From NCBI GenBank assembly GCA_025355745.1, contig JANXZA010000177.1, forward strand, positions 1 to 64,000: DNA of 64,000 nucleotides, written 5' to 3'. The notes beneath the pieces are model-generated. The model made no database searches and was not told the DNA's origin. It was given only the letters and a program-made list of their open reading frames with translations. Source of the stretch: Rhizobacter sp. GTDB lineage: Bacteria; Pseudomonadota; Gammaproteobacteria; Burkholderiales; Burkholderiaceae_C. Each line of letters opens with the position of its first letter. The stretch's first letter is position 1. Shown here piece by piece: positions 1 to 64,000 of this stretch. The position numbers and the translations under genes are program-made.

Positions 1-141
1 CCGCTTGACCTTGCCAATCATGGCCATGGTGATCACTCCTTCTCCCCTGCTCAAGAAAGAGGCAGGGTAGGTTGAACACCCGGGTCAAATTTGAATCGGC
101 ACTATCGATGTAAGTGGGTCAGTTTTCGGTCGGCGTCAACA
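1..141 (-). mobile_element. IS21-family insertion sequence end (partial; remainder left of window)
   Basis: Minus strand begins TGTTGACGCCGACCGAAAACTGACCCAC, typical of IS21-family termini, with internal GGGTCA repeats. An AAGGAG ribosome-binding site then precedes ATG GCC ATG ATT GGC AAG GTC AAG CGG (MAMIGKVKR..., IstA-like start) at 27 reading leftward. Confidence 0.6.
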
Positions 142-199
142 CTCTCGAACCAACGCAGGTGAGCGAAAGTCGTACGGGGAGCATTTACATTCGAGCGGA

Positions 200-757
200 G
201 TGGCGCCAGTCACGCGCGGACTTGAGCCCTATATTCCTCGTCCTGTGGGTGGCCCTCCCGATGCCTCGGCTGCCGCTGCCACCGGAGGCACGGCGACAAC
301 CAAGGCGAAGCCCCAGCGCAACGTCAGAAATCGCGACAACGATCGGTTTGTTGTTCCCTCCGGCTTCGTTGCGAAGGTAGATGACGCCGTTTTTCAACGT
401 CTTTTCTTGGAGCTTCGGACGGTCGACGCCGAGCGGTATTCGTTCGCTGCTACCTACCTGTTGCGCGCGGTGTTTGAACAGGCGACGACACTGTTCCTTT
501 CCCGTCAGGGCATTGCCCCACCGAAAGAGATGCATCTTAAGTTGGCAAAGGCCTGCGAGAAGCTTACGACCCAGGGCTACGGCGGCAAAGGTCTGCCCGC
601 TTTGCGCAAGATGTCGAGCGATGTGGACTCCAAATACTCCCCAGACACAATCGGTCTCTTCATTCACGGCGGTGCCGTGCCGACTCGCATCAATGCCATC
701 CGGGCATGGGATACGTTCGAGCCGATCTTGTCGGAAATGGTGCGGCAACTGAGCTGA
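200..757 (+). CDS. hypothetical protein, probably 5'-truncated by the adjacent IS end
   Basis: 185-aa ORF with GTG start. The same frame stays open upstream to at least ~101, through the IS terminus. Ends just before the adenine methylase. Confidence 0.55.
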   Translation: MAPVTRGLEPYIPRPVGGPPDASAAAATGGTATTKAKPQRNVRNRDNDRFVVPSGFVAKVDDAVFQRLFLELRTVDAERYSFAATYLLRAVFEQATTLFLSRQGIAPPKEMHLKLAKACEKLTTQGYGGKGLPALRKMSSDVDSKYSPDTIGLFIHGGAVPTRINAIRAWDTFEPILSEMVRQLS

Positions 758-802
758 AGAAATCGCTGGCCAAGATCGGTGATTCTGGCTAGCATTTCCT
801 GA

Positions 803-1711
803 ATGCCAGTCACCGACACCCCCCTTCGATATCCCGGCGGCAAGAGCCAGCTCACCCCGGTCGTGGTCGACATCCTGACCAGAAACGGCATGCTCTACGG
901 CGAGTACGCGGAACCGTTCGCCGGCGGCGCGGGCATCGCAATGACCTTGCTGCTCAACAACTATGTCAGCGGCATTTACCTCAACGACATCGATCCGGCC
1001 ATCTACGCGTTCTGGCACAGCGTCTTGCATCAGCCCGATGCTCTGTCTGCCCGTATTCAGCAAGTCGAGGTGACCATCGAAGAGTGGCATCGGCAGCGCA
1101 AGGTCTTTCTTGACCCGGACTGCACGGACATTTTGGACAAGGGGTTCGCGACGCTGTTCTTGAACAGAACGAATCGATCCGGAATTCTTCGTGGTGGAGT
1201 GATTGGCGGTCTTCAACAGACCGGGAACTACAAGATTGGCTGCCGCTTCAACAAGGCCGACTTGACTCGAAAGGTTCGCCGCATCGCTGACTATCAGGAT
1301 CAAATTACGCTGACCTGCATGGATGCCGCGAAGTTTGTGAAGAAGGTATTTCCCAAGTCGAGCAGCAATACACTCGTGAACCTGGATCCGCCATATTTTG
1401 GAAAGGGCCCGGAACTGTACACAAATTTCTACAAAGCCGCCGACCATGCGAAGCTGGCCGACGCTGTCTCCTTGCTGAAGCGGAGATGGATCGTCACGTA
1501 CGACGACACGCCCGAAATCAGGCAACTATATGACGCGCATCCCACGTACAGCAGCAGCCTCAACTATTCCGCTCAAATCAAGCGCGTCGGAGTTGAGTTG
1601 CTCGTGGCTGATCGTCGGCTGAAATTGCCCCCATCATTTGCGAGCATGGAGATCACAAGGACGAGTCGCGTGATGGTGCGGCAACCCGCTGCGATGAGGA
1701 TCGCGGCGTAA
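803..1711 (+). CDS. D12-class DNA adenine N6-methyltransferase
   Basis: RYPGGKS N-terminus, FAGGAG AdoMet motif and NLDPPYFGKG (DPPY catalytic motif). Confidence 0.9.
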   Translation: MPVTDTPLRYPGGKSQLTPVVVDILTRNGMLYGEYAEPFAGGAGIAMTLLLNNYVSGIYLNDIDPAIYAFWHSVLHQPDALSARIQQVEVTIEEWHRQRKVFLDPDCTDILDKGFATLFLNRTNRSGILRGGVIGGLQQTGNYKIGCRFNKADLTRKVRRIADYQDQITLTCMDAAKFVKKVFPKSSSNTLVNLDPPYFGKGPELYTNFYKAADHAKLADAVSLLKRRWIVTYDDTPEIRQLYDAHPTYSSSLNYSAQIKRVGVELLVADRRLKLPPSFASMEITRTSRVMVRQPAAMRIAA

Positions 1712-1764
1712 GACACCCCCCGCACTCCTGTTCAGCGTGTCGCGCATCGCGTTGGCAGGCGCAT

Positions 1765-3948
1765 TCAAAGGCGGAACCCGGTCACGCGCTGAGTGCGGCG
1801 CAGCACTGTCGGACCGAGTTGCGCGTCGTCACCAACCAGCACGACCAATTCCCTTGCCCTGGTGATAGCCGTGTAGAGCCATTCCCTGGTCGCCAGGGCG
1901 CAGTTTTCGAGCACCACGACGACATTCTTCGCTGACGACCCCTGCGACCTGTGGCAGGTTGTCGCGTAGGCGAGTTCAACGTCGAGGCGGGCGTTGTCCT
2001 CCAGCGATCGTGCTTCGCTTTCGCCCTCCCACCGCACAAATACGGCGTCGTCGTTGTCGATAGCTTCCACCTTGCCTATCAAACCATTGAACATCGCTTC
2101 GCGATATCGATTCTTCGTGGCCACGACAGGGTCACCAACGGCAACTGTTGCCATGGGTCCGAGGCGCACGGTCTTGGCATCGCGTCCGCGCCTGAAGGCA
2201 GATTCCTCGTCGTTGATTGCGGCCACCGTGTCGCGAAGCGCGGCGACGACCATCACATCGCCGAGTGCCATGAGGCGCCGGTGCACGCTCTGCAAGTCCT
2301 TCGCTGGCACAGCGTAGACGCCCTTTGCTTGACCGTCCCACCGCTGAAGGCTTGGCACACGACCGGACCGCACTGTTGAAGCAGCGTGAGGGATCATGCT
2401 GTCCTCTGCTTGTCGGCGCACCTGCGTGAGAAGCGCCACACGCGTACCGTTCTCGACGAGATCATGGAACACCCGGCCGATGCCCACGGGGGGAAGCTGA
2501 CCATGGTCGCCGACCAGCAAGAGCCGTGCGCCGTAGGGCAGTCGCCCAAGAAGGGTGTGCAAGCCCGGCGTGTCGAGCATGCTCGCCTCATCGACGATCA
2601 GCAGCGTCTTGCCATCGACATAGACATCGGAGTCGAGCGGAGCACCACCGGATTCTTCGGCGCGTTGTTGACGCTCCAGCAGGCGCACTAGCCTCGCGAT
2701 CGTGTAGGCGATCCGCGGCCTTGAAGCCGACGACGCGCCACGCGAGAGTTGAAGGGCGGCTTTGCCAGCCAGAGCGCACATCACGACATTGCCGCCGAGG
2801 AATTCCCAAGCTGTCGAGAGCACCTTCATCACCGTAGTCTTACCGACGCCGGCGCCGCCTTGGAGCACAGCGAGCGGGAGCGCCAGCAATCGCACCACAG
2901 CGTCGTGCTGCTCTGCGGCGAGTTGCATCCCCGCCGCAGTCTCCGCATCGAAGACCGTACGCCGCAGTTCCGTCCCCGTGGGAATGGTCAGCGCTGCCGG
3001 CGCAGCTTCGAGCGCCAGAAGTTGCCGGCGCACGGAATCTTCAAGCCAGGCTGCACCGGGCGCTCGCAGCAAGCCGTCTATTCGGGCGATGGCGTGCCTT
3101 TCTTCGGCCAGTTGAAGCGCGAGTGCCGGATCGACTTTGCGAGCGCGTAGAAGCGTCGCCAAGCGCTCTGGTGTTGCGGCGGTGTCGCCATCGGCGAGGA
3201 CTTCGCGCCAGCAGCTGTCCAGCGCGCCGAGAAGTCGATCCGGATGGTGGTCCACGCCGTCCTTCTCTCCCGTCGCCTTCAGCAGCCTCATGCCCACGTA
3301 ATCAGCCTTCTTCCAACTCGTCAGGCTGGCAAGCAGGTAGGGGTTGCGCTGCAGGCGTTGCTTGGCGTCCAAGCCACCCACGAGATTCCACAGCCGCCGC
3401 GAGACCTGTACGTCGACCACGTGTAACGACTCAAGGTAGGCCAAGAATTCAACTTCCGCCGCAGCGGTGGCGTCGGCACCGGACTTCGCGGCGACGGCCG
3501 CGTAGAGCTGCTGAGCGATGCGAAGAGCAAGCCGAGGCTTGCCGGGTTCAAGTACTGCGGCAACCTCGTCGACGCGGGAAAAGTCGTTGAGGGTTTCAGG
3601 CAGGCTGGGCCCGAACGCGCTCACAAGCCTCGCGGATCGGGTCGGGCCAACGTTGGACAGTTTCTCCAGCCACGGGCCCAGCAAAGCGCCGGTACTGATG
3701 ACCCGCCGCATGCGCTTGGACTCGACTTGTGTCACGGCCTTGCCGTATCGATCCGTGAAGCTGCCCTTGAGTCCCAGTACCTCGAACGCTTCGCCGGGAA
3801 GTGGCTGAGTTTCCCTGCCGGAAAATTTGACGCGCAGGAGTCGTCCATCGTCGCCCTTGGCGGAAAAGATGCAGCCGTTCTCCAGTTGCGAGAGCACTCG
3901 CTCGACGACCACGGTGCCGCTGAAGTTGTCGAGTGCGGCGACCGTCAT
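1765..3948 (-). CDS. RecD/RecD2-like SF1 DNA helicase
   Basis: 727 aa. Walker A GGAGVGKTT, Walker B LLIVDEASMLD, LVGDHGQLPPVG, and C-terminal ATTCHRSQGSSAKNVVVVLEN...LYTAITRAREL. Start overlaps the preceding stop (ATGA). Confidence 0.88.
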   Translation of the reverse strand: MTVAALDNFSGTVVVERVLSQLENGCIFSAKGDDGRLLRVKFSGRETQPLPGEAFEVLGLKGSFTDRYGKAVTQVESKRMRRVISTGALLGPWLEKLSNVGPTRSARLVSAFGPSLPETLNDFSRVDEVAAVLEPGKPRLALRIAQQLYAAVAAKSGADATAAAEVEFLAYLESLHVVDVQVSRRLWNLVGGLDAKQRLQRNPYLLASLTSWKKADYVGMRLLKATGEKDGVDHHPDRLLGALDSCWREVLADGDTAATPERLATLLRARKVDPALALQLAEERHAIARIDGLLRAPGAAWLEDSVRRQLLALEAAPAALTIPTGTELRRTVFDAETAAGMQLAAEQHDAVVRLLALPLAVLQGGAGVGKTTVMKVLSTAWEFLGGNVVMCALAGKAALQLSRGASSASRPRIAYTIARLVRLLERQQRAEESGGAPLDSDVYVDGKTLLIVDEASMLDTPGLHTLLGRLPYGARLLLVGDHGQLPPVGIGRVFHDLVENGTRVALLTQVRRQAEDSMIPHAASTVRSGRVPSLQRWDGQAKGVYAVPAKDLQSVHRRLMALGDVMVVAALRDTVAAINDEESAFRRGRDAKTVRLGPMATVAVGDPVVATKNRYREAMFNGLIGKVEAIDNDDAVFVRWEGESEARSLEDNARLDVELAYATTCHRSQGSSAKNVVVVLENCALATREWLYTAITRARELVVLVGDDAQLGPTVLRRTQRVTGFRL

Positions 3949-4439
3949 GGAGACACCCGGACAAAGACGCCAGCGTGGATCAGCTCAAGCTGGCTGCGCA
4001 GACGCATGTTCTCGGACTTGAGCGTTTCTATCTCTGCGACTGCAGCGGCAAACTCTTCCAACAGGCGCTTCTCGGCCGCCTTGGCTTCGACAGCAGCCTG
4101 CGCGTCCGCACGAGCAGATTTGGCCTGCTGTGCAAGGCGAGTTCGGACTGCCTTGTCGACCATGTCGAGATTTCGAGCGCCGATGGGGAGCAGGCCTTGT
4201 CCCTCGGCCATCAGATTGATCAGCGATGAAAGCTCGTCACGCTCGAAGAGATACTTCTCCTGCGTTTGGCGCAACTCGATCGCCAGTGCAATGGCGCGCA
4301 CGTTCACCTTGCCGTCAGTTGTGGCCGGCAGCGTCGCGGTACGGTCATCCTCTGGTTGTTGTCTGTACTGGGCTTCGAGGTCTTCAAGGTACTGCTCCAA
4401 CTTGGCGCGTACTGACGGAATGATGCTGGGTCTTGGCAT
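3945..4439 (-). CDS. small coiled-coil protein of the recombinase operon
   Basis: MPRPSIIPSVRAKLEQYLEDLEAQ...KRLLEEFAAAVAEIETLKSENMRLRSQLELI; heptad-rich C-terminus. Confidence 0.7.
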   Translation of the reverse strand: MPRPSIIPSVRAKLEQYLEDLEAQYRQQPEDDRTATLPATTDGKVNVRAIALAIELRQTQEKYLFERDELSSLINLMAEGQGLLPIGARNLDMVDKAVRTRLAQQAKSARADAQAAVEAKAAEKRLLEEFAAAVAEIETLKSENMRLRSQLELIHAGVFVRVSP

Positions 4440-4449
4440 GCTGTGCGGC

Positions 4450-4977
4450 TCATTTGTCTCGGTTTGGAAACGCAACGACCTTGGCAGCGCCGGTGCTTTC
4501 AAGGACCTTCCGCAATGCCGCGTTCTCATCCTCTAGCTTCTGTACCGAGCGCTGCAATTTCTGCACTGTGGCCCTCATGTCGAGGTATTCGAGTTCTGCT
4601 GCTCGGTAGCTCTGCGCGATCGCAGCGTGGGCTCGCTTCCAGTCGTCAGCTCGGTCAGTGACGGCCCTGCGCACAGATTTCCTGCCTGTGATGGCGGCAC
4701 TCCTGATGCGGGTGAGCCATGCCTCAACCATCTTGTGCGTCGTGTCGCGGTGCGCAGGGGTGGAAAGCGTAACGTTGCTAATCCCTGCTCGGCGACAAAG
4801 CTCCGCCTGGCTCAGCTTGCCACCATTGAGGGGGTAGATGCCTTCATGCGCATCGATCTCGGTCTCGATGGTTTTCATCGATGCGCGCAGCTTGGTGACA
4901 ACCGCTTGGGTTCGCTTCTTTGCAAACGCGATCAGCCCTGACGGTGCGGAGAGATCGGTGGTGCCGGTTGCTTTCAT
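4450..4977 (-). CDS. TnpC/GmtX-like accessory protein with helical C-terminus
   Basis: ATGA overlap with the upstream recombinase. HTH-like QAELCRRAGISNVTL and coiled coil VQKLQRSVQKLEDENAALRKVLEST. Confidence 0.65.
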   Translation of the reverse strand: MKATGTTDLSAPSGLIAFAKKRTQAVVTKLRASMKTIETEIDAHEGIYPLNGGKLSQAELCRRAGISNVTLSTPAHRDTTHKMVEAWLTRIRSAAITGRKSVRRAVTDRADDWKRAHAAIAQSYRAAELEYLDMRATVQKLQRSVQKLEDENAALRKVLESTGAAKVVAFPNRDK

Positions 4978-7088
4978 ACTGCCAACTCCTCTTTGCGCAC
5001 CACCTGCATGATGGTCGAGTTGGTGGCCCACTTCCGATGAATGTCTTCGAAGCGCCTCAGGTGAGCCAGGATTTGCCCAGCCCAGAACTCTTGGCCCATT
5101 TCGTTGTCGTCGGCTACTTCCAACTCGTACAGCCGGACTGCCTCGGCAATGGACCGGTCGATGTCGTCTCGCAGATAGGCCTCCTCCAGCCGGTGATCGC
5201 AACCCCATCGACAACGGGATGGCTCCGGGCGCCCCACCTTCTTTGTGCATGGCCCTGAACTGCCCGGCAGCTTGGTGCATATGACGCCGGGGCGTACGAG
5301 CGCCCAACTCTGGCCGCTGAGGGTAAGAATCTCTGCCAGTTGGCGGATGTCGTCGGCGCCAAGGTCTCTGCCCAGCCGAACGCGCTCTTGAACAAGCATG
5401 CCGGCGATCTTCTTCGCCGCAGGCCCACCATAGTTGTCAATGTCCTCGATAGCGTCAGTCGCGCGCATGACGGCCACTTCCTCGACGACCTGCTTGATCT
5501 CTGCCTGAACGTCGGGGTCAGAAAGGATGTAGTGCAGCGTCATCTCGATGCTCTTGTGGCCGAAGAGGTCCATGAGGATCTTGGGCGCACCTGAGAGCGC
5601 CAGCGCGGCAAGCCTCGCTACGGTCTTTCGGAACCGATGCGTCGTGAGATTCGTGCCGCCGGGTTTGTCTGTCAGTCCCAGGGCGATGGCCATGAGACGC
5701 AGGCGCTCGTTGATGTCGGAAGAGAACTCCTTCCGACTCCCAACCCGAGGCCACATCGTGCGGCGCTCGCTGTTGATGTCCGAGGCGTCTGGCTCAGGAT
5801 CGCCTCCCAAGTACCCAAGTCTATGGATGAGGCCGCAGAGAATGTCTTGCTGTTTGAGCGCGTCGAGTGCGACATCGGGTAGCGGCCAATCTCGCTGTGC
5901 ACCTCCGATTTGATCGACCAGTTTGTAGGTCAGCCCGTTCGCGAACGGGGTGCCGTCCGAGGAGTGCACGATCGAGCCCGGTCTGAACGAAAGCATTTCA
6001 CCAATGCGCGATCCGACGCTCAACAACGCGATCCAAAGATGCGACATCTGCAGCAATTGGAGTAGGCCTACGACTTGGGCTGCAGTTGTTGGGGGCCATT
6101 GCTGCGCTTCCTGTCTCTCCAATGTTGTCCCGGCCCAGACGTTGGCGACAAGTTGAAACGGCGGGGCGTCAAACTGATTGCCACTCCTGTCGACCCATCT
6201 GTGTTCTGCGAGGATGTGCTTGAACTTTAGGCGCCGCCGACCCGCGACGGCGTCAGACAGAACGTCTGAGCCTTCGATTGGATGCTGAGCGACCACATCG
6301 GCGAACTGAGCGGCGACGGCGAGCAAAGTTGGGCCAAGATCGCGAGCGACCCATAGAACCCTCCATCCGCCCTCCGCGATGTAATCGTCAGGCAAAGGCT
6401 GGCGCTTGGATCGCCTCGACTCGGACTTGGGGCGCCGGTCTTCGCCACGGACATCTGGGGTGTAGTGCTGGGACCACTTTCTTGCGGCGAGCTGAGGGCA
6501 ATCTGCCCAGAGGCCTCGGTCGCATAGCGCGATGATTCGGTCGAGTTCGCAACGGAGATCGACCTGTATGTTCTCGCTCTTGATTTCGGAAAGGTCCTCC
6601 GCCGTGTAGAAGCTCATGAAACTACCGGCCGCAGCGTCGTCCGGGCCCATGTGTTGCACGGCGCCTTTGATGAGTCGTGGCACCGTTTGATGCAAGATGC
6701 GGCAGAGCGTGGTCAGCGCGAGATGGCGGCCGTTTGAACGGCCCGAACCTGTGGGCGCGAGTGCGAGAAGAACGGCGTAGCGGACAAGGTACAGGAGCGC
6801 AGGCTCGATGTACTCCTCGGGCACGCCCTGAGACTTGAGTCTGTTCCTGAAATCAATCCTCGCCATATGCCTTGACAGCGGCGGCAACCAGTCCGTTGAT
6901 GTCTCCCATATTCCAAACGTCGCGCCAAAGCCGAGCTTTGATTGAACAGACACGAGGTCTTTCGGCGCCAGAGACTGAATGTTCGCTGAACGCATGTCGA
7001 GAAGCACTTCGTCGCGGAGTTCCACGACATTGCTTGCGGGTGCGCGGTCTTTCTGACTACCCCTAAGGGGTTTGGCGGCAGTGCTCAC
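4974..7088 (-). CDS. tyrosine recombinase/integrase (third of trio)
   Basis: 704 aa, GTG start. Box I SVGSRIGEML, box II TTHRFRKTVA, FGHKSIEMTLHYIL with nucleophile Tyr. Confidence 0.85.
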   Translation of the reverse strand: MSTAAKPLRGSQKDRAPASNVVELRDEVLLDMRSANIQSLAPKDLVSVQSKLGFGATFGIWETSTDWLPPLSRHMARIDFRNRLKSQGVPEEYIEPALLYLVRYAVLLALAPTGSGRSNGRHLALTTLCRILHQTVPRLIKGAVQHMGPDDAAAGSFMSFYTAEDLSEIKSENIQVDLRCELDRIIALCDRGLWADCPQLAARKWSQHYTPDVRGEDRRPKSESRRSKRQPLPDDYIAEGGWRVLWVARDLGPTLLAVAAQFADVVAQHPIEGSDVLSDAVAGRRRLKFKHILAEHRWVDRSGNQFDAPPFQLVANVWAGTTLERQEAQQWPPTTAAQVVGLLQLLQMSHLWIALLSVGSRIGEMLSFRPGSIVHSSDGTPFANGLTYKLVDQIGGAQRDWPLPDVALDALKQQDILCGLIHRLGYLGGDPEPDASDINSERRTMWPRVGSRKEFSSDINERLRLMAIALGLTDKPGGTNLTTHRFRKTVARLAALALSGAPKILMDLFGHKSIEMTLHYILSDPDVQAEIKQVVEEVAVMRATDAIEDIDNYGGPAAKKIAGMLVQERVRLGRDLGADDIRQLAEILTLSGQSWALVRPGVICTKLPGSSGPCTKKVGRPEPSRCRWGCDHRLEEAYLRDDIDRSIAEAVRLYELEVADDNEMGQEFWAGQILAHLRRFEDIHRKWATNSTIMQVVRKEELAV

Positions 7089-9118
7089 GTGTAGGTTCCT
7101 TCAAAGACAATGGGGACATGCTTGCCAGACTTGATCTGATCCCGCCAATAGCTCAGTCGCTCGCGAACTACCTGCGCATCGAAACGCGTGAGGATGGTCT
7201 CGGTGTTTTCAAGTTCTTGGGGGAAGCTCGACTCGTTCAACACGGGCACGGGGATCTTGTCTCTGGTGTCTTCCAGTTCGGCTTGCCGTCGAGTGAGGTG
7301 CTCATAGCTGTCGTCAAAGACGATGGCGTGCGTGGGGCACAGGGTGCAGCGTTGAACACGGCACCCAGACCCATCATCGTGTTCCGGAGCAAGTGAAGAG
7401 GGTGGATGAGTGAAGTCCTTGCAACCTACGCCAACGCGGGTGCGGTTCTTCTTGTAGACCGCCAAGCGCTTACGCTCGTCATCTGAGACGCCGCCATGCT
7501 CCAACTTCGCACGGAGCACGGCGGGTTCCACCTTACGGTGAATCTCAATCTCATGCCAAACAGCGGTAGACAGTTCTCTGACCTTCCTGGCCGAATGGGC
7601 ACGCCATGCCTTGTGTCTCAGGTAAGTTTGCGTCGTGCCGGCGTTTTTGTGATTCGCGGCAACTTGCGCCGTCAGCACTGAGTAGTTGCTGAACTCGTAT
7701 GCAAATGCGATGTACGCGTCCCGGAAATCACCTGGCGAGATCGACTCTCGCACCTGTCTATCGGCCGGTTGCTTTCGGTTGATCTCGTGAATGAGCTGGC
7801 GCAAATACTGGCCGCCGCTTGTGGTGTTGAAATTGCCCACCGATAGCCGACGTATGCCTCTGTGCACGTCGAAGTAGAGCCACGGCGACTTCAAGCACTG
7901 TTCCAACTCAATACGCCGAAGTGTCAGCGTTTCGTTTCCGGCATCCGCCTGTAGGTCGGTCAATACCTGCAGATGCTCCTCGTTCAATTTCTTCCTCAGC
8001 GGCGCCGTTCGTTGCACCAGGCGGGTCAGGATTGTTCCCGGTGAATCAGTTCGCTTCTTCCGACCCATGCAGAAATGCTCTGATTGGCCCCGGCTCTTGA
8101 AGCCATACACCAAGTGGTAGTCAGGGTTGGTCGGGTGCGGCTCGACAAAGCGGCCGGTAACGTTCACGTCCAACAGCGTCTGGATGTTCCAACCCGAGTA
8201 CAGGAGGCACAGATTGAAGGCATTCCGTACGTCATCGCCATTGGGATAGAGGCCCAATTGGGGCACCCCAATTGGAGTCATCCAGACCATTTTCGATTGG
8301 AGACCAAGTGCATTGGCAACGTCGCGCAATGATGGCACCGGGTCGCCGGTTTCTGCGACCACCGCACGATAGACGGCGTGAACGCGGTCCTTCCACTGAT
8401 CGGCCGCGACCATCTTCCACGACCACATGTCGGGCTCTTGTTCGTCGGCGGACTCCCAGCGTTGGAGTGTCGCAAACCAGCCGTGCTTCAGCCGGTGGCG
8501 TATGACTTCTATCTCCCAGTGAGCAGGAACCTCGGACGACTTCTGAACGTAATCCGGTGAAGGCCAGTAGAGGCCCGGGAGCTTCTTCTGTTTAAGTCGG
8601 ATGTTGACCAAACGCAGGAAGTTGCCATGGTGGGTGGTGCTGACCTTGTTTCGTTTTGATATAGCGTAGTGCAGTTCGTGAAGGTCCTCAACTGCCTTCA
8701 CGCGGCTGGAGCCCACGGTCTGCGAGGTTTGATCGCCGCGCTCGGCTTCGTCGAGGACGCGCCACCACGTTCGGAGTGTTTGCAGATGATTGTTGCGATG
8801 GGACTGTGACTGCAATAGCCTCCACTCTTCCTTGATGGCAGGAAGCAAGTCCATGATCAGTTCGGGCCGTCCGGTGAAATCACCTGTCCACTGACTCTTG
8901 GCGTTGCCCTTCAAGTCTTCTTCCTGGACGCCCGTCGCGAACCGTCGAAGGTCGATCGGGATCGGCTTGGACGAATGCTCGGTCCAGAAGAGAAGTGGGT
9001 CGGAATCGCTTTGTCCAGGATTGGATGTCGCAACAGATGCCGGCATCTGTTGTGTTGAAACGAGCGTCAGAGCAGGGCCGTGCCGACCCTTGTTAACTTT
9101 GCGTCCTGGTTCAGCCAT
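7085..9118 (-). CDS. divergent tyrosine recombinase-like protein (second of trio; TnpB/GmtZ-like)
   Basis: 677 aa. C-terminal SPGDFRDAYIAFAYEFSNYSVLTAQVAANHKNAGTTQTYLRHK resembles the catalytic box II/III/Tyr region. Overlaps both neighbouring genes. Confidence 0.72.
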   Translation of the reverse strand: MAEPGRKVNKGRHGPALTLVSTQQMPASVATSNPGQSDSDPLLFWTEHSSKPIPIDLRRFATGVQEEDLKGNAKSQWTGDFTGRPELIMDLLPAIKEEWRLLQSQSHRNNHLQTLRTWWRVLDEAERGDQTSQTVGSSRVKAVEDLHELHYAISKRNKVSTTHHGNFLRLVNIRLKQKKLPGLYWPSPDYVQKSSEVPAHWEIEVIRHRLKHGWFATLQRWESADEQEPDMWSWKMVAADQWKDRVHAVYRAVVAETGDPVPSLRDVANALGLQSKMVWMTPIGVPQLGLYPNGDDVRNAFNLCLLYSGWNIQTLLDVNVTGRFVEPHPTNPDYHLVYGFKSRGQSEHFCMGRKKRTDSPGTILTRLVQRTAPLRKKLNEEHLQVLTDLQADAGNETLTLRRIELEQCLKSPWLYFDVHRGIRRLSVGNFNTTSGGQYLRQLIHEINRKQPADRQVRESISPGDFRDAYIAFAYEFSNYSVLTAQVAANHKNAGTTQTYLRHKAWRAHSARKVRELSTAVWHEIEIHRKVEPAVLRAKLEHGGVSDDERKRLAVYKKNRTRVGVGCKDFTHPPSSLAPEHDDGSGCRVQRCTLCPTHAIVFDDSYEHLTRRQAELEDTRDKIPVPVLNESSFPQELENTETILTRFDAQVVRERLSYWRDQIKSGKHVPIVFEGTYT

Positions 9119-10466
9119 GGTCGGTTCTCACTTCTGCATTCTTGTATTCGAGGTCGTCGAGGTACTCTGCGTACTGCAACTGGGTCTCGCCACTTGCGTA
9201 GATGCGAGCGACCCACTGAAGGTATCTCTCGGTTGTCGCCATATCGATGTGGCCGAGTTGAGGCTTGATCACTTGCTGAATGTCGCTCAGCGCGTTCGAC
9301 GTGATCCAGTCAATGGGAAGCTTGTCGACCTTTGCTGCGATGAGGTCGGCTCTCTTTTTCGACAAGGTCAGCAAGGTCTTGCAAGCCCAGTAGTGGCGAC
9401 CAGCATGGGGCGACCACCCGTCAAAGGGCAGGTTGCCAACACCGGTCCAGGCTTCGTAGAGCGTCTTGGCGGTAATGCGCTCGCCGGTGGACTCAGAGAT
9501 GAAAAGGTGGGGTGACGGCTTCGCGGCGCGCGCACGTTGTTCGGCTTTGGTTGGGGCTGCCTTGGCCCACTTCGCGCGCGCCGCGAAACGAGGACCGCGC
9601 CGGTACTCGTGCACCCGGTTCGCGAGTTCGAGTGGCATCCAGATGATCCGGGCGGGGCCGATCTTGTCGCCATGGTCTTCGCCGAAGTCTTGCCCCTTTG
9701 TTCCGAACTTGATCGTGGCCTCGACTTGCTCACCGATGACGTGCCAGTCTTCGATGCGCTCGGGGAGCGTATCTAACCGCCACGCGGCTGCTTCTTCTCT
9801 GCGAACGGCGGTCTTGATGATCAACTCGACCATCAAGGCCTTCGTGGCGCCCCTCTTTATCAGCACAGCCTGAAGCCACTTCTTCGTCTCGACATCAGTT
9901 GGGAGTCGCAAGGTCTTGGGGTCCAGGCGAACCTTCCCTACGCGACTCTCGACCTGTTGGCCTCGATGCCCGTGGCTGTCGGTGGCGCTTCTGACCTGGA
10001 CATAGTGAGTCGTCGTCGGCACCATGAACTCCTCGCGGATGCCCCGGAGCGCCGCCCAGGATAGGAAGTTGCAGGCTTCTTGCACGCGAGCATTGATCGT
10101 CGAAGGCGCCAACCCCTTGCCTTTGGTCGACCAACTCCCTTGGCTCATTTCTTTCTGATAGCCACCCAGCAGGTGCTGCGCGTAGTTGGCGTTCTTCCAG
10201 TCGACGCCGCGTAGTTCAGCCCACTCCAGGAAGTTCGACAGCGACTCGGCATAGGCCTGAAGGCTCAGCTTCGTCGGCATCCTGTTCGCGCCCCGTTTGC
10301 CCTTTGCCGTTGGCGTCCAGTCCAGCAACGCTCGCTCGATCACGTAGGTCGATGGGTCGCGCAGGTACTGCCACTCCCCGTCGAAGAAACACGGGACATG
10401 AGCGACCCTGTCGAAGCCCCGCTGACGGAGGTCCTGCTCATCAGGCCAGAAGATGTGAATTGACAT
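9111..10466 (-). CDS. tyrosine recombinase/integrase (first of trio)
   Basis: 451 aa. Box I TAVRREEAAAW, box II SPHAGRHYWAC, LGHIDMATTERYLQW. Confidence 0.88.
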   Translation of the reverse strand: MSIHIFWPDEQDLRQRGFDRVAHVPCFFDGEWQYLRDPSTYVIERALLDWTPTAKGKRGANRMPTKLSLQAYAESLSNFLEWAELRGVDWKNANYAQHLLGGYQKEMSQGSWSTKGKGLAPSTINARVQEACNFLSWAALRGIREEFMVPTTTHYVQVRSATDSHGHRGQQVESRVGKVRLDPKTLRLPTDVETKKWLQAVLIKRGATKALMVELIIKTAVRREEAAAWRLDTLPERIEDWHVIGEQVEATIKFGTKGQDFGEDHGDKIGPARIIWMPLELANRVHEYRRGPRFAARAKWAKAAPTKAEQRARAAKPSPHLFISESTGERITAKTLYEAWTGVGNLPFDGWSPHAGRHYWACKTLLTLSKKRADLIAAKVDKLPIDWITSNALSDIQQVIKPQLGHIDMATTERYLQWVARIYASGETQLQYAEYLDDLEYKNAEVRTDHG

Positions 10467-10533
10467 TTAATGAAAGCTGGTGGCTATCAGATTGGATAAT
10501 GTAACCCAAGAAAAAAGCTCTTGTAAGCTTCAT

Positions 10534-10647
10534 TTAATGTTTTCGTGGGGGCTTCCCTAAGGCATAGAACACGATGCCGCCGGCGTCGGTGTCTTCCCAA
10601 TACACGCGCAGCGTGAAGCGGTAGGCGAGGTCGTCGGGCAATTGCAC
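10534..10647 (-). pseudogene. ybgC: ybgC (acyl-CoA thioesterase of the tol-pal locus), truncated after 29 codons
   Basis: GTG start; VQLPDDLAYRFTLRVYWEDTDAGGIVFYA matches the conserved YbgC N-terminus, then switches at 10560 to unrelated LGKPPRKH*. Confidence 0.82.
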
Positions 10648-10657
10648 CTGGATTGAC

Positions 10658-11848
10658 CTACAAAGCACGGGCGAGCCGCTCGACCGCTTCTTCCAGATGC
10701 GCCATCGAACTCGCGTATGACAGGCGCACGAAGTGCTCGCTGGCGTGGCGGCCGAAGTCGCGCCCGGGGGTGATCGCGACGTGCGCGCGGCGCATCATGT
10801 CGAAGCTGAAATCCCAGCTGCTGGGGCTGTGCGCCGAGCAGTCGGCCCAGGCATAGAACGCGCCGTCAGGCATCACCGGCACCGTGAGGCCGAGCCGGTT
10901 CAGAGCCGGCACGATGAAGTCGCGCCGGCGTTGAAATTCGGCGCGGCGGCGTTCGTATTCGGCGATCGATTCGGGCTCGAAGCAGGCCAGCGCGGCATGC
11001 TGCGCCACCGTGGACGGGCAGATGTAAAGGTTCTGCGCCAGCTTTTCGATCGGCGCGACAAGCGCGTCCGGCACCACCATCCAGCCCAGCCGCCAGCCGG
11101 TCATGCAGAAGTACTTCGAGAAGCTGTTGATCGAGATCACGTCGCTGCCCGGCGCCGCGCCGTCCCCGCCTGAATTCACCAGCGCGCTGTGGCCGAAGCG
11201 GGCCTCGAAGCTCAGCGCCAGGTAGATTTCGTCGACGATGGTGAAGCCGCCGCGCTCCCGCACGGCGCTGACGATGCACGCCATCTCGGCCGGCTCGATC
11301 GAGGTGCCGGTCGGGTTCGACGGCGACGCCAGCAGCACGCCGCGCGTGCGCCCGGTCCAGGCCGCACACACGCCGTCGGCCGTGAGCTGAAAGCGCTCCG
11401 AGGCGCCGGCCGGCAGCAGCACCGGCCGGCCTTCGGCGGCGGCCACGAAGTGGCGGTTGCAGGGGTAGCTCGGGTCGGGCAGCAGCACCTCGTCGTCGCG
11501 GTCGACCAGTGCCAGGCAGGCGAGCTGCAGCGCCGCCGAAGCACCGGCCGTGACGATGATGCGGCGCGGCGCAATCGCCAGGCCGAAGCGGCTCGCGTAC
11601 CACGCGCTGATGCGTTCACGCAGGTCCGGCAGGCCGGTCGCGTCGGTGTACTGGGTGCGGCCATCGCGCAGGGCGCGCGCGGCCGCTTCTTGCACCTGCG
11701 GCGGTGCCGTGAAGTCGGGCTCGCCGATGTTCAGGAAGAGCATCGGCGAGGCCGCGCAAGCGGGGCTGCGCGCCAGTTCGGCGGCGGCCTTGGCGCACTC
11801 CATCACATAGAACGGATCGATGTGGGCCAGGCGCTGGGCGAGCTTCAT
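10658..11848 (-). CDS. PLP-dependent class I/II aminotransferase
   Basis: MKLAQRLAHIDPFYVMECAKAA...; SPSNPTGTSI; PLP lysine region SINSFSKYFCMTGWRLGW. Confidence 0.9.
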   Translation of the reverse strand: MKLAQRLAHIDPFYVMECAKAAAELARSPACAASPMLFLNIGEPDFTAPPQVQEAAARALRDGRTQYTDATGLPDLRERISAWYASRFGLAIAPRRIIVTAGASAALQLACLALVDRDDEVLLPDPSYPCNRHFVAAAEGRPVLLPAGASERFQLTADGVCAAWTGRTRGVLLASPSNPTGTSIEPAEMACIVSAVRERGGFTIVDEIYLALSFEARFGHSALVNSGGDGAAPGSDVISINSFSKYFCMTGWRLGWMVVPDALVAPIEKLAQNLYICPSTVAQHAALACFEPESIAEYERRRAEFQRRRDFIVPALNRLGLTVPVMPDGAFYAWADCSAHSPSSWDFSFDMMRRAHVAITPGRDFGRHASEHFVRLSYASSMAHLEEAVERLARAL

Positions 11849-11902
11849 GCGGCGGGTGGCGGTGCGGCGCTCGAGGACGCGATTCCGAGGCCTGGTCGTA
11901 CG

Positions 11903-12025
11903 AGCCAACTCACGCACCGCGGAGGCGCAGAGAGCGCAGAGGAAGCGCAGAGGAAGACAGAGGAAATCATTGGATTTCTCTGCGCAACTCTGCGTTCTCT
12001 GCGCCTCTGCGGTGGTGAGTTGGCT
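11903..12025. repeat. palindromic repeat, family A, copy 1
   Basis: Arms AGCCAACTCACGCACCGCGGAGGCGCAGAGAGCGCAGAG / CTCTGCGTTCTCTGCGCCTCTGCGGTGGTGAGTTGGCT are nearly reverse complementary. Confidence 0.88.
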
Positions 12026-12061
12026 TGCATTGCAGCCAGCACCCGACGCCAGTTCATGCCC

Positions 12062-12589
12062 TCAACCCCGCCTGGCCCGCATTGCCTCGACTTCGACCTT
12101 GCGCAAGTCGGCCGCCGCCTTGTCGAGCACGCCGTTCACGTACTTGTGGCCGTCGGTGCCGCCGAAGCTCTTGGCGAGTTCGACGGCTTCGTTGATGGCC
12201 ACCTTGTACGGAATGTCGGTGCAGTGCGTCAGCTCGTAGACGCCGATCATCAGCACGCTGTGCTCGACCGGCGACAGCAGCGTCGTCTTGCGGTCGACGT
12301 GTCGGGCCAGGACTTCATCGATGGCTGCGGCTTCGCGGATGCAGCCGTGCAGCAGGGCCTCGAAGTGGGCCGCATCGCACTTGTCGAAGTCGGTCTGCTC
12401 ACCCACATGCGCGGCCACCAGCTCGGCCGAGGCGCCCGACACCAGCCACTCGTAGATGCCCTGCATCGCGATCTCGCGCGAGCGGCGCCGGGCCGACTTC
12501 GGCGCGGCGCGTTTCTTGGGCGCACGGGGGGTTGCTTTGGGTGGGTTCGCGGCTGCGTCGGTGGCTTCAGCCGGGGTCGGTTCAGTCAC
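12062..12589 (-). CDS. nusB: transcription antitermination factor NusB
   Basis: [19 protein letters not shown]...; [40 protein letters not shown]. Confidence 0.94.
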
Positions 12590-13068
12590 GACATGTCTTC
12601 CATCAGGTTCGCCATCTCGACCGCCACGCGGGCCGCGTCGCGGCCTTTCTCATCGGCGCGGGCCCAGGCCTGCGCTTCGGTCTCAACGGTCAGGATCGCG
12701 TTGGCGATGGGGATCTCGTGGTCCATCGAAACCCGGCTCACGCCGGCGCCGCTTTCGTTGGCGACGAGTTCGAAGTGATAGGTCTCGCCGCGCACGATGC
12801 AGCCGAGTGCGATCAGCGCATCGAAGTCGTCGGTTTCCGCCAGCGCGAACAGTGCCAGCGGAATCTCCAGCGCGCCCGGCACCGTGACATGGCGGATGTT
12901 TTCTGCCGTCACGCCGAGCGCGCCGAGTTCGCTGCGGCAGGCGCTTGCCAGTGCGTCGGTCAGCGCCGCGTTGAAACGCGCCTGCACGATGCCGATGCGC
13001 AGGTTGCGGCCATCGAGCCGAGCTTGCGCGCCGGCGCTGACGGTGGAGTTCTTGTCAGCGTGCTGCAT
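12586..13068 (-). CDS. ribH: 6,7-dimethyl-8-ribityllumazine synthase
   Basis: [20 protein letters not shown]...[38 protein letters not shown]. Confidence 0.94.
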
Positions 13069-14224
13069 GGGCCGCCTGCGGTGAGCTGGCGTCAGCGTGG
13101 GCACCTGTGTGGGCTTCTATGTGGGCTTCGGCATGGGCGGCCACGAAGCCGGTGACTTCGAGGCCGTAGCCGGCCATGCTGGGCATGCGGCGCGGGCTGC
13201 CGAGCAGCTTCATCTTTGTGATGCCAAGCTCGCGCAGGATCTGCGCGCCGATGCCGTAGGTGCGCAAGTCGATCTGGCTGCTGCGCGCCGGCGCGGCCTG
13301 CGGGCAGGCGAGCACGCGCGGCAGCAGGGCGGCCACGGCCTCGCCGCAATTCAGCAGCACCGCCGCGCCGCGTTCGCTGGCCCGCAACGCGGCGAGTGCG
13401 CGCGGCAAGGGCCATGAATGTTCACTCGCGCCGACCTCCAGCACGTCCATCACCGACAGCGGCTCGTGGACGCGCACCAGCACTTCTTCGGCGGCGGTCC
13501 AGCTGCCGTGCGTGAGGGCCAGGTGCAGGCCGCCGCTGCGGTCGCGAAAGGCGCTGCAATCGAACTCGCCTTGCGCCGTCATCAAGCGGCGCTGGCCGGC
13601 GCGTTCGATCAGTGTTTCGTTGCGGCTGCGGTACTCGATCAGGTCGGCGATGGCGCCGATCTTCAGGCCATGTTCGCGGGCGAACACCATCAGGTCAGGC
13701 AGGCGGGCCATCGTGCCGTCGTCCTTCATCACTTCGCAGATCACGGCAGCGGGCGAAAGGCCCGCCATACCGGCCAGATCGCAGCCGGCTTCGGTGTGCC
13801 CGGCGCGCATCAGCACGCCGCCTTCCTGGGCCCGCAGCGGGAAGATGTGGCCGGGTTGAACCAGGTCGCTGGCCTTGGCGTCGCGCGCGACGGCGGCTTG
13901 CACGGTGCGCGCCCGGTCAGCGGCGGAGATGCCGGTGTCGACGCCGCTGGCGGCTTCGATCGAGACCGTGAACGCGGTGCCGTGGCGGGTGCCGTTGCGC
14001 GCCGTCATCGATTGCAGTTGCAGCCGGTCGCAGCGCTCGGGCGTGAGCGTCAGGCAGATCAGGCCGCGGCCGAAGCGCGCCATGAAGTTGATCGCCTCGG
14101 GCGTGACATGGTCGGCGGCGATCACCAGGTCGCCTTCGTTCTCGCGATCTTCCTCATCGACGAGGATGATCATGCGGCCGGCGGCCAGGTCGGCCACCAG
14201 TTCGGGTATCGGGGAAATCACCAT
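13055..14224 (-). CDS. ribBA: 3,4-dihydroxy-2-butanone 4-phosphate synthase with GTP cyclohydrolase II-like domain
   Basis: [54 protein letters not shown]-terminal RibA-like domain; His/Ala-rich tail. Confidence 0.92.
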
Positions 14225-14289
14225 CGCGGGATTGTAGGTGGCGGGTGTGCGGCCCCTGCGCGATGACCGTGAGCGCCGAACTGCTCGGG

Positions 14290-14958
14290 TCAGCGAGGCG
14301 CGGGCAACTCCAGCATGCGCGCCACGTAGCGCGCGATCATGTCGATCTCGAGGTTCACGCGCTGGCCGACCTGCAGGCCGCCGAGGGTGGTGTTGGCCAG
14401 CGTGTGCGGGATCAAGTTGATGCTCAACTCGCAGCCGCGGGCCGCCGTGACAGCCGCTGAACCAGCGGCCGCTCCATCAGCCGGGCCGTCGACCACGCGG
14501 TTCACCGTCAGGCTCACGCCATTCACGGTGATCGAGCCTTTGTAGGCAATGAAGCGCGCCAGTTCAGCAGGCGTTGCGATGCGCAGTTCCCACGACTCGC
14601 CGACCGCTGCGAAGTGCCTGACCGTGCCGATGCCGTCGACGTGGCCGCTGACGATGTGGCCGCCGAGCCGGTCGTGCGCACGCAGGGCCTTTTCGAGGTT
14701 GACCGGGCCGGCCCGGTCCAGGCCGGCGGTCTTGTCCAGGCTCTCGGCCGAGATGTCGAACTCGAAGCGCGAGGTGGCCGCGTCAAAGGCTGCGACCGTC
14801 ATGCACGCGCCGTTCAGCGCGATGCTGTCGCCCGGCTGCACGTCGTCGAGATAGCCGCGCGGCGCCTGCAATGCGATGCGTTTGCCATGGGCTGCATCCG
14901 CGCCGATCGGTCGCGCGTCGAGGATCTGGCCGATGCCGCTGATGATGCCGGTGAACAT
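14290..14958 (-). CDS. ribE: riboflavin synthase
   Basis: MFTGIISGIGQI...; duplicated lumazine-binding domains; SLTVNRV. Confidence 0.92.
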   Translation of the reverse strand: MFTGIISGIGQILDARPIGADAAHGKRIALQAPRGYLDDVQPGDSIALNGACMTVAAFDAATSRFEFDISAESLDKTAGLDRAGPVNLEKALRAHDRLGGHIVSGHVDGIGTVRHFAAVGESWELRIATPAELARFIAYKGSITVNGVSLTVNRVVDGPADGAAAGSAAVTAARGCELSINLIPHTLANTTLGGLQVGQRVNLEIDMIARYVARMLELPAPR

Positions 14959-16094
14959 CAGCGAATTGTCGCAGGCCGGGCGATCAGGCGCAGGTCGTCG
15001 CCGATCATCAGCACGCTGACGAAGCGCAGCGCCAGGCTGTCTTGCAAGCGCTCCAGCGGGCCGAACGCGGCCAACTCGCGGCCGGCGCCGATCAAGGTCG
15101 GCGCCATGTAGATCAGAAATTCGTCGACCAGCCCGGCGCGAACGAACGAGCCGTTCAGCTTGTGGCCGGCCTCGACATGCAACTCGTTGATGCCGCGCTG
15201 CGCCAGGTCGGCCAGCATCGCTGCCAGATCGACCTTGCCGCCAGTACCGGGGCACAGCGCGATCTCGGCGCCGCGGTTGCGCAGAGCGTTTCCGCGCGCT
15301 GCATCGAGGGCGGCGGCGTAGATCAGCGCGCGGCTGGGTGCATCGAGCAGGCGCGATGCGGGCGGCGTCTCGAGCCGCGAATCGACGACCACGCGCAGCG
15401 GCTGCAACACCGTTGCGACCCACCGCACATCGAGCCTCGGGTTGTCGTCGAGCACCGTGCCCACGCCGGTCAGCACCGCGCCGGCGCGTTTGCGCCAGGC
15501 GTGGCCGTCGGCCCGCGCTGCCGGGCCGGTGATCCACTGGCTGACGCCGTTGTTCAGCGCGGTGCGGCCGTCGAGCGAGACTGCCGCCTTCAGCCGCACC
15601 CAGGGCCGCGCGCGCTGCATGCGCGAGAAGAAGCCGATGTTGAGTTCGCGTGCGGCTTCGGTCAGCAGCGCGCCATCGGCGTGGTCGGCCGCCATCGCCA
15701 CCTGGATACCGGCCGCGCGCAGCCGCGCCATGCCCTGGCCGGCGACGAGCGGGTTCGGGTCTTGCAGCGCTATGGTGACGCGGGCGACGCCGGCGGCGAT
15801 CAGCGCGTCGCAGCAGGGCGGCGTGCGGCCGTGGTGCGAACAGGGTTCGAGGGTGACGAAGACGCTGGCGCCGCGTGCGGTTTCAAAGCGCGATGCCAGG
15901 TCGCGCAGCGCCATCACCTCGGCATGCGGCCCTCCCGCTTGCCGGGTGTGGCCGCGGCCGATGATGCGGCCATCCGGCGCGGTGATGACGCAGCCGACGC
16001 GTGGGTTCGGCTCCGACAGACCGATCGCTTCGTGCGCCAGCGCCAGCGCTTCGTGCATCGGCGTCGGGTGCGGTGTCGGCTGCGCTGTCACCAC
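14958..16094 (-). CDS. ribD: bifunctional deaminase/reductase RibD
   Basis: SEPNPRVGCVITAPDGRIIGRGHTRQAGGPHAEVMAL...VTLEPCSHHGRTPPC. Confidence 0.93.
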   Translation of the reverse strand: MVTAQPTPHPTPMHEALALAHEAIGLSEPNPRVGCVITAPDGRIIGRGHTRQAGGPHAEVMALRDLASRFETARGASVFVTLEPCSHHGRTPPCCDALIAAGVARVTIALQDPNPLVAGQGMARLRAAGIQVAMAADHADGALLTEAARELNIGFFSRMQRARPWVRLKAAVSLDGRTALNNGVSQWITGPAARADGHAWRKRAGAVLTGVGTVLDDNPRLDVRWVATVLQPLRVVVDSRLETPPASRLLDAPSRALIYAAALDAARGNALRNRGAEIALCPGTGGKVDLAAMLADLAQRGINELHVEAGHKLNGSFVRAGLVDEFLIYMAPTLIGAGRELAAFGPLERLQDSLALRFVSVLMIGDDLRLIARPATIR

Positions 16095-16543
16095 GGGTCG
16101 TAGCTGCCGAAGTTCCAGAGGTGGCCTTCGGGGTCGCGGCAGCTGAAGCCGCGGCCGCCGTAGTCTTCGTCCTTGATCTCAAGCACGATCAGCGCGCCGG
16201 CGGCCTTGGCCCTGGCATATACCGCGTCGGCATCGACAACCACCAGGTAGGCGCTCTGGGTTCCTGCGCCACCGACTTCATCGGGCTGCCTGATGAGCCG
16301 GCCCCACTCAGTTTCGACGTTAGACACCGAGCCGAGCATGACCATGCCGTTGCCGAAGCTCAGTTGGGCATGCGCAATCGAGCCATCCGGGTTGGCATGC
16401 ACTGCGTGCGCTTCGAAGCCGAAAGCGCTGCACAGCCAGGTGATCGCGGCCGGCGCGTCGCGATAGCGCAGGCAGGGGATCACCGTGGCGCGGGTGGCCT
16501 TGGCCGGCGTGGCGGGAATGACGGGAGTGGCAGCAGCGTTCAT
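16088..16543 (-). CDS. VOC family (glyoxalase/bleomycin-resistance-like) protein
   Basis: VIPCLRYRDAPAAITWLCSAFGFEAH...GGRGFSCRDPEGHLWNFGSYDPW. Confidence 0.85.
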   Translation of the reverse strand: MNAAATPVIPATPAKATRATVIPCLRYRDAPAAITWLCSAFGFEAHAVHANPDGSIAHAQLSFGNGMVMLGSVSNVETEWGRLIRQPDEVGGAGTQSAYLVVVDADAVYARAKAAGALIVLEIKDEDYGGRGFSCRDPEGHLWNFGSYDPW

Positions 16544-16612
16544 GAGTGAGTCTTCTCGGCGGGGTTGCGACGCACGGTGCGGGCGCCAGTGTGCCGCACG
16601 CAACGCATTGCC

Positions 16613-17971
16613 TCAAGGCTGGTGCTGCGCGGTGCTCAGGTTCGCATAGACGTCGGCCGGGTGGCCTTCGACACGCACGCCCGGGCGCGTCGGGCAGGTC
16701 TCGCTGCCCTTGATGACGAGAAAGTTCTGATGCGCCAGGGCGCCGTCGACGTTGGCATAGGTGGCCGGGTGTTCAAGGTTTGTATCGACCGCGCCGCTGC
16801 CGTCCAGATCGGCGCTGTAGCGGCACACGCGCCGGTCGGCCGCACCCAGACCCACGCTCCAGCCGGCTGGCAGCAGCGTCGTTCGCCCGGACCACTGGCC
16901 GTTGACCAACGGGTAAACAACGCAGTGGTACGCCAGGTGCCGGTCGCCGCTGTCGACCCAGCCCGCCACGCCGACGCTGGCCGGCAGCGCGGCCAGCGGC
17001 ACGGCTTCGATGCGCAGGCTGGCGGTGCCGCCGCCGGGGGTGTACGACACGGTCTTCAGCGCCTCGGTGGCACAGACCGGCGGGTTCGGGTACGCGCCGC
17101 CGGCAAGTGCGAGGGCCACGTCGGCCGCCAGCGGTGCTTCGATGGCCTGCGCCGGGTCGGGCGGCGCGGCCGAGGTGAAGCGGACGATGCCGCTGAGCAG
17201 ATAGCCGATATTTGCGTCGCAGGCCGACAGGTCGGCCGCCTGCAAGTCGCGGCTTGGGGTGGCCGGGTTGATGCCGGTGCAGCGGCCCGTCACGAGACCC
17301 GAGCGGTTGTCGAACACCAGCGCCACGCTGCCGCTGGGCGCCGGCTTGAAGGCACTGCGCCCGCCGCCCAGGTCCTTCGCGCCGAGGGGAATCCGGTGCG
17401 AACGCCCGTAGGCGCCCAGCACCGGCACGCCGCCGCGCGCGACGCCGAGCGCGCCGGTGTAGGCCGGATCGCTGCCGGCGATGATGGAGTTCAGCACCAC
17501 CTGCTGGGCTGCGCCGCTGCGGTCGCTCCAGCTCACCGTGACGGCGGCGTCCTTCGCGTTCGGCGCGTGGTTCGGGTTCATCGCATCGACCGGATCGATC
17601 TGCCGCGCCACCCGGTAACGCGTGTTGATGGCATAGCCGGCCGCCGAGTCGACGCTGCTGGCAGCGCTGGTCACGTCGGCATACGAGCGGGCGCCGCCGG
17701 ACGCGGCCGAGGCGGCAACGATTGAGAAGGCGCGCAGCGATTCCAGGTCTTCCTGGCCGAGCCGCACGGCTTCCGAGCGTTGCCGCGCCACGTCGGAGTT
17801 GAGCCGCAACTGGGTCTGGACCCGCGCGACCGTGAGCATGCCGAGCGACAGCACCAGAAACGCAACCAGCGCTTCGAGCAGCGTGGTGCCGCGCTGGCGG
17901 GCTGCGGCGCGAGAAGCGGCGCGAGAAGCGGCGCAAGAAGCGGTGATGGGGGCAAGGGGCGGGCGGTTCAT
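16613..17971 (-). CDS. pilV: type IV pilus minor pilin, PilV-like
   Basis: RGTTLLEALVAFLVLSLGMLTVARVQ prepilin N-terminus; PilV-like position. Confidence 0.75.
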   Translation of the reverse strand: MNRPPLAPITASCAASRAASRAAARQRGTTLLEALVAFLVLSLGMLTVARVQTQLRLNSDVARQRSEAVRLGQEDLESLRAFSIVAASAASGGARSYADVTSAASSVDSAAGYAINTRYRVARQIDPVDAMNPNHAPNAKDAAVTVSWSDRSGAAQQVVLNSIIAGSDPAYTGALGVARGGVPVLGAYGRSHRIPLGAKDLGGGRSAFKPAPSGSVALVFDNRSGLVTGRCTGINPATPSRDLQAADLSACDANIGYLLSGIVRFTSAAPPDPAQAIEAPLAADVALALAGGAYPNPPVCATEALKTVSYTPGGGTASLRIEAVPLAALPASVGVAGWVDSGDRHLAYHCVVYPLVNGQWSGRTTLLPAGWSVGLGAADRRVCRYSADLDGSGAVDTNLEHPATYANVDGALAHQNFLVIKGSETCPTRPGVRVEGHPADVYANLSTAQHQP

Positions 17972-17981
17972 GCGGCCCTCG

Positions 17982-19328
17982 TCAGAAGTCGCGCCAGCTG
18001 CCGCTCACGCGCACGAAGCTGCCGCTGTTGCCTTTCAGCAGCGCCAGCATCGGTGCATCTCGGAACAGCTCGGGCGCACCATCGCCCCGGTAGTCGCCTT
18101 CGCTGATGGCCGCGCCGCGCAGGGCGGCGCCCAAGCCGGCCGTGCGGTCCCAGCGCAGGGTGCGGCTGTAGATCAGGCCGTGCAGCAGCACCGCGCCATC
18201 GAGCCTTAGCGCACCGTTGACGACGATCAGGACCGGGTGCTGCGCCGAGCCGAGCGTCAGCGGGCCCGCCAGGTCCAAGTCGCCGTCGACCCAGGCCATG
18301 GCGTTGTCGCCCGAAGCCTCGACGGCTGCGACCAGCGCCGCGCTGCAGCCGGCGCCGCAGTCGAGCCGCACGACGCTCGGCTGCTGCTTCCAGCCGGCCT
18401 TGTCGAGGCCGAAGAACGAGGCGAAGAACTGGTCCGGGGTGAGGCTCGCCAGCGCGCTGTCCTGGCCGGCCAGCACCCCCACGAGCGCGCCGGCCGCAGC
18501 GCCTGCCTGCCAGCTACCGGCGGCCGTGCCAAGGCGCGCCTGACCAGCCGCGATGCTGCCGCCGGCGTGGATCGCGATGGCAGACTCCGGGTCCGGGTTG
18601 TGCGCGCCCAGCGCCGCCGTGTCGGCATCGAAGCCACCGCGCAGCGTGATCGCGGCCACCGGCGGCGTGCGCAGCCCGCCGATCAGGGCCAGGTCGACCT
18701 GGACCCGCGCCGTGGCGTCGGTGCTGGTGCTGGCACCCGGCACGCAGGCCCCGGCCAGCCGCGTGCAGCCGGTCGCGATGACGCGCACGATGCCGGGCTT
18801 TGCGCCGGCCGCGAACTGCAGGCTGAAGGCCGGCGCGGGGCTGTTGCCGGCCGGTGCGGCCAACACCGGCGCGCCGTCGGCCGGGCAACTGCAGGCCCAG
18901 CCGCTGTCGGTGCGCACGCAGCTCGGCTGCAAGGCGGTCAGCGTGCCGGCGTTGCTCCAGGTGACCGGGGTGAAGGCCGAGGTAGCCCGGCCGTAGCTCA
19001 GGTAGCGGGCGCGGAACGTGGTGGCGGCAGGGGCGGCTGCGGGGTTGGCGACAGGCCGGCAATCGGCGCCGAGCCGGGCGCTGTGGTTGAGCTGCGCCTG
19101 CGCCCATTCGAGCCCGGCCTCGGCGGCCTCGAAGGCTTGCGTCGAGCGGTACTGGTTGGCCGAGCTGCGCTGCTCGAAGACCAGATTGCGGTTCACGAAC
19201 ACAGCCACCAGCACCATCGCGAAGAACAGCAGCATCGTGACGACAAGGGCGGCGGCGCCGCGCTGGCGGCGCGGCATGCCGGGCGTGCCGGACATGCAAA
19301 AAGTGGGTGGGCGGGAGCCAGCCATCAC
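17982..19328 (-). CDS. PilX-like type IV pilus assembly protein
   Basis: QRGAAALVVTMLLFFAMVLVAVFVNRNLVFEQRSSANQYRSTQAFEAAEAGLEWA. Confidence 0.75.
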   Translation of the reverse strand: MMAGSRPPTFCMSGTPGMPRRQRGAAALVVTMLLFFAMVLVAVFVNRNLVFEQRSSANQYRSTQAFEAAEAGLEWAQAQLNHSARLGADCRPVANPAAAPAATTFRARYLSYGRATSAFTPVTWSNAGTLTALQPSCVRTDSGWACSCPADGAPVLAAPAGNSPAPAFSLQFAAGAKPGIVRVIATGCTRLAGACVPGASTSTDATARVQVDLALIGGLRTPPVAAITLRGGFDADTAALGAHNPDPESAIAIHAGGSIAAGQARLGTAAGSWQAGAAAGALVGVLAGQDSALASLTPDQFFASFFGLDKAGWKQQPSVVRLDCGAGCSAALVAAVEASGDNAMAWVDGDLDLAGPLTLGSAQHPVLIVVNGALRLDGAVLLHGLIYSRTLRWDRTAGLGAALRGAAISEGDYRGDGAPELFRDAPMLALLKGNSGSFVRVSGSWRDF

Positions 19329-19329
19329 A

Positions 19330-20073
19330 TCAGCCCGGGCAGGCGCCGCTGACGGCGTCGTTGCGCAGTCGCACGTTGCTGTGCAGGCTGCGCGTGACGC
19401 TCGCGTCAGTGGAGGAGCGGCCTGTCACCACCACCGCCAGGCTGCGCACCTGTTGGCGCGGCGGGCAGGTCAGGCTGCCGGCCGGACAGGGCTGGGTGCA
19501 GTAGCCGTGCAGGTCGATCTGCTGCACCGCCGGGGTGACGCTGAACTCGGTGATGTCGAGCGTGCCGGCGTCGGTCAGCGCCTGCCAGTTGCCGGCGCCG
19601 AGCAGCATCTCGATGACGCGGTTGCGGAGCCGAAAACCGAACTGCTCGTTGCTGTCGACGAGGTTGTTTTCGACCGCGTCACGCGAGTAGCGAAAGCTCA
19701 CGGCGTCCGACGCCGCTGCGCTCGGGGCGAGCGCGACGTAGGGGTTGGTGACGACGCCAGGTGCGGCGGCGGTCCAGACGCCATCGGTGGCAGCACCCCA
19801 GTAGCCGGCGCGGCGCAGGTCGCGCGAGATCACGTCGGTGGCGGTGCGCAGGTCTTGCATCAAGCGCGCCTCGAGCAGCAGGTTGCGGTTTTCGCGCAGG
19901 TTGCCGGCGAGCAAGGTCGCACCGGTGGCGGCGATGAACAGCGCGATCGCCACGCCGACCAGCAGCTCGACCAGCGACAGCCCGCGCTGGGCGGGCTGGA
20001 CGGGCTGGACGGGCCGGCGCCGAGTCGCAGTGCGGCAATCGGTGCGGCACTTGTTGCGGTTCACGGCGCGCAT
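19330..20073 (-). CDS. pilW: PilW-like minor pilin
   Basis: QRGLSLVELLVGVAIALFIAATGATLLAGNLRENRNLLLEARLMQDLRTATDVISRDLRRAGYWG. Confidence 0.82.
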   Translation of the reverse strand: MRAVNRNKCRTDCRTATRRRPVQPVQPAQRGLSLVELLVGVAIALFIAATGATLLAGNLRENRNLLLEARLMQDLRTATDVISRDLRRAGYWGAATDGVWTAAAPGVVTNPYVALAPSAAASDAVSFRYSRDAVENNLVDSNEQFGFRLRNRVIEMLLGAGNWQALTDAGTLDITEFSVTPAVQQIDLHGYCTQPCPAGSLTCPPRQQVRSLAVVVTGRSSTDASVTRSLHSNVRLRNDAVSGACPG

Positions 20074-20682
20074 CACAGGTTCCAGCACTTGGCGTTCAGG
20101 TCGGCCGGGTTCGCGACGCGGGCGTCCGGCCCGGAGGCATAAGCCAGGTTCGCACCGCTCACGCGCACCGCCATGTTGCGGCAGCCGGCATCGCGGGCCT
20201 GGGTGCCGCTGGCGGTGGCCAGCACGTCGTAGCCATCCTCGTCGGCCGAGACCAGTTGCAGCTGGTAGTGGCCGGCTGCCGACCGCGCCGGCGTGCCGAT
20301 GTCGGCCAGGCTGCCGTAGCGCGCGCCGTTGCTGCGCCAGCGTTCCTGGGCTGCCTGCACCTGCATCATCGAGACCAGCACATCGGCGCGGCGCACACGC
20401 TGCAACTGTCCTTCGAAACTCGGCAACGCGATGCTGGTCAGCACGCCGGTCATCGCCACCACAGCGAGCATTTCGATCAGCGTGAAGCCGCCACATGCAC
20501 GGCGACGGCGCGCCTGAGTGGGTGCGTCGTTGGCCGCAGTGGCGAGGGCTGGGCGTGAGCTGCATGACGCCGGAATTATCGACGCGACGGGTGCGCTTCG
20601 GGCGTCGCCGAGTGCAGCGGCCTGCCGCACGTCGGAGCGGATCTGCCGCTGGTCTTGCGCGAGAAGAGAGGTGGTTTGCATG
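20073..20682 (-). CDS. type IV pilin (PilE-like) with unusually long predicted leader
   Basis: CGGFTLIEMLAVVAMTGVLTSIALPSFEGQLQRVRRADV; start uncertain. Confidence 0.7.
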
Positions 20683-20719
20683 GTGATTCTCCGAGGCGAA
20701 TTGTTTGGGGTCGGCGGCT

Positions 20720-21304
20720 TCAGCAGGCGCGGTAGCCGGGCATCGCGGCTTGCGGCGAACAGGAGCGAACCCGCCCCATGATGTTGACGACGTGGTGCAC
20801 TGCGCGGCTGTGGGCGCCAAGCACGCGCAGGGTGCCGGTCGGCGTGCTCGTGCCGTGCAGCGGGTCGAACAGCACCGAGCCGACGTTGGCTTGCAGGCGC
20901 ACGCCGCCGGCGTCGGGCAGCACGATGGTGCGAACTTCCTGCGCGCCGCCAATGCACTGTGCCGGCCCGGTCGGCTGGCAGCTGCACAGGGCCGCAGCAC
21001 CGGAGTGGATCACGTAGCACGAACCGTCGGGCATGGCGTGCAGGCTCAGGCGCAGCGGCTGGTTGCGGGCCACTGCCTCGGTGCGCACGAACTGGATGTC
21101 GGTGGCCAGCGCGGTGGCGGCGCGGTCGAGCCGGCGCGAGTCGAGCAGGTTGCGCAGGCTCGGGGCGGCGGTCGAGGCCAGCACCGCCGTGATCGCGATC
21201 ACGACGCAGGCTTCGACCAGCGTCACGCCATGCTGGCCATGCTGGCCGTGTTGGCCAAATTGCCGGCCGGGGCTGCGGCTGGCCTGAAGGGTGTCGGGGG
21301 TCAT
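20720..21304 (-). CDS. GspH/FimT family pseudopilin
   Basis: HGVTLVEACVVIAITAVLASTAAPSLRNLLDSRRL...; GspH-like domain. Confidence 0.78.
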   Translation of the reverse strand: MTPDTLQASRSPGRQFGQHGQHGQHGVTLVEACVVIAITAVLASTAAPSLRNLLDSRRLDRAATALATDIQFVRTEAVARNQPLRLSLHAMPDGSCYVIHSGAAALCSCQPTGPAQCIGGAQEVRTIVLPDAGGVRLQANVGSVLFDPLHGTSTPTGTLRVLGAHSRAVHHVVNIMGRVRSCSPQAAMPGYRAC

Positions 21305-21445
21305 CTGTGCTCCGGGGGGTGAACCGATGCACAGACTGTAGAAAATCAGGCCGCGCCGCGCGACCCCTTGAGGTGGGAACGCACGGCCCCTCCCGTGGGT
21401 TCCCCCGCGCCTCCCCCCGTTCGGGTGGCGGGCTCGCCCGCCGCC

Positions 21446-21889
21446 TCAGATGTCGCGGATCAACTGCCGGAACTCGTCCACATCCTCGAAGCTGCGGTAC
21501 ACCGAGGCGAAGCGCACATAGGCGACCTTGTCGATGCGCTTGAGTTCGCGCATCACCAGTTCGCCGAGCTTGGTTGAAGGCACTTCGCGGGCGCCGCTGT
21601 TGAGCAGCTTGTCCTGCATGCGCTCCATCGCGGCGTCGATCTGTTCGACGCTGACCGGGCGCTTGCGCAGAGCCAGCGTCATCGAGGCGCGAATCTTCGA
21701 GGCGTCGAACTCGGCGCGCGTGCCGTCGCGCTTCACCACCGCCGGCAGGGCGATCTCGGCCCGTTCGTAGGTCGTGAAGCGCTTGTCGCAGCTGTGGCAG
21801 CGCCGACGCCGGCGCAGCACGTCGCCTTCATCCGAGTCGCGCGTCTCGACGACCTGGGTTTCTTCGTGGGAGCAGAAGGGGCAGCGCAT
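21446..21889 (-). CDS. nrdR: transcriptional repressor NrdR
   Basis: [42 protein letters not shown]. Confidence 0.96.
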
Positions 21890-21903
21890 GAGGCTCAGTC
21901 GAA

Positions 21904-21955
21904 TTCATTCACCGCAGAGGAACTCCGCCAACACCGTCACTCTGCGGTGAAGAAT
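21904..21955. repeat. short hairpin with the same CACCGCAGAG seed as the palindrome families
   Basis: ATTCACCGCAGAG...CTCTGCGGTGAAGAATT between nrdR and glyA. Confidence 0.6.
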
Positions 21956-21968
21956 TGCTTTGGACAGC

Positions 21969-23219
21969 TCAGCGGTAGACCGGGAACTCGGCCGTCAGCG
22001 CGGCGACCTTGGCCTTCACTGCCGCCGTGGTCGCCGCGTCGTTCGGCTGGTCGAGCACGTCGGCGATCAGGTGCGCGGTCTGGCGTGCCTGCGCTTCGCG
22101 GAAGCCGCGCGTCGTCATCGCTGGCGTGCCCAGGCGAATGCCGCTGGTGACCATCGGCTTTTGCGGGTCGTTCGGAATGCCGTTCTTGTTGCACGTCATG
22201 TGGGCCGCACCGAGCAGGTTCTCGGCTTCCTTGCCGGTCAGGTTCTTCGGCCGCAGATCGACCAGCATCACATGCGATTCGGTGCGCCCGCTGACGATGC
22301 GCAGGCCGCGTTCGATCAAGGTCTCGGCCAGCACGACGGCGTTCTTCGCGACCTGTTGCTGATAAACCTTGAACTCGGGTTGCAGCGCTTCCTTGAAGGC
22401 CACCGCCTTGGCCGCGATCACATGCATCAGCGGCCCGCCCTGGATGCCGGGGAAGATGGCGCTGTTGATCTTCTTCGCGATCGCCTCGTCGTTCATCAAC
22501 ACAATGCCACCGCGCGGGCCGCGCAGGCTCTTGTGGGTGGTGGAGGTGACCACATCGGCGTGCGGCAGCGGGTTCGGGTACTCGCCGGCGGCGATCAGGC
22601 CGGCGTAGTGCGCCATGTCGACCATGAAGTACGCGCCGATGTCTTTCGCCACCTTCGCGAAGCGTGCGAAGTCGATGCGCAGACTGTAGGCCGAGGCGCC
22701 GGCGATGACGAGCTTCGGCTTGTGCTCATGGGCCAGGCGCTCCATCGCGTCGTAGTCGATTTCTTCCTTCGCCGTTAGGCCGTAGCTGATGACCTTGAAC
22801 CACTTGCCGCTCATGTTCAACGGCATGCCGTGGGTCAGGTGGCCACCTTCGGCCAGACTCATGCCCATGATGGTGTCGCCGGGCTGCAGCAGGCCGAAGA
22901 ACACCGCCTGATTCGCCTGCGAACCCGAGTTGGCCTGCACATTCGCGTACTCGGAGCCGAACAGCTGTTTGACGCGATCAATGGCGAGTTGCTCGGCGAT
23001 GTCGACGAACTCGCAGCCACCGTAGTACCGCTTGCCGGGGTAGCCCTCAGCGTACTTGTTGGTGAGCTGCGTGCCTTGTGCCTGCATCACGGCCGGCGAG
23101 GCGTAATTCTCGGAGGCGATCAGCTCGATGTGGTCTTCCTGGCGCTGGTTCTCGCGCTGGATCACGGACCAGAGTTCGGGGTCGGTGAGGGCGATGGTTG
23201 ATCGGGCGCGGTCAAACAT
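21969..23219 (-). CDS. glyA: serine hydroxymethyltransferase
   Basis: [24 protein letters not shown]...; [19 protein letters not shown] site. Confidence 0.96.
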
Positions 23220-23300
23220 GGTCGGCAGTCCTGTTGCAGCGAAGTCCCCGGGCTGGCTGATGTGCAACCGCATGCATGCGCGGATGGCACATGACCCCAA

Positions 23301-23428
23301 GGCTGCCCAGGCGAACGGCTGAACGGCGGCCTGCAAGACACAGGCGCCGACCGCGCTCCCCGGTGGTGACCCACCTCGGGCCCCGAGACCGGTGTTCGGT
23401 CGGGGCCGCATCGCCAGTCGCGCGGCCC
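23301..23428 (-). promoter_or_regulatory. ZTP (pfl motif) riboswitch upstream of glyA
   Basis: Minus strand contains GACTGGCG...GAGGTGGGTCACCACCGGGGAGCGCG...CCGTTCGCCTGGGCAGCC, matching conserved pfl/ZTP elements (GACUGGCG, CCACCGGGGAGCG, CGCCUGGGCA), in the glyA leader. Confidence 0.85.
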
Positions 23429-23487
23429 GTCGAGTGTAGCGGAGTGACTCTGGGACGGGCTGGAAGGTCGGCCGGTCAACAGGTCAG

Positions 23488-24438
23488 TCAGGGCAGCAGC
23501 AACGCGATCTTGTCGGGCTCAACGGCAGCGGGCTCGGCCGGCGCTGGCGTTGCGGGAATCGCATCGCGACGGGGCGCGTGCGGGGCCGTGGCGGCAACGG
23601 CCGGCCCGACCGCCGCGGCACGCATCGACACGCTCTTGCCACCGGCCACCAGGCGAAGTGAATTCTGCTCGCTCAAGACCTTGATTGCATAACCGCCGTC
23701 GTCCAACAGGTTGGCTGCGCCGACATAAAAGCGCAGTCCGGCTTCCAGGCTGCCAGCGCGCGCAATGCATTCCTTCAGCACCTGAACGCCGACACGCAGG
23801 TTTGTCACCGGGTCGAACGCGGCGTGGTTGCCGCCGAACGCCTCGTACTTGTCGTTGTGCATTTTGGTCATGACCTGCATCAGGCCCTGCGCACCGACCG
23901 AACTTTGCGCAAACGGGTTGAAGCTGGACTCGATCGCCATGATCGCCAGGATCAGTGTCGGGTCGAGCCCGGCCTTGGCGCCCACCTGCCAGGCTTCCTG
24001 AACCAGCCGGCTGACCGGCTCCGGAGCGACGCGGTAGCGCCCTGACAGCCATTGCGCAACGGCCGCCTGCTGGCGGTTGAGCGCCTTCGGGTCAGATGCA
24101 GTGGCGCGCGCGATCGCATCGGGTTCGCTGAGTTCGGTGGCCAGCGTGACCACCACAGGCTCTTCGCGCGCCTCTTGGCGTGCCTGGAGCCAGCCCAGGG
24201 CTCGCACCTCGGCTTCGTGACGAAGGTCGGAGTGGCCCACGGCGAAGAGCAGCACAGCAGCGATCACCAGGCCCAGCAAGGCCAGCGTGTTGTGGCTCAC
24301 TTCGAGCAGGCCGTGGCCAACGTCGCGCAGGAACACGGTGGCTGACCGGACGCCGGCAACGCGCACCGACTGCAAACTGGCGCCGCACCGCGCAATGGCT
24401 TGGCGCACGACGGTTGTGAATGGGTCGAACAGGTTCAT
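23488..24438 (-). CDS. lytic transglycosylase (SLT domain), membrane anchored
   Basis: [41 protein letters not shown]. Confidence 0.87.
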
Positions 24439-24711
24439 GTCACTCCTCATCAGTCGCCGGCTTCTTCCGTCTGTGCCCAACCACCGGGGCAGGACGCGAA
24501 GGAAGCGACGGCGATAATTGTTGGCCGGTATCCGCAGGCCGCAGGAAGCGGCGACGCGGCTCGGCATGGCAATCGACAGGCTCCGCGCGTCGCTTCGTCA
24601 TCGAGGCGTGCATCACGGGTAATCCCTGCCGGATCACAAGAAAGCCGGAATTTATCAAGGCGCTTCATAACCAGTCAAGGTTATCAAAAGTCAATTCAAC
24701 TACATAAATGT

Positions 24712-26271
24712 ATGAAATACCGCGACTTGCGTGACTTTATCGCAGGGCTGGAGCGTGCCGGAGAACTCCGGCGCGTCGCAGAGCCAGTCTCCGTGCGGCT
24801 TGAAATGACAGCGGTCAGTGACGCCGTCTTGCGCGCCGGTGGCCCGGCGCTGTGGTTCGAGCGGCCGACGGGTTACAAAATTTCGGCCTTGACAAACCTG
24901 TTTGGCACGCCGAAGCGGGTGGCGCTGGGGATGGGCGCCAGCGAGCTGGGCGAGCTTCGCGATATCGGCCGCCTGCTTGCCAGCCTGAAGGAGCCGGAGC
25001 CGCCGAAGGGGCTGAAAGACGCCGGTAAGCTGCTGCAGATGGCCAAGGCGCTGTGGGACATGAAGCCCGCCAGCGTGCGCAACCCGGCCTGTCAGGAGGT
25101 GGTGCTGGCGGGGCCGGAGGTCGATCTCGGTCGGCTGCCGATTCAGACCTGCTGGCCCGAAGACGCCGGCCCGCTGATCACCTGGGGCCTGGTGATCACG
25201 CGCGGCCCGCAGGGCAGGGCGAATGCGCGCCAGCGGCAGAACCTGGGCATCTACCGCCAGCAGGTGATCGCGCGCAACCAGGTCATCATGCGCTGGCTGG
25301 CCCACCGCGGCGGGGCGCTCGACTTCCGCGATTTCGCGCTCGCCAAGCCGGGCCAGCCGTTTCCGATGGCGGTAGCGCTGGGCGCCGATCCGGCGACCAT
25401 CCTCGGCGCCGTCACGCCGGTGCCCGACAGCTTGTCGGAATACCAGTTCGCCGGACTGCTGCGTGGCAGCCGCACCGAGGTCGCCGACTCCGGTGTCGGC
25501 GATTCCGGCCTGATGCTGCAGGTGCCGGCCCGCGCCGAGATCGTGCTTGAAGGCCACATCCCGGTGGCCGCCGCCGGCTTCGTCGGCGTGAGCGAGCACG
25601 GCGTGAAGCTGAAGGAGGTCGGCGGCTATCTGCATGCGCTGGAAGGCCCGTTCGGCGACCACACCGGGTACTACAACGAGCAGGACTGGTTCCCGGTGTT
25701 TCACATCGAACGCATGACGCACCGCCGCGAGCCCATCTACCACTCCACCTACACCGGCAAGCCGCCCGACGAGCCGGCCATCCTCGGCGTGGCGCTGAAC
25801 GAGGTGTTCGTGCCGATCCTGCAAAAGCAGTTTCCGGAAATCGTCGATTTCTACCTGCCGCCCGAAGGCTGCAGCTACCGGATGGCAATCGTCAGCATTC
25901 GCAAGAGCTACCCCGGCCACGCGAAGCGGCTGATGTTCGGCATCTGGAGCTTCTTGCGCCAGTTTATGTACACCAAGTTCATCGTCGTCACCGACGACGA
26001 CGTGAACATCCGCGACTGGAAGGAAGTGGTCTGGGCCATCACGACCCGCATGGACCCGGTGCGCGATACCTTGCTGGCCGAGAACACTCCCATCGACTAC
26101 CTCGACTTCGCGTCGCCCGTCAGCGGGCTGGGCGGCAAGATGGGGCTAGACGCCACCAACAAGTGGCCCGGAGAGACCGCGCGCGAATGGGGCCGGCCGA
26201 TCCGCATGGACGCCGCAGTGGAGCTTCGCGTGCAAGGCGTGCTGGACGCCTTCATGAAACCAGCGGCATGA
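24712..26271 (+). CDS. ubiD: UbiD family decarboxylase
   Basis: [26 protein letters not shown]...; [44 protein letters not shown]. Confidence 0.95.
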
Positions 26272-26604
26272 CAAGAGAGGGCTCCAAGGACGCCGCCTTG
26301 CGGCGCCCGTCCCCTGCGGGGATTTGAGTCAAGTGGCAAAACCACATTGACTCAAGAGTGCACACGATGCGTCGATCCGGCTTGAAGTTGCCGGTGCCAT
26401 GACCTAAGTTCTAGAGGCCTGCATGCAGGCACTCCAACCGGCGCAGTCCCTGCGCCGAAGGAGCCCCGGACCTTATTCCTCCGGAGCCCCGAATGGTGGT
26501 GCAAGCCACCCGCCCCTCTGCCCGAAAGGCCAGAGGGGTTTGTCCGCCTGAAGCTGGACATTGAACATTGGCCATCGAGCCGCTGGCCCGATGGGCAGTC
26601 GGCA

Positions 26605-27528
26605 TCACGCCACGCAGGCGCGGCGCATCAAGGCCAGATAGCCGCGCTCGGTCTCCATGCGCGGCGTCACGTGCCTGCGCGCCAGCAGCCGATGCGCTTG
26701 CGCGAGGTTCCAGCACGGTACGCTCGTGAACATGTGATGTTCGCAGTGGTAGTTGACCCAGTACGGCGCGACCAGCATCCGCTCGATCCAGTGGGCGTGT
26801 GTGGTGCGCGCCTGGCGCAGCGGGTCGACCTCGTTCTGGCGCACCAGCGCGTGCTCGGCGATGTTGCGCACCCTGCTGATCAGCGGCAGCCAGGTCATCA
26901 TCGGCAGCAGCCACAACAGTGCCCAGAGCCAGCCCAAGCCGAACGCCAGGAACAGCGCGAATCCGAGCGCATTGCCGATCAGGAAGCGGCGATCCTTGGC
27001 AACTTCTTCGACGAACAGCGCGAGCACCGAGTCACCCGGTTGACGGCCCTTGATCCGCTGCGCGATGCGGCCGAAGCGTTGCTTGACGAAGGTCTGCCCC
27101 GTCAAATCGCGCACCACCTTGCGGGCCAGCGACGCGCGGCTGATCGGGAACGGCGCCGACAGCACCAGGTCCGGGTCTTCGGTCTGCTGCACGAAGCGGT
27201 GGTGCTGCAGGTGATACGGCCGGTAGTCGCGCAGGCTGGCCGAACACAGGTTCATTCCGACCCAGTCGTTGACCTTGCGGCTGGCGTGCAGGCCGGCATG
27301 CGCGGCGTCGTGCATCAGCACGAACAGGCCGAGCTGGCGCGTGCCGACGATCAGCACGCCGAGCGGAATCGTCACCGGCCAGAGCGCGCCCGCGAGCATC
27401 GCCAGGCCGATCACGCCCCAGCAGTGCGCTACGCACCACATGCCCTTCCACGCCGAGCGCTCGCTCAAGGCGGCCCACTCAACCGGGCTGAAAAAGTCTT
27501 CGGGTCGGGCACGAGGGGCGACGGCCAT
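26605..27528 (-). CDS. fatty acid desaturase family protein
   Basis: Histidine boxes HDAAHAGLH, HLQHHRF, YHCEHHMF. Confidence 0.9.
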   Translation of the reverse strand: MAVAPRARPEDFFSPVEWAALSERSAWKGMWCVAHCWGVIGLAMLAGALWPVTIPLGVLIVGTRQLGLFVLMHDAAHAGLHASRKVNDWVGMNLCSASLRDYRPYHLQHHRFVQQTEDPDLVLSAPFPISRASLARKVVRDLTGQTFVKQRFGRIAQRIKGRQPGDSVLALFVEEVAKDRRFLIGNALGFALFLAFGLGWLWALLWLLPMMTWLPLISRVRNIAEHALVRQNEVDPLRQARTTHAHWIERMLVAPYWVNYHCEHHMFTSVPCWNLAQAHRLLARRHVTPRMETERGYLALMRRACVA

Positions 27529-27684
27529 GGTGATCGTCCAGGGTGAGTTGTCGAAGGTCGGCTGGATCGAGCGCAGGCCGGGGGCGGACTTGTGTTGACA
27601 ATGCCCGAGTCCATTCGTGATGTTAAGCCGTACCAACAACGCTGGCGCGCTGCATCGTCGCGCGCCGCATCGTCCAGAGTCGAG

Positions 27685-29115
27685 ATGAATCGGACAGCAT
27701 GGATCGTGGCCCCGACCGCAACGCTTGCAATTGGTCTTGTGCTGACACTCCTGCCGATGCTGGCCGGGCCGGCCCGGGCCGCCGAGCCGGCGTCGCCACC
27801 GAGCGAACTGCGGGTGGCCACCGAGGCCGGCGCGGTGCAGGGCCAGCGCGAGGCCGGCGTGACATCGTTCAAGGGCCTGCCATATGCCACGCCGCCGATC
27901 GGTGAGCTGCGTTGGCGCGCCCCGCAGCCGGCCGCGTCGTGGCAAGACACCCGGTCGGCTCAAGTGCGCGGCAATTCCTGCATCCAGAAACCTGCACTGT
28001 CGATCGACAGTGACGGCGGCGACCCACGCCCGATGAGCGAAGACTGCCTGTACCTCAAAGTCTGGACACCGCGCCCGGCAGCGGCTTCGAAGCTGCCGGT
28101 GATGGTGTGGATTCACGCCGGGGCGTTGCTGTTCGGCGCCGGCGGGCTGCCGGTCTACGAGGGCGCGGCGCTGGCGCAGCGCGGTGCGGTGGTCGTCACC
28201 GTCAACTACCGGCTCGGCGCTTTCGGTTTCTTCGCGCACCCGGCCATCGTGCCGCCGGGCTCGGCCGACCCGATGAACTTCGGGCTGCTCGACCAGATTG
28301 CCGCGCTGCAATGGGTGCAACGCAACATTGCGGCCTTCGGCGGCGACCCCGGCAACGTGACGATCTTCGGGCAATCGGCAGGCGCCGAAAGCGTGCTGGC
28401 ACTGCTCCCATCGCCGCTCGCGACGGGCCTGTTTCACAAGGCGATTGCGCAAAGCCCATACGGCATCCCGAGCCACACGGTAACCAACGCGCGCGAAACG
28501 GGCAGCAAGGTCGCCACCGCGTTGAAGCTCAATGTCGCAGCCGCCACCGCCGCCGGGTTGCGAAGCGTGCCCGTCGAGGCCTTCGAGGCGCTCTCGGGCA
28601 ACGATCTCTCGCTGACCCCCGTGTTCATCGTCGGCGACGCCGCATTGCCCCGGCCGATCCTGAGCGTGTTCCAGCAAGGCCGTGAAGCCAACGTGCCGCT
28701 GATCATCCGCAACACCAGCGACAACGGCAGCATCGCGGTCGCGATGGGCATGGACCCGGCGGCCATCGTCAAGCGCCTCGGCGCGGCGCGCGTTGCCGTC
28801 AATTCGCTGTACCCAAAGGTCGGCAGCGACGAGCAACTCGGCCGCGAGACCGTGCGCGATCTGGCATTCGCGGCATTCGCGCGCCGCCTCGCCTACCTGC
28901 ACTCGGCCCGCGTGAGCCAGCACTGGTTCGACTTTGCGCGCAGCGGCACACCGGTGCCGCAAGACGCCGATGCCTGGCAGCGCGACGGCCAGCGCAGCGC
29001 GAAGCTGCTCGAGTTCGGCGACACCGACGCCGTGCGAACCGACTTCATGAAGCCGCGGCTGAACGCCTTCATCGGCGCCTTGAACGTCCTCGGCATGTTC
29101 TCGGGGACGCGCTGA
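27685..29115 (+). CDS. carboxylesterase/lipase family protein (type-B), secreted
   Basis: Signal peptide; VTIFGQSAGAESVLALL nucleophile elbow. Confidence 0.88.
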   Translation: MNRTAWIVAPTATLAIGLVLTLLPMLAGPARAAEPASPPSELRVATEAGAVQGQREAGVTSFKGLPYATPPIGELRWRAPQPAASWQDTRSAQVRGNSCIQKPALSIDSDGGDPRPMSEDCLYLKVWTPRPAAASKLPVMVWIHAGALLFGAGGLPVYEGAALAQRGAVVVTVNYRLGAFGFFAHPAIVPPGSADPMNFGLLDQIAALQWVQRNIAAFGGDPGNVTIFGQSAGAESVLALLPSPLATGLFHKAIAQSPYGIPSHTVTNARETGSKVATALKLNVAAATAAGLRSVPVEAFEALSGNDLSLTPVFIVGDAALPRPILSVFQQGREANVPLIIRNTSDNGSIAVAMGMDPAAIVKRLGAARVAVNSLYPKVGSDEQLGRETVRDLAFAAFARRLAYLHSARVSQHWFDFARSGTPVPQDADAWQRDGQRSAKLLEFGDTDAVRTDFMKPRLNAFIGALNVLGMFSGTR

Positions 29116-29152
29116 CTGCCTCGGCCTGCCCTGAACCCGCTGCCGCAGGCCC

Positions 29153-29842
29153 CTACTTCTTGCCTTTGGTCGGGGCCGGCGCCGCCGCCGGGCCACCCGA
29201 CTGCAAGCCTTCCGACATGCCGATCAGCACCCCGCTGACGAGCGCCGCATAGCCGTCGAGCATCGCCTGCGCCGTCTTCAGGCCGGCGGCGCGGCCGTCG
29301 CGAAGGGCGGTCTGGGTCTGGGCCAGCAGTTGCGCCACGGTCTGGGTGGCTTGCGCGCCGGTGTCGGTGCCCTTGATCTTCATGGCGCTCAGCACGTGTT
29401 CCCATGGCCCCTGCATCGGGCCGGCGCCGGACTGAGCGGCCTTGGTCACGGTGGCGAAGAAGGTGTCTTCCATCTTCTCGATGTTCGCCAGCGCGCCCTT
29501 GAGCTGCTTTTCCTGCAGGCCCGCGCCCTGGTCGACGAACTGCTGCAGCGCCTTGCGGTTCGCCTCCACGGCTTGCAGCAACGCGCCATCCATGCCGGCG
29601 AACGCCTTGCCCAGCATCGCCTCCACATCCATCGGCGGGGCGATGTTCTGCGCCGCGCCGGTGGAGGCCGCCGTGGTCACGGTCTTCAACACTTTCTTGA
29701 TGTTGTCCATCGTCAGCTCGCGCCCCTGAAGCGCTTTCAGCGTGGCGTCGCCGACCGCCTTGCGCAGCGCCTCGCCCTGCTTGGTGGTCGCTTCCGAGAA
29801 CATCTTGACGATGGCGTCCTGGTCGATGCCGGCCTTGATCAT
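29153..29842 (-). CDS. hypothetical protein, phasin-like helical
   Basis: Helical, Ala/Gln-rich 229-aa protein next to acetoacetyl-CoA reductase. Confidence 0.6.
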   Translation of the reverse strand: MIKAGIDQDAIVKMFSEATTKQGEALRKAVGDATLKALQGRELTMDNIKKVLKTVTTAASTGAAQNIAPPMDVEAMLGKAFAGMDGALLQAVEANRKALQQFVDQGAGLQEKQLKGALANIEKMEDTFFATVTKAAQSGAGPMQGPWEHVLSAMKIKGTDTGAQATQTVAQLLAQTQTALRDGRAAGLKTAQAMLDGYAALVSGVLIGMSEGLQSGGPAAAPAPTKGKK

Positions 29843-29897
29843 TGAGTCTCCTTCTGGGTTGTGGTGGGATGGCTGAACGCCGGGTGCGACGTCGCAG

Positions 29898-30647
29898 TCA
29901 CTGCATGTGCTGGCCGCCGTTGATGGCGATGTTGGCGCCGGTCACAAACGCCGCTTCGTCCGATGCGAGGTAGATCACCAGCCCGGCCACTTCTTCCGGC
30001 TTGCCGAGGCGGCCGACCGGAATCTGCGGCAGGATCTTGGTGTTCAGCACCTCGGCCGGAATGGCCGTCACCATCTTCGTGCCGATATAGCCTGGCGAGA
30101 TGGTGTTGACGGTGACGTTCTTCTTCGCCACCTCGAGTGCCAGCGCCTTCGTGAAGCCGTGCACGCCGGCCTTGGCGGCAGAGTAGTTGGTCTGGCCGAA
30201 CGCGCCTTTCGAGCCGTTCACCGACGAGATGTTGATGATGCGGCCCCAGCTGCGCTCGACCATGCCGTCGGCGACCTGCTTGGTCATGTTGAACAGGCTG
30301 TCGAGGTTGGTGCGCATCACCGCGTCCCAGTTGACCTTGTCCATCTTCTTGAAGGTGGTGTCGCGCGTGATGCCGGCGTTGTTCACCAGCACATCGACCG
30401 CGCCGGCCTTGGCCTGCACTTCGGCCACGGCCTTGGTGCAGGAGTCGAAGTCGGCCACGTCGCAGGGCACGGCGATGATGTCGTAGCCGTTCGCCTTCAT
30501 TCCTGCAACCCACTCGGCGTGCTTGGTGTTGCCGGGCGAATAGGTCACCACCACCTTGTAGCCGGCGTCGGCCATCTTGGTCGAGATCGTTTCGCCCAGG
30601 CCGCCCATGCCGCCCGTCACCAGTACCACTCGTTGCTTGGCTGTCAT
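29898..30647 (-). CDS. phaB: acetoacetyl-CoA reductase
   Basis: VVLVTGGMGGLGETISTKMADAGYKVVVTYS...; YSAAKAG; NTISPGYIGTKMV. Confidence 0.92.
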   Translation of the reverse strand: MTAKQRVVLVTGGMGGLGETISTKMADAGYKVVVTYSPGNTKHAEWVAGMKANGYDIIAVPCDVADFDSCTKAVAEVQAKAGAVDVLVNNAGITRDTTFKKMDKVNWDAVMRTNLDSLFNMTKQVADGMVERSWGRIINISSVNGSKGAFGQTNYSAAKAGVHGFTKALALEVAKKNVTVNTISPGYIGTKMVTAIPAEVLNTKILPQIPVGRLGKPEEVAGLVIYLASDEAAFVTGANIAINGGQHMQ

Positions 30648-31176
30648 CGTGTCTCTCCGTAATTTTGCATGTTGAGGTGAAAAATGTTGCGGCGCTGATT
30701 TGTCTGCACGGGCGCCGACAGGTGAACGCTGACCGGCCCGAAGTTGGTGGCATGCCAGACGGGGTGTGCCGTGGCATTGTCGAGGCCGCACGCCGGCGTG
30801 GCTTGATCGAAGTCACGCGCCGGGCTCGTCGCCGCCAAGCTGCGAGCCACCCGCTTGCAGTGTGACTGCCGCGAGGCTAACTGCGCAATAGGTGCAACGC
30901 GGAGTTGCGAGCACCGCTCGACAGCACGGCGAAGCTGTCACCTCGGGCATTCTCCAGCGGCTCGATGGATGCAAGAATTCCGCACCGGTGACGATGGAAG
31001 CCAGTTGTGTAGGTACCGCAGTGTCCGGTCAAAAGTTAAACAGGATCAAGCCACCGTGGAGCCGGCACATACCTCACCGATGTCGGCTTGACGCAGATCA
31101 ACCTCACGCCGAATCGCCCGGCATACCCTCGCGCCACTGACCCGCCGGACATCCGCGCGGGCCGCTTCGGCTGCGC

Positions 31177-33642
31177 GTGCCCATGCCTTCCCTGTCCGCT
31201 GCCGTTCTCGATTCGCCCGCCGCCAACCGCGCCAGCGCTGCGGAGTCATCCGCCACCCACCTGCTCGACGACCCTTCCACCCAGGCCGGCTTCACAACCT
31301 GGGAGCTGCAGCCCGATGGCCGGCGCATCGGCCACGCCCACTTCCAACTCTCCGGCCTGTACTGCGCCGCTTGCTCCAGCACGATCGAAGCGGCCCTGCT
31401 CACGCTGCCCGGCGTCATCGAGCCACGCGTCAACGCCGGCACCGGGCGCGCCGCGATCCGCTTCGATGCGGCGCGGGTCCGCCCGTCGCAGCTCGTCGCC
31501 GCGATCGAACGGGCCGGCTATGGCGCCGCGCCCGACACCGCCGGCTCGGCCCGCGCCTTGCGCCAGCAGGCCCAGCGCCGCGCGCTCTGGCAGCTCTTCG
31601 TCGCGCTGTTTTGCATGATGCAGGTGATGATGTACTCGACCCCGCTGTACGTCGCGGCACCGGGCACGCTGGCGCCCGACATGCTGCGCCTGCTGCAGTG
31701 GGCGAGCTGGCTGCTCAGCGTGCCGGTGCTGGCGTTTTCCGCCGGCCCGTTCTTCGGCGCCGCGTGGCGCAGCCTGCGCCATGGCCGCATCGCGATGGAG
31801 GTGCCGGTGGCGCTCGGCATCGCCGTCACTTTCGGCGTCAGTTCGGGCGCGGTGTTCGACCCCGGCGGCGTGTTCGGCCACGAGGTCTACTTCGATTCGC
31901 TGACGATGTTCGTCAGCTTCCTACTCGTCGGCCGCTACCTCGAACTGTTGGCGCGCAACCGGGTCGCGGCCGCGCTCGAAGGCGCGGCCTCGCGCCTGCC
32001 GGCCAGCGCCCGCCGGCTCGATGCGCACGGCGCGGTCACGTCGATCGCGCTCGGCGAGATGCGCGTCGGCGACACCTTGCGGGTGCTGCGCGGCGAGGCC
32101 TTCCCGGCCGACGGTGCACTGATGGATGGCCGCACCGAAGCCGACGAAGCGCTGCTGACCGGCGAGTCCCGCCCGGTGCCGAAACAGCCAGGCGACGAGC
32201 TGCTCGCCGGCAGCCTGAACCTCGGTCCACCGGTGGCGATGCGAGTCACGCGCCTGGGCGCGCAGACGCGCTACGAAGGCATCGTCGCGCTGATGCGCGG
32301 CGCCCTCACGCAGCGCCCGCCGCTGCTGCGCGCTGCCGACCGCATCGCCACGCCTTTCCTGTGGGGCGTGCTGCTGCTGGCTGCCGGGGCCGGCGCGGTG
32401 TGGTCGCAGATCGACCCGGGCCGCGCCGTCTGGGTGATGGTCTCGGTGCTGATCGTGACCTGCCCGTGCGCGCTCTCGCTGGCCGCACCTTCGACCCTGC
32501 TCGCGGCCGCCGGCGCTCTGGCCAGACGCGGCGTGCTGGTGCAGCGCCTGGCCGCACTCGAAGCACTGGCCGGGCTCGATGTGGTGTTCTTCGACAAGAC
32601 CGGCACCCTGACCGACGACCGGCTCGAATTCGTCGCTGTGCAGTGGCTTCCCGAGGCAGCGCGCGGCGAAAGCAGTGGGAGCAACGGGTGCGGCGAAGCC
32701 TCGCTGCTGAGTCTGGCCGTGTCGCTCGCGGCGCTGTCGTCGCACCCCTTGTCGCGGGCGCTGGCGGCGGCCATGCCGGCCCGCGAGGCAGGCCCGGTGG
32801 CGCTGTGGACCGAGGTGGAGGACGAGCCGGGCCGCGGCCTGCGGGCCCGTGCCGCCGATGGACGCTGCTATCGGCTCGGCTCGCGCGAGTGGGTCGATGC
32901 CGTCAACCAAGAGACGAACTTGCGCACCGCAGAGGCGCAGAGAACGCAAAGAACCGCAGAGAAAACCTTTTCTGATTCTTCCTCTGCGTTTCCTCTGCGT
33001 ACTCTGCGCCTCTGCGGTGGTGAGTTGATCTCTTCAAGCCCCGAAGCCTGGTTCGGCAACGACCATGGCCCACTCGCGCGCTTCGAATTCACCGAGGCGT
33101 TGCGGCCCGACGCCGCTGCTACCGTAGCCGCCTTGCAGCGCGCCGGCGTCGCGGTCGCGCTGCTGTCGGGCGATGCGCCGCAGCGGGTCGCGGCGCTCGC
33201 GCAGCGCCTGCACAGTGACGACGCGCAAGGCGGCGCCACCCCCGAGGCCAAGCTGGCGCGCATCGCCGACGCGCAGCGCGCCGGGCGGCGTGTCGGCATG
33301 GTCGGCGACGGTCTGAACGACGCGCCGGTGATCGCGCGCGCCGATGTCTCGTTTGCGATGGGTGAGGGCGCGGCCATCACGCGCTCGAAGGCCGACTTCA
33401 TCCTGCTGTCGGGCCGCCTGGCCGACGTGCTGACGGCGCGCAACACGGCGCGCCGGGCGCTGCGCATCGTGCGCCAGAACCTGGGCTGGGCGGTGGCCTA
33501 CAACGCGGTCTGTGTGCCGCTGGCGCTGCTCGGCCTGTTCCCGCCCTGGGCCGCAGGGCTGGGCATGGCCACCAGTTCGCTCGCGGTGGTCCTGAATGCC
33601 TTGCGCATGACGGCCGAGCCCAGGTCGGTCGACTCAGGCTGA
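31177..33642 (+). CDS. ccoI: heavy-metal P-type ATPase CcoI/FixI, with in-frame palindromic repeat insertion
   Basis: HMA-like LYCAACSSTIEAALLTLPGV, VTCPCALSLAAP, FFDKTGTLTDD, GDGLNDAPVIARADVS; directly upstream of ccoS and ccoNOQP. Confidence 0.93.
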   Translation: MPMPSLSAAVLDSPAANRASAAESSATHLLDDPSTQAGFTTWELQPDGRRIGHAHFQLSGLYCAACSSTIEAALLTLPGVIEPRVNAGTGRAAIRFDAARVRPSQLVAAIERAGYGAAPDTAGSARALRQQAQRRALWQLFVALFCMMQVMMYSTPLYVAAPGTLAPDMLRLLQWASWLLSVPVLAFSAGPFFGAAWRSLRHGRIAMEVPVALGIAVTFGVSSGAVFDPGGVFGHEVYFDSLTMFVSFLLVGRYLELLARNRVAAALEGAASRLPASARRLDAHGAVTSIALGEMRVGDTLRVLRGEAFPADGALMDGRTEADEALLTGESRPVPKQPGDELLAGSLNLGPPVAMRVTRLGAQTRYEGIVALMRGALTQRPPLLRAADRIATPFLWGVLLLAAGAGAVWSQIDPGRAVWVMVSVLIVTCPCALSLAAPSTLLAAAGALARRGVLVQRLAALEALAGLDVVFFDKTGTLTDDRLEFVAVQWLPEAARGESSGSNGCGEASLLSLAVSLAALSSHPLSRALAAAMPAREAGPVALWTEVEDEPGRGLRARAADGRCYRLGSREWVDAVNQETNLRTAEAQRTQRTAEKTFSDSSSAFPLRTLRLCGGELISSSPEAWFGNDHGPLARFEFTEALRPDAAATVAALQRAGVAVALLSGDAPQRVAALAQRLHSDDAQGGATPEAKLARIADAQRAGRRVGMVGDGLNDAPVIARADVSFAMGEGAAITRSKADFILLSGRLADVLTARNTARRALRIVRQNLGWAVAYNAVCVPLALLGLFPPWAAGLGMATSSLAVVLNALRMTAEPRSVDSG
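32908..33035. repeat. palindromic repeat, family A, copy 2, inside the ccoI coding sequence
   Basis: Arms CAAGAGACGAACTTGCGCACCGCAGAGGCGCAGAGAACGCA / TGCGTACTCTGCGCCTCTGCGGTGGTGAGTTGATCTCTTCAAG; translated NQETNLRTAEAQRTQRTAEKTFSDSSSAFPLRTLRLCGGELISSS. Confidence 0.9.
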
Positions 33643-33647
33643 CAGCC

Positions 33648-33851
33648 GTGGAAGTGCTCTACCTGCTGATCCCGATGTCGGTGCTGCTGGTGTTCGGCCT
33701 GATGGCGCTGTTCCGCTGGGCCCTCGACGCCGGCCAGTTCGACGACCTGGAACGCGAAGGCGAACGAATCCTGGTCGAAGACTTGGCTGGGCTTGACGAG
33801 GATCAAGCCGCGCCGCGCACGCGGGTCGAACAATCCGGCACAGCGCCGTAG
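33648..33851 (+). CDS. ccoS: cbb3-type cytochrome oxidase assembly protein CcoS
   Basis: EVLYLLIPMSVLLVFGLMALFRWALDAGQFDDLEREGERIL. Confidence 0.92.
   Translation: MEVLYLLIPMSVLLVFGLMALFRWALDAGQFDDLEREGERILVEDLAGLDEDQAAPRTRVEQSGTAP
33793..33806. promoter_or_regulatory. FNR/ANR-type box upstream of ccoN
   Basis: TTGACGAGGATCAA, close to TTGATNNNNATCAA, ~67 bp upstream of the ccoN start. Confidence 0.65.
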
Positions 33852-33872
33852 TGGGCACGAAGGACAACACGA

Positions 33873-35357
33873 ATGGCGACCATTTCAATACCGACGGCAT
33901 CAAGCGCAGCGACTCCATCGGCGAGCACGGCAGCCGCCTATGACGACGTGGTCGTGCGCAACTTCTCGATCGCCGCCGTGGTGTGGGGCGTGGTCGGCAT
34001 GTTGGTGGGCGTGTTCATCGCGGCGCAACTGACGTGGCCGGAACTCAACTTCGGCATCCCGTGGCTGAGCTACGGCCGGTTGCGGCCGCTGCACACCAAC
34101 GCGGTGGTCTTCGCCTTCGGCGGCTGCACCTTGATGGGCACGAGCTACTACGTCGTGCAGCGCACCTGCCAGACCAAGCTGTTTTCCGCCAAGCTGGCTG
34201 CCGCTCACTTCTGGGGTTATCAACTCGTGATCGTGGCGGCTGCGATCTCGCTGCCGCTGGGCTTCACGCGCGGCAAGGAATACGCCGAACTCGAATGGCC
34301 GATCGCGATTCTGCTGGCCGTCGTGTGGGTCATCTACGCGATCGTCTTCTTCGGCACCGTGGGCATCCGCAAGGTGCGCCACATCTACGTGGCGAACTGG
34401 TTCTACGGCTCGTTCATCATCGCGGTGGCGCTGCTGCACATCGTCAACGGCGCGGTGATTCCGGTCAGCCTGACGAAGAGCTATTCGGCCTACGCCGGCG
34501 TGCAGGACGCGATGGTGCAGTGGTGGTACGGCCACAACGCGGTCGGCTTCCTGCTGACGGCCGGCTTCCTCGGCATGATGTATTACTTCATCCCGAAGCA
34601 GGCCGATCGACCGATCTACAGCTACCGCCTGTCGATCGTCCACTTCTGGGCCCTGATCTTCACCTACATGTGGGCCGGGCCGCACCATCTGCACTACACC
34701 GCGCTGCCCGACTGGGCCCAAAGCGTGGGCATGGTGTTCTCGCTGGTGCTGCTGGCGCCGAGCTGGGGCGGCATGATCAACGGCGTCATGACCTTGAGCG
34801 GGGCCTGGCACAAACTTCGCGACGACCCGATCCTGAAGTTCCTGATCGTCAGCCTGTCGTTCTACGGCATGGCCACCTTCGAGGGGCCGATGATGTCAAT
34901 CAAGACGGTGAATTCGCTGTCGCACTACACCGACTGGAACATCGCCCACGTGCACTCCGGCGCGCTCGGCTGGGTCGGGTTGATCTCGATCGGCTCGCTG
35001 TACTACCTGATCCCGCGCATGTTCGGTCAGAAGCAGATGTTCAGCGTGCGCGCCATCGATCTGCACTTCTGGATTGCGACCATCGGCATCGTGCTCTACA
35101 TCGCCGCGATGTGGATTGCCGGCGTGATGCAGGGCCTGATGTGGCGGGCCGTGAACCCGGACGGCACGCTGGCGTACAGCTTCGTCGAAGGCGTGAAGGC
35201 GACCTACCCGTTCTACATGGTGCGGCTGGCCGGCGGGCTGCTGTACCTGGGCGGCATGTTGGTGATGGTCTGGAACGTGTGGAAGACCGCCAGCCACGGC
35301 CGCTACGTGCCGGTGCGCATTCCGATGGCTGTCGTGCCCGCCGCAGCGCATGCCTGA
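33873..35357 (+). CDS. ccoN: cbb3-type cytochrome c oxidase subunit I
   Basis: [30 protein letters not shown]; heme/Cu His motifs. Confidence 0.97.
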
Positions 35358-36000
35358 ACCCCTGGAACACATGATGGCAAACGCTGACAAACCGGCCCGC
35401 TTCTCGCACGCCAACATCGAGACCAACAACTTCCTGATGATCGTGCTGATCCTGTTGACGGTGGCGGTCGGCGGCCTGGTCGAGATCGTGCCGCTGTTCT
35501 TCCAGACCTCGACCACCCAGCCGGTGGCGGGCCTGAAGCCCTATACGCCGCTGCAGCTCGCCGGGCGCGACATCTACATCCGCGAAGGTTGCTACAACTG
35601 CCACTCGCAGATGATCCGCCCGCTGCGCGCCGAGACCCTGCGCTACGGCCACTACTCCACCGCCGGCGAGTTCGTCTACGACCATCCGTTCCAGTGGGGC
35701 AGCAAGCGCACCGGGCCCGACCTGCACCGCGTCGGTGGCAAGTACAGCGACGAGTGGCATCGCCTGCACCTCGAGAACCCGCGCGACCTGGTGCCCGAGT
35801 CGAACATGCCGGCGTATTCGTGGCTCGCGAAGGGCGCGCTCGACCCCGCCGACATGGCGCCGAAGATGCGCGCGCTGCGCCGCGTCGGCGTGCCGTACAC
35901 CGACGCCGAGATCGCAGCGGCCGGCGCCGAGGTCAAGGGCAAGTCCGACCTCGACGCGCTGGTCGCCTATCTGCAGGTGCTTGGCACCGCGTTGAAGTAG
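35350..36000 (+). CDS. ccoO: cbb3-type cytochrome c oxidase subunit II
   Basis: [32 protein letters not shown]. Confidence 0.97.
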
Positions 36001-36012
36001 CGGGAGCGCGCC

Positions 36013-36228
36013 ATGGACCTGATGAACGACCTGCGCATCGGCGTGACCCTGCTGTCCTTCGTGCTGTTCGGCCTGATCGTGAGGTGGGCCTGGTCGCGGC
36101 GCAACAAGGCGGCCTTCGACGAGGCGCAGCAGCTGCCATTCGTCGATGAAGCGTCGCCAGCCGCGCCGCCGGCGAGCCGCCCACGCGTTGCCCACGCCCC
36201 GCACAAGAACGGAGCCGGCCATGAGTGA
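36013..36228 (+). CDS. ccoQ: cbb3-type oxidase subunit CcoQ/FixQ
   Basis: Small single-TM protein between ccoO and ccoP. Confidence 0.87.
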   Translation: MDLMNDLRIGVTLLSFVLFGLIVRWAWSRRNKAAFDEAQQLPFVDEASPAAPPASRPRVAHAPHKNGAGHE

Positions 36229-37198
36229 TTTCTTCTCCAGCGGCTGGTCGATCTTCATTGCCGCCACCACCATCCTCGGCCTGCTCGGCTGCCTGGCGTT
36301 GCTGATCATCGCGAGCAAGACCAAAGTCGCAGCGGTCCGGGCTGGCGAGGTGGCGGATGGCTCCACCGGCCATGTCTGGGACGAAGATCTGCGCGAGCTG
36401 AACAACCCGCTGCCCCGCTGGTGGATGGTGCTGTTCGTGCTGACCATCGTGTTCGGCGCGATCTACCTCGCGCTGTATCCGGGCCTGGGCAGCGCGGCCG
36501 GCAGCCTGCAATGGACCAGCGTCGGCCAGTACCAGGCCGAGCAGGACGAGGCCACTGCAGCGATGGCGCCGGTGTATGCGAAATACGCTGCGATGGCAGC
36601 CCCCGAGCTGGCCAACAACCCGCAGGCGATGGGCATCGGCGAGCGCCTGTTCATCAACCACTGCGCCACCTGCCATGGCTCCGACGCGAAGGGCAGCAAG
36701 GGCTTCCCGAACCTGACCGATAACGACTGGCTGCATGGTGGCAGCCCCGAAAAAATCGTCGAGACCATCACGCTCGGGCGCACCGGCATGATGCCGCCGA
36801 TGGCCGCAGCGGTGGGCAGCGCGGTGGATGTGAGCAACGTCGCGAACTATGTGTTGAGCCTGTCGGGCAGTGCGCACAACGCGATTGCCGCCGCCGCCGG
36901 CCGGCCCAAGTTCGCGGTCTGCGCGGCCTGCCATGGGGCCGACGGCAAGGGCAATCAGGCGCTTGGCGCACCCAACCTCGCCGACAAGATCTGGCTCCAT
37001 GGCTGGGGTGAGGACGCCATCGTCGCGATGGTCAACAACGGCAAGACCAATGTCATGCCGGCGCAGGGCGGGCGGCTCACCAAAGAGCAGATTCATGTGC
37101 TCGGCGCGTACGTGTGGAACCTGTCGAAATCCGGCACTGCGACGGCCGCTGCCGCCACCGCAACCACTGCGAACACAGCGACAGCGGCCGCGCGGTGA
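36221..37198 (+). CDS. ccoP: cbb3-type cytochrome c oxidase subunit III
   Basis: Two CXXCH motifs (CATCHG, CAACHG); DEDLRELNNPLPRWWM. Confidence 0.97.
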   Translation: MSDFFSSGWSIFIAATTILGLLGCLALLIIASKTKVAAVRAGEVADGSTGHVWDEDLRELNNPLPRWWMVLFVLTIVFGAIYLALYPGLGSAAGSLQWTSVGQYQAEQDEATAAMAPVYAKYAAMAAPELANNPQAMGIGERLFINHCATCHGSDAKGSKGFPNLTDNDWLHGGSPEKIVETITLGRTGMMPPMAAAVGSAVDVSNVANYVLSLSGSAHNAIAAAAGRPKFAVCAACHGADGKGNQALGAPNLADKIWLHGWGEDAIVAMVNNGKTNVMPAQGGRLTKEQIHVLGAYVWNLSKSGTATAAAATATTANTATAAAR

Positions 37199-37217
37199 CT
37201 GCTGCGCTCTTCATCGC

Positions 37218-38723
37218 ATGAGTCAGGCCACCCGCGCCCGCCCGGTCATCCCGATCGTCGCCGCCGACGACGCGGCGGTCCAGGTGGTGTCGATGTACCG
37301 GGCCGAGAACAAGATCTATCCGCGTGCGGTCGGAGGCTGGTTCGCGGCTTGGCGGTGGCTGTTGGTGTGGGGCACGCAACTGCTGTTCTACGGCCTGCCG
37401 TGGCTGACCTGGAACGCGCGCCAGGCGGTGTTGTTCGACCTCGGCGCGCGCCGCTTCTACATCTTCGATCTGGTGCTGTACCCGCAGGATTTCATCTACC
37501 TCACCGGCCTGCTGGTGGTCAGCGCCTACGCCCTGTTCCTGTTCACGGCGGTGGCCGGGCGGCTGTGGTGCGGCTTCGCCTGCCCGCAGACGGTCTACAC
37601 CGAAATCTACCTGTGGGTCGAGCGCAAGTTCGAGGGCGACCGCGCGGCGCGCATCAAGCTCGATGCCGCGCGCTGGTCGCTCAACAAGGCCTGGCGCAAG
37701 GGCGGCAAGCAGGCAGTGTGGATCGCCATCGGCCTCGCGACCGGGTTCAGCTTCGTCGGCTACTTCACGCCGATCCGCACGCTCGGGGCCGAGGCGATGA
37801 CCTTGTTGAGTCTGGGAAGCCCTGGCCAGCAGGGCTTGGGTCCATGGGAATGGTTCTGGGTCCTGTTCTACGGCTTCGCCACCTACGGCAATGCCGGCTT
37901 CATGCGCGAGCAGGTCTGCAAGTACATGTGCCCGTACGCGCGCTTCCAGAGCGCGATGTTCGACAAGGACACGATGATCGTCAGCTACGACACCGGCCGC
38001 GGCGAGCCGCGCGGTTCGCGGCCGCGTTCGGTGGCGCACGCCGCGCTGCCGGCGCTGGCCAAGGGCGACTGCATCGACTGCACCCTGTGCGTGCAGGTCT
38101 GCCCGACCGGCATCGACATCCGCGAGGGCCTGCAGTACGAGTGCATCAGTTGTGCCGCCTGTGTCGACGTGTGCGACGGCGTGATGGACAAGATGAACTA
38201 CCCGCGCGGCCTGATCCGCTTCGCGACCCAGAACGGCCTGGCGCAGCGCTGGGGCCAATCGGAAATGCTGCGCCGGGTGCTGCGCCCGCGCGTGTTGATC
38301 TACAGCGCCGTGCTGCTGGCGATCACGGCCGCGCTCGGCGCAAGCCTGGCATTGCGCAGCCCGTTCCGCGTCGATGTGATCCGCGATCGGGGCGCGTTGG
38401 CCCGCCAGGTGCAGGACGGGCGGATCGAGAACGTCTACCGTCTGCAGGTGATGAACGCGAGCGAGTCGGCGCAGCGCTTTCGGGTCGCGGTGGCCGGGCT
38501 CGAAGGCGCGGTGCTGGCATCTCCTGCCGAGGTCGAGGTCGGCGCCACCGAGGCGCGCTGGCTGGCGGTCAACGTGCAGCTGCCGCCCGACGCCGCGCGC
38601 GCGCTCGGGCCCGGCGCGCACCCGATGCGCTTCGAGATCACGCGGTTGGCCGATGGCTCAAGTGCGATGGCCGCAACTGAGAAGGCAACCGCCGAGAAAT
38701 CAACCTTCGTGGTGCCGCGATGA
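37218..38723 (+). CDS. ccoG: cytochrome c oxidase accessory protein CcoG
   Basis: CGFACPQTVYTEIYLWVERKFEGDR; CIDCTLCVQVCPTGIDIREGLQYECISCAACVDVC. Confidence 0.96.
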   Translation: MSQATRARPVIPIVAADDAAVQVVSMYRAENKIYPRAVGGWFAAWRWLLVWGTQLLFYGLPWLTWNARQAVLFDLGARRFYIFDLVLYPQDFIYLTGLLVVSAYALFLFTAVAGRLWCGFACPQTVYTEIYLWVERKFEGDRAARIKLDAARWSLNKAWRKGGKQAVWIAIGLATGFSFVGYFTPIRTLGAEAMTLLSLGSPGQQGLGPWEWFWVLFYGFATYGNAGFMREQVCKYMCPYARFQSAMFDKDTMIVSYDTGRGEPRGSRPRSVAHAALPALAKGDCIDCTLCVQVCPTGIDIREGLQYECISCAACVDVCDGVMDKMNYPRGLIRFATQNGLAQRWGQSEMLRRVLRPRVLIYSAVLLAITAALGASLALRSPFRVDVIRDRGALARQVQDGRIENVYRLQVMNASESAQRFRVAVAGLEGAVLASPAEVEVGATEARWLAVNVQLPPDAARALGPGAHPMRFEITRLADGSSAMAATEKATAEKSTFVVPR

Positions 38724-39001
38724 GAACGGAGACGACGATGCCGATGACCGTGCCTGCCGCGTCGACAGCGCGCGAGATTGCAAGCCCCGAATCTGGCCTG
38801 CCCTGGTGGCGTTTCAGGATCATGTGGCTGGTGCTCGGCCTGCCCGCCACGGTGGTGTGCACCAGCCTCGTCACGGCCGGCATCGCCTGGACCCACATCG
38901 ACCCGGTCGTCACCGATCCGCTGCCCACGCCAGCGGCCAGCGCGAATGCGCTCGAGCCAGCGCAGCGGGCCCGCAACCATGCGGCCACACCCGGGCGTTG
39001 A
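38720..39001 (+). CDS. small membrane protein, FixH-like position in cbb3 cluster
   Basis: WWRFRIMWLVLGLPATVVCTSLVTAGIAW; ATGA overlap with ccoG. Confidence 0.65.
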   Translation: MRTETTMPMTVPAASTAREIASPESGLPWWRFRIMWLVLGLPATVVCTSLVTAGIAWTHIDPVVTDPLPTPAASANALEPAQRARNHAATPGR

Positions 39002-39002
39002 G

Positions 39003-39290
39003 ATGCTGCGCCAGCACCCGAATCCGGCCTTGAAACGCCTTGCGATGGCGATCCTGTGGCCGGCCTTCCTGATGGCCGGTGTGCTCGAAGTGCTGGTCTT
39101 CGCGGTGGTCGATCCGGGCGAGCTGCACTGGTTCGGCGGCGCCGTGATCGCCTGGCCGGCACAGGCCGTCTACAGCGTCAGCTTCCTGATTTTCTGGGGC
39201 GTGATCTCGACCGCCGGGGCGTTGACGGCGTTGCTGTCGGTCGAGTCGGATGCAGTGAATGAGCACGTCATGGATGACGTTGCGGCTTGA
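39003..39290 (+). CDS. hypothetical membrane protein
   Basis: 95-aa protein with two TM segments, immediately downstream. Confidence 0.65.
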   Translation: MLRQHPNPALKRLAMAILWPAFLMAGVLEVLVFAVVDPGELHWFGGAVIAWPAQAVYSVSFLIFWGVISTAGALTALLSVESDAVNEHVMDDVAA

Positions 39291-39317
39291 CTCCCTCTCC
39301 CCTGCGGGGAGAGGGAG
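39291..39317. terminator. bidirectional terminator-like hairpin
   Basis: CTCCCTCTCCCC TGC GGGGAGAGGGAG, perfect 12-bp stem between convergent genes. Confidence 0.7.
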
Positions 39318-39329
39318 TAAAGAAATCGT

Positions 39330-40145
39330 TCAGCAAGCGCTGCTGTTGGCAAGCCGGCGCAAGCCTGCTTCGTCCAGCACCCGAACCTCGCGCTGCTTCA
39401 CTTCCAGCACCCCGTCGTCCTGAAATTTCGAGAACGCGCGGCTGACGGTTTCGAGCGTCAGGCCAAGGTAGCTGCCAATCTCGGCCCGTGTCATTCGCAA
39501 CACCAGCGCAGTGCCGGAGAAGCCGCGCGCGGCAAGCCGCTGCGTCAGGTTCAGCAGGAAGGCGGCCAGCCGCTCTTCGGCGCGCATGCTGCCCAGCAGC
39601 AGCATCACGCCATGCTCGCGCACGATCTCGCGGCTCATCACCTTGTGCATCTGGTGCTGTAGCGCGGCAAACTGGCGCGACAGGGCTTCGAGCTGCTCGA
39701 ACGGGATGACGCAGACCTGCGAGTCTTCCAGCGCCACGGCGTCGCAGGCATGGTGGCCGGTGGCAATGCCGTCGAAGCCGAGCAGCTCACCGGCCATCTG
39801 GAAGCCAGTGACCTGATCGCGGCCGTCTTCGGCGCCGACGCAGGTCTTGAAGAAGCCGGCCCGCACCGCGTAGAGCGCGTGGAACGCGTCGCCGCTGCGG
39901 TACAGCGCCTCGCCGCGCGGCAGCGTGCGGCGCGTCTGCACCAAGGTGTCGAGGTGCATCAACTCCTCGCCGTTCAGCCCGACCGGCAGGCACAGCTCGC
40001 GCAGGTTGCAGCCGGAGCACGCCTGCCGCAACGCGTGCAGGTCCTGCAAATGGATCGCCGCAACGGGCTGCCCGGCAGCGTCGGGGTGAGCGGGATGATC
40101 GGGCGGGTTCGACCGCACAGGGTCTGGCAGGGTCGAGGAGTGCAT
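39330..40145 (-). CDS. fnr: Crp/Fnr-family regulator (FNR type, N-terminal Cys cluster)
   Basis: CSGCNLRELCLPVGL cysteine cluster; MTRAEIGSYLGLTLETVSRAFSKFQDDGVLEV HTH. Confidence 0.92.
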   Translation of the reverse strand: MHSSTLPDPVRSNPPDHPAHPDAAGQPVAAIHLQDLHALRQACSGCNLRELCLPVGLNGEELMHLDTLVQTRRTLPRGEALYRSGDAFHALYAVRAGFFKTCVGAEDGRDQVTGFQMAGELLGFDGIATGHHACDAVALEDSQVCVIPFEQLEALSRQFAALQHQMHKVMSREIVREHGVMLLLGSMRAEERLAAFLLNLTQRLAARGFSGTALVLRMTRAEIGSYLGLTLETVSRAFSKFQDDGVLEVKQREVRVLDEAGLRRLANSSAC

Positions 40146-40180
40146 GCCAAACAGTGTGCGCTCGTTTTCCTGCAGTGCGT

Positions 40181-40194
40181 TTGACCCTCGTCAA
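40181..40194. promoter_or_regulatory. FNR-type box in divergent fnr / TauE-SafE-like intergenic region
   Basis: TTGACCCTCGTCAA, perfect 5-bp dyad. Confidence 0.6.
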
Positions 40195-40272
40195 GCTCAT
40201 CACCGTGCCCAGGCTGCACAGTGGCTTGATGTGCGTCCCGCAATTCATGCCACCGGCGAGCCCGGACCCCCG

Positions 40273-41004
40273 ATGGACCTTGCCCTGATCGCGTCGGCCC
40301 TGCTGATGGGCCTGGCCGGTGGCCCGCACTGTGCCGCCATGTGCGGCGCTGCGTACGCCGGCATCGCGCGCCAGGGCGCCGGCGCGGGTTCGGCCGGGGG
40401 CGTGTCTGGCGAGACCCGCGCGATGTTTGCCTTGCACCTCGGGCGCCTGGCCAGCTACACGGCGGCGGGCGCCCTGGTGGCGGCCAGCGTCGCCGGGCTG
40501 TCATCGATGGGCGCAGCGGCGCCGGTGCTGAAGCCGCTGTGGACCCTGTTGCACGTCGGCGCGGTGGCGCTCGGCCTGTGGCTGCTGATCACGGGGCGCG
40601 CACCGGCCTGGCTGGCGGGGGCGGGCCGCCACGGCAGCCGCCTTATGGCTGCCCAGCCACTGCGTTTCATGGCCCGAATTCCGGCCAGCGCGCGCGCCGG
40701 GGCCATCGGCGCGTGCTGGGCGGCGATGCCGTGCGGCCTGTTGCAATCGGCGCTCATCGTCGCGGCGCTGGCGTCCGGCCCGCTGCAAGGCGCCAGCGTG
40801 ATGGCCGTCTTCGCACTCGGCTCGGCACTCAGCCTGTGGCTCGTGCCCCGGCTGTGGTTGCGCCTGCAGCGCGGTGGCCATGCGGCGCAGCGCAGCACGC
40901 TGGCGGTGCGGCTGGCGGGCGCGCTGCTGCTGCTGGCGTCGGCGTTCGCGCTCTCGCACGGCTTGCGCGTGGCCATCGATCAGGCCTTGTGTCTGCCGGC
41001 TTGA
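40273..41004 (+). CDS. sulfite exporter TauE/SafE family (CcoH/DsbD-like) membrane protein
   Basis: MDLALIASALLMGLAGGPHCAAMCGAAYAG...CWAAMPCGLLQSALIVAALASG. Confidence 0.85.
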   Translation: MDLALIASALLMGLAGGPHCAAMCGAAYAGIARQGAGAGSAGGVSGETRAMFALHLGRLASYTAAGALVAASVAGLSSMGAAAPVLKPLWTLLHVGAVALGLWLLITGRAPAWLAGAGRHGSRLMAAQPLRFMARIPASARAGAIGACWAAMPCGLLQSALIVAALASGPLQGASVMAVFALGSALSLWLVPRLWLRLQRGGHAAQRSTLAVRLAGALLLLASAFALSHGLRVAIDQALCLPA

Positions 41005-41047
41005 CGAGCTGAAAGTGTTTGGCTCGGCCGAGCCCGCCCTGCCGTGC

Positions 41048-42325
41048 TCAGCGCTGCCGCGAACGCAGCCGCGCGAAGTTCATCGCGACCCCGAGCACGC
41101 CGAGCGCGCCCAGCCCGATGGCCGCCGGCACGCCCAGGCTTTCCACCGCCAGCCCGGCCAGCGACACGCCGGCGGCCTGGCCGAGGAAGAAGCACGACGC
41201 GAACGCCGACACGGCGGCACCGCGGCGCTCGGGCGCCATCTGCGTGGCGTTCATCTGCAAGGTGTTGTGCAGCATGTAGAAGCCCAGGCCGGCGACCAGG
41301 CAGCCCGGTACCGACCACTGCCAGGCCGGCGCGAAGCCCACCACGAGCAGCGCCGCGGTCAGCAAGGCGCTGCCCCAGCGCACCAGGCCGACCTCGCCCA
41401 GGCCGCGCACCAGCCGGCCCGCAAAGGCGGCGTACAGCAGGCCGCCCAGGCCGAACAGCATCACCAGCGAACCCGCCATCGACAGCGACACACCGAACGC
41501 CAGGTGCAGGTGCGAGGCGATGAACGCGAACGGGCCGTAGAGGAACACGCCCTCCAGAAACACGCTGATGAGCACGACGCGGGCCCAGGGCTTGTCGAGC
41601 ACATGGCCGAAGTCGGACAGCATCCGGCGCAGTGGTGAGCCACGCGACAACTGCATCGCGCGTGCCGCCTCCGGCAGGCGCCGGTTCAGCAACCGCAGCG
41701 CCACGAAGACCAGCGCGAAAAGCGCGCCGAGCACGAAGTACGGCGTGCGCCAGCTCAGGTGGTCGGCCGCGAAGCCGCCCGCCCACACGCCGGCCGTCAC
41801 ACCGCTGATCTGGCCGATCAGGAAGCGCGCCAGCACCGGCTGGCGTTCTTCATAGGCCACCACGTCGCCGAGCCAGGCCATCGACAATGGCACGATCGCG
41901 GCGGCGGTTGCGCCGGCCAGGGCGCGCGCCAGGCGCAGGGTGGCGAAGTCGTTCGCCAGGCCGCACAGCGAGGCCGTCACCGCGCAGGCCGCGCAGGCCC
42001 AGGCGATGACGCGGTACTTGCCGAAGCGGTCGCCGAGCGGGCCGAACATCAGTTGCGCCACGCCGTAGGCGATCGCGAACGCGCTGATGGCCTGCGCCGC
42101 CGTGCCCAGCGAAACCGCGAACTCAAGCGCCAGGCGGGGCAGCAGGGCGTCGTTGATGCGCAGCGACATCGCACTGCCGAAGGCGGCCAACGACAGGCAG
42201 ACGATGGCACCGGGCGGCAGGTGCGGGCGAGGCGTGGAAGTGGGCGTGGAGGCGGGCGCGGGCGCAGCGGTGGGCAGGGCCGCCAGGGCAGTGGCGGGGG
42301 CTTGCGTCGAGTTCAGTTCGGGCAT
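41048..42325 (-). CDS. MFS transporter
   Basis: 12-TM pattern; MFGPLGDRFGKYRVI motif. Confidence 0.9.
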   Translation of the reverse strand: MPELNSTQAPATALAALPTAAPAPASTPTSTPRPHLPPGAIVCLSLAAFGSAMSLRINDALLPRLALEFAVSLGTAAQAISAFAIAYGVAQLMFGPLGDRFGKYRVIAWACAACAVTASLCGLANDFATLRLARALAGATAAAIVPLSMAWLGDVVAYEERQPVLARFLIGQISGVTAGVWAGGFAADHLSWRTPYFVLGALFALVFVALRLLNRRLPEAARAMQLSRGSPLRRMLSDFGHVLDKPWARVVLISVFLEGVFLYGPFAFIASHLHLAFGVSLSMAGSLVMLFGLGGLLYAAFAGRLVRGLGEVGLVRWGSALLTAALLVVGFAPAWQWSVPGCLVAGLGFYMLHNTLQMNATQMAPERRGAAVSAFASCFFLGQAAGVSLAGLAVESLGVPAAIGLGALGVLGVAMNFARLRSRQR

Positions 42326-42484
42326 CGGAGGCGGGGTCAGGTGGAGGTCGATTCTCGCAATGAATCGGGATCGATGAGCACCTCGTGATGCTCCGCACGC
42401 GCCTCGCGCCAGAGCACCCACGCCAGCGCCAGACCGGTGGGTCTGTTAACTTCCGGCCCCGGGACCGTCTGAGGAGACAAACGC

Positions 42485-44014
42485 ATGAACGAATTGCAGG
42501 ATCGCCTGCGCAATGTCTCGCCGGGCAGCCTGGCCGGCATCCGCCGCGGCATCGAGAAAGAAAGCCTGCGCGTCGCGCCCAGCGGCCTGCTCGCGGCCAC
42601 GCAGCACCCGGCCGCGCTGGGCTCGGCGCTGACGCACCCGCAGATCACCACCGACTTCAGCGAGTCGCAGGTCGAACTCGTCACCGGCGCCCATGTCGGC
42701 GTGCAGGACAGCCTGGACGAGTTGACGCAGATCCACCAGTTCACCTACCGCGCCATCGGCGACGAGATGCTGTGGGTGGCGAGCATGCCGTGCCGCTTGC
42801 CGGCCGACGATTCGATTCCGATCGGGCGCTACGGCACATCGAACGTGGGCACCGCCAAGAGCGTCTACCGCACCGGCCTGGGCCACCGCTACGGGCGGCG
42901 CATGCAGACGATTTCGGGCATCCACTACAACTGGTCGATGCCGGGTGTGACGACCGAGCAGTACTTCGGCCTGATCCGCAATTTCCGGCGTCATTCGTTC
43001 CTGCTGCTGACCTTGTTCGGCGCCTCGCCTGCCGTATGTTCCTGCTTCGTCGAAGGCCACGCGCACACCTTGCAGACGCTGCGCGACGGCACGCTCTACC
43101 TGCCGCACGCGACCTCGCTGCGGATGGGCCGGCTCGGCTACCAGAGCGACGCGCAGAGCACGCTGGCAGTCAGCTACAACAGCCTGGAGCGCTACGGCGC
43201 GTCACTGCAACAGGCGCTGACCGAGCCCTATCCCGCGTATGCCGGGGTCGGCGTTCGCGACGCGTCCGGCGGCTACCGGCAGCTGGCCGACAGCTTGCTG
43301 CAGATCGAGAACGAGTTCTACGGCACGATCCGCCCGAAGCGGGTGATCTTCCCCGGCGAGCGGCCGCTGCATGCGCTGCGCGAGCGCGGCGTCGAGTACG
43401 TCGAGGTGCGCTGCATGGACCTCGACCCGTTCGTGCCGGTCGGCATCGCCGCGCCGACGATGCGCTTCATCGACGTCTTCCTGCTGCACTGCCTGCTCGC
43501 CGACAGCCCGCCCGATACGCCGGCCGAAATCACCGCGCTGGCGCGCAATCAAGACCGGGTTGCGATGCGCGGCCGCGAGCCCGGCCTGCAACTCGAGCGC
43601 GACGGCCGCAAGGTGGCGCTGGCCGAGTGGGGCGCCGAGGTGCTGGCCGGCTGCCAACCCATCGCCGCCGCGCTCGACGCCGCGCACGCCACGTCGGCCT
43701 ATGGCGACGCCTTGCGCGCCGCAACCACGGCGCTGGCCAACCCCGCCACCTTGCCCTCGGCTCACGTGCTGGCCGCGATGCGCAGCGACTTCGACGGCTC
43801 CTACGGCGCCTTCGTGGTGGCCCAGTCGGCGCAGACGAAAGCCGCGCTGCTCGGCTTGCCGTTCAGCGCCGAACAGCGCGCCGAATTCGAGCGCTCGGTG
43901 CAGGCATCGATTGACGCACAAGCCGCCCTCGAGGCGGCCGACTCCGTGCCGTTCGAGGTCTATCGGCAGGCCTACCTATCACCGGCGCGGCTGGGCTTGC
44001 CGGCAGCCGGCTGA
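42485..44014 (+). CDS. gshA: glutamate--cysteine ligase
   Basis: IRRGIEKESLRVAPSGLLA...TTDFSESQVELVT...ISGIHYNWSMP. Confidence 0.95.
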   Translation: MNELQDRLRNVSPGSLAGIRRGIEKESLRVAPSGLLAATQHPAALGSALTHPQITTDFSESQVELVTGAHVGVQDSLDELTQIHQFTYRAIGDEMLWVASMPCRLPADDSIPIGRYGTSNVGTAKSVYRTGLGHRYGRRMQTISGIHYNWSMPGVTTEQYFGLIRNFRRHSFLLLTLFGASPAVCSCFVEGHAHTLQTLRDGTLYLPHATSLRMGRLGYQSDAQSTLAVSYNSLERYGASLQQALTEPYPAYAGVGVRDASGGYRQLADSLLQIENEFYGTIRPKRVIFPGERPLHALRERGVEYVEVRCMDLDPFVPVGIAAPTMRFIDVFLLHCLLADSPPDTPAEITALARNQDRVAMRGREPGLQLERDGRKVALAEWGAEVLAGCQPIAAALDAAHATSAYGDALRAATTALANPATLPSAHVLAAMRSDFDGSYGAFVVAQSAQTKAALLGLPFSAEQRAEFERSVQASIDAQAALEAADSVPFEVYRQAYLSPARLGLPAAG

Positions 44015-44032
44015 ACACCCGTCAACCCGGCT

Positions 44033-44620
44033 GTGATGGCCAATACCACCGAAAAAGGCACGATGACCATGAAACGATCAACCTGGCTGCGGCCGGCAGC
44101 AGCAGGCATTGGCAATGCGGTGGCAGCGACGGCCTTCGCCGCGCTCCCGGTGGGTGCAATGGCCCCTGACTTCACCGTGCCCGCCGCGCTGGGCGGCAAG
44201 CCGTTCAGCTTCTCTCTCGCCGAGTCGCTCAAGCGCGGCCCGGTGGTGCTGTATTTCTACCCGCAGGCGTTCACCTCGGGCTGCACCGCCGAAGCGCATG
44301 ACTTCGCCGAAGCCACACCGAAGTTCAGCGCCCTCGGTGCCACGGTGGTCGGCATGTCGAACGACGACATCGCCACGCTGCGCAAGTTCTCGGTCGAGGC
44401 CTGCCGCGACCGCTTCGCGGTGGCCGCCGATGCGGGCGGCAAGATCACGAAAAAGTACGACGCCGCGATGATGATCGGCCAGGAGATGGCGGACCGCATC
44501 TCGTACGTCATCAGCCCGCAAGGCAAGGTCATCTACGCCTATGCCAGCGGCAATCCGGACGAGCATGTGAAGCGCACGCTGGCCGCAGTCGAGAAGTGGA
44601 AGGCGACGCAGCCGAGGTGA
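44033..44620 (+). CDS. peroxiredoxin (AhpC/TSA)
   Basis: APDFTVPAALGGKPFSFSLAESLKRGPVVLYFYPQAFTSGCTAEAHDF. Confidence 0.88.
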   Translation: MMANTTEKGTMTMKRSTWLRPAAAGIGNAVAATAFAALPVGAMAPDFTVPAALGGKPFSFSLAESLKRGPVVLYFYPQAFTSGCTAEAHDFAEATPKFSALGATVVGMSNDDIATLRKFSVEACRDRFAVAADAGGKITKKYDAAMMIGQEMADRISYVISPQGKVIYAYASGNPDEHVKRTLAAVEKWKATQPR

Positions 44621-44703
44621 ACGCGGGTCGCTTGCCGGCCCCTGTCCGGCGCGGGGCAAACCCGGATAGCGATATGAGCATGAACGAATATGCTTGATCG
44701 CAT

Positions 44704-45093
44704 GTGGACGAACCCGATCCACGCGGCCGGCCGGAGTGCATGCAGATGGACGAGATGAACGCGGTGTTCGAGTCGGTGGCGAAGTACTTCTCGCTGCTCT
44801 CCGACCCGACCCGGCTGCGCATCATGCACAGCATCTGCCAGGACGAAAAGTCGGTCAACGCCATCGCCGACGAGATCGGCGCGACCCAGCCGAACGTCTC
44901 GCGCCACCTCGGCTTGCTGTACCAGGCCGGCGTGCTGGCGCGGCGCCGCGACGGCAGCCAGATGTTCTACCGCGTCAGCGACAGCGCCTTCACCGAGATC
45001 TGCCGCACCGTGTGCATTCGCGTGGCGGGTGGGTTGGAAGGCAGCACGGCCTTGAAGCGCCGCTTTCGCAACGTGATCCAGGTGCTCGGCTGA
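44704..45093 (+). CDS. ArsR-family transcriptional regulator
   Basis: FSLLSDPTRLRIMHSICQDEKSVNAIADEIGATQPNVSRHLGLLYQAGVLARRRDG. Confidence 0.9.
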   Translation: MDEPDPRGRPECMQMDEMNAVFESVAKYFSLLSDPTRLRIMHSICQDEKSVNAIADEIGATQPNVSRHLGLLYQAGVLARRRDGSQMFYRVSDSAFTEICRTVCIRVAGGLEGSTALKRRFRNVIQVLG

Positions 45094-45105
45094 CCGGCCT
45101 TGCGG

Positions 45106-45578
45106 CACCCCGCTGCACCGGCGCTGGATATGACTGCACGAGGCCGCGCTATGTGCTGGGCGAAGGCGCCGACGGCTCGTCGATGACGCGCATCATCGTG
45201 ATGGCGAACGCGCTCGACGACGTCATCGTCGCCTGGGGCATGAACGGCGAAATGCTGCGGCCCGAGAACGGCTACCCGCTGCGCCTGGTGGTGCCCGGCG
45301 TGCAAGGCGTGAGCTGGGTCAAGTACCTGCGCCGCATCAAGGTCGGCGGCCAGCCGTTCTTCACCAGGGACGAAGACATCCACTACATCGACCTGATGCC
45401 CGACGGCCGGCACCGCCAGTTCACCTCGGTGCAGGAATGCAAATCGTCGATCACCACGCCGTCGGGCGCGCAGACCCTGCTCGACAAGGGCCGCCACATC
45501 GTCGCTGACCACAACCACGCGATTCAGTTGTGGCGGGTGGCCGAAAACGGCGAGGTGTCGAATGCGCAGATGTATTGA
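45106..45578 (+). pseudogene. soxC: soxC remnant (sulfane dehydrogenase molybdopterin subunit)
   Basis: RYVLGEGADGSSMTR...ENGYPLRLVVPGVQGVSWVKYLRRIKVGGQPFFTRDEDIHYIDLMPDGRHRQFTSVQECKSSITTPSGAQTLLDKG then abrupt jump to NHAIQLWRVAENGEVSNAQMY; N-terminus and C-terminal middle deleted. Confidence 0.8.
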
Positions 45579-45609
45579 GTGTGCGGCGCAGTGTCCGCGC
45601 GTGGGTGAT

Positions 45610-45749
45610 TCAAGAGACCAATCACGCACCGCAGAGGCGCAGAGAACGCAGAGAACGCAGAGTTGCGCAAAGGAATACAGATGATTGGAATTCTCTGCGG
45701 TCCTCTGCGTTCTCTGCGCCTCTGCGGTGGTGAGTTGGCTGTTTCTTTG
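45610..45749. repeat. palindromic repeat, family A, copy 3, between soxC and soxD remnants
   Basis: CACCGCAGAGGCGCAGAGAACGCAGAG... / CTCTGCGTTCTCTGCGCCTCTGCGGTGGTGAGTTGGCT; right arm identical to copy 1. Confidence 0.88.
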
Positions 45750-46147
45750 GGGTTGCTCACGGGCGGCCTGGCGCACGCGGCACCGGACAGCGCGCTCGCC
45801 GCCATCAGCCGGGCCCCCACGCCGGCCGAGATCAGGGCCTGGGATATCGACGTGGGTGCTGACTTCCGGGGCCTGCCGAAGGGCGCCGGCAGCGGATGAA
45901 GGTCTCGAAGGTGTCAGCGTTGTGGGACTCCATCCACCGCGCGATGCCGTGGACCACGCCGAAGAGCTTGAGCCCCGACGAGCTCTATGCCGTGCTCGCA
46001 TGGCAACATCGCGCAGCAGACGCGGCCGTTCGGGCCGGCAGGCGGTACCGACACCGCGCCAACGCCCGCGAGCCCGGCCGCAAGCCAGGCGCGATGAAGC
46101 CGGCTGTCAGGGCCATTGCACAATCGACCGTCCCCGGCGCGATGTGA
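45745..46147 (+). pseudogene. soxD: soxD remnant (sulfane dehydrogenase cytochrome subunit)
   Basis: PTPAEIRAWDIDVGADFRGLPKGAGSG* followed in another frame by VSALWDSIHRAMPWTTPKSLSPDELYAVLAW; central heme CXXCH region missing. Confidence 0.75.
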
Positions 46148-46181
46148 AGACCATCATTCGCCCTTCGAAAGGAACCCGACG

Positions 46182-46646
46182 ATGACCCCGACACAACGCT
46201 CGCGCCGCGCGGCCCTGAAGCAGGGCGGCATGCTGGCCGCGCTGGCAGGCTGCGGCCTGATGACGGCGCGCCAGGTGCAGGCCTTGCCCGATGCCTCGGC
46301 CTTCGACATGAAGACGCTCGACGAGGCGCTGAAGGCCCTGGGCAGCGTGGCAGCCGAATCAAAGGACATCACCATCACCGCCCCCGACATCGCCGAGAAC
46401 GGCGCGGTGGTGCCAATCGCCATCACCAGCAACCTGCCGATGACGCAGGAGATCTACATCGTGATCGAGAAGAACCCGTTCCCGCTGACGGCCGCCTTCG
46501 TGATCTTTGAAGGCACCGAGCCCTTCGTCTCGACGCGTGTGAAGATGGGCCAGAGCACGAACGTCTACGCCGTCGTCAAGGCCGACGGCAAGCTTTATTC
46601 GGCGCGCAAGGAAACCAAGGTCACGCTGGGTGGTTGCGGTGGGTGA
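46182..46646 (+). CDS. soxY: thiosulfate oxidation carrier protein SoxY
   Basis: Tat-like SRRAALKQGG leader, NPFPLTAAFVIFEGTEPFVSTRVKMGQSTNVYAVVKADGKLY, terminal GGCGG. Confidence 0.94.
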   Translation: MTPTQRSRRAALKQGGMLAALAGCGLMTARQVQALPDASAFDMKTLDEALKALGSVAAESKDITITAPDIAENGAVVPIAITSNLPMTQEIYIVIEKNPFPLTAAFVIFEGTEPFVSTRVKMGQSTNVYAVVKADGKLYSARKETKVTLGGCGG

Positions 46647-46723
46647 GGCCGGACGTGACCGCGTGCCCGCACACGCTTTCGCGCCTGACCCGCAAAGAAT
46701 TCAATTCATGAAGGAGCTTCACC

Positions 46724-47035
46724 ATGGGTGACCCGATGCGCATCCGCGCGCAACTCAAGGACGGCCTCACCGACGTGCGCGTGCTAATGGGCCACATCAT
46801 GGAGACCGGCCAGCGCAAGGACGCGGCCGGCAAGACGATTGCGGCTCACTACATCAACGACGTGAAAGTGATGGTCGGCGAGCGCACCGTACTCAGCGCG
46901 AAATGGGGGCCGGCGGTGTCGCAGAACCCGTTTCTGCAGATCCGCGTGAGGGGCGCCAAGGTCGGTGACAAGGTCAGCGTGAGCTGGACCGACAACACCG
47001 GCGACAAGCGTAGCGACGAAGCGGTGATCGTCTGA
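46724..47035 (+). CDS. soxZ: thiosulfate oxidation protein SoxZ
   Basis: MRIRAQLKDGLTDVRVLMGHIMETGQRKDAAGKTIAAHYIND. Confidence 0.95.
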   Translation: MGDPMRIRAQLKDGLTDVRVLMGHIMETGQRKDAAGKTIAAHYINDVKVMVGERTVLSAKWGPAVSQNPFLQIRVRGAKVGDKVSVSWTDNTGDKRSDEAVIV

Positions 47036-47865
47036 TGGCGCGGCTGCCGGTTGGCTTCATCGTCGCCGCTTGCACGGCCTTGGCGGCGCTGCATCAGGCG
47101 CGTGCTCAAACTGTGGCTCAGGGCACCGTTTCCAGCACCGCCGACAGCATCGCCAAGTACCGCGAAATGATTGCCGACGGCAACCCCGCCGAGCTCTACG
47201 AGGCCAAGGGCGAGGCGCTGTGGAAGCAGGCCGCCGGCCCGAAGCAGGCGACGCTTGCGCGCTGCGACCTTGGCCTGGGCCCCGGTGTGGTGGCGGGCGC
47301 CTATGCCCGGCTGCCGCGCTACTTCGCCGACACCGACCGGGTGCAGGACGCCGAGTCGCGCCTGATGACGTGCATGCAGACCTTGCAGGGTTTCGACGCC
47401 GCCGAGCTGATCAACACGCCGTTCGGCCAGGGCCGCAAGGCCGACCTGGTGGCGCTGGCGACCTATGTTTCGGCCGAGTCGAAAGGCGTGAAGGTCGATG
47501 TGCAGCCGCGCCACCCGAAGGAGCGCGAGATGCTCGCACTGGGCCGGCGCGCCTTCTATCTGCAGGCCGGCACGCACGACTTTTCGTGCGCCTCGTGCCA
47601 TGGTGAAGACGGCCGACGGATTCGCCTCCAGGACCTGCCCAACCTGACCACGCCGCAGGGCGCGGCGAAGGGTTGGACCACCTGGCCGGCGTACCGCGTC
47701 AGCAACGGCCAGATGTGGTCGATGCAGTACCGCCTGAACGACTGCTTCCGCCAGCAGCGCTTCCCGGAGCCGGTGTACGGCTCGGAGCTGACGATTGCCT
47801 TGTCGTACTTCATGGCCAGCCAGTCGAGCGGTGCGCCGATGGCCACGCCGGGCATCAAGCGCTGA
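47035..47865 (+). CDS. soxA: sulfur oxidation c-type cytochrome SoxA
   Basis: CASCHGEDGRRIRLQDLPNLTTPQGAAKGWTTWPAYRVSNGQMWSMQYRLNDCFRQQRFPEP. Confidence 0.95.
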   Translation: MARLPVGFIVAACTALAALHQARAQTVAQGTVSSTADSIAKYREMIADGNPAELYEAKGEALWKQAAGPKQATLARCDLGLGPGVVAGAYARLPRYFADTDRVQDAESRLMTCMQTLQGFDAAELINTPFGQGRKADLVALATYVSAESKGVKVDVQPRHPKEREMLALGRRAFYLQAGTHDFSCASCHGEDGRRIRLQDLPNLTTPQGAAKGWTTWPAYRVSNGQMWSMQYRLNDCFRQQRFPEPVYGSELTIALSYFMASQSSGAPMATPGIKR

Positions 47866-47896
47866 TGACGAACTGCACGACGCTGAACTGCCGACC

Positions 47897-48553
47897 ATGA
47901 AGAAACTTGTCACCCTCTTGCTGTTGGCGCTGCTCGCCGGCTGTGCCTCGCCTGGCGCCGAAGATGCTGCGGCCGCGGCCGCAGCCCGCTTCGACGCGAT
48001 GGTCATGAGCGGCTTCCAGGCCAATGGCCCGGTCACGTTGGCGCGGCTGGATCAGGACGAAACCCAGCGGCTCTGCTCCGACCCGCAGCAAGCCAGCGCC
48101 AAGGCATTCGAGGCAGCGCGCCAGCGCATCGAGCGCGGCAACCTCGCGGCGATCCAGTGGCCGGCGGATGGCCGCTACCTGGGCGACTGGAAGCAGGGCG
48201 AGCAGATCGCCCAAAGCGGCCGCGGCCTGACCTGGACCGACCCGGCGAGCGGGCCGGGCTTTGCGAACGGTGGAAATTGCTACAACTGCCACATGATCGA
48301 CAAGAAGGAGATTTCGTTCGGCACCATCGGCCCCAGCCTGTGGAACTACGGCAAGCTGCGCGGCGTGGCCGATCCAGCCTCGGCCGAAGCGCAGCCTGTG
48401 GTCAAGTACACCTGGGGCAAGCTGTGGAATGCGAAGGCCTACAACGCCTGCTCGAACATGCCCCGCATCGGCCACATGGGCATCCTCACCGAGGCGCAGG
48501 TGCGCGATGTGATGGCCTTGCTGCTCGACCCGAAATCGCCAGTGAATCAGTAG
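47897..48553 (+). CDS. soxX: sulfur oxidation c-type cytochrome SoxX
   Basis: GRGLTWTDPASGPGFANGGNCYNCHMIDKKEISFGTIGPSLWNYGKLRG. Confidence 0.93.
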   Translation: MKKLVTLLLLALLAGCASPGAEDAAAAAAARFDAMVMSGFQANGPVTLARLDQDETQRLCSDPQQASAKAFEAARQRIERGNLAAIQWPADGRYLGDWKQGEQIAQSGRGLTWTDPASGPGFANGGNCYNCHMIDKKEISFGTIGPSLWNYGKLRGVADPASAEAQPVVKYTWGKLWNAKAYNACSNMPRIGHMGILTEAQVRDVMALLLDPKSPVNQ

Positions 48554-48673
48554 GCATGGGCAAGCTCTTCTGTGTCGCTCCTTCCTCCGCTGGGGGATTG
48601 TGGGGATGGGGGCGTGCGGCGCATCAAGGGTTGGGGTGAGGGCGCTTCGATGAACATCCATCCCATCCCCCAT

Positions 48674-48980
48674 GACCCCAGCCCGGCGTGACTTCCTCCA
48701 AGTGCTGGCCGCCGCTGCGGCGGCCGGCATGGACGAACGGGCGGGGCATGGTCGATGCCGCCAAGCTGCTGCGCGTCGACATGATGCCCTCGCACTGGGA
48801 ACACACGCTGGGCGCGGCACGCGTGCAGCACATCGTCGAGCACGACTCCAAGGGCAGCATCGCCTTTCTGGCGCAGAACATCCGCAGCGCCGATTTCGGC
48901 GTCAGGTCGTCAAGCCGCGCCGCCTGAACAGCCCCAGACTCATCGGCGTGGCCGGCAACCCGGGCCTGGTTGCCTGACAT
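48674..48980 (+). pseudogene. soxB: soxB remnant (thiosulfohydrolase)
   Basis: N-terminal TPARRDFLQVLAAAAAAGM joins in another frame to WTNGRGMVDAAKLLRVDMMPSHWEHTLGAARVQHIVEHDSKGSIAFLAQNIRSADFG, then frameshift and stop; most of the ~560-aa enzyme missing. Confidence 0.82.
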
Positions 48981-49031
48981 GAACGTGCCGGCCCGGGCCG
49001 TCAATTTACTTCCTGATTTCGGAGCGACAAC

Positions 49032-49490
49032 ATGAAGAAATTTGCAGTCCTGTTCACGCTGGTGTTGACGATTGCCGGCGCGCTGTTCGGCGCGCTGAAT
49101 CCCTTCAGCGCCGCCGCCGCTGCCGCCCCCGAGTCCCCGGTCAAGGTCGTCTACCACCTGCTGGAAGGCCAGGCGCAATCGAGCCGCGCGATGAACAACA
49201 TCCGCAACCACCTCGATGCCGACCCGGGCGCGAAGATCGTCGTCGTGACGCACGGCCAGGGCATCGACTTCCTGCTCGAAGGCGCACAGGACGCGCAAGG
49301 CCGGCCGTTCAATGGGGCCATCGGCGAGTTGGCGAATCGCGGCGTGCAGTTCCGCGTCTGCAACAACACGCTGGTGGGGCGCGGCATCGCGAAAGAGAAG
49401 GTCGTGCTCGAAGCCAGCATCGTGCCGTCGGGCGTGGCCGAGGTGGCGCGCCTGCAGGCCCGCGAGGGCTACGTCTACCTGCGGCCTTGA
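49032..49490 (+). CDS. DsrE-family protein
   Basis: KVVYHLLEGQAQSSRAMNNIRNHLDADPGAKIVVVTHGQGIDFLLEGA; sox-cluster neighbour. Confidence 0.82.
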   Translation: MKKFAVLFTLVLTIAGALFGALNPFSAAAAAAPESPVKVVYHLLEGQAQSSRAMNNIRNHLDADPGAKIVVVTHGQGIDFLLEGAQDAQGRPFNGAIGELANRGVQFRVCNNTLVGRGIAKEKVVLEASIVPSGVAEVARLQAREGYVYLRP

Positions 49491-49535
49491 GCGGCAGCGC
49501 CCGAGCCCGACCACCACCCTGAGCTGAAAACCACC

Positions 49536-50615
49536 ATGCCCTTGCTTGCTGCAACCCGCCGCGCTGCCGCCACCGCCACTGCTGCGGCCGCCTTGGCCGT
49601 ACTCGCCACCGCCACGCTGGCCGCCGACTTCCCCACCCCGCGCGAGGCCGACTGGGTGGCGCGTGACTTCCGCTTTCACACCGGCGAAGTGATGGCCGAA
49701 ATGCGCATCCACTACACCACCGTCGGCGCTCCCAGCGGCGAGCCGGTGCTGATCCTGCACGGCACCGCCGGCTCGGGCACCGGCCTGTTGGCGCCGCTCT
49801 TCGGCGGCGAACTGTTCGGCCCCGGCCAGCCGCTCGACGCCGCGAAGTACTTCATCATCCTGCCCGACGCGATCGGCGCCGGCAAATCGGCCAAGCCCTC
49901 CGATGGCTTGCGCGCCAGGTTCCCGGCCTACAACTACGACGACATGGTGGCCGCGCAATACCGGCTCGTCACCGAGGGCCTGGGGCTGCGCCACCTGCGC
50001 CTCGTGCTCGGCAATTCGATGGGCGGCATGCACGCCTGGATCTGGGGCGTGACCCACCCCGGCTTCATGGACGCGTTGCTGCCGATGGCCTCGCAGCCGA
50101 CCGAGATGGCGGGGCGCAACTGGATGATGCGGCGCATGCTGATCGACGCCGTGCGCAATGATCCGGAGTGGAAGGGCGGCGACTACACCACCCAGCCGAA
50201 GGCCTTGCGCGTGGCCAACGCCTACTTCGGTGTCGCCACCCTCGGCGGCTCGCAGGCCCACCACAAAGCCGCGCCAACCCGCGAGGCGGCCGACAAGCTG
50301 ATCGACGAGCGCCTCGCTGCGCCGTTCACCGCCGATGCGAACGACTACCTCTACCAGTGGGAGTCTTCGCGCGACTACAACCCCGCGCCGGGGCTGGGCC
50401 GGGTGCAGGCCGCGCTGCTCGCCATCAACTCGGCCGACGACGAACGCAACCCGCCCGAACTCGGCATCATGGAACGCGAGCTGAAGCGCATCCCGGGCGC
50501 GCGGCTTTACCTGATCCCCGCCAGCGAAGACACGCGCGGCCACGGCACCACGGGCATGGCGAAGTTCTGGAAGGAGCAACTGCGCGAGCTGCTGGCGGCG
50601 GCGCCGCGGCGCTGA
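49536..50615 (+). CDS. alpha/beta hydrolase (homoserine O-acetyltransferase-like), secreted
   Basis: ILHGTAGSGTG; LVLGNSMGGMHAWIWGVTHPGFMD. Confidence 0.87.
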   Translation: MPLLAATRRAAATATAAAALAVLATATLAADFPTPREADWVARDFRFHTGEVMAEMRIHYTTVGAPSGEPVLILHGTAGSGTGLLAPLFGGELFGPGQPLDAAKYFIILPDAIGAGKSAKPSDGLRARFPAYNYDDMVAAQYRLVTEGLGLRHLRLVLGNSMGGMHAWIWGVTHPGFMDALLPMASQPTEMAGRNWMMRRMLIDAVRNDPEWKGGDYTTQPKALRVANAYFGVATLGGSQAHHKAAPTREAADKLIDERLAAPFTADANDYLYQWESSRDYNPAPGLGRVQAALLAINSADDERNPPELGIMERELKRIPGARLYLIPASEDTRGHGTTGMAKFWKEQLRELLAAAPRR

Positions 50616-50692
50616 GCGCCGGATTGCCTGGCCGCAGCCGGGAAAGCGCTGGTAATATCTGTCCTCAAGCAAGTATTACGCGGACCCTCCGT

Positions 50693-50947
50693 ATGAATGT
50701 CATCACACTTAAGCTGCCCGACGACCTGAACGCCGCCTTGAAAGAGGTCAGCCGCAAGCGTGGGCTCTCCAAGTCGGCCGTGGTGCGCGAAGCGTTGGAG
50801 CAGTCGCTGTTGTCGCATGGCGTGGTGGCCGGCGCTGCTGAACGCTGGGCAGCGCAATGGCAAGGCAGCTTGAAGCTGCCGGAAGCGAGCGAGGTTGAAG
50901 CCACCGACCGCAGGCTGGCGCACCTGCTTGCCAAGCATGTGCGTTGA
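50693..50947 (+). CDS. ribbon-helix-helix (CopG-like) antitoxin
   Basis: VITLKLPDDLNAALKEVSRKRGLSKSAVVREALEQSL. Confidence 0.83.
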   Translation: MNVITLKLPDDLNAALKEVSRKRGLSKSAVVREALEQSLLSHGVVAGAAERWAAQWQGSLKLPEASEVEATDRRLAHLLAKHVR

Positions 50948-51038
50948 TGGGGCCCCTCGTCTGTCGGGTACGACAGCCGGCCACCCGAGGGGGCGCGCGC
51001 CGGCTTGGGGCGGTCCGGCGCCGGCACGCTGAGCCCAC

Positions 51039-51467
51039 ATGCGTTTGCTGATCGAAATCAATGTGCTGCTCGACGTGGCACTGCGACGCCCCGGCGCGCC
51101 GGAGTCGGCGAGGCTGTTGGCACTGTGCGGCAGGCAGCACGAGGGCTGGTTGGCGTGGCATTCGATCGCGACCCTGGCCTATCTCATCGAGCGGCAGACA
51201 TCGGCTGTCTCAGGGCGGGATTTGATCCGCGGCATTCTGGTCTGGGCCGACGTAGCGAAGACCGGCCGACCCGATGCGCTGGCGGCGCTCGAACTGCCAA
51301 TGCGTGACTTTGAAGACGCGCTCCAGGTTGCGGCCGCCATGGCCTGTGGGGCGCAATTCATCATCACGCGCAATGAGCGAGATTTCAAAGCATCCCCCGT
51401 GCCCGCGTTGAACCCTGAGGCGTTCTTGCGCAGGTACGCCGCGCCGTCACGGCCGGCAAATTCCTGA
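51039..51467 (+). CDS. PIN-domain toxin
   Basis: MRLLIEINVLLDVAL...DFEDALQVAAAMACGAQFIITRNERDF. Confidence 0.85.
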   Translation: MRLLIEINVLLDVALRRPGAPESARLLALCGRQHEGWLAWHSIATLAYLIERQTSAVSGRDLIRGILVWADVAKTGRPDALAALELPMRDFEDALQVAAAMACGAQFIITRNERDFKASPVPALNPEAFLRRYAAPSRPANS

Positions 51468-51507
51468 TGCGGCGTTGCCTGCCGCTGATCCCAATCGTTA
51501 GCCCCTG

Positions 51508-51876
51508 ATGCCGGTCATCGATATCGAGCTCGTGTGTGAATCGGAAGCTGAATTCGCCGCGGCCTCGGCCCGCACGCTTGCCGACGCCATCGGTCGGGTG
51601 CTTGGCATTGAGCCCGGCCACACCTGGGTGCGGCTGCGCTTTCTGGCCAGCGCCGCCTACGCCGAAAACCAGGCCACGCTGGCGGGCGCTGACCTGCCCG
51701 CATTCGTAACGGTGCTGCACGCCCATCCGCCGCTCGGTGAGGCGCTCATCACCGAAGCGATGGCGCTCACCTTGGTGATCGCGCAGTGCCTGGTCCGGGC
51801 TCCCGGGAGGGTGCATGTTCAGTACGCGCCAGCGGCTGCGGGCCGGCAGGCGTTTGGCGGAACGCTGGTTTGGTAG
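51508..51876 (+). CDS. tautomerase/MIF-like small protein
   Basis: MPVIDIELVCESEAEFAAASARTLADAIGRVLGIEPGHTWVRL. Confidence 0.55.
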   Translation: MPVIDIELVCESEAEFAAASARTLADAIGRVLGIEPGHTWVRLRFLASAAYAENQATLAGADLPAFVTVLHAHPPLGEALITEAMALTLVIAQCLVRAPGRVHVQYAPAAAGRQAFGGTLVW

Positions 51877-51901
51877 CGGCTGCGGCGTCCAGACCCAACG
51901 G

Positions 51902-52756
51902 CTACCGCCCGTATGCCACCTGCATGCGCAAACGCCGGGCTGCCTCTTCGTCACGCGCGTCGTCGATCTCGCGCAGCACGCCGCCCACGTCGACCTTGCC
52001 GGTCTTGTGCTCGAAGCGGCCGGTGAGCGCCACCTCGGGTGTCAGCACACCGCGCTCGTAAAGGCTCCAGATCTCGGCGCCGAAGTGGGTCGCCAGCAGC
52101 TCTGGGGCGACGCGGCCGAAGAAGTCGCGCAGGTTGTTGACATCGCGCAGCAGCATCCGCTTGGCGTGGTTGTTGCCGGCCGCATCGACCGCTTGCGGCA
52201 GGTCGATGATGACCGGGCCGTCAGCCGCGAGCAGGATGTTGAACTCCGACAGGTCGCCGTGCACGACGCCCGCGCACAGCATGCGCACCACCTCGACCAT
52301 CAAGGTGGCGTGATGGGCGCGTGCGTGGTCCGGTGTGAACATGACATCGTTCAGGCGCGGCGCGGCGGCGCCATCGGCGTCGGCCACCAGTTCCATCAGC
52401 AGCACGCCTTCGAAGAAGTTGTAGGGCTTGGGAACGCGCACGCCGGCGGCGGCCAGGCGGTACAGCGCGTCCACCTCGGCGCTCTGCCACGCAGCCTCTT
52501 GCGATTCGCGGCCGAAGCGCGTGCCCTTGGCCATGGCGCGCGCCTGGCGCGTGTTCTTGACCTTGCGGTTCTCGGTGTAGTCAACGGCCTGGCGGAAGCT
52601 GCGATGCGTGGCCTCTTTGTAGACCTTGGCGCAGCGCGTCTCGTCACCGCAGCGCACCACATAGACCATCGCTTCCTTGCCGCTCATGAGCTGACGCACC
52701 ACGGCGTCGATCAGGCCTTCATCGACAAGTATTTGCAGTCTGGCGGGTACTTTCAT
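51902..52756 (-). CDS. RIO-family serine protein kinase
   Basis: LMSGKEAMVYVVRCGDETRCAKVYKEATHRSFR...VVHGDLSEFNILL...VIIDLPQAVD. Confidence 0.93.
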   Translation of the reverse strand: MKVPARLQILVDEGLIDAVVRQLMSGKEAMVYVVRCGDETRCAKVYKEATHRSFRQAVDYTENRKVKNTRQARAMAKGTRFGRESQEAAWQSAEVDALYRLAAAGVRVPKPYNFFEGVLLMELVADADGAAAPRLNDVMFTPDHARAHHATLMVEVVRMLCAGVVHGDLSEFNILLAADGPVIIDLPQAVDAAGNNHAKRMLLRDVNNLRDFFGRVAPELLATHFGAEIWSLYERGVLTPEVALTGRFEHKTGKVDVGGVLREIDDARDEEAARRLRMQVAYGR

Positions 52757-52806
52757 GGCTGCTATTTTGCACCGCAGCGGCGTGGGTCGTTGAGGGGCAA
52801 ATACAA

Positions 52807-52906
52807 GTCTCGCCGCAGAGTAACGGAGTTGACGGAGTACTCGCAGAGCAAAAATCTGGCTTAACTCTGCGTTAACTCCGCTCACTCCGTTACTCTGCGG
52901 TGAGAC
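52807..52906. repeat. palindromic repeat, family B
   Basis: Arms GTCTCGCCGCAGAGTAACGGAGTTGACGGAGT / ACTCCGCTCACTCCGTTACTCTGCGGTGAGAC. Confidence 0.85.
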
Positions 52907-52923
52907 TTTTTCTTTGCGCTCTT

Positions 52924-54219
52924 TCAAGCTGCCATCAGTCCCCGCACGCGTTCGTTCAGCCCTTTGCCGAGCTTGCCGGCCACGGCGACCGAGGCGCGCG
53001 ACGCGAGCATCTGCCCGAACGCGTTGCGCACCTGATCGGCAGTGACGGCTGCCACGCTGGCCGCCACCTCTTCGCGCGAGCGCACCCGGCCGAACACGAA
53101 CAGGTCGAGTGCCGCCGCTTCGAGGCGCCGCGACGGCCGCTCGTGTGCGAAGAGGGCGCGCACCGCGATCTGATGCCGGGCGCGCTCCAGGCCGACCGGA
53201 TCGATGTGCGCCGCGTGCTCGTGCAGCAGCCGCGTCACCTCGGTGAAGAACTCGTCGAGGTGCTCGGGCGAGGTCGAGGCCTCGACCACGAACTGCCCGC
53301 TCAAGGCCAGCACGTCGGCCGAACAGGCAGCGTGGTAGACGAGGCCGCGGCGCTCGCGGATCTGGTCCAGCAGCGGTGAGCTCATGCCCTCGCCGAACAG
53401 CGCCGCCGCAACCATCGCCGGCTGGTGCGCATCGAGCAGGGTCGGAACGGGGAAGCCGAGCACCACATGGGCTTGCGGGCAACCCACCAGCCGGCGCGAG
53501 ACGATGCCGCCGAGGTAGGGCGGGGCGGTCACGGCGTTGTCGGCGCCGGGCGGCATCGAACCGAACGCGGCCTGCGCGGCCTCGACCATCTGCTGCGCGT
53601 CGACATTGCCGGCCACGCCCACCACCACATTGGCACCGGTGTACTGGTGCTCGACATAGCCGAGCAGCTCATCGCGCGTGAAGCGCTCGATGTTGCGCCG
53701 CGTGCCGATCACCGGCTGGCCCATCGGGTGCGCGCCGAAGCAGGTCTGGTCGAAGAGCTTGTAGGCCGTTGCCATGCCGTCGTCTTCGTCCTCGATGAAC
53801 TCCTGCAGGATGACCTGGCGTTCGCGCGCCAGTTCGGCCTCGGGGAAGGTGCCGTTGCGCACGATGTCGCCGAGCATCTGCACGAAGCGCCCGGCGTGTT
53901 CGGCCAGGCCGCGCATGTGGAAGGCGGTGTGGTCCTTGTCGGTGTGGGCATTGACCTCGGCGCCCAGTCGTTCGGCGTCGAGGTTGATCTGCTGGCAGTC
54001 GCGCGTGCGCGTGCCCTTGAACGCCATGTGCTCGACAAAATGGCTGATGCCGTTCAGGCGCCGGCCTTCGTGCTCGCTGCCGCTGCGCACGAACACGCTG
54101 ACGCTGGCAGTGTGCACCTGCGGCAGGCGGATCGTGACGACGCGCACGCCGTTGGGCAGGGTGGCGGTGGTGGTGTCGGTGTCGGCGTCGGCGTCGATGA
54201 CGATGGCGTGAGCGGGCAT
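52924..54219 (-). CDS. M16 family zinc metallopeptidase
   Basis: ISHFVEHMAFKGT (HXXEH), NAHTDKDHTAFHMRGL, ARERQVILQEF. Confidence 0.93.
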   Translation of the reverse strand: MPAHAIVIDADADTDTTTATLPNGVRVVTIRLPQVHTASVSVFVRSGSEHEGRRLNGISHFVEHMAFKGTRTRDCQQINLDAERLGAEVNAHTDKDHTAFHMRGLAEHAGRFVQMLGDIVRNGTFPEAELARERQVILQEFIEDEDDGMATAYKLFDQTCFGAHPMGQPVIGTRRNIERFTRDELLGYVEHQYTGANVVVGVAGNVDAQQMVEAAQAAFGSMPPGADNAVTAPPYLGGIVSRRLVGCPQAHVVLGFPVPTLLDAHQPAMVAAALFGEGMSSPLLDQIRERRGLVYHAACSADVLALSGQFVVEASTSPEHLDEFFTEVTRLLHEHAAHIDPVGLERARHQIAVRALFAHERPSRRLEAAALDLFVFGRVRSREEVAASVAAVTADQVRNAFGQMLASRASVAVAGKLGKGLNERVRGLMAA

Positions 54220-54445
54220 GAATCGGTGTGGCTGAAAAGGAAGATTCGGATTGTGCGGTGCGCTGCGAGTCCCCACGCAAAGCGGGCCGGCGCGGCCCGC
54301 CGGCTCGCGCCCACCAGCGCGGGTGTAAAACCGCGCTCGATCGGCAGCATCGCGCTGCCGGTGGAACGATGGAGCACAACCCGAATGACGCACTGGCTCA
54401 CCGCTGCCCTGGCCCGGGCCTGCAACCCGACCGCCCTGCGCGTGC

Positions 54446-57070
54446 TTGCCGGGCGCGGCGGGTTCGTGCAGCCGATGTAGCTTGGGCGCCGATACCGCGT
54501 CCGACGGCGCGGCCACCCCCGGCCGCTTCCGCCCGCGCCTGACCCTGCAAACCCTGACCCGCGGCGACGGCCTGCTCGGCCTGCGCGCAGTGGACGGCTT
54601 CGGCCCGCGCGGCGCGCAGGTCACAGTGGCGCGCATCGACTGGACCTACGCCACCGACAGCGGCCTGCGCTGGGAGACGCCGGCACCCACCAGCGTGCTG
54701 AACACCCGCCCGAAGCCGACCGAGGCGCTGCAACTGCTGCGCGGCGCGTGGCAGGAACGGGTGCTGCTGCAACGCGACCTGGCAGCCGAGGCCGACGCCC
54801 GCGACGCGCTCTGGCGCAGCGGCCTGCGCCCGCTGCCGATGCAGGCGCTGCAATGGCGCACTCGACAAGCCGGCGAAGGTCATGAGCCCGCCGGGCCGTC
54901 CCAAGGGCGAATACCGCAGTGCGCAGCACAGAGGTTGCCTGATGAGCAGCTGTGGTCGTTGCCCGAAGAGCCGCTGTTCGGCGACTTCTGGGCCGAGCAG
55001 GTGCCGAAGCTTCAGGCCCTCGGCTGGTCCATCGTCGTGCAGCCCGGCTTCGCGCACCAGAGCGTCACGGTCGACCGCTGGCGGCTCGTCATCGACCGGG
55101 CGACCGGCGAGGAGCGGGGCCGCGAACTGGTCGAACCGCTCGGCCCGCGCGTGCAACCACTCGCCGCGCTGCGCCAGCCGCCGCGTGAGGGCTCGTTCAT
55201 GCTCAGCCTGGGCGTCGACGTGGACGGCGAGACGCTCGACCTCGCACCGCTGCTCGCCGATCTGCTGAAGCGCGATGCGCGCTGGCTCGATGCGCGCGAA
55301 GTCGCGGCCATCGCCGACGCCGCGACGATCAGCTTGCGTGCGCCTGGCGGCCAGCGCATCGACGCGCCGGCCGCGCCGCTGAAGGCCATCGTCAGCGCCA
55401 TGCTCGACCTGCTCACCGACCCGCGCCGCCAGGACGGGCCGCTGCGCCTGTCGACCTGGGAGGCGCAGCGGCTCGACGCGCTGCGCTTGGCGCTGCTGGA
55501 CACGCACGCCGAGCGGGCAGAGCGCGCCGCGCAGGCCGGCCCGCAGGCTGCATGGCAACTCCAGGGCGACGCCGGCCTGGTGGCGCTGGCGCAGCGCCTG
55601 CGCAGCGTCGGCACGCCGCTGCCGATTGAGCCGGCGCGGCTGCTGGAGGTGGGGCTAACGCTGCAACTGCGCCCCTATCAACGCCAGGGCGTGGCCTGGC
55701 TGCAATACCTGCGCGAACAGCAACTTGCCGGCATCCTGGCCGACGACATGGGCCTGGGCAAGACGGCGCAGGTGCTGGCGCACCTGCTGATCGAAAAGCA
55801 CGCCGGCCGCCTCGACCGGCCCGCGCTGGTCGTGCTGCCGACCTCGCTGATCGCCAACTGGCAGGCCGAGGCCGCGCGCCACGCGGCGCCGCTGCGCTTG
55901 CTGACCTTGCAAGGCGCCGATCGCGCACGCGACTTCCCGCGCATGGCCGAGCACGACGTCGTGTTCACGACCTACCCGTTGCTGTGGCGCGACCTGGCCG
56001 CGTTGCAGGCGCAGCCCTGGCACCTGCTGATCCTGGACGAAGCGCAGATGGTGAAGAACGCCGCCAGCCGCGCGGCCAGGGCCTTGCGCCGTTTGAACGC
56101 TCGACACCGGCTGTGCGTCACCGGAACGCCGCTGGAAAACCACCTCGGCGAACTGTGGGCCCACTTCGACTTCCTGATGCCCGGCTTCCTGGGCGATGCG
56201 CGCAGCTTTCAGCGCCTGTGGCGCAAGCCGATCGAAACCAACGGCGAGACCCTGCGCGCGCAGTTGCTGGCGCGGCGCGTGCGGCCGTTCATCCTGCGGC
56301 GCCGCAAGCAGGACGTTGCGACCGAGCTGCCGCTCAAGACCGAAGTTATTCGCCGGGTGCAGCTGCAGGGCGAGCAGCGCGCGCTCTACGAAAGCGTGCG
56401 CCTGGCCGCCGACGAGCAGGTGCGCCGGGTGTTGCAGCGCCAGCACTTCGCGGGCGCGCAAATCACCATCCTCGATGCGCTGCTGAAGTTGCGACAGGTC
56501 TGCTGCGACCCGCAGCTGGTGAAGGGCTTGAAGACCTCGCCAAGCATGGAGCGCGCCAAGATGGAATGGCTGCGCGACATGCTGCCCGAGCTGGTCGACG
56601 AAGGCCGGCGCATCCTGGTGTTCTCGCAGTTCACCGAGATGCTGACGCTGCTGGAAGTGGAACTGGCTGCGCTCGGCTTGCCGTTTCTGGCGCTCACCGG
56701 CGCTACCAAGGCGAATGCGCGTGGTGCGGTAGTGCAGCAGTTCCAGGCCCGCAGCGTGCCGATCTTCCTGCTCAGCCTGAAGGCCGGCGGCGTGGGCCTG
56801 AACCTGACGGTGGCCGACACCGTGATCCACCTCGACCCGTGGTGGAACCCGGCGGTCGAACGCCAGGCGACCGACCGCGCCCACCGCATCGGCCAGGACC
56901 AGCCGGTGTTCGTCTACAAGCTGGTGGTGCAGGGCAGCATCGAGGAACGCATGCTGGCGTTGCAGGCCCGAAAGGCCGCACTGGCCGAGGGTGTGCTCGG
57001 CCATGACGCGGCGGCCGCAGTGAAGTTCAGCGCCGACGACTTGCGCGGGCTGCTGGCACCGCTGGTGTGA
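54446..57070 (+). CDS. SNF2/DEAD-box family helicase (start uncertain, TTG)
   Basis: ILADDMGLGKTAQVLAHLL, LLILDEAQMVKN, GLNLTVADTVIHLDPWWNPAVERQATDRAHRIGQ. Confidence 0.9.
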   Translation: MPGAAGSCSRCSLGADTASDGAATPGRFRPRLTLQTLTRGDGLLGLRAVDGFGPRGAQVTVARIDWTYATDSGLRWETPAPTSVLNTRPKPTEALQLLRGAWQERVLLQRDLAAEADARDALWRSGLRPLPMQALQWRTRQAGEGHEPAGPSQGRIPQCAAQRLPDEQLWSLPEEPLFGDFWAEQVPKLQALGWSIVVQPGFAHQSVTVDRWRLVIDRATGEERGRELVEPLGPRVQPLAALRQPPREGSFMLSLGVDVDGETLDLAPLLADLLKRDARWLDAREVAAIADAATISLRAPGGQRIDAPAAPLKAIVSAMLDLLTDPRRQDGPLRLSTWEAQRLDALRLALLDTHAERAERAAQAGPQAAWQLQGDAGLVALAQRLRSVGTPLPIEPARLLEVGLTLQLRPYQRQGVAWLQYLREQQLAGILADDMGLGKTAQVLAHLLIEKHAGRLDRPALVVLPTSLIANWQAEAARHAAPLRLLTLQGADRARDFPRMAEHDVVFTTYPLLWRDLAALQAQPWHLLILDEAQMVKNAASRAARALRRLNARHRLCVTGTPLENHLGELWAHFDFLMPGFLGDARSFQRLWRKPIETNGETLRAQLLARRVRPFILRRRKQDVATELPLKTEVIRRVQLQGEQRALYESVRLAADEQVRRVLQRQHFAGAQITILDALLKLRQVCCDPQLVKGLKTSPSMERAKMEWLRDMLPELVDEGRRILVFSQFTEMLTLLEVELAALGLPFLALTGATKANARGAVVQQFQARSVPIFLLSLKAGGVGLNLTVADTVIHLDPWWNPAVERQATDRAHRIGQDQPVFVYKLVVQGSIEERMLALQARKAALAEGVLGHDAAAAVKFSADDLRGLLAPLV

Positions 57071-57170
57071 GTGCGGTGCCTCGGAGGTTTCCTACGCTCG
57101 CCCTCGGGGTCGGCTGACGGCCGCTGCGGGCCGGCGCATCGACACTGGGCCACCTTCAACGGAGACTGCC

Positions 57171-57395
57171 ATGAATCATCCGCGCGTCGCTTCGCCCGCC
57201 GAATTTCCGGTGCCGCGCCGCCGCTGGTGGTACGCGGGGGCGGCTGCGGTGGCGGTCGGTCTGATGATGTCTTATGTCGGCCTGTTGCACGACGCCATCG
57301 CCCGCGGCGACCAGATGCGCGAATCACAGCGCAACGCGCCGAGCGCGTCGCATACCGCTTTGGCCGAAACACGCAGCGTGCTTGCCGCGCCGTAG
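57171..57395 (+). CDS. hypothetical small membrane protein
   Basis: Single TM WWYAGAAAVAVGLMMSYVGLL. Confidence 0.5.
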   Translation: MNHPRVASPAEFPVPRRRWWYAGAAAVAVGLMMSYVGLLHDAIARGDQMRESQRNAPSASHTALAETRSVLAAP

Positions 57396-57539
57396 CGCCT
57401 TGGGTCGCGGCGGGTTGCAGTTCGCTGCCGGGCCAGGGCGCGAGATGGCGCGCGATGCCGCGCGGCGAGTGATTAAACTGCCGGTGTGCTGTCTTTGCCC
57501 GCTCGGGGGCGAAGGGCCGCAGCCAGCAGAGGCACCCGC

Positions 57540-58223
57540 ATGCAAAGCGCGCCGCGCCGCGGCACCGTCTACGGCACCTTGCTTAACCACCACGACGCGT
57601 TCGCGGCGATGGGCGGCGCCGTTCACGAGCTGCGGCACAAGGCGCCGTCGAAAGCGCCCATTCTTTACATCAAGCCGCGCAACACCTGGCTGGCGGCGGG
57701 CGAGGCCATCGTCGTTCCGCAGGGCGTCGAGGTGGTCGAGGTCGGCGCCACGCTCGGCCTGGTGATAGCGCGTAGTGCGTGTCGGGTCAGCGAGGCGGAT
57801 GCGTTGTCGTTCGTGGCCGGCTATGTGATCGTCAACGACGTAAGCGTGCCGCATGCATCGTTTCACCCACCGTCGCTGCGGTTCAAGGCGCGCGACACCT
57901 TCTGCCCGATTGGTCCGTTCGTGCCACGCCATGCCATCGGTGCGCCCGACGCGCTGGCCATTTCGGTCGCCATCGACGGCCGCACCGTGCACCAGTGCAG
58001 CACCGCGGGGTTGATCCGGCCAGTGGCGCGGCTGCTTGCCGAAGTCAGTCAATTCATGACCCTCGCGCCGGGCGATGTGCTCACCGTCGGCGTGGCGGCG
58101 GGTGCGCCGCGCGCGCGGGCCGGGCAGGTGGTGTGCATCGTGATCAATGGCCTGGGCCGGCTCGAGAACCCGCTGGTCGCCGAGCCGCTGTTCGGCGAAC
58201 TTGAAAGCGAAGCCGAAGCATGA
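57540..58223 (+). CDS. fumarylacetoacetate hydrolase family protein
   Basis: GTLLNHHDAFAAMG...ILYIKPRNTW...GYVIVNDVSVPH...NGLGRLENPLVAE. Confidence 0.87.
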   Translation: MQSAPRRGTVYGTLLNHHDAFAAMGGAVHELRHKAPSKAPILYIKPRNTWLAAGEAIVVPQGVEVVEVGATLGLVIARSACRVSEADALSFVAGYVIVNDVSVPHASFHPPSLRFKARDTFCPIGPFVPRHAIGAPDALAISVAIDGRTVHQCSTAGLIRPVARLLAEVSQFMTLAPGDVLTVGVAAGAPRARAGQVVCIVINGLGRLENPLVAEPLFGELESEAEA

Positions 58224-58299
58224 CGCCGTGCGGGCGGCGTGCTGCCTTGACGAACCTACCGGCGGTGACCGATCGAGCCAGACCCGGCATACTGACGCC

Positions 58300-58968
58300 A
58301 TGACCGCTCAGCCCGGCGACCTCGCGCCCCTGCAGGCGATCGCCTCGGCCTTCAGCGCCGGGCAGATCGGCCTGTGGGAGGCGGCCGGCGAGGTGCTCCA
58401 GGCCTTGATGGACAGGCTTCAGTGTTCGAGGGTCAGCCTGTGGGGCTTCGAGCTGGAAGGCGGGCAACGCGCGCTGCGCTGCGTCGTCTCCAAGCTGTCG
58501 CATGAAGACCTGAAGTGCGACGCCACGCTGCTGCGCGAAGACCAGTACCGCGACTACTTTGCGGCCCTGATCCGCACCGGCGTGTTCGTCACCGACGACA
58601 TGCTCAAGGAGCCGGCCCTGGCAGCAATGCGCACGCCGTTCCTTGACGCCAACCAGATCGGCGCGTTGCTCGACGTGGCGGTCACGATCAACGGCAGGGC
58701 CTACGGCATCGTCTGCTGCGAGCAGATCCCCGGGCCGCGCCACTGGTTGGCCGAAGACATCGCTGCCGCGCGGTCGGCCGTGGCGCGGGCCGCGCTGCTG
58801 ATTGCCTCCGAGCCGTCGGTGGACTTCCACGAGATCGCGTCGGTGCCGATCAAACCGCTCGATGCGCCGGCCGCACCGGAAGTACCGGACGCTGCGGGCA
58901 CGACCGTTTCTCCCGCCCGTGCCGCGCGCAATCAAGAGCGCCGCGCGCGCCGCAAGCCGGCGGCATGA
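58300..58968 (+). CDS. GAF domain protein
   Basis: LMDRLQCSRVSLWGFELEGGQRALRCVV...ALLDVAVTINGRAYGIVCCEQ. Confidence 0.77.
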   Translation: MTAQPGDLAPLQAIASAFSAGQIGLWEAAGEVLQALMDRLQCSRVSLWGFELEGGQRALRCVVSKLSHEDLKCDATLLREDQYRDYFAALIRTGVFVTDDMLKEPALAAMRTPFLDANQIGALLDVAVTINGRAYGIVCCEQIPGPRHWLAEDIAAARSAVARAALLIASEPSVDFHEIASVPIKPLDAPAAPEVPDAAGTTVSPARAARNQERRARRKPAA

Positions 58969-59008
58969 CGCGCATGCGGCTCGCTTTGCGCGGCGCCTGG
59001 CCGGCAGC

Positions 59009-59283
59009 TCAGCGCACCAGCGCGGGCCGCTTCGGGTCGAAGGCCCTGCCGGGGATCAGTTACTGCATCGCCGCCGCATCGTCGCGGGAGCCGGCCGGCT
59101 GCTGCGAGTAGAGCTGGTGGGCTTTCTCGACCTCGACCATGTCGAGTTCGATGCCCGGGCCCGGCCGCAGCCGTCCTCGGCGCCGCACGGGTCTTTGGCA
59201 CAGGCCAGTATGCTGCGCAGGTCGCGAGTTAGGCGGATCGCATCCTTCGGGCCGGGCAGTCGGCGCGAGCGAGCCGGGTTCAT
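59009..59283 (-). pseudogene. C-terminal remnant of an unidentified enzyme gene with frameshift and premature stop
   Basis: LRSILACAKDPCGAEDGCGR (frame 1) / GPGIELDMVEVEKAHQLYSQQPAGSRDDAAAMQ* then continuing in frame LIPGRAFDPKRPALVR*. Confidence 0.55.
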
Positions 59284-59304
59284 GGAACGTGAGCGGAGTG
59301 GCGT

Positions 59305-59630
59305 TCATGTCACCGGCGCCGGGTTGAACAGCATCAAGACGTTGCTCAGCTTCCAGTGCTCGGCCCAGGTCTTGCGGCCGCTGGCCACGTCGGGCAGCAG
59401 GCGGAACAGTTCCCAGCCGACCTCTTCGATGCTGGCCGTGCCATCGGCGATGCGCCCGGCGTTCAGGCCGATCAGGTCGTGCCAGCGCCGCGCCAGCTCG
59501 CTGCGTGTCGCGACCTTTATGACCGGCGCCGCCGCAGGCGAAGCGCCGCGCTGATCGGCAATCGCGATCGTTCCCGATGCAAAGCGGGGCGGCGGGCGGG
59601 GGGTCAGCCATGGACGAGGTGCAACGATGA
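59305..59630 (-). pseudogene. C-terminal remnant resembling UxaA/galactarate-dehydratase-type protein
   Basis: [71 protein letters not shown]; no full-length upstream domain. Confidence 0.45.
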
Positions 59631-59686
59631 GGGCATCATTTGAGAAGACTCGAAGGGTTGAGGCGGGTGCATGGCCGGCTTTGCGA

Positions 59687-59741
59687 GGTTGCGGCGCGGT
59701 TGCGGCGCGGTTGCGGCGCGGTTGCGGCGCGGTAGCGGCGC
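59687..59741. repeat. 11-bp tandem repeat (GGTTGCGGCGC x4 plus one variant)
   Basis: Directly visible ggttgcggcgcggttgcggcgcggttgcggcgcggttgcggcgcggtagcggcgc. Confidence 0.92.
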
Positions 59742-59878
59742 GGTTGAAGACCACACGGCGGCGAAGATGCCAGAAAGCATTGCGATCCCCAACGTGACCC
59801 GCAATCCGTTCGTCCGACGGGCCCCGGGTCCTGCCTGCGCCTGACTTTGCATGGCGACGATATCGCCGACACTGCGGC

Positions 59879-62800
59879 ATGAGCGACAGACCCAACGCCA
59901 AGCCGCGTGACGGCCTTGCCGGCCCGCGTCGAAGCGAAGCGCAAGTCACGCTCCATCTCGCACGCGACATGCAGCTGCGGCCGCGCGTCGGCGAGCCGTC
60001 TCCGCTCGCGCCGCGCGACGCCGTCATGCTGGCCTGGCTGGCCCTGGAGGGGCCGACGCCGCGGCAGCGCCTGGCCCAGCTGCTCTGGCCCGAGAGCGAC
60101 AGCGCTGCTGCCCACAACGCGCTTCGCCAGCGGATTTTCAAGCTGCACAAGCTGGCCGGCGAAGAGATCGTCGTCGGCCGGCTGACGCTGTCGCTGGCCA
60201 CCGGCATCGACCACGATCTCGGCGCCGACTCGGACGTGCTCGGTGATGCCGACCACCGCTTTACCGGCGAGATGGCGACGTGGCGGGCGCAGCGCCGCCA
60301 GCACCGCCGCCAGGCCGTGCGACTGTCGTTGCTGGAGCGCTTCGTTGCTGCCGAAGCCGGCCGCGACCATGGCGCTGCGGCTGCGCTCGCAGCCGATCTG
60401 CTGGCGCTCGATCCACTCTCGGAAGAGGCGCACCGCCGCGTCATGCGCACGCACTATGTGGCCGGCGAACGCGCTGCCGCGCTGCTGGCGTTCGACCATT
60501 GCGAGCGGGTCCTGAAAGACGAGGTCGGCGTGCGCCCCGGCGCCGAAACCCTGGCGCTGTTGCGGACGATCGAATCGGCCGACGCCTCGGCCGGATCGGC
60601 ACCTGTCGCAACGGCGGTGCCGGCCGGTCTGCTGCGCCCGCCGCGACTCATCGGCCGACGTGGCGAGTTGGCGGCCGCGCTGCGCGGCTGGGACCGGGGC
60701 CAGGTGTTCTGCCTCGAAGGCGAAGCCGGCATGGGCAAGACCCGGCTGCTGCAAGAGATCGCTGCGGGCCGCCCCGGCACCGTCAGCGTGCCTGCCCGGC
60801 CGGGCGATGCCGTGGTGCCGTTTGCGACCCTGGCACGCCTGCTGCGAGCCGTGCTCCAGCAGGTGCCGGGCGCGCTCGACGGGCCGCTGCGGCAATCGCT
60901 GGCGCGGCTGCTGCCCGAGCTGGCGTTGCCCGAAGTGGCCGGGGCCGACGCGGCCGCAGGCGCCAGCCTCAAACGCATCGCCAGCGAAGCCGTCGCCATC
61001 GACCGCGCCGTCGCCTCGACCCTTGCCACCAGCGCCGGTCAGGGCGTCGGCGCCGTGCTCGTCGACGACCTGCAGTTCGCCGATGACGCCAGCCTGGACT
61101 TGCTGCTGAGCCTTGCCCGCGACGACGCTGCGCCGCCGCTGCGCTGGGGCTTTGCGCGGCGGCCGGAAGAGGGCTCGGCGGCGCTGGCCGCGTTGGTCGA
61201 AGGTCTGCTCGAGGCGCGCCGCTTCGAGCCGGTGCCGCTGCGGCCACTCGACCAGGCCCAGCTGGCCGAGTTGCTGGCGTCGCTCGCGCTGCCGCCGCTG
61301 GCGCAGGCCGAACTCGCGGCCAGCCTGCACCGCCATTGCGGCGGCAACCCGATGTTCGCCCTCGAAACGCTGCGCCATGCCTGGAGCAGCAGCGGCCCTG
61401 CTGCCAGCCTGCCGCGACCGACGAGCGTGACGCGCCTGATCGAGCGCCGCGTCATGCGCCTCTCGCCGGCTGCGATTCGCCTGGCGCGTTGCGCCGCGGT
61501 CGCCGGAGCCGAGTTCACGCTCGATCTGGCCAGCGCCGTTCTGGCGCGGCCGGCGATCGACCTCGCCAACCCCTGGCACGAGCTTGAGCAGGCGGAGGTC
61601 TTTGCCGACGGCAGCTTCGCGCACGACCTCATCCGCGAAGCCGTCGATGGCGGTTTGCCGGCGCCGATCTCGCGTCATCTGCACGGCGAAGTCGCGCGCC
61701 ATCTCGAGTTGCGCAGCGCGCCGCCGGCAGCCATCGCGTCGCATTGGCTGGCCGCAGGCGACGCGGCCCGGTCGCTGCCTTTCCTGCATCTCGCCGGCAA
61801 ACGTGCGGCCGCCCAGCGCCGCTTCGCCGAGGCCGCCGCTGCCTTTGAACGCGAGGCCCGATTGCGCCTCGATGCGGGCGACACGGACGGCGCGTTCGCG
61901 GCCGCGCTGTGCATGCGCGAAGCGGCCTTCGAGCTCGACCTCGGCCACCGCACCGACGCTGCCCTCGATCTGCTCGACCAGGCCGCGCGCACGCCGCCGC
62001 AGCGCGCCAACGCGGCTGCGCAGCGCGCCATCGTGTGCATGCACCGCGGTGCGATGGACGAGGCCGAAAGCGCGGTCGTCGCCGGCATCGCAGCGCTCGG
62101 CACGCTCGCCGAGGCCGGCCTGCGCGCTCGTCTGAATCAGCATCTCGCGGCCGTGCGGGTCTGGCAGCAGCGGCCGGCCGAGGCCTTCGAGTTGTTGCGC
62201 GCCATCGAAGACGAAGTTGAATCGGGCAGCGATGTCGAAGCGCGGCTCGACTTCGCACAGGCCTATGCGGTCGTGCTCGAACACATCGACCATCCGGCCG
62301 AAGCGGCGCGCTGGTACCGGCGCGCCGCCGACACGGCGCTGGTTGCAGGCCAGATGCCGCGAGCCGCGCAGACGCTGCTCAATCTCGCCATCGGCTGGCG
62401 CGACAGCGGCCGGCTCGACCTGGCTTTGGCCACGCTCGAAGAGGCGCAGGCGCTGCTGGTGAGCCTGCCCGAGGGGGCGATCCCGTATTCCAGCCTCGAC
62501 CTCAACTTCGGCATCGTCATGCGCGACCTCGGCCGCTATGGCGAGTCGCTCGAGTGGCTCGAACGGGCCATCGAACGCGGCCGCGAAAATGTGCCCGGCT
62601 GGGTGCCGCTGTTCCTGTGCCATCGGGTTCAGATCTGGCTGGCGCTCGGCCAGCACGCGCGGGCCGGCCACGATCTCGAAGCGGCGAATGTCGCCGAGGC
62701 ACCGCCGCTGGCCCAGGCGCGCCGCGAGATGCTGCACGCGCAATGGCTCGGCCTGCTCGGCCGGCCGAGCGGCGCGGCGTTCGAGCGCGCGACCCAACTG

Positions 62801-63259
62801 CTGGGCCCGAGTGCACGCGCCTTGTCGCGGCAACGGATGGTGCTGGCGCAATGCGTCGGCCTCGATCCCGAAGACGCCCTCGCGGCAGCCGCGACGGTGC
62901 TGGCTGCGGCCACGATCTCGGGCCGCGCGGGGGTGGTCGTCGCGGCGCGGACGCGGCTTTGCGACGCCGCGTTCGCGCTCGGCCGGGTTGACGAGGCGGT
63001 GCTTCACGCGCTGCCGCTCGCCGCGCTTGCCGCCGGCCACAGCAGCGACGAAACCTACCGCGGCGAAGCCTGGCTGGCGGCTGCGCGGGCGCTCGCCGGG
63101 CCCTGCCCCGAGCGGGCCGCGACGCTGTTGCGCCGTGCCGCTGCGTGGTTGCGCGACACCGCGCAGAACCATGTGCCCGCGTCATTTCGCGAGAGCTTCC
63201 TGCACCGCAACGCCGTCAACCGCGAGTTGCTGGCGCTGGCGCAGCGGCTGTTGACGTGA
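59879..63259 (+). CDS. large BTAD-type transcriptional activator (OmpR/PhoB-like DBD, BTAD, AAA ATPase, TPR)
   Basis: N-terminal [79 protein letters not shown]; Walker A GEAGMGKT. Confidence 0.85.
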
Positions 63260-63440
63260 GGTCTCGACGACGGCGATGAACGATGGGCGGTCAAGCCCGT
63301 AACGCCTGCATAACGGGCCGGCGACGACGATGCCGATGCCGTCTTCGCAGCGTTGGACCTGGAGCTTCCCCACCCCGGGTGAGCGGTCTGCCTGCCGGAC
63401 AAATCGCCAATGGTCCGTACCGGTTTTTGAAAGGCATCAC

Positions 63441-64000
63441 GTGAACACAACGCAGATTCTTTTTCGCCCTGCATCAAACGCCCCAGGCTCGATCACCAGG
63501 AGCGGGAGCATTGCGCGATGGCATCGCTTCGCCGCTTCGAGCCTGGCGCTGGTGGCCGCAGCGACGTTCGGCGTTGCGGCCCAGGCGCAGGTTCCACCGC
63601 CGCCACTGCCGCTCGTCGAGTTCGGCCTGCAGGCGCAGTCGACCTTCGCCGCCGGCGCGGGCGTGATCTCGAGCGGTGCCTTTTCGGCCAGCGGCAACAC
63701 TGGCGCGGGCGGCCCGGTCGTCAGCATCCACGGCGAAGGCCCGCGCAGCAACGTCGGCAACGACAACATGGCGAGTGCGCAAGCGCTGTGGGCGTTCCAG
63801 ATCGTCGGGCCGGCCGGCGTCGTGGTGCCGATCTTCATCAGCGGCCTGTACAGCGCCTCGATCTCGTCCGACAACAGCGCCATTGCCAACGGCGGCGTCG
63901 CGCTGGGTCAAGACCGCTTCCGGCTCACGCGGATCCTGAGCGTGCGTTGCGAGTTCGGCGCCGAGGAGGGCTGCGATTCCGCAAACGGCAACCGCCCGCA
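63441..64000 (+). CDS. secreted hypothetical protein, runs off window
   Basis: GTG-start open frame with signal peptide WHRFAASSLALVAAATFGVAAQAQ; open to window end. Confidence 0.6.
   Translation, partial: MNTTQILFRPASNAPGSITRSGSIARWHRFAASSLALVAAATFGVAAQAQVPPPPLPLVEFGLQAQSTFAAGAGVISSGAFSASGNTGAGGPVVSIHGEGPRSNVGNDNMASAQALWAFQIVGPAGVVVPIFISGLYSASISSDNSAIANGGVALGQDRFRLTRILSVRCEFGAEEGCDSANGNRP

Follow-up and report, generated by a model that had tools for sequence, protein, structure and literature searches.

Organization of the operon

The window, a 64,000-nucleotide stretch of DNA from a Rhizobacter sp. genome, carries six genes on its minus strand between positions 1765 and 10466 (Table 1). 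As read from the coordinates and the sequence, the successive junctions are −8, −4, −4, +10 and −4 nt: intA overlaps the 677-aa (tfp-like) gene by 8 nt, the 677-aa and 704-aa (intB) genes share the 4 nt GTGA, the 704-aa gene and that for coiled-coil protein 1 (cc1) share the 4 nt ATGA, a 10 nt gap separates cc1 from the gene for coiled-coil protein 2 (cc2), and cc2 shares the 4 nt ATGA with the gene for a RecD-like helicase. An earlier note on this DNA described a six-gene, coupled, minus-strand operon, and its coordinates and junctions are confirmed here. Similar spacing is seen in the related elements of Duganella (−1, 0, −4, +2, −4), Piscinibacter (−4, −4, −4, +6, −4) and Azohydromonas (−4, −8, −4, +2, −4), and the arrangement is thus conserved rather than due to chance.

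By anatomy rather than by sequence, genes 1–4 are assigned to the class of mobility operons found in GInts (ginABCD genomic islands; Bardaji et al., 2017; PMC5385486) and SEs (strand-biased circularizing integrative elements, reported mainly from Gammaproteobacteria; PMC10214605). We consider it likely that all six genes serve the movement of a genomic island as one mobility operon, in which genes 5 and 6 (here CC2–RecD) are an optional accessory module that is portable between islands of the trio type.

Table 1. Features of the island segment within the window
Feature	Position	Strand	Remarks
intA, 451-aa tyrosine recombinase	9111..10466	−	First Arg, HxxR and H..Y present; Phage_integrase E-value 1.9e-4
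tfp-like, 677-aa recombinase-fold protein	7085..9118	−	First Arg absent; His of HxxR changed to D
intB, 704-aa large tyrosine recombinase	4974..7088	−	Complete R..HxxR..H..Y; Phage_integrase E-value 1.6e-5
cc1, 175-aa small protein	4450..4977	−	DUF6262-like C-terminus, E-value 0.033 (below cut-off)
cc2, 164 aa	3945..4439	−	HTH-like N-terminus and long C-terminal helix (92–155)
RecD2-like SF1B helicase, 727 aa	1765..3948	−	Motor motifs all intact; TIGR01448, 250 bits
attL 6-bp core TATGCC	10561..10566	−	ybgC outside, island inside (TTAGGG...)
ybgC 5′ fragment	10561..10647	−	Interrupted by the island at codon 29 (VFYA/NYL)
Subterminal repeat AAACATTAAATGA	10530..10542	−	Partner AAACACTAAATGA on contig C142, at equal distance from the other end, inverted
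Cargo: PD-Lambda-5_B-like Dam-type methyltransferase (anti-phage defence)	803..1711	+	E-value 1.2e-117
Cargo: PD-Lambda-5_A C-terminal fragment	200..757	+	E-value 5.4e-40; profile 278–439 of 440

The island, its ends and its cargo

The operon sits within a genomic island whose intA-side end is at position 10561 of the window and whose other end is on contig C142. The window starts at base 1 of contig C117, the assembly comprises 284 contigs, and the middle of the island is absent from it. The island part has 57–64 % G+C, as against 65–73 % in the adjoining chromosome. The interrupted gene, ybgC, is intact in three congeners, where it adjoins tolQ, and its remainder lies on contig C142, where 4.8 kb of island sequence comes after it. 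The insertion in ybgC is precise: an attB site GTGTTC-TATGCC-AACTAC is converted to attL (GTGTTC-TATGCC-TTAGGG) and attR (ATAT-AAAGCC-AACTAC), and GCC alone is identical between the TATGCC of attL and the AAAGCC of attR. From this pattern, which represents one insertion only, we infer a 6 bp stagger with a carried footprint as in SEs. Two further elements of the family broke genes directly after TTCTAY, one in Piscinibacter rarA and the other in a umuC-like gene of genome G015. The AAACAYTAAATGA pair is inverted, equidistant from both island ends and the sole local repeat that stands out; a terminal inverted repeat sought across the whole island ends scored no better than shuffled sequences (42 of 300 scored as high).

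The cargo next to the operon consists of the PD-Lambda-5-related genes of Table 1, and a Mokosh-like ORF lies at the far end of the island. Defence cargo so close by makes a defence role for CC2–RecD thinkable, and counts to that extent against the role in movement proposed below.

Proteins encoded by the operon

The products of intA and intB have full sets of catalytic residues, as expected from the earlier description of three recombinases, but the 677-aa protein does not: GWN occupies the position of the first Arg and HxxR has D instead of its His, so that the first Arg and first His are lost and the second Arg, H490 and Y499 are retained. Its fold model is of low confidence (pLDDT 64), with Cre as the best PDB match (E-value 0.023, probability 0.98), and by anatomy it is the counterpart of Tfp and GinC, recombinase-like but incomplete. 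The cc1 gene was found in all related operons, and its product, a small HTH/coiled-coil protein, is likely to be the counterpart of GinD, Srap and TnpC. Profile comparison gave no confident homology between the window trio and GMT trios, and no match between the window core and the GInt-like cores covered, which were those of Sphingomonas and Rhizobium. Among related loci the recombinases and the cc1 product are only 25–59 % identical, with values of 43–73 % for CC2 and 43–69 % for RecD.

The helicase belongs to SF1B by its intact motor motifs (GGAGVGKTT at 364, DEAS at 453, GDHGQLPP at 480, TCHRSQGS at 664 and YTAITRARE at 692). It matches the RecD2 model TIGR01448 with 250.5 bits over residues 97–716, short of the equivalog cut-off of 500 bits. 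CC2 was modelled with a pLDDT of 82, and a fold search with this model against the PDB gave no significant match. Relatives of CC2 are already recognized as a family, under the NCBI name 'VPA1267 family'. The window CC2 gives no match to the model of that family (NF040697) and its Sphingomonas relative scores below the cut-off (E-value 6e-5), the window protein being connected with the VPA1267 proteins of GMT elements stepwise, from profile to profile. Such cross-family links between CC2 profiles depend partly on coiled-coil sequence. When CC2 was sought among 400 order-level and 399 phylum-level genomes, the window itself and two weak matches were all that came up; the weak match at locus L016 of the genome survey has no such operon nearby. 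Two sub-threshold matches to the VPA1267 family were obtained among 274 class-level genomes, and viral contigs yielded nothing for CC2 and a single weak match (27 %) for RecD.

Occurrence of CC2–RecD in other elements

A scan of the genome collection with a RecD alignment returned 24 loci, from which ten weaker loci, matched mainly in the C-terminal motor, and four fragments were excluded when context was read. The near-full-length matches that have upstream sequence (Duganella, Massilia, Piscinibacter, Azohydromonas, Kiloniella and two Sphingomonas) all have CC2 as the gene immediately upstream, itself preceded by a recombinase operon. The first four, all Burkholderiales, repeat the six-gene order of the window, the Massilia contig beginning inside tfp so that the 5′ end of its operon is cut off. 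In Kiloniella the pair accompanies a GMT-like core, and in Sphingomonas a GInt-type operon located behind ssb, a reported GInt target (PMC5385486). CC2–RecD also lies behind GMT operons on plasmids of Klebsiella, Vibrio and Providencia and, as read from ORFs, behind one in Photobacterium; behind GInt-type operons on plasmids of Rhizobium, Sinorhizobium, Brucella and Mesorhizobium; and with a recombinase operon of another family in Paraburkholderia. In two cases it is inside the recombinase operon, between GmtZ and GmtX in Acidiphilium and ahead of the last integrase in Alteromonas. The order GmtX–VPA1267–RecD is co-linear on many enterobacterial plasmids, and the spacing from CC2 to RecD is −4 to −8 nt at every locus listed except the rhizobial ones (+139). 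The association of RecD with trios for which the earlier note suggested a genome survey is found, with the pair directly behind or inside the operons, but many trios are without it.

The recurrence of the pair across several otherwise unrelated islands makes it probable that the helicase assists the movement of the island rather than being carried along as a passenger. We think it unlikely that CC2–RecD is instead a two-gene anti-phage system that occupies the first cargo slot, shares the promoter of the operon and takes no part in recombination. PD-Lambda-5 adjoins the operon, the Mokosh-like ORF is at the far end, RecD-like helicases do occur in PADLOC models and the pair is optional (see below), all of which would fit a defence system; but the PADLOC models are matched only in the core common to helicases, none of them is matched by CC2, the positions in Acidiphilium and Alteromonas are internal to the recombinase operon, and no intact free-standing copy of the pair was met in the data sampled.

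A relative in Rhodovastum has integrase-like genes and, adjoining a CC2-like gene and RecD, a RepB-type primase gene, which points to a possible involvement of DNA synthesis. To judge from gene content, this primase and the location of the pair inside some operons speak for a DNA-processing role on behalf of the element.

Phylogeny of the helicase

In a maximum-likelihood tree, 19 trio helicases form one clade separate from six others, with support of 100/100 and a single change, the loci having been picked partly by annotation and not as a random sample. The six outside are RecD-like plasmid helicases, five of them without an adjoining recombinase operon and the sixth, from Acetobacter, behind a two-integrase pair. 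As a check, six loci were added whose context was unknown beforehand, save for Photobacterium, where a neighbouring GmtZ had been seen earlier: the four that have no recombinase operon were placed outside the clade, the Photobacterium GMT was placed inside, and the Rhodovastum helicase, also inside, was excluded from the count as its context is hard to class. A second tree of 20 trio and 10 non-trio rows, made by a quick method and with several open forks, still has one change. The helicases of the window's group are joined with those of Kiloniella and Acidiphilium (100/100), both of which have GMT-like cores. The pair has thus apparently passed from one type of trio to another.

That the related non-trio helicases are plasmid genes, and that the Rhodovastum relative adds a RepB primase, would also fit a helicase acting after excision, in replication of the circle or its protection during transfer, to aid survival and spread of the island rather than recombination. 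No origin or replication initiator is seen in the assembled part of the island, and we regard this explanation as distinctly improbable.

Optionality of the pair

A family-level search that was not directed by RecD found intB relatives in five of 301 genomes, two of them with the pair. Among the three pair-less relatives is a decayed element, which is missing tfp and was kept out of the argument on dispensability; in G254 and G296 the four-gene operon is followed by unrelated genes. Most of the GMTs sampled are also without CC2–RecD: five GMT plasmids have no pair behind gmtX, and a sixth, from Burkholderia glumae, is interrupted by an IS. In some Citrobacter and Klebsiella GMTs the match to RecD is shortened, and no more than a fragment of RecD is left on a set of Salmonella plasmids; decay thus occurs. 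In the intB tree, elements with and without RecD are interleaved with modest support; RecD has apparently been gained or lost repeatedly among trio elements. CC2–RecD is optional, and dispensable at least for persistence.

These observations bear on the view in the earlier note that the helicase and second coiled-coil protein are machinery rather than random cargo. A trio that needs the pair is contradicted by G254, G296 and the five GMT plasmids, which to some extent are the islands with the same trio and unrelated genes in place of the pair that the note held would mark the helicase as occasional cargo. The pair nevertheless recurs in several operon families and its helicases form one clade, and in this respect comparison supports the view. 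Ordinary cargo, present by chance or hitch-hiking, would account for pair-less trios within the same family, but hardly for the same position and coupling across trio families or for one clade that tracks trio context, and we consider it very improbable.

A possible role in transposition

The first step in movement is most likely synapsis and recombination of both island ends, with a 6 bp stagger, by IntA, the Tfp-like protein, IntB and the small protein. The circle would then be inserted at a site within a conserved gene, which in this genome is ybgC. CC2 is probably an adaptor that would hold the helicase at the ends after recombination. There the RecD2-like SF1B helicase, of the 5′–3′ type, may unwind or displace a strand, allowing the circle to be copied out, or to be replicated and set free. 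SEs apparently transpose by copy-out (PMC10214605) and some GInts leave no empty site (PMC5385486), both of which would be consistent with helicase-driven strand copying. More tentatively, CC2–RecD might be a portable module of helicase-dependent copy-out transposition shared by GInts, SEs, GMTs and other trios, in which the recombinases would exchange one strand and the helicase would be loaded on the junction by CC2. Unwinding, aided in some elements by a primase of their own as in Rhodovastum, would then release a copied circle while the donor copy stays.

Among the trio islands (GInts, SEs and GMTs), no helicase is assigned in the GInt or SE papers; the word 'helicase' is absent from both (PMC5385486; PMC10214605). 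A literature search on the combination of a trio with a helicase gave nothing relevant, and the VPA1267–RecD link in GMTs may already have been noted. The helicase–adaptor pair, which is also present in conjugative resistance plasmids, is a candidate, amenable to experiment, for an unwinding step that has been missing from accounts of their transposition. CC2–RecD may also serve as a marker for finding islands of the trio type.

Comparison with known elements

The earlier note named Tn554, RIT and GMT elements as carriers of recombinase trios and missed the nearest kinds, GInts and SEs. Tn554 has two recombinases and TnpC only, to which the window adds a third large recombinase-like protein. 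The three RIT recombinases are about 315–410 aa (size range from PMC10214605), all with the catalytic Tyr and with no small protein, as against 451, 677 and 704 aa plus a small protein here. Membership of the GMTs also fails: there is no match to the GmtY or GmtX models, and GmtZ gives an E-value of 0.079 with 10.9 bits, where the cut-off is 600.

GInts resemble the window element in having three recombinase-like genes and a small HLH/coiled-coil protein in one operon, and varied cargo behind ginD (PMC5385486). They insert site-specifically in a coding gene with a 6 nt stagger (PMC5385486), to which the precise insertion in ybgC may correspond. A minimal GInt with the four core genes alone integrated and excised, which counts against the role proposed above for CC2–RecD, and all of these genes were required for both processes (PMC5385486). 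The incomplete recombinase of GInts, GinC, is third and beside ginD, whereas in the window it is second and the third has a full R-HxxR-H-Y set; the reported GInt direct repeats, at 10–17 nt (imperfect), are longer than the GCC identity seen here. SEs share the order intA, tfp (incomplete), intB, small protein (PMC10214605), and their footprint rule is matched by the 6 bp end pattern, known here from one insertion. SE Tfp is without the RHRY set; the 677-aa protein is short of the first Arg and the first His and retains the second Arg, H490 and Y499. The authors of the SE study found no Tfp or Srap homologue in Betaproteobacteria (PMC10214605). The likeness to SEs is one of gene order and ends.

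The helicase resembles RecD2/YrrC in its N-terminal region, motor motifs and SH3-like part, and differs from the RecD2 family in scoring below the equivalog cut-off and belonging to a separate, trio-linked clade. The GMT core consists of three genes (GmtY–GmtZ–GmtX), whereas that of the window has four and none of these; some GMTs nevertheless share CC2–RecD at the same relative place as in the window element.

Insertion sites

Members of the island family break conserved genes directly 3′ of the motif TTCTAY, which in ybgC falls in the codons for VFY, in rarA in those for QFY and in a umuC-like gene in those for NFY. From these sequences TTCTAY is a possible target rule for the family, and an exact fit to it is absent in Duganella, where the insertion is at comM, and in other elements. 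The Piscinibacter genome also has a full-length rarA, lying about 12 kb or less from the island-split gene and 58% identical to the disrupted copy, and this is possibly a replacement carried along.

Features at the insertion sites, in the cargo and on plasmids
Feature	Location	Position	E-value
5′ fragment of split ybgC	window	10561-10647	
rarA break point	L025 (Piscinibacter element)	about 3105	
umuC-like break point	L011 (decayed relative)	about 208	
Full-length rarA	L009 (Piscinibacter)	1673-2980	
PD-Lambda-5	window	200-1711	
Far island end, with the Mokosh (MkoC)-like AAA ORF	L063, contig C142	17645-22474	1.4e-15
Integrase-helicase run	L084 (Acetobacter plasmid)	2713-8190	
Primase-helicase run	L085 (Rhodovastum plasmid)	1162-12488	

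Defence cargo

The first cargo on the operon side is a PD-Lambda-5 anti-phage system, of whose A gene the C-terminal third is left, truncated close to the contig start. The first ~140 bases of the contig resemble the end of a repeated element, with short matches on contigs C113 and C114. The Mokosh-like ORF at the far island end is apparently divided between two frames.

Helicase genes on other plasmids

Salmonella plasmids (matches H231-H260) carry a RecD fragment of ~626 aa with 99.7% identity to the Klebsiella GMT helicase, and the remaining operon genes have no match on these plasmids. On the Acetobacter plasmid a RecD-like helicase belonging to the other RecD clade comes directly behind a pair of integrases, with a 4-nt overlap, and CC2 is absent. 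The Rhodovastum plasmid encodes a large integrase-like protein, a small coiled-coil protein, a RepB-type primase, a CC2-like protein, RecD and a weak integrase, and this run may be a primase-helicase version.
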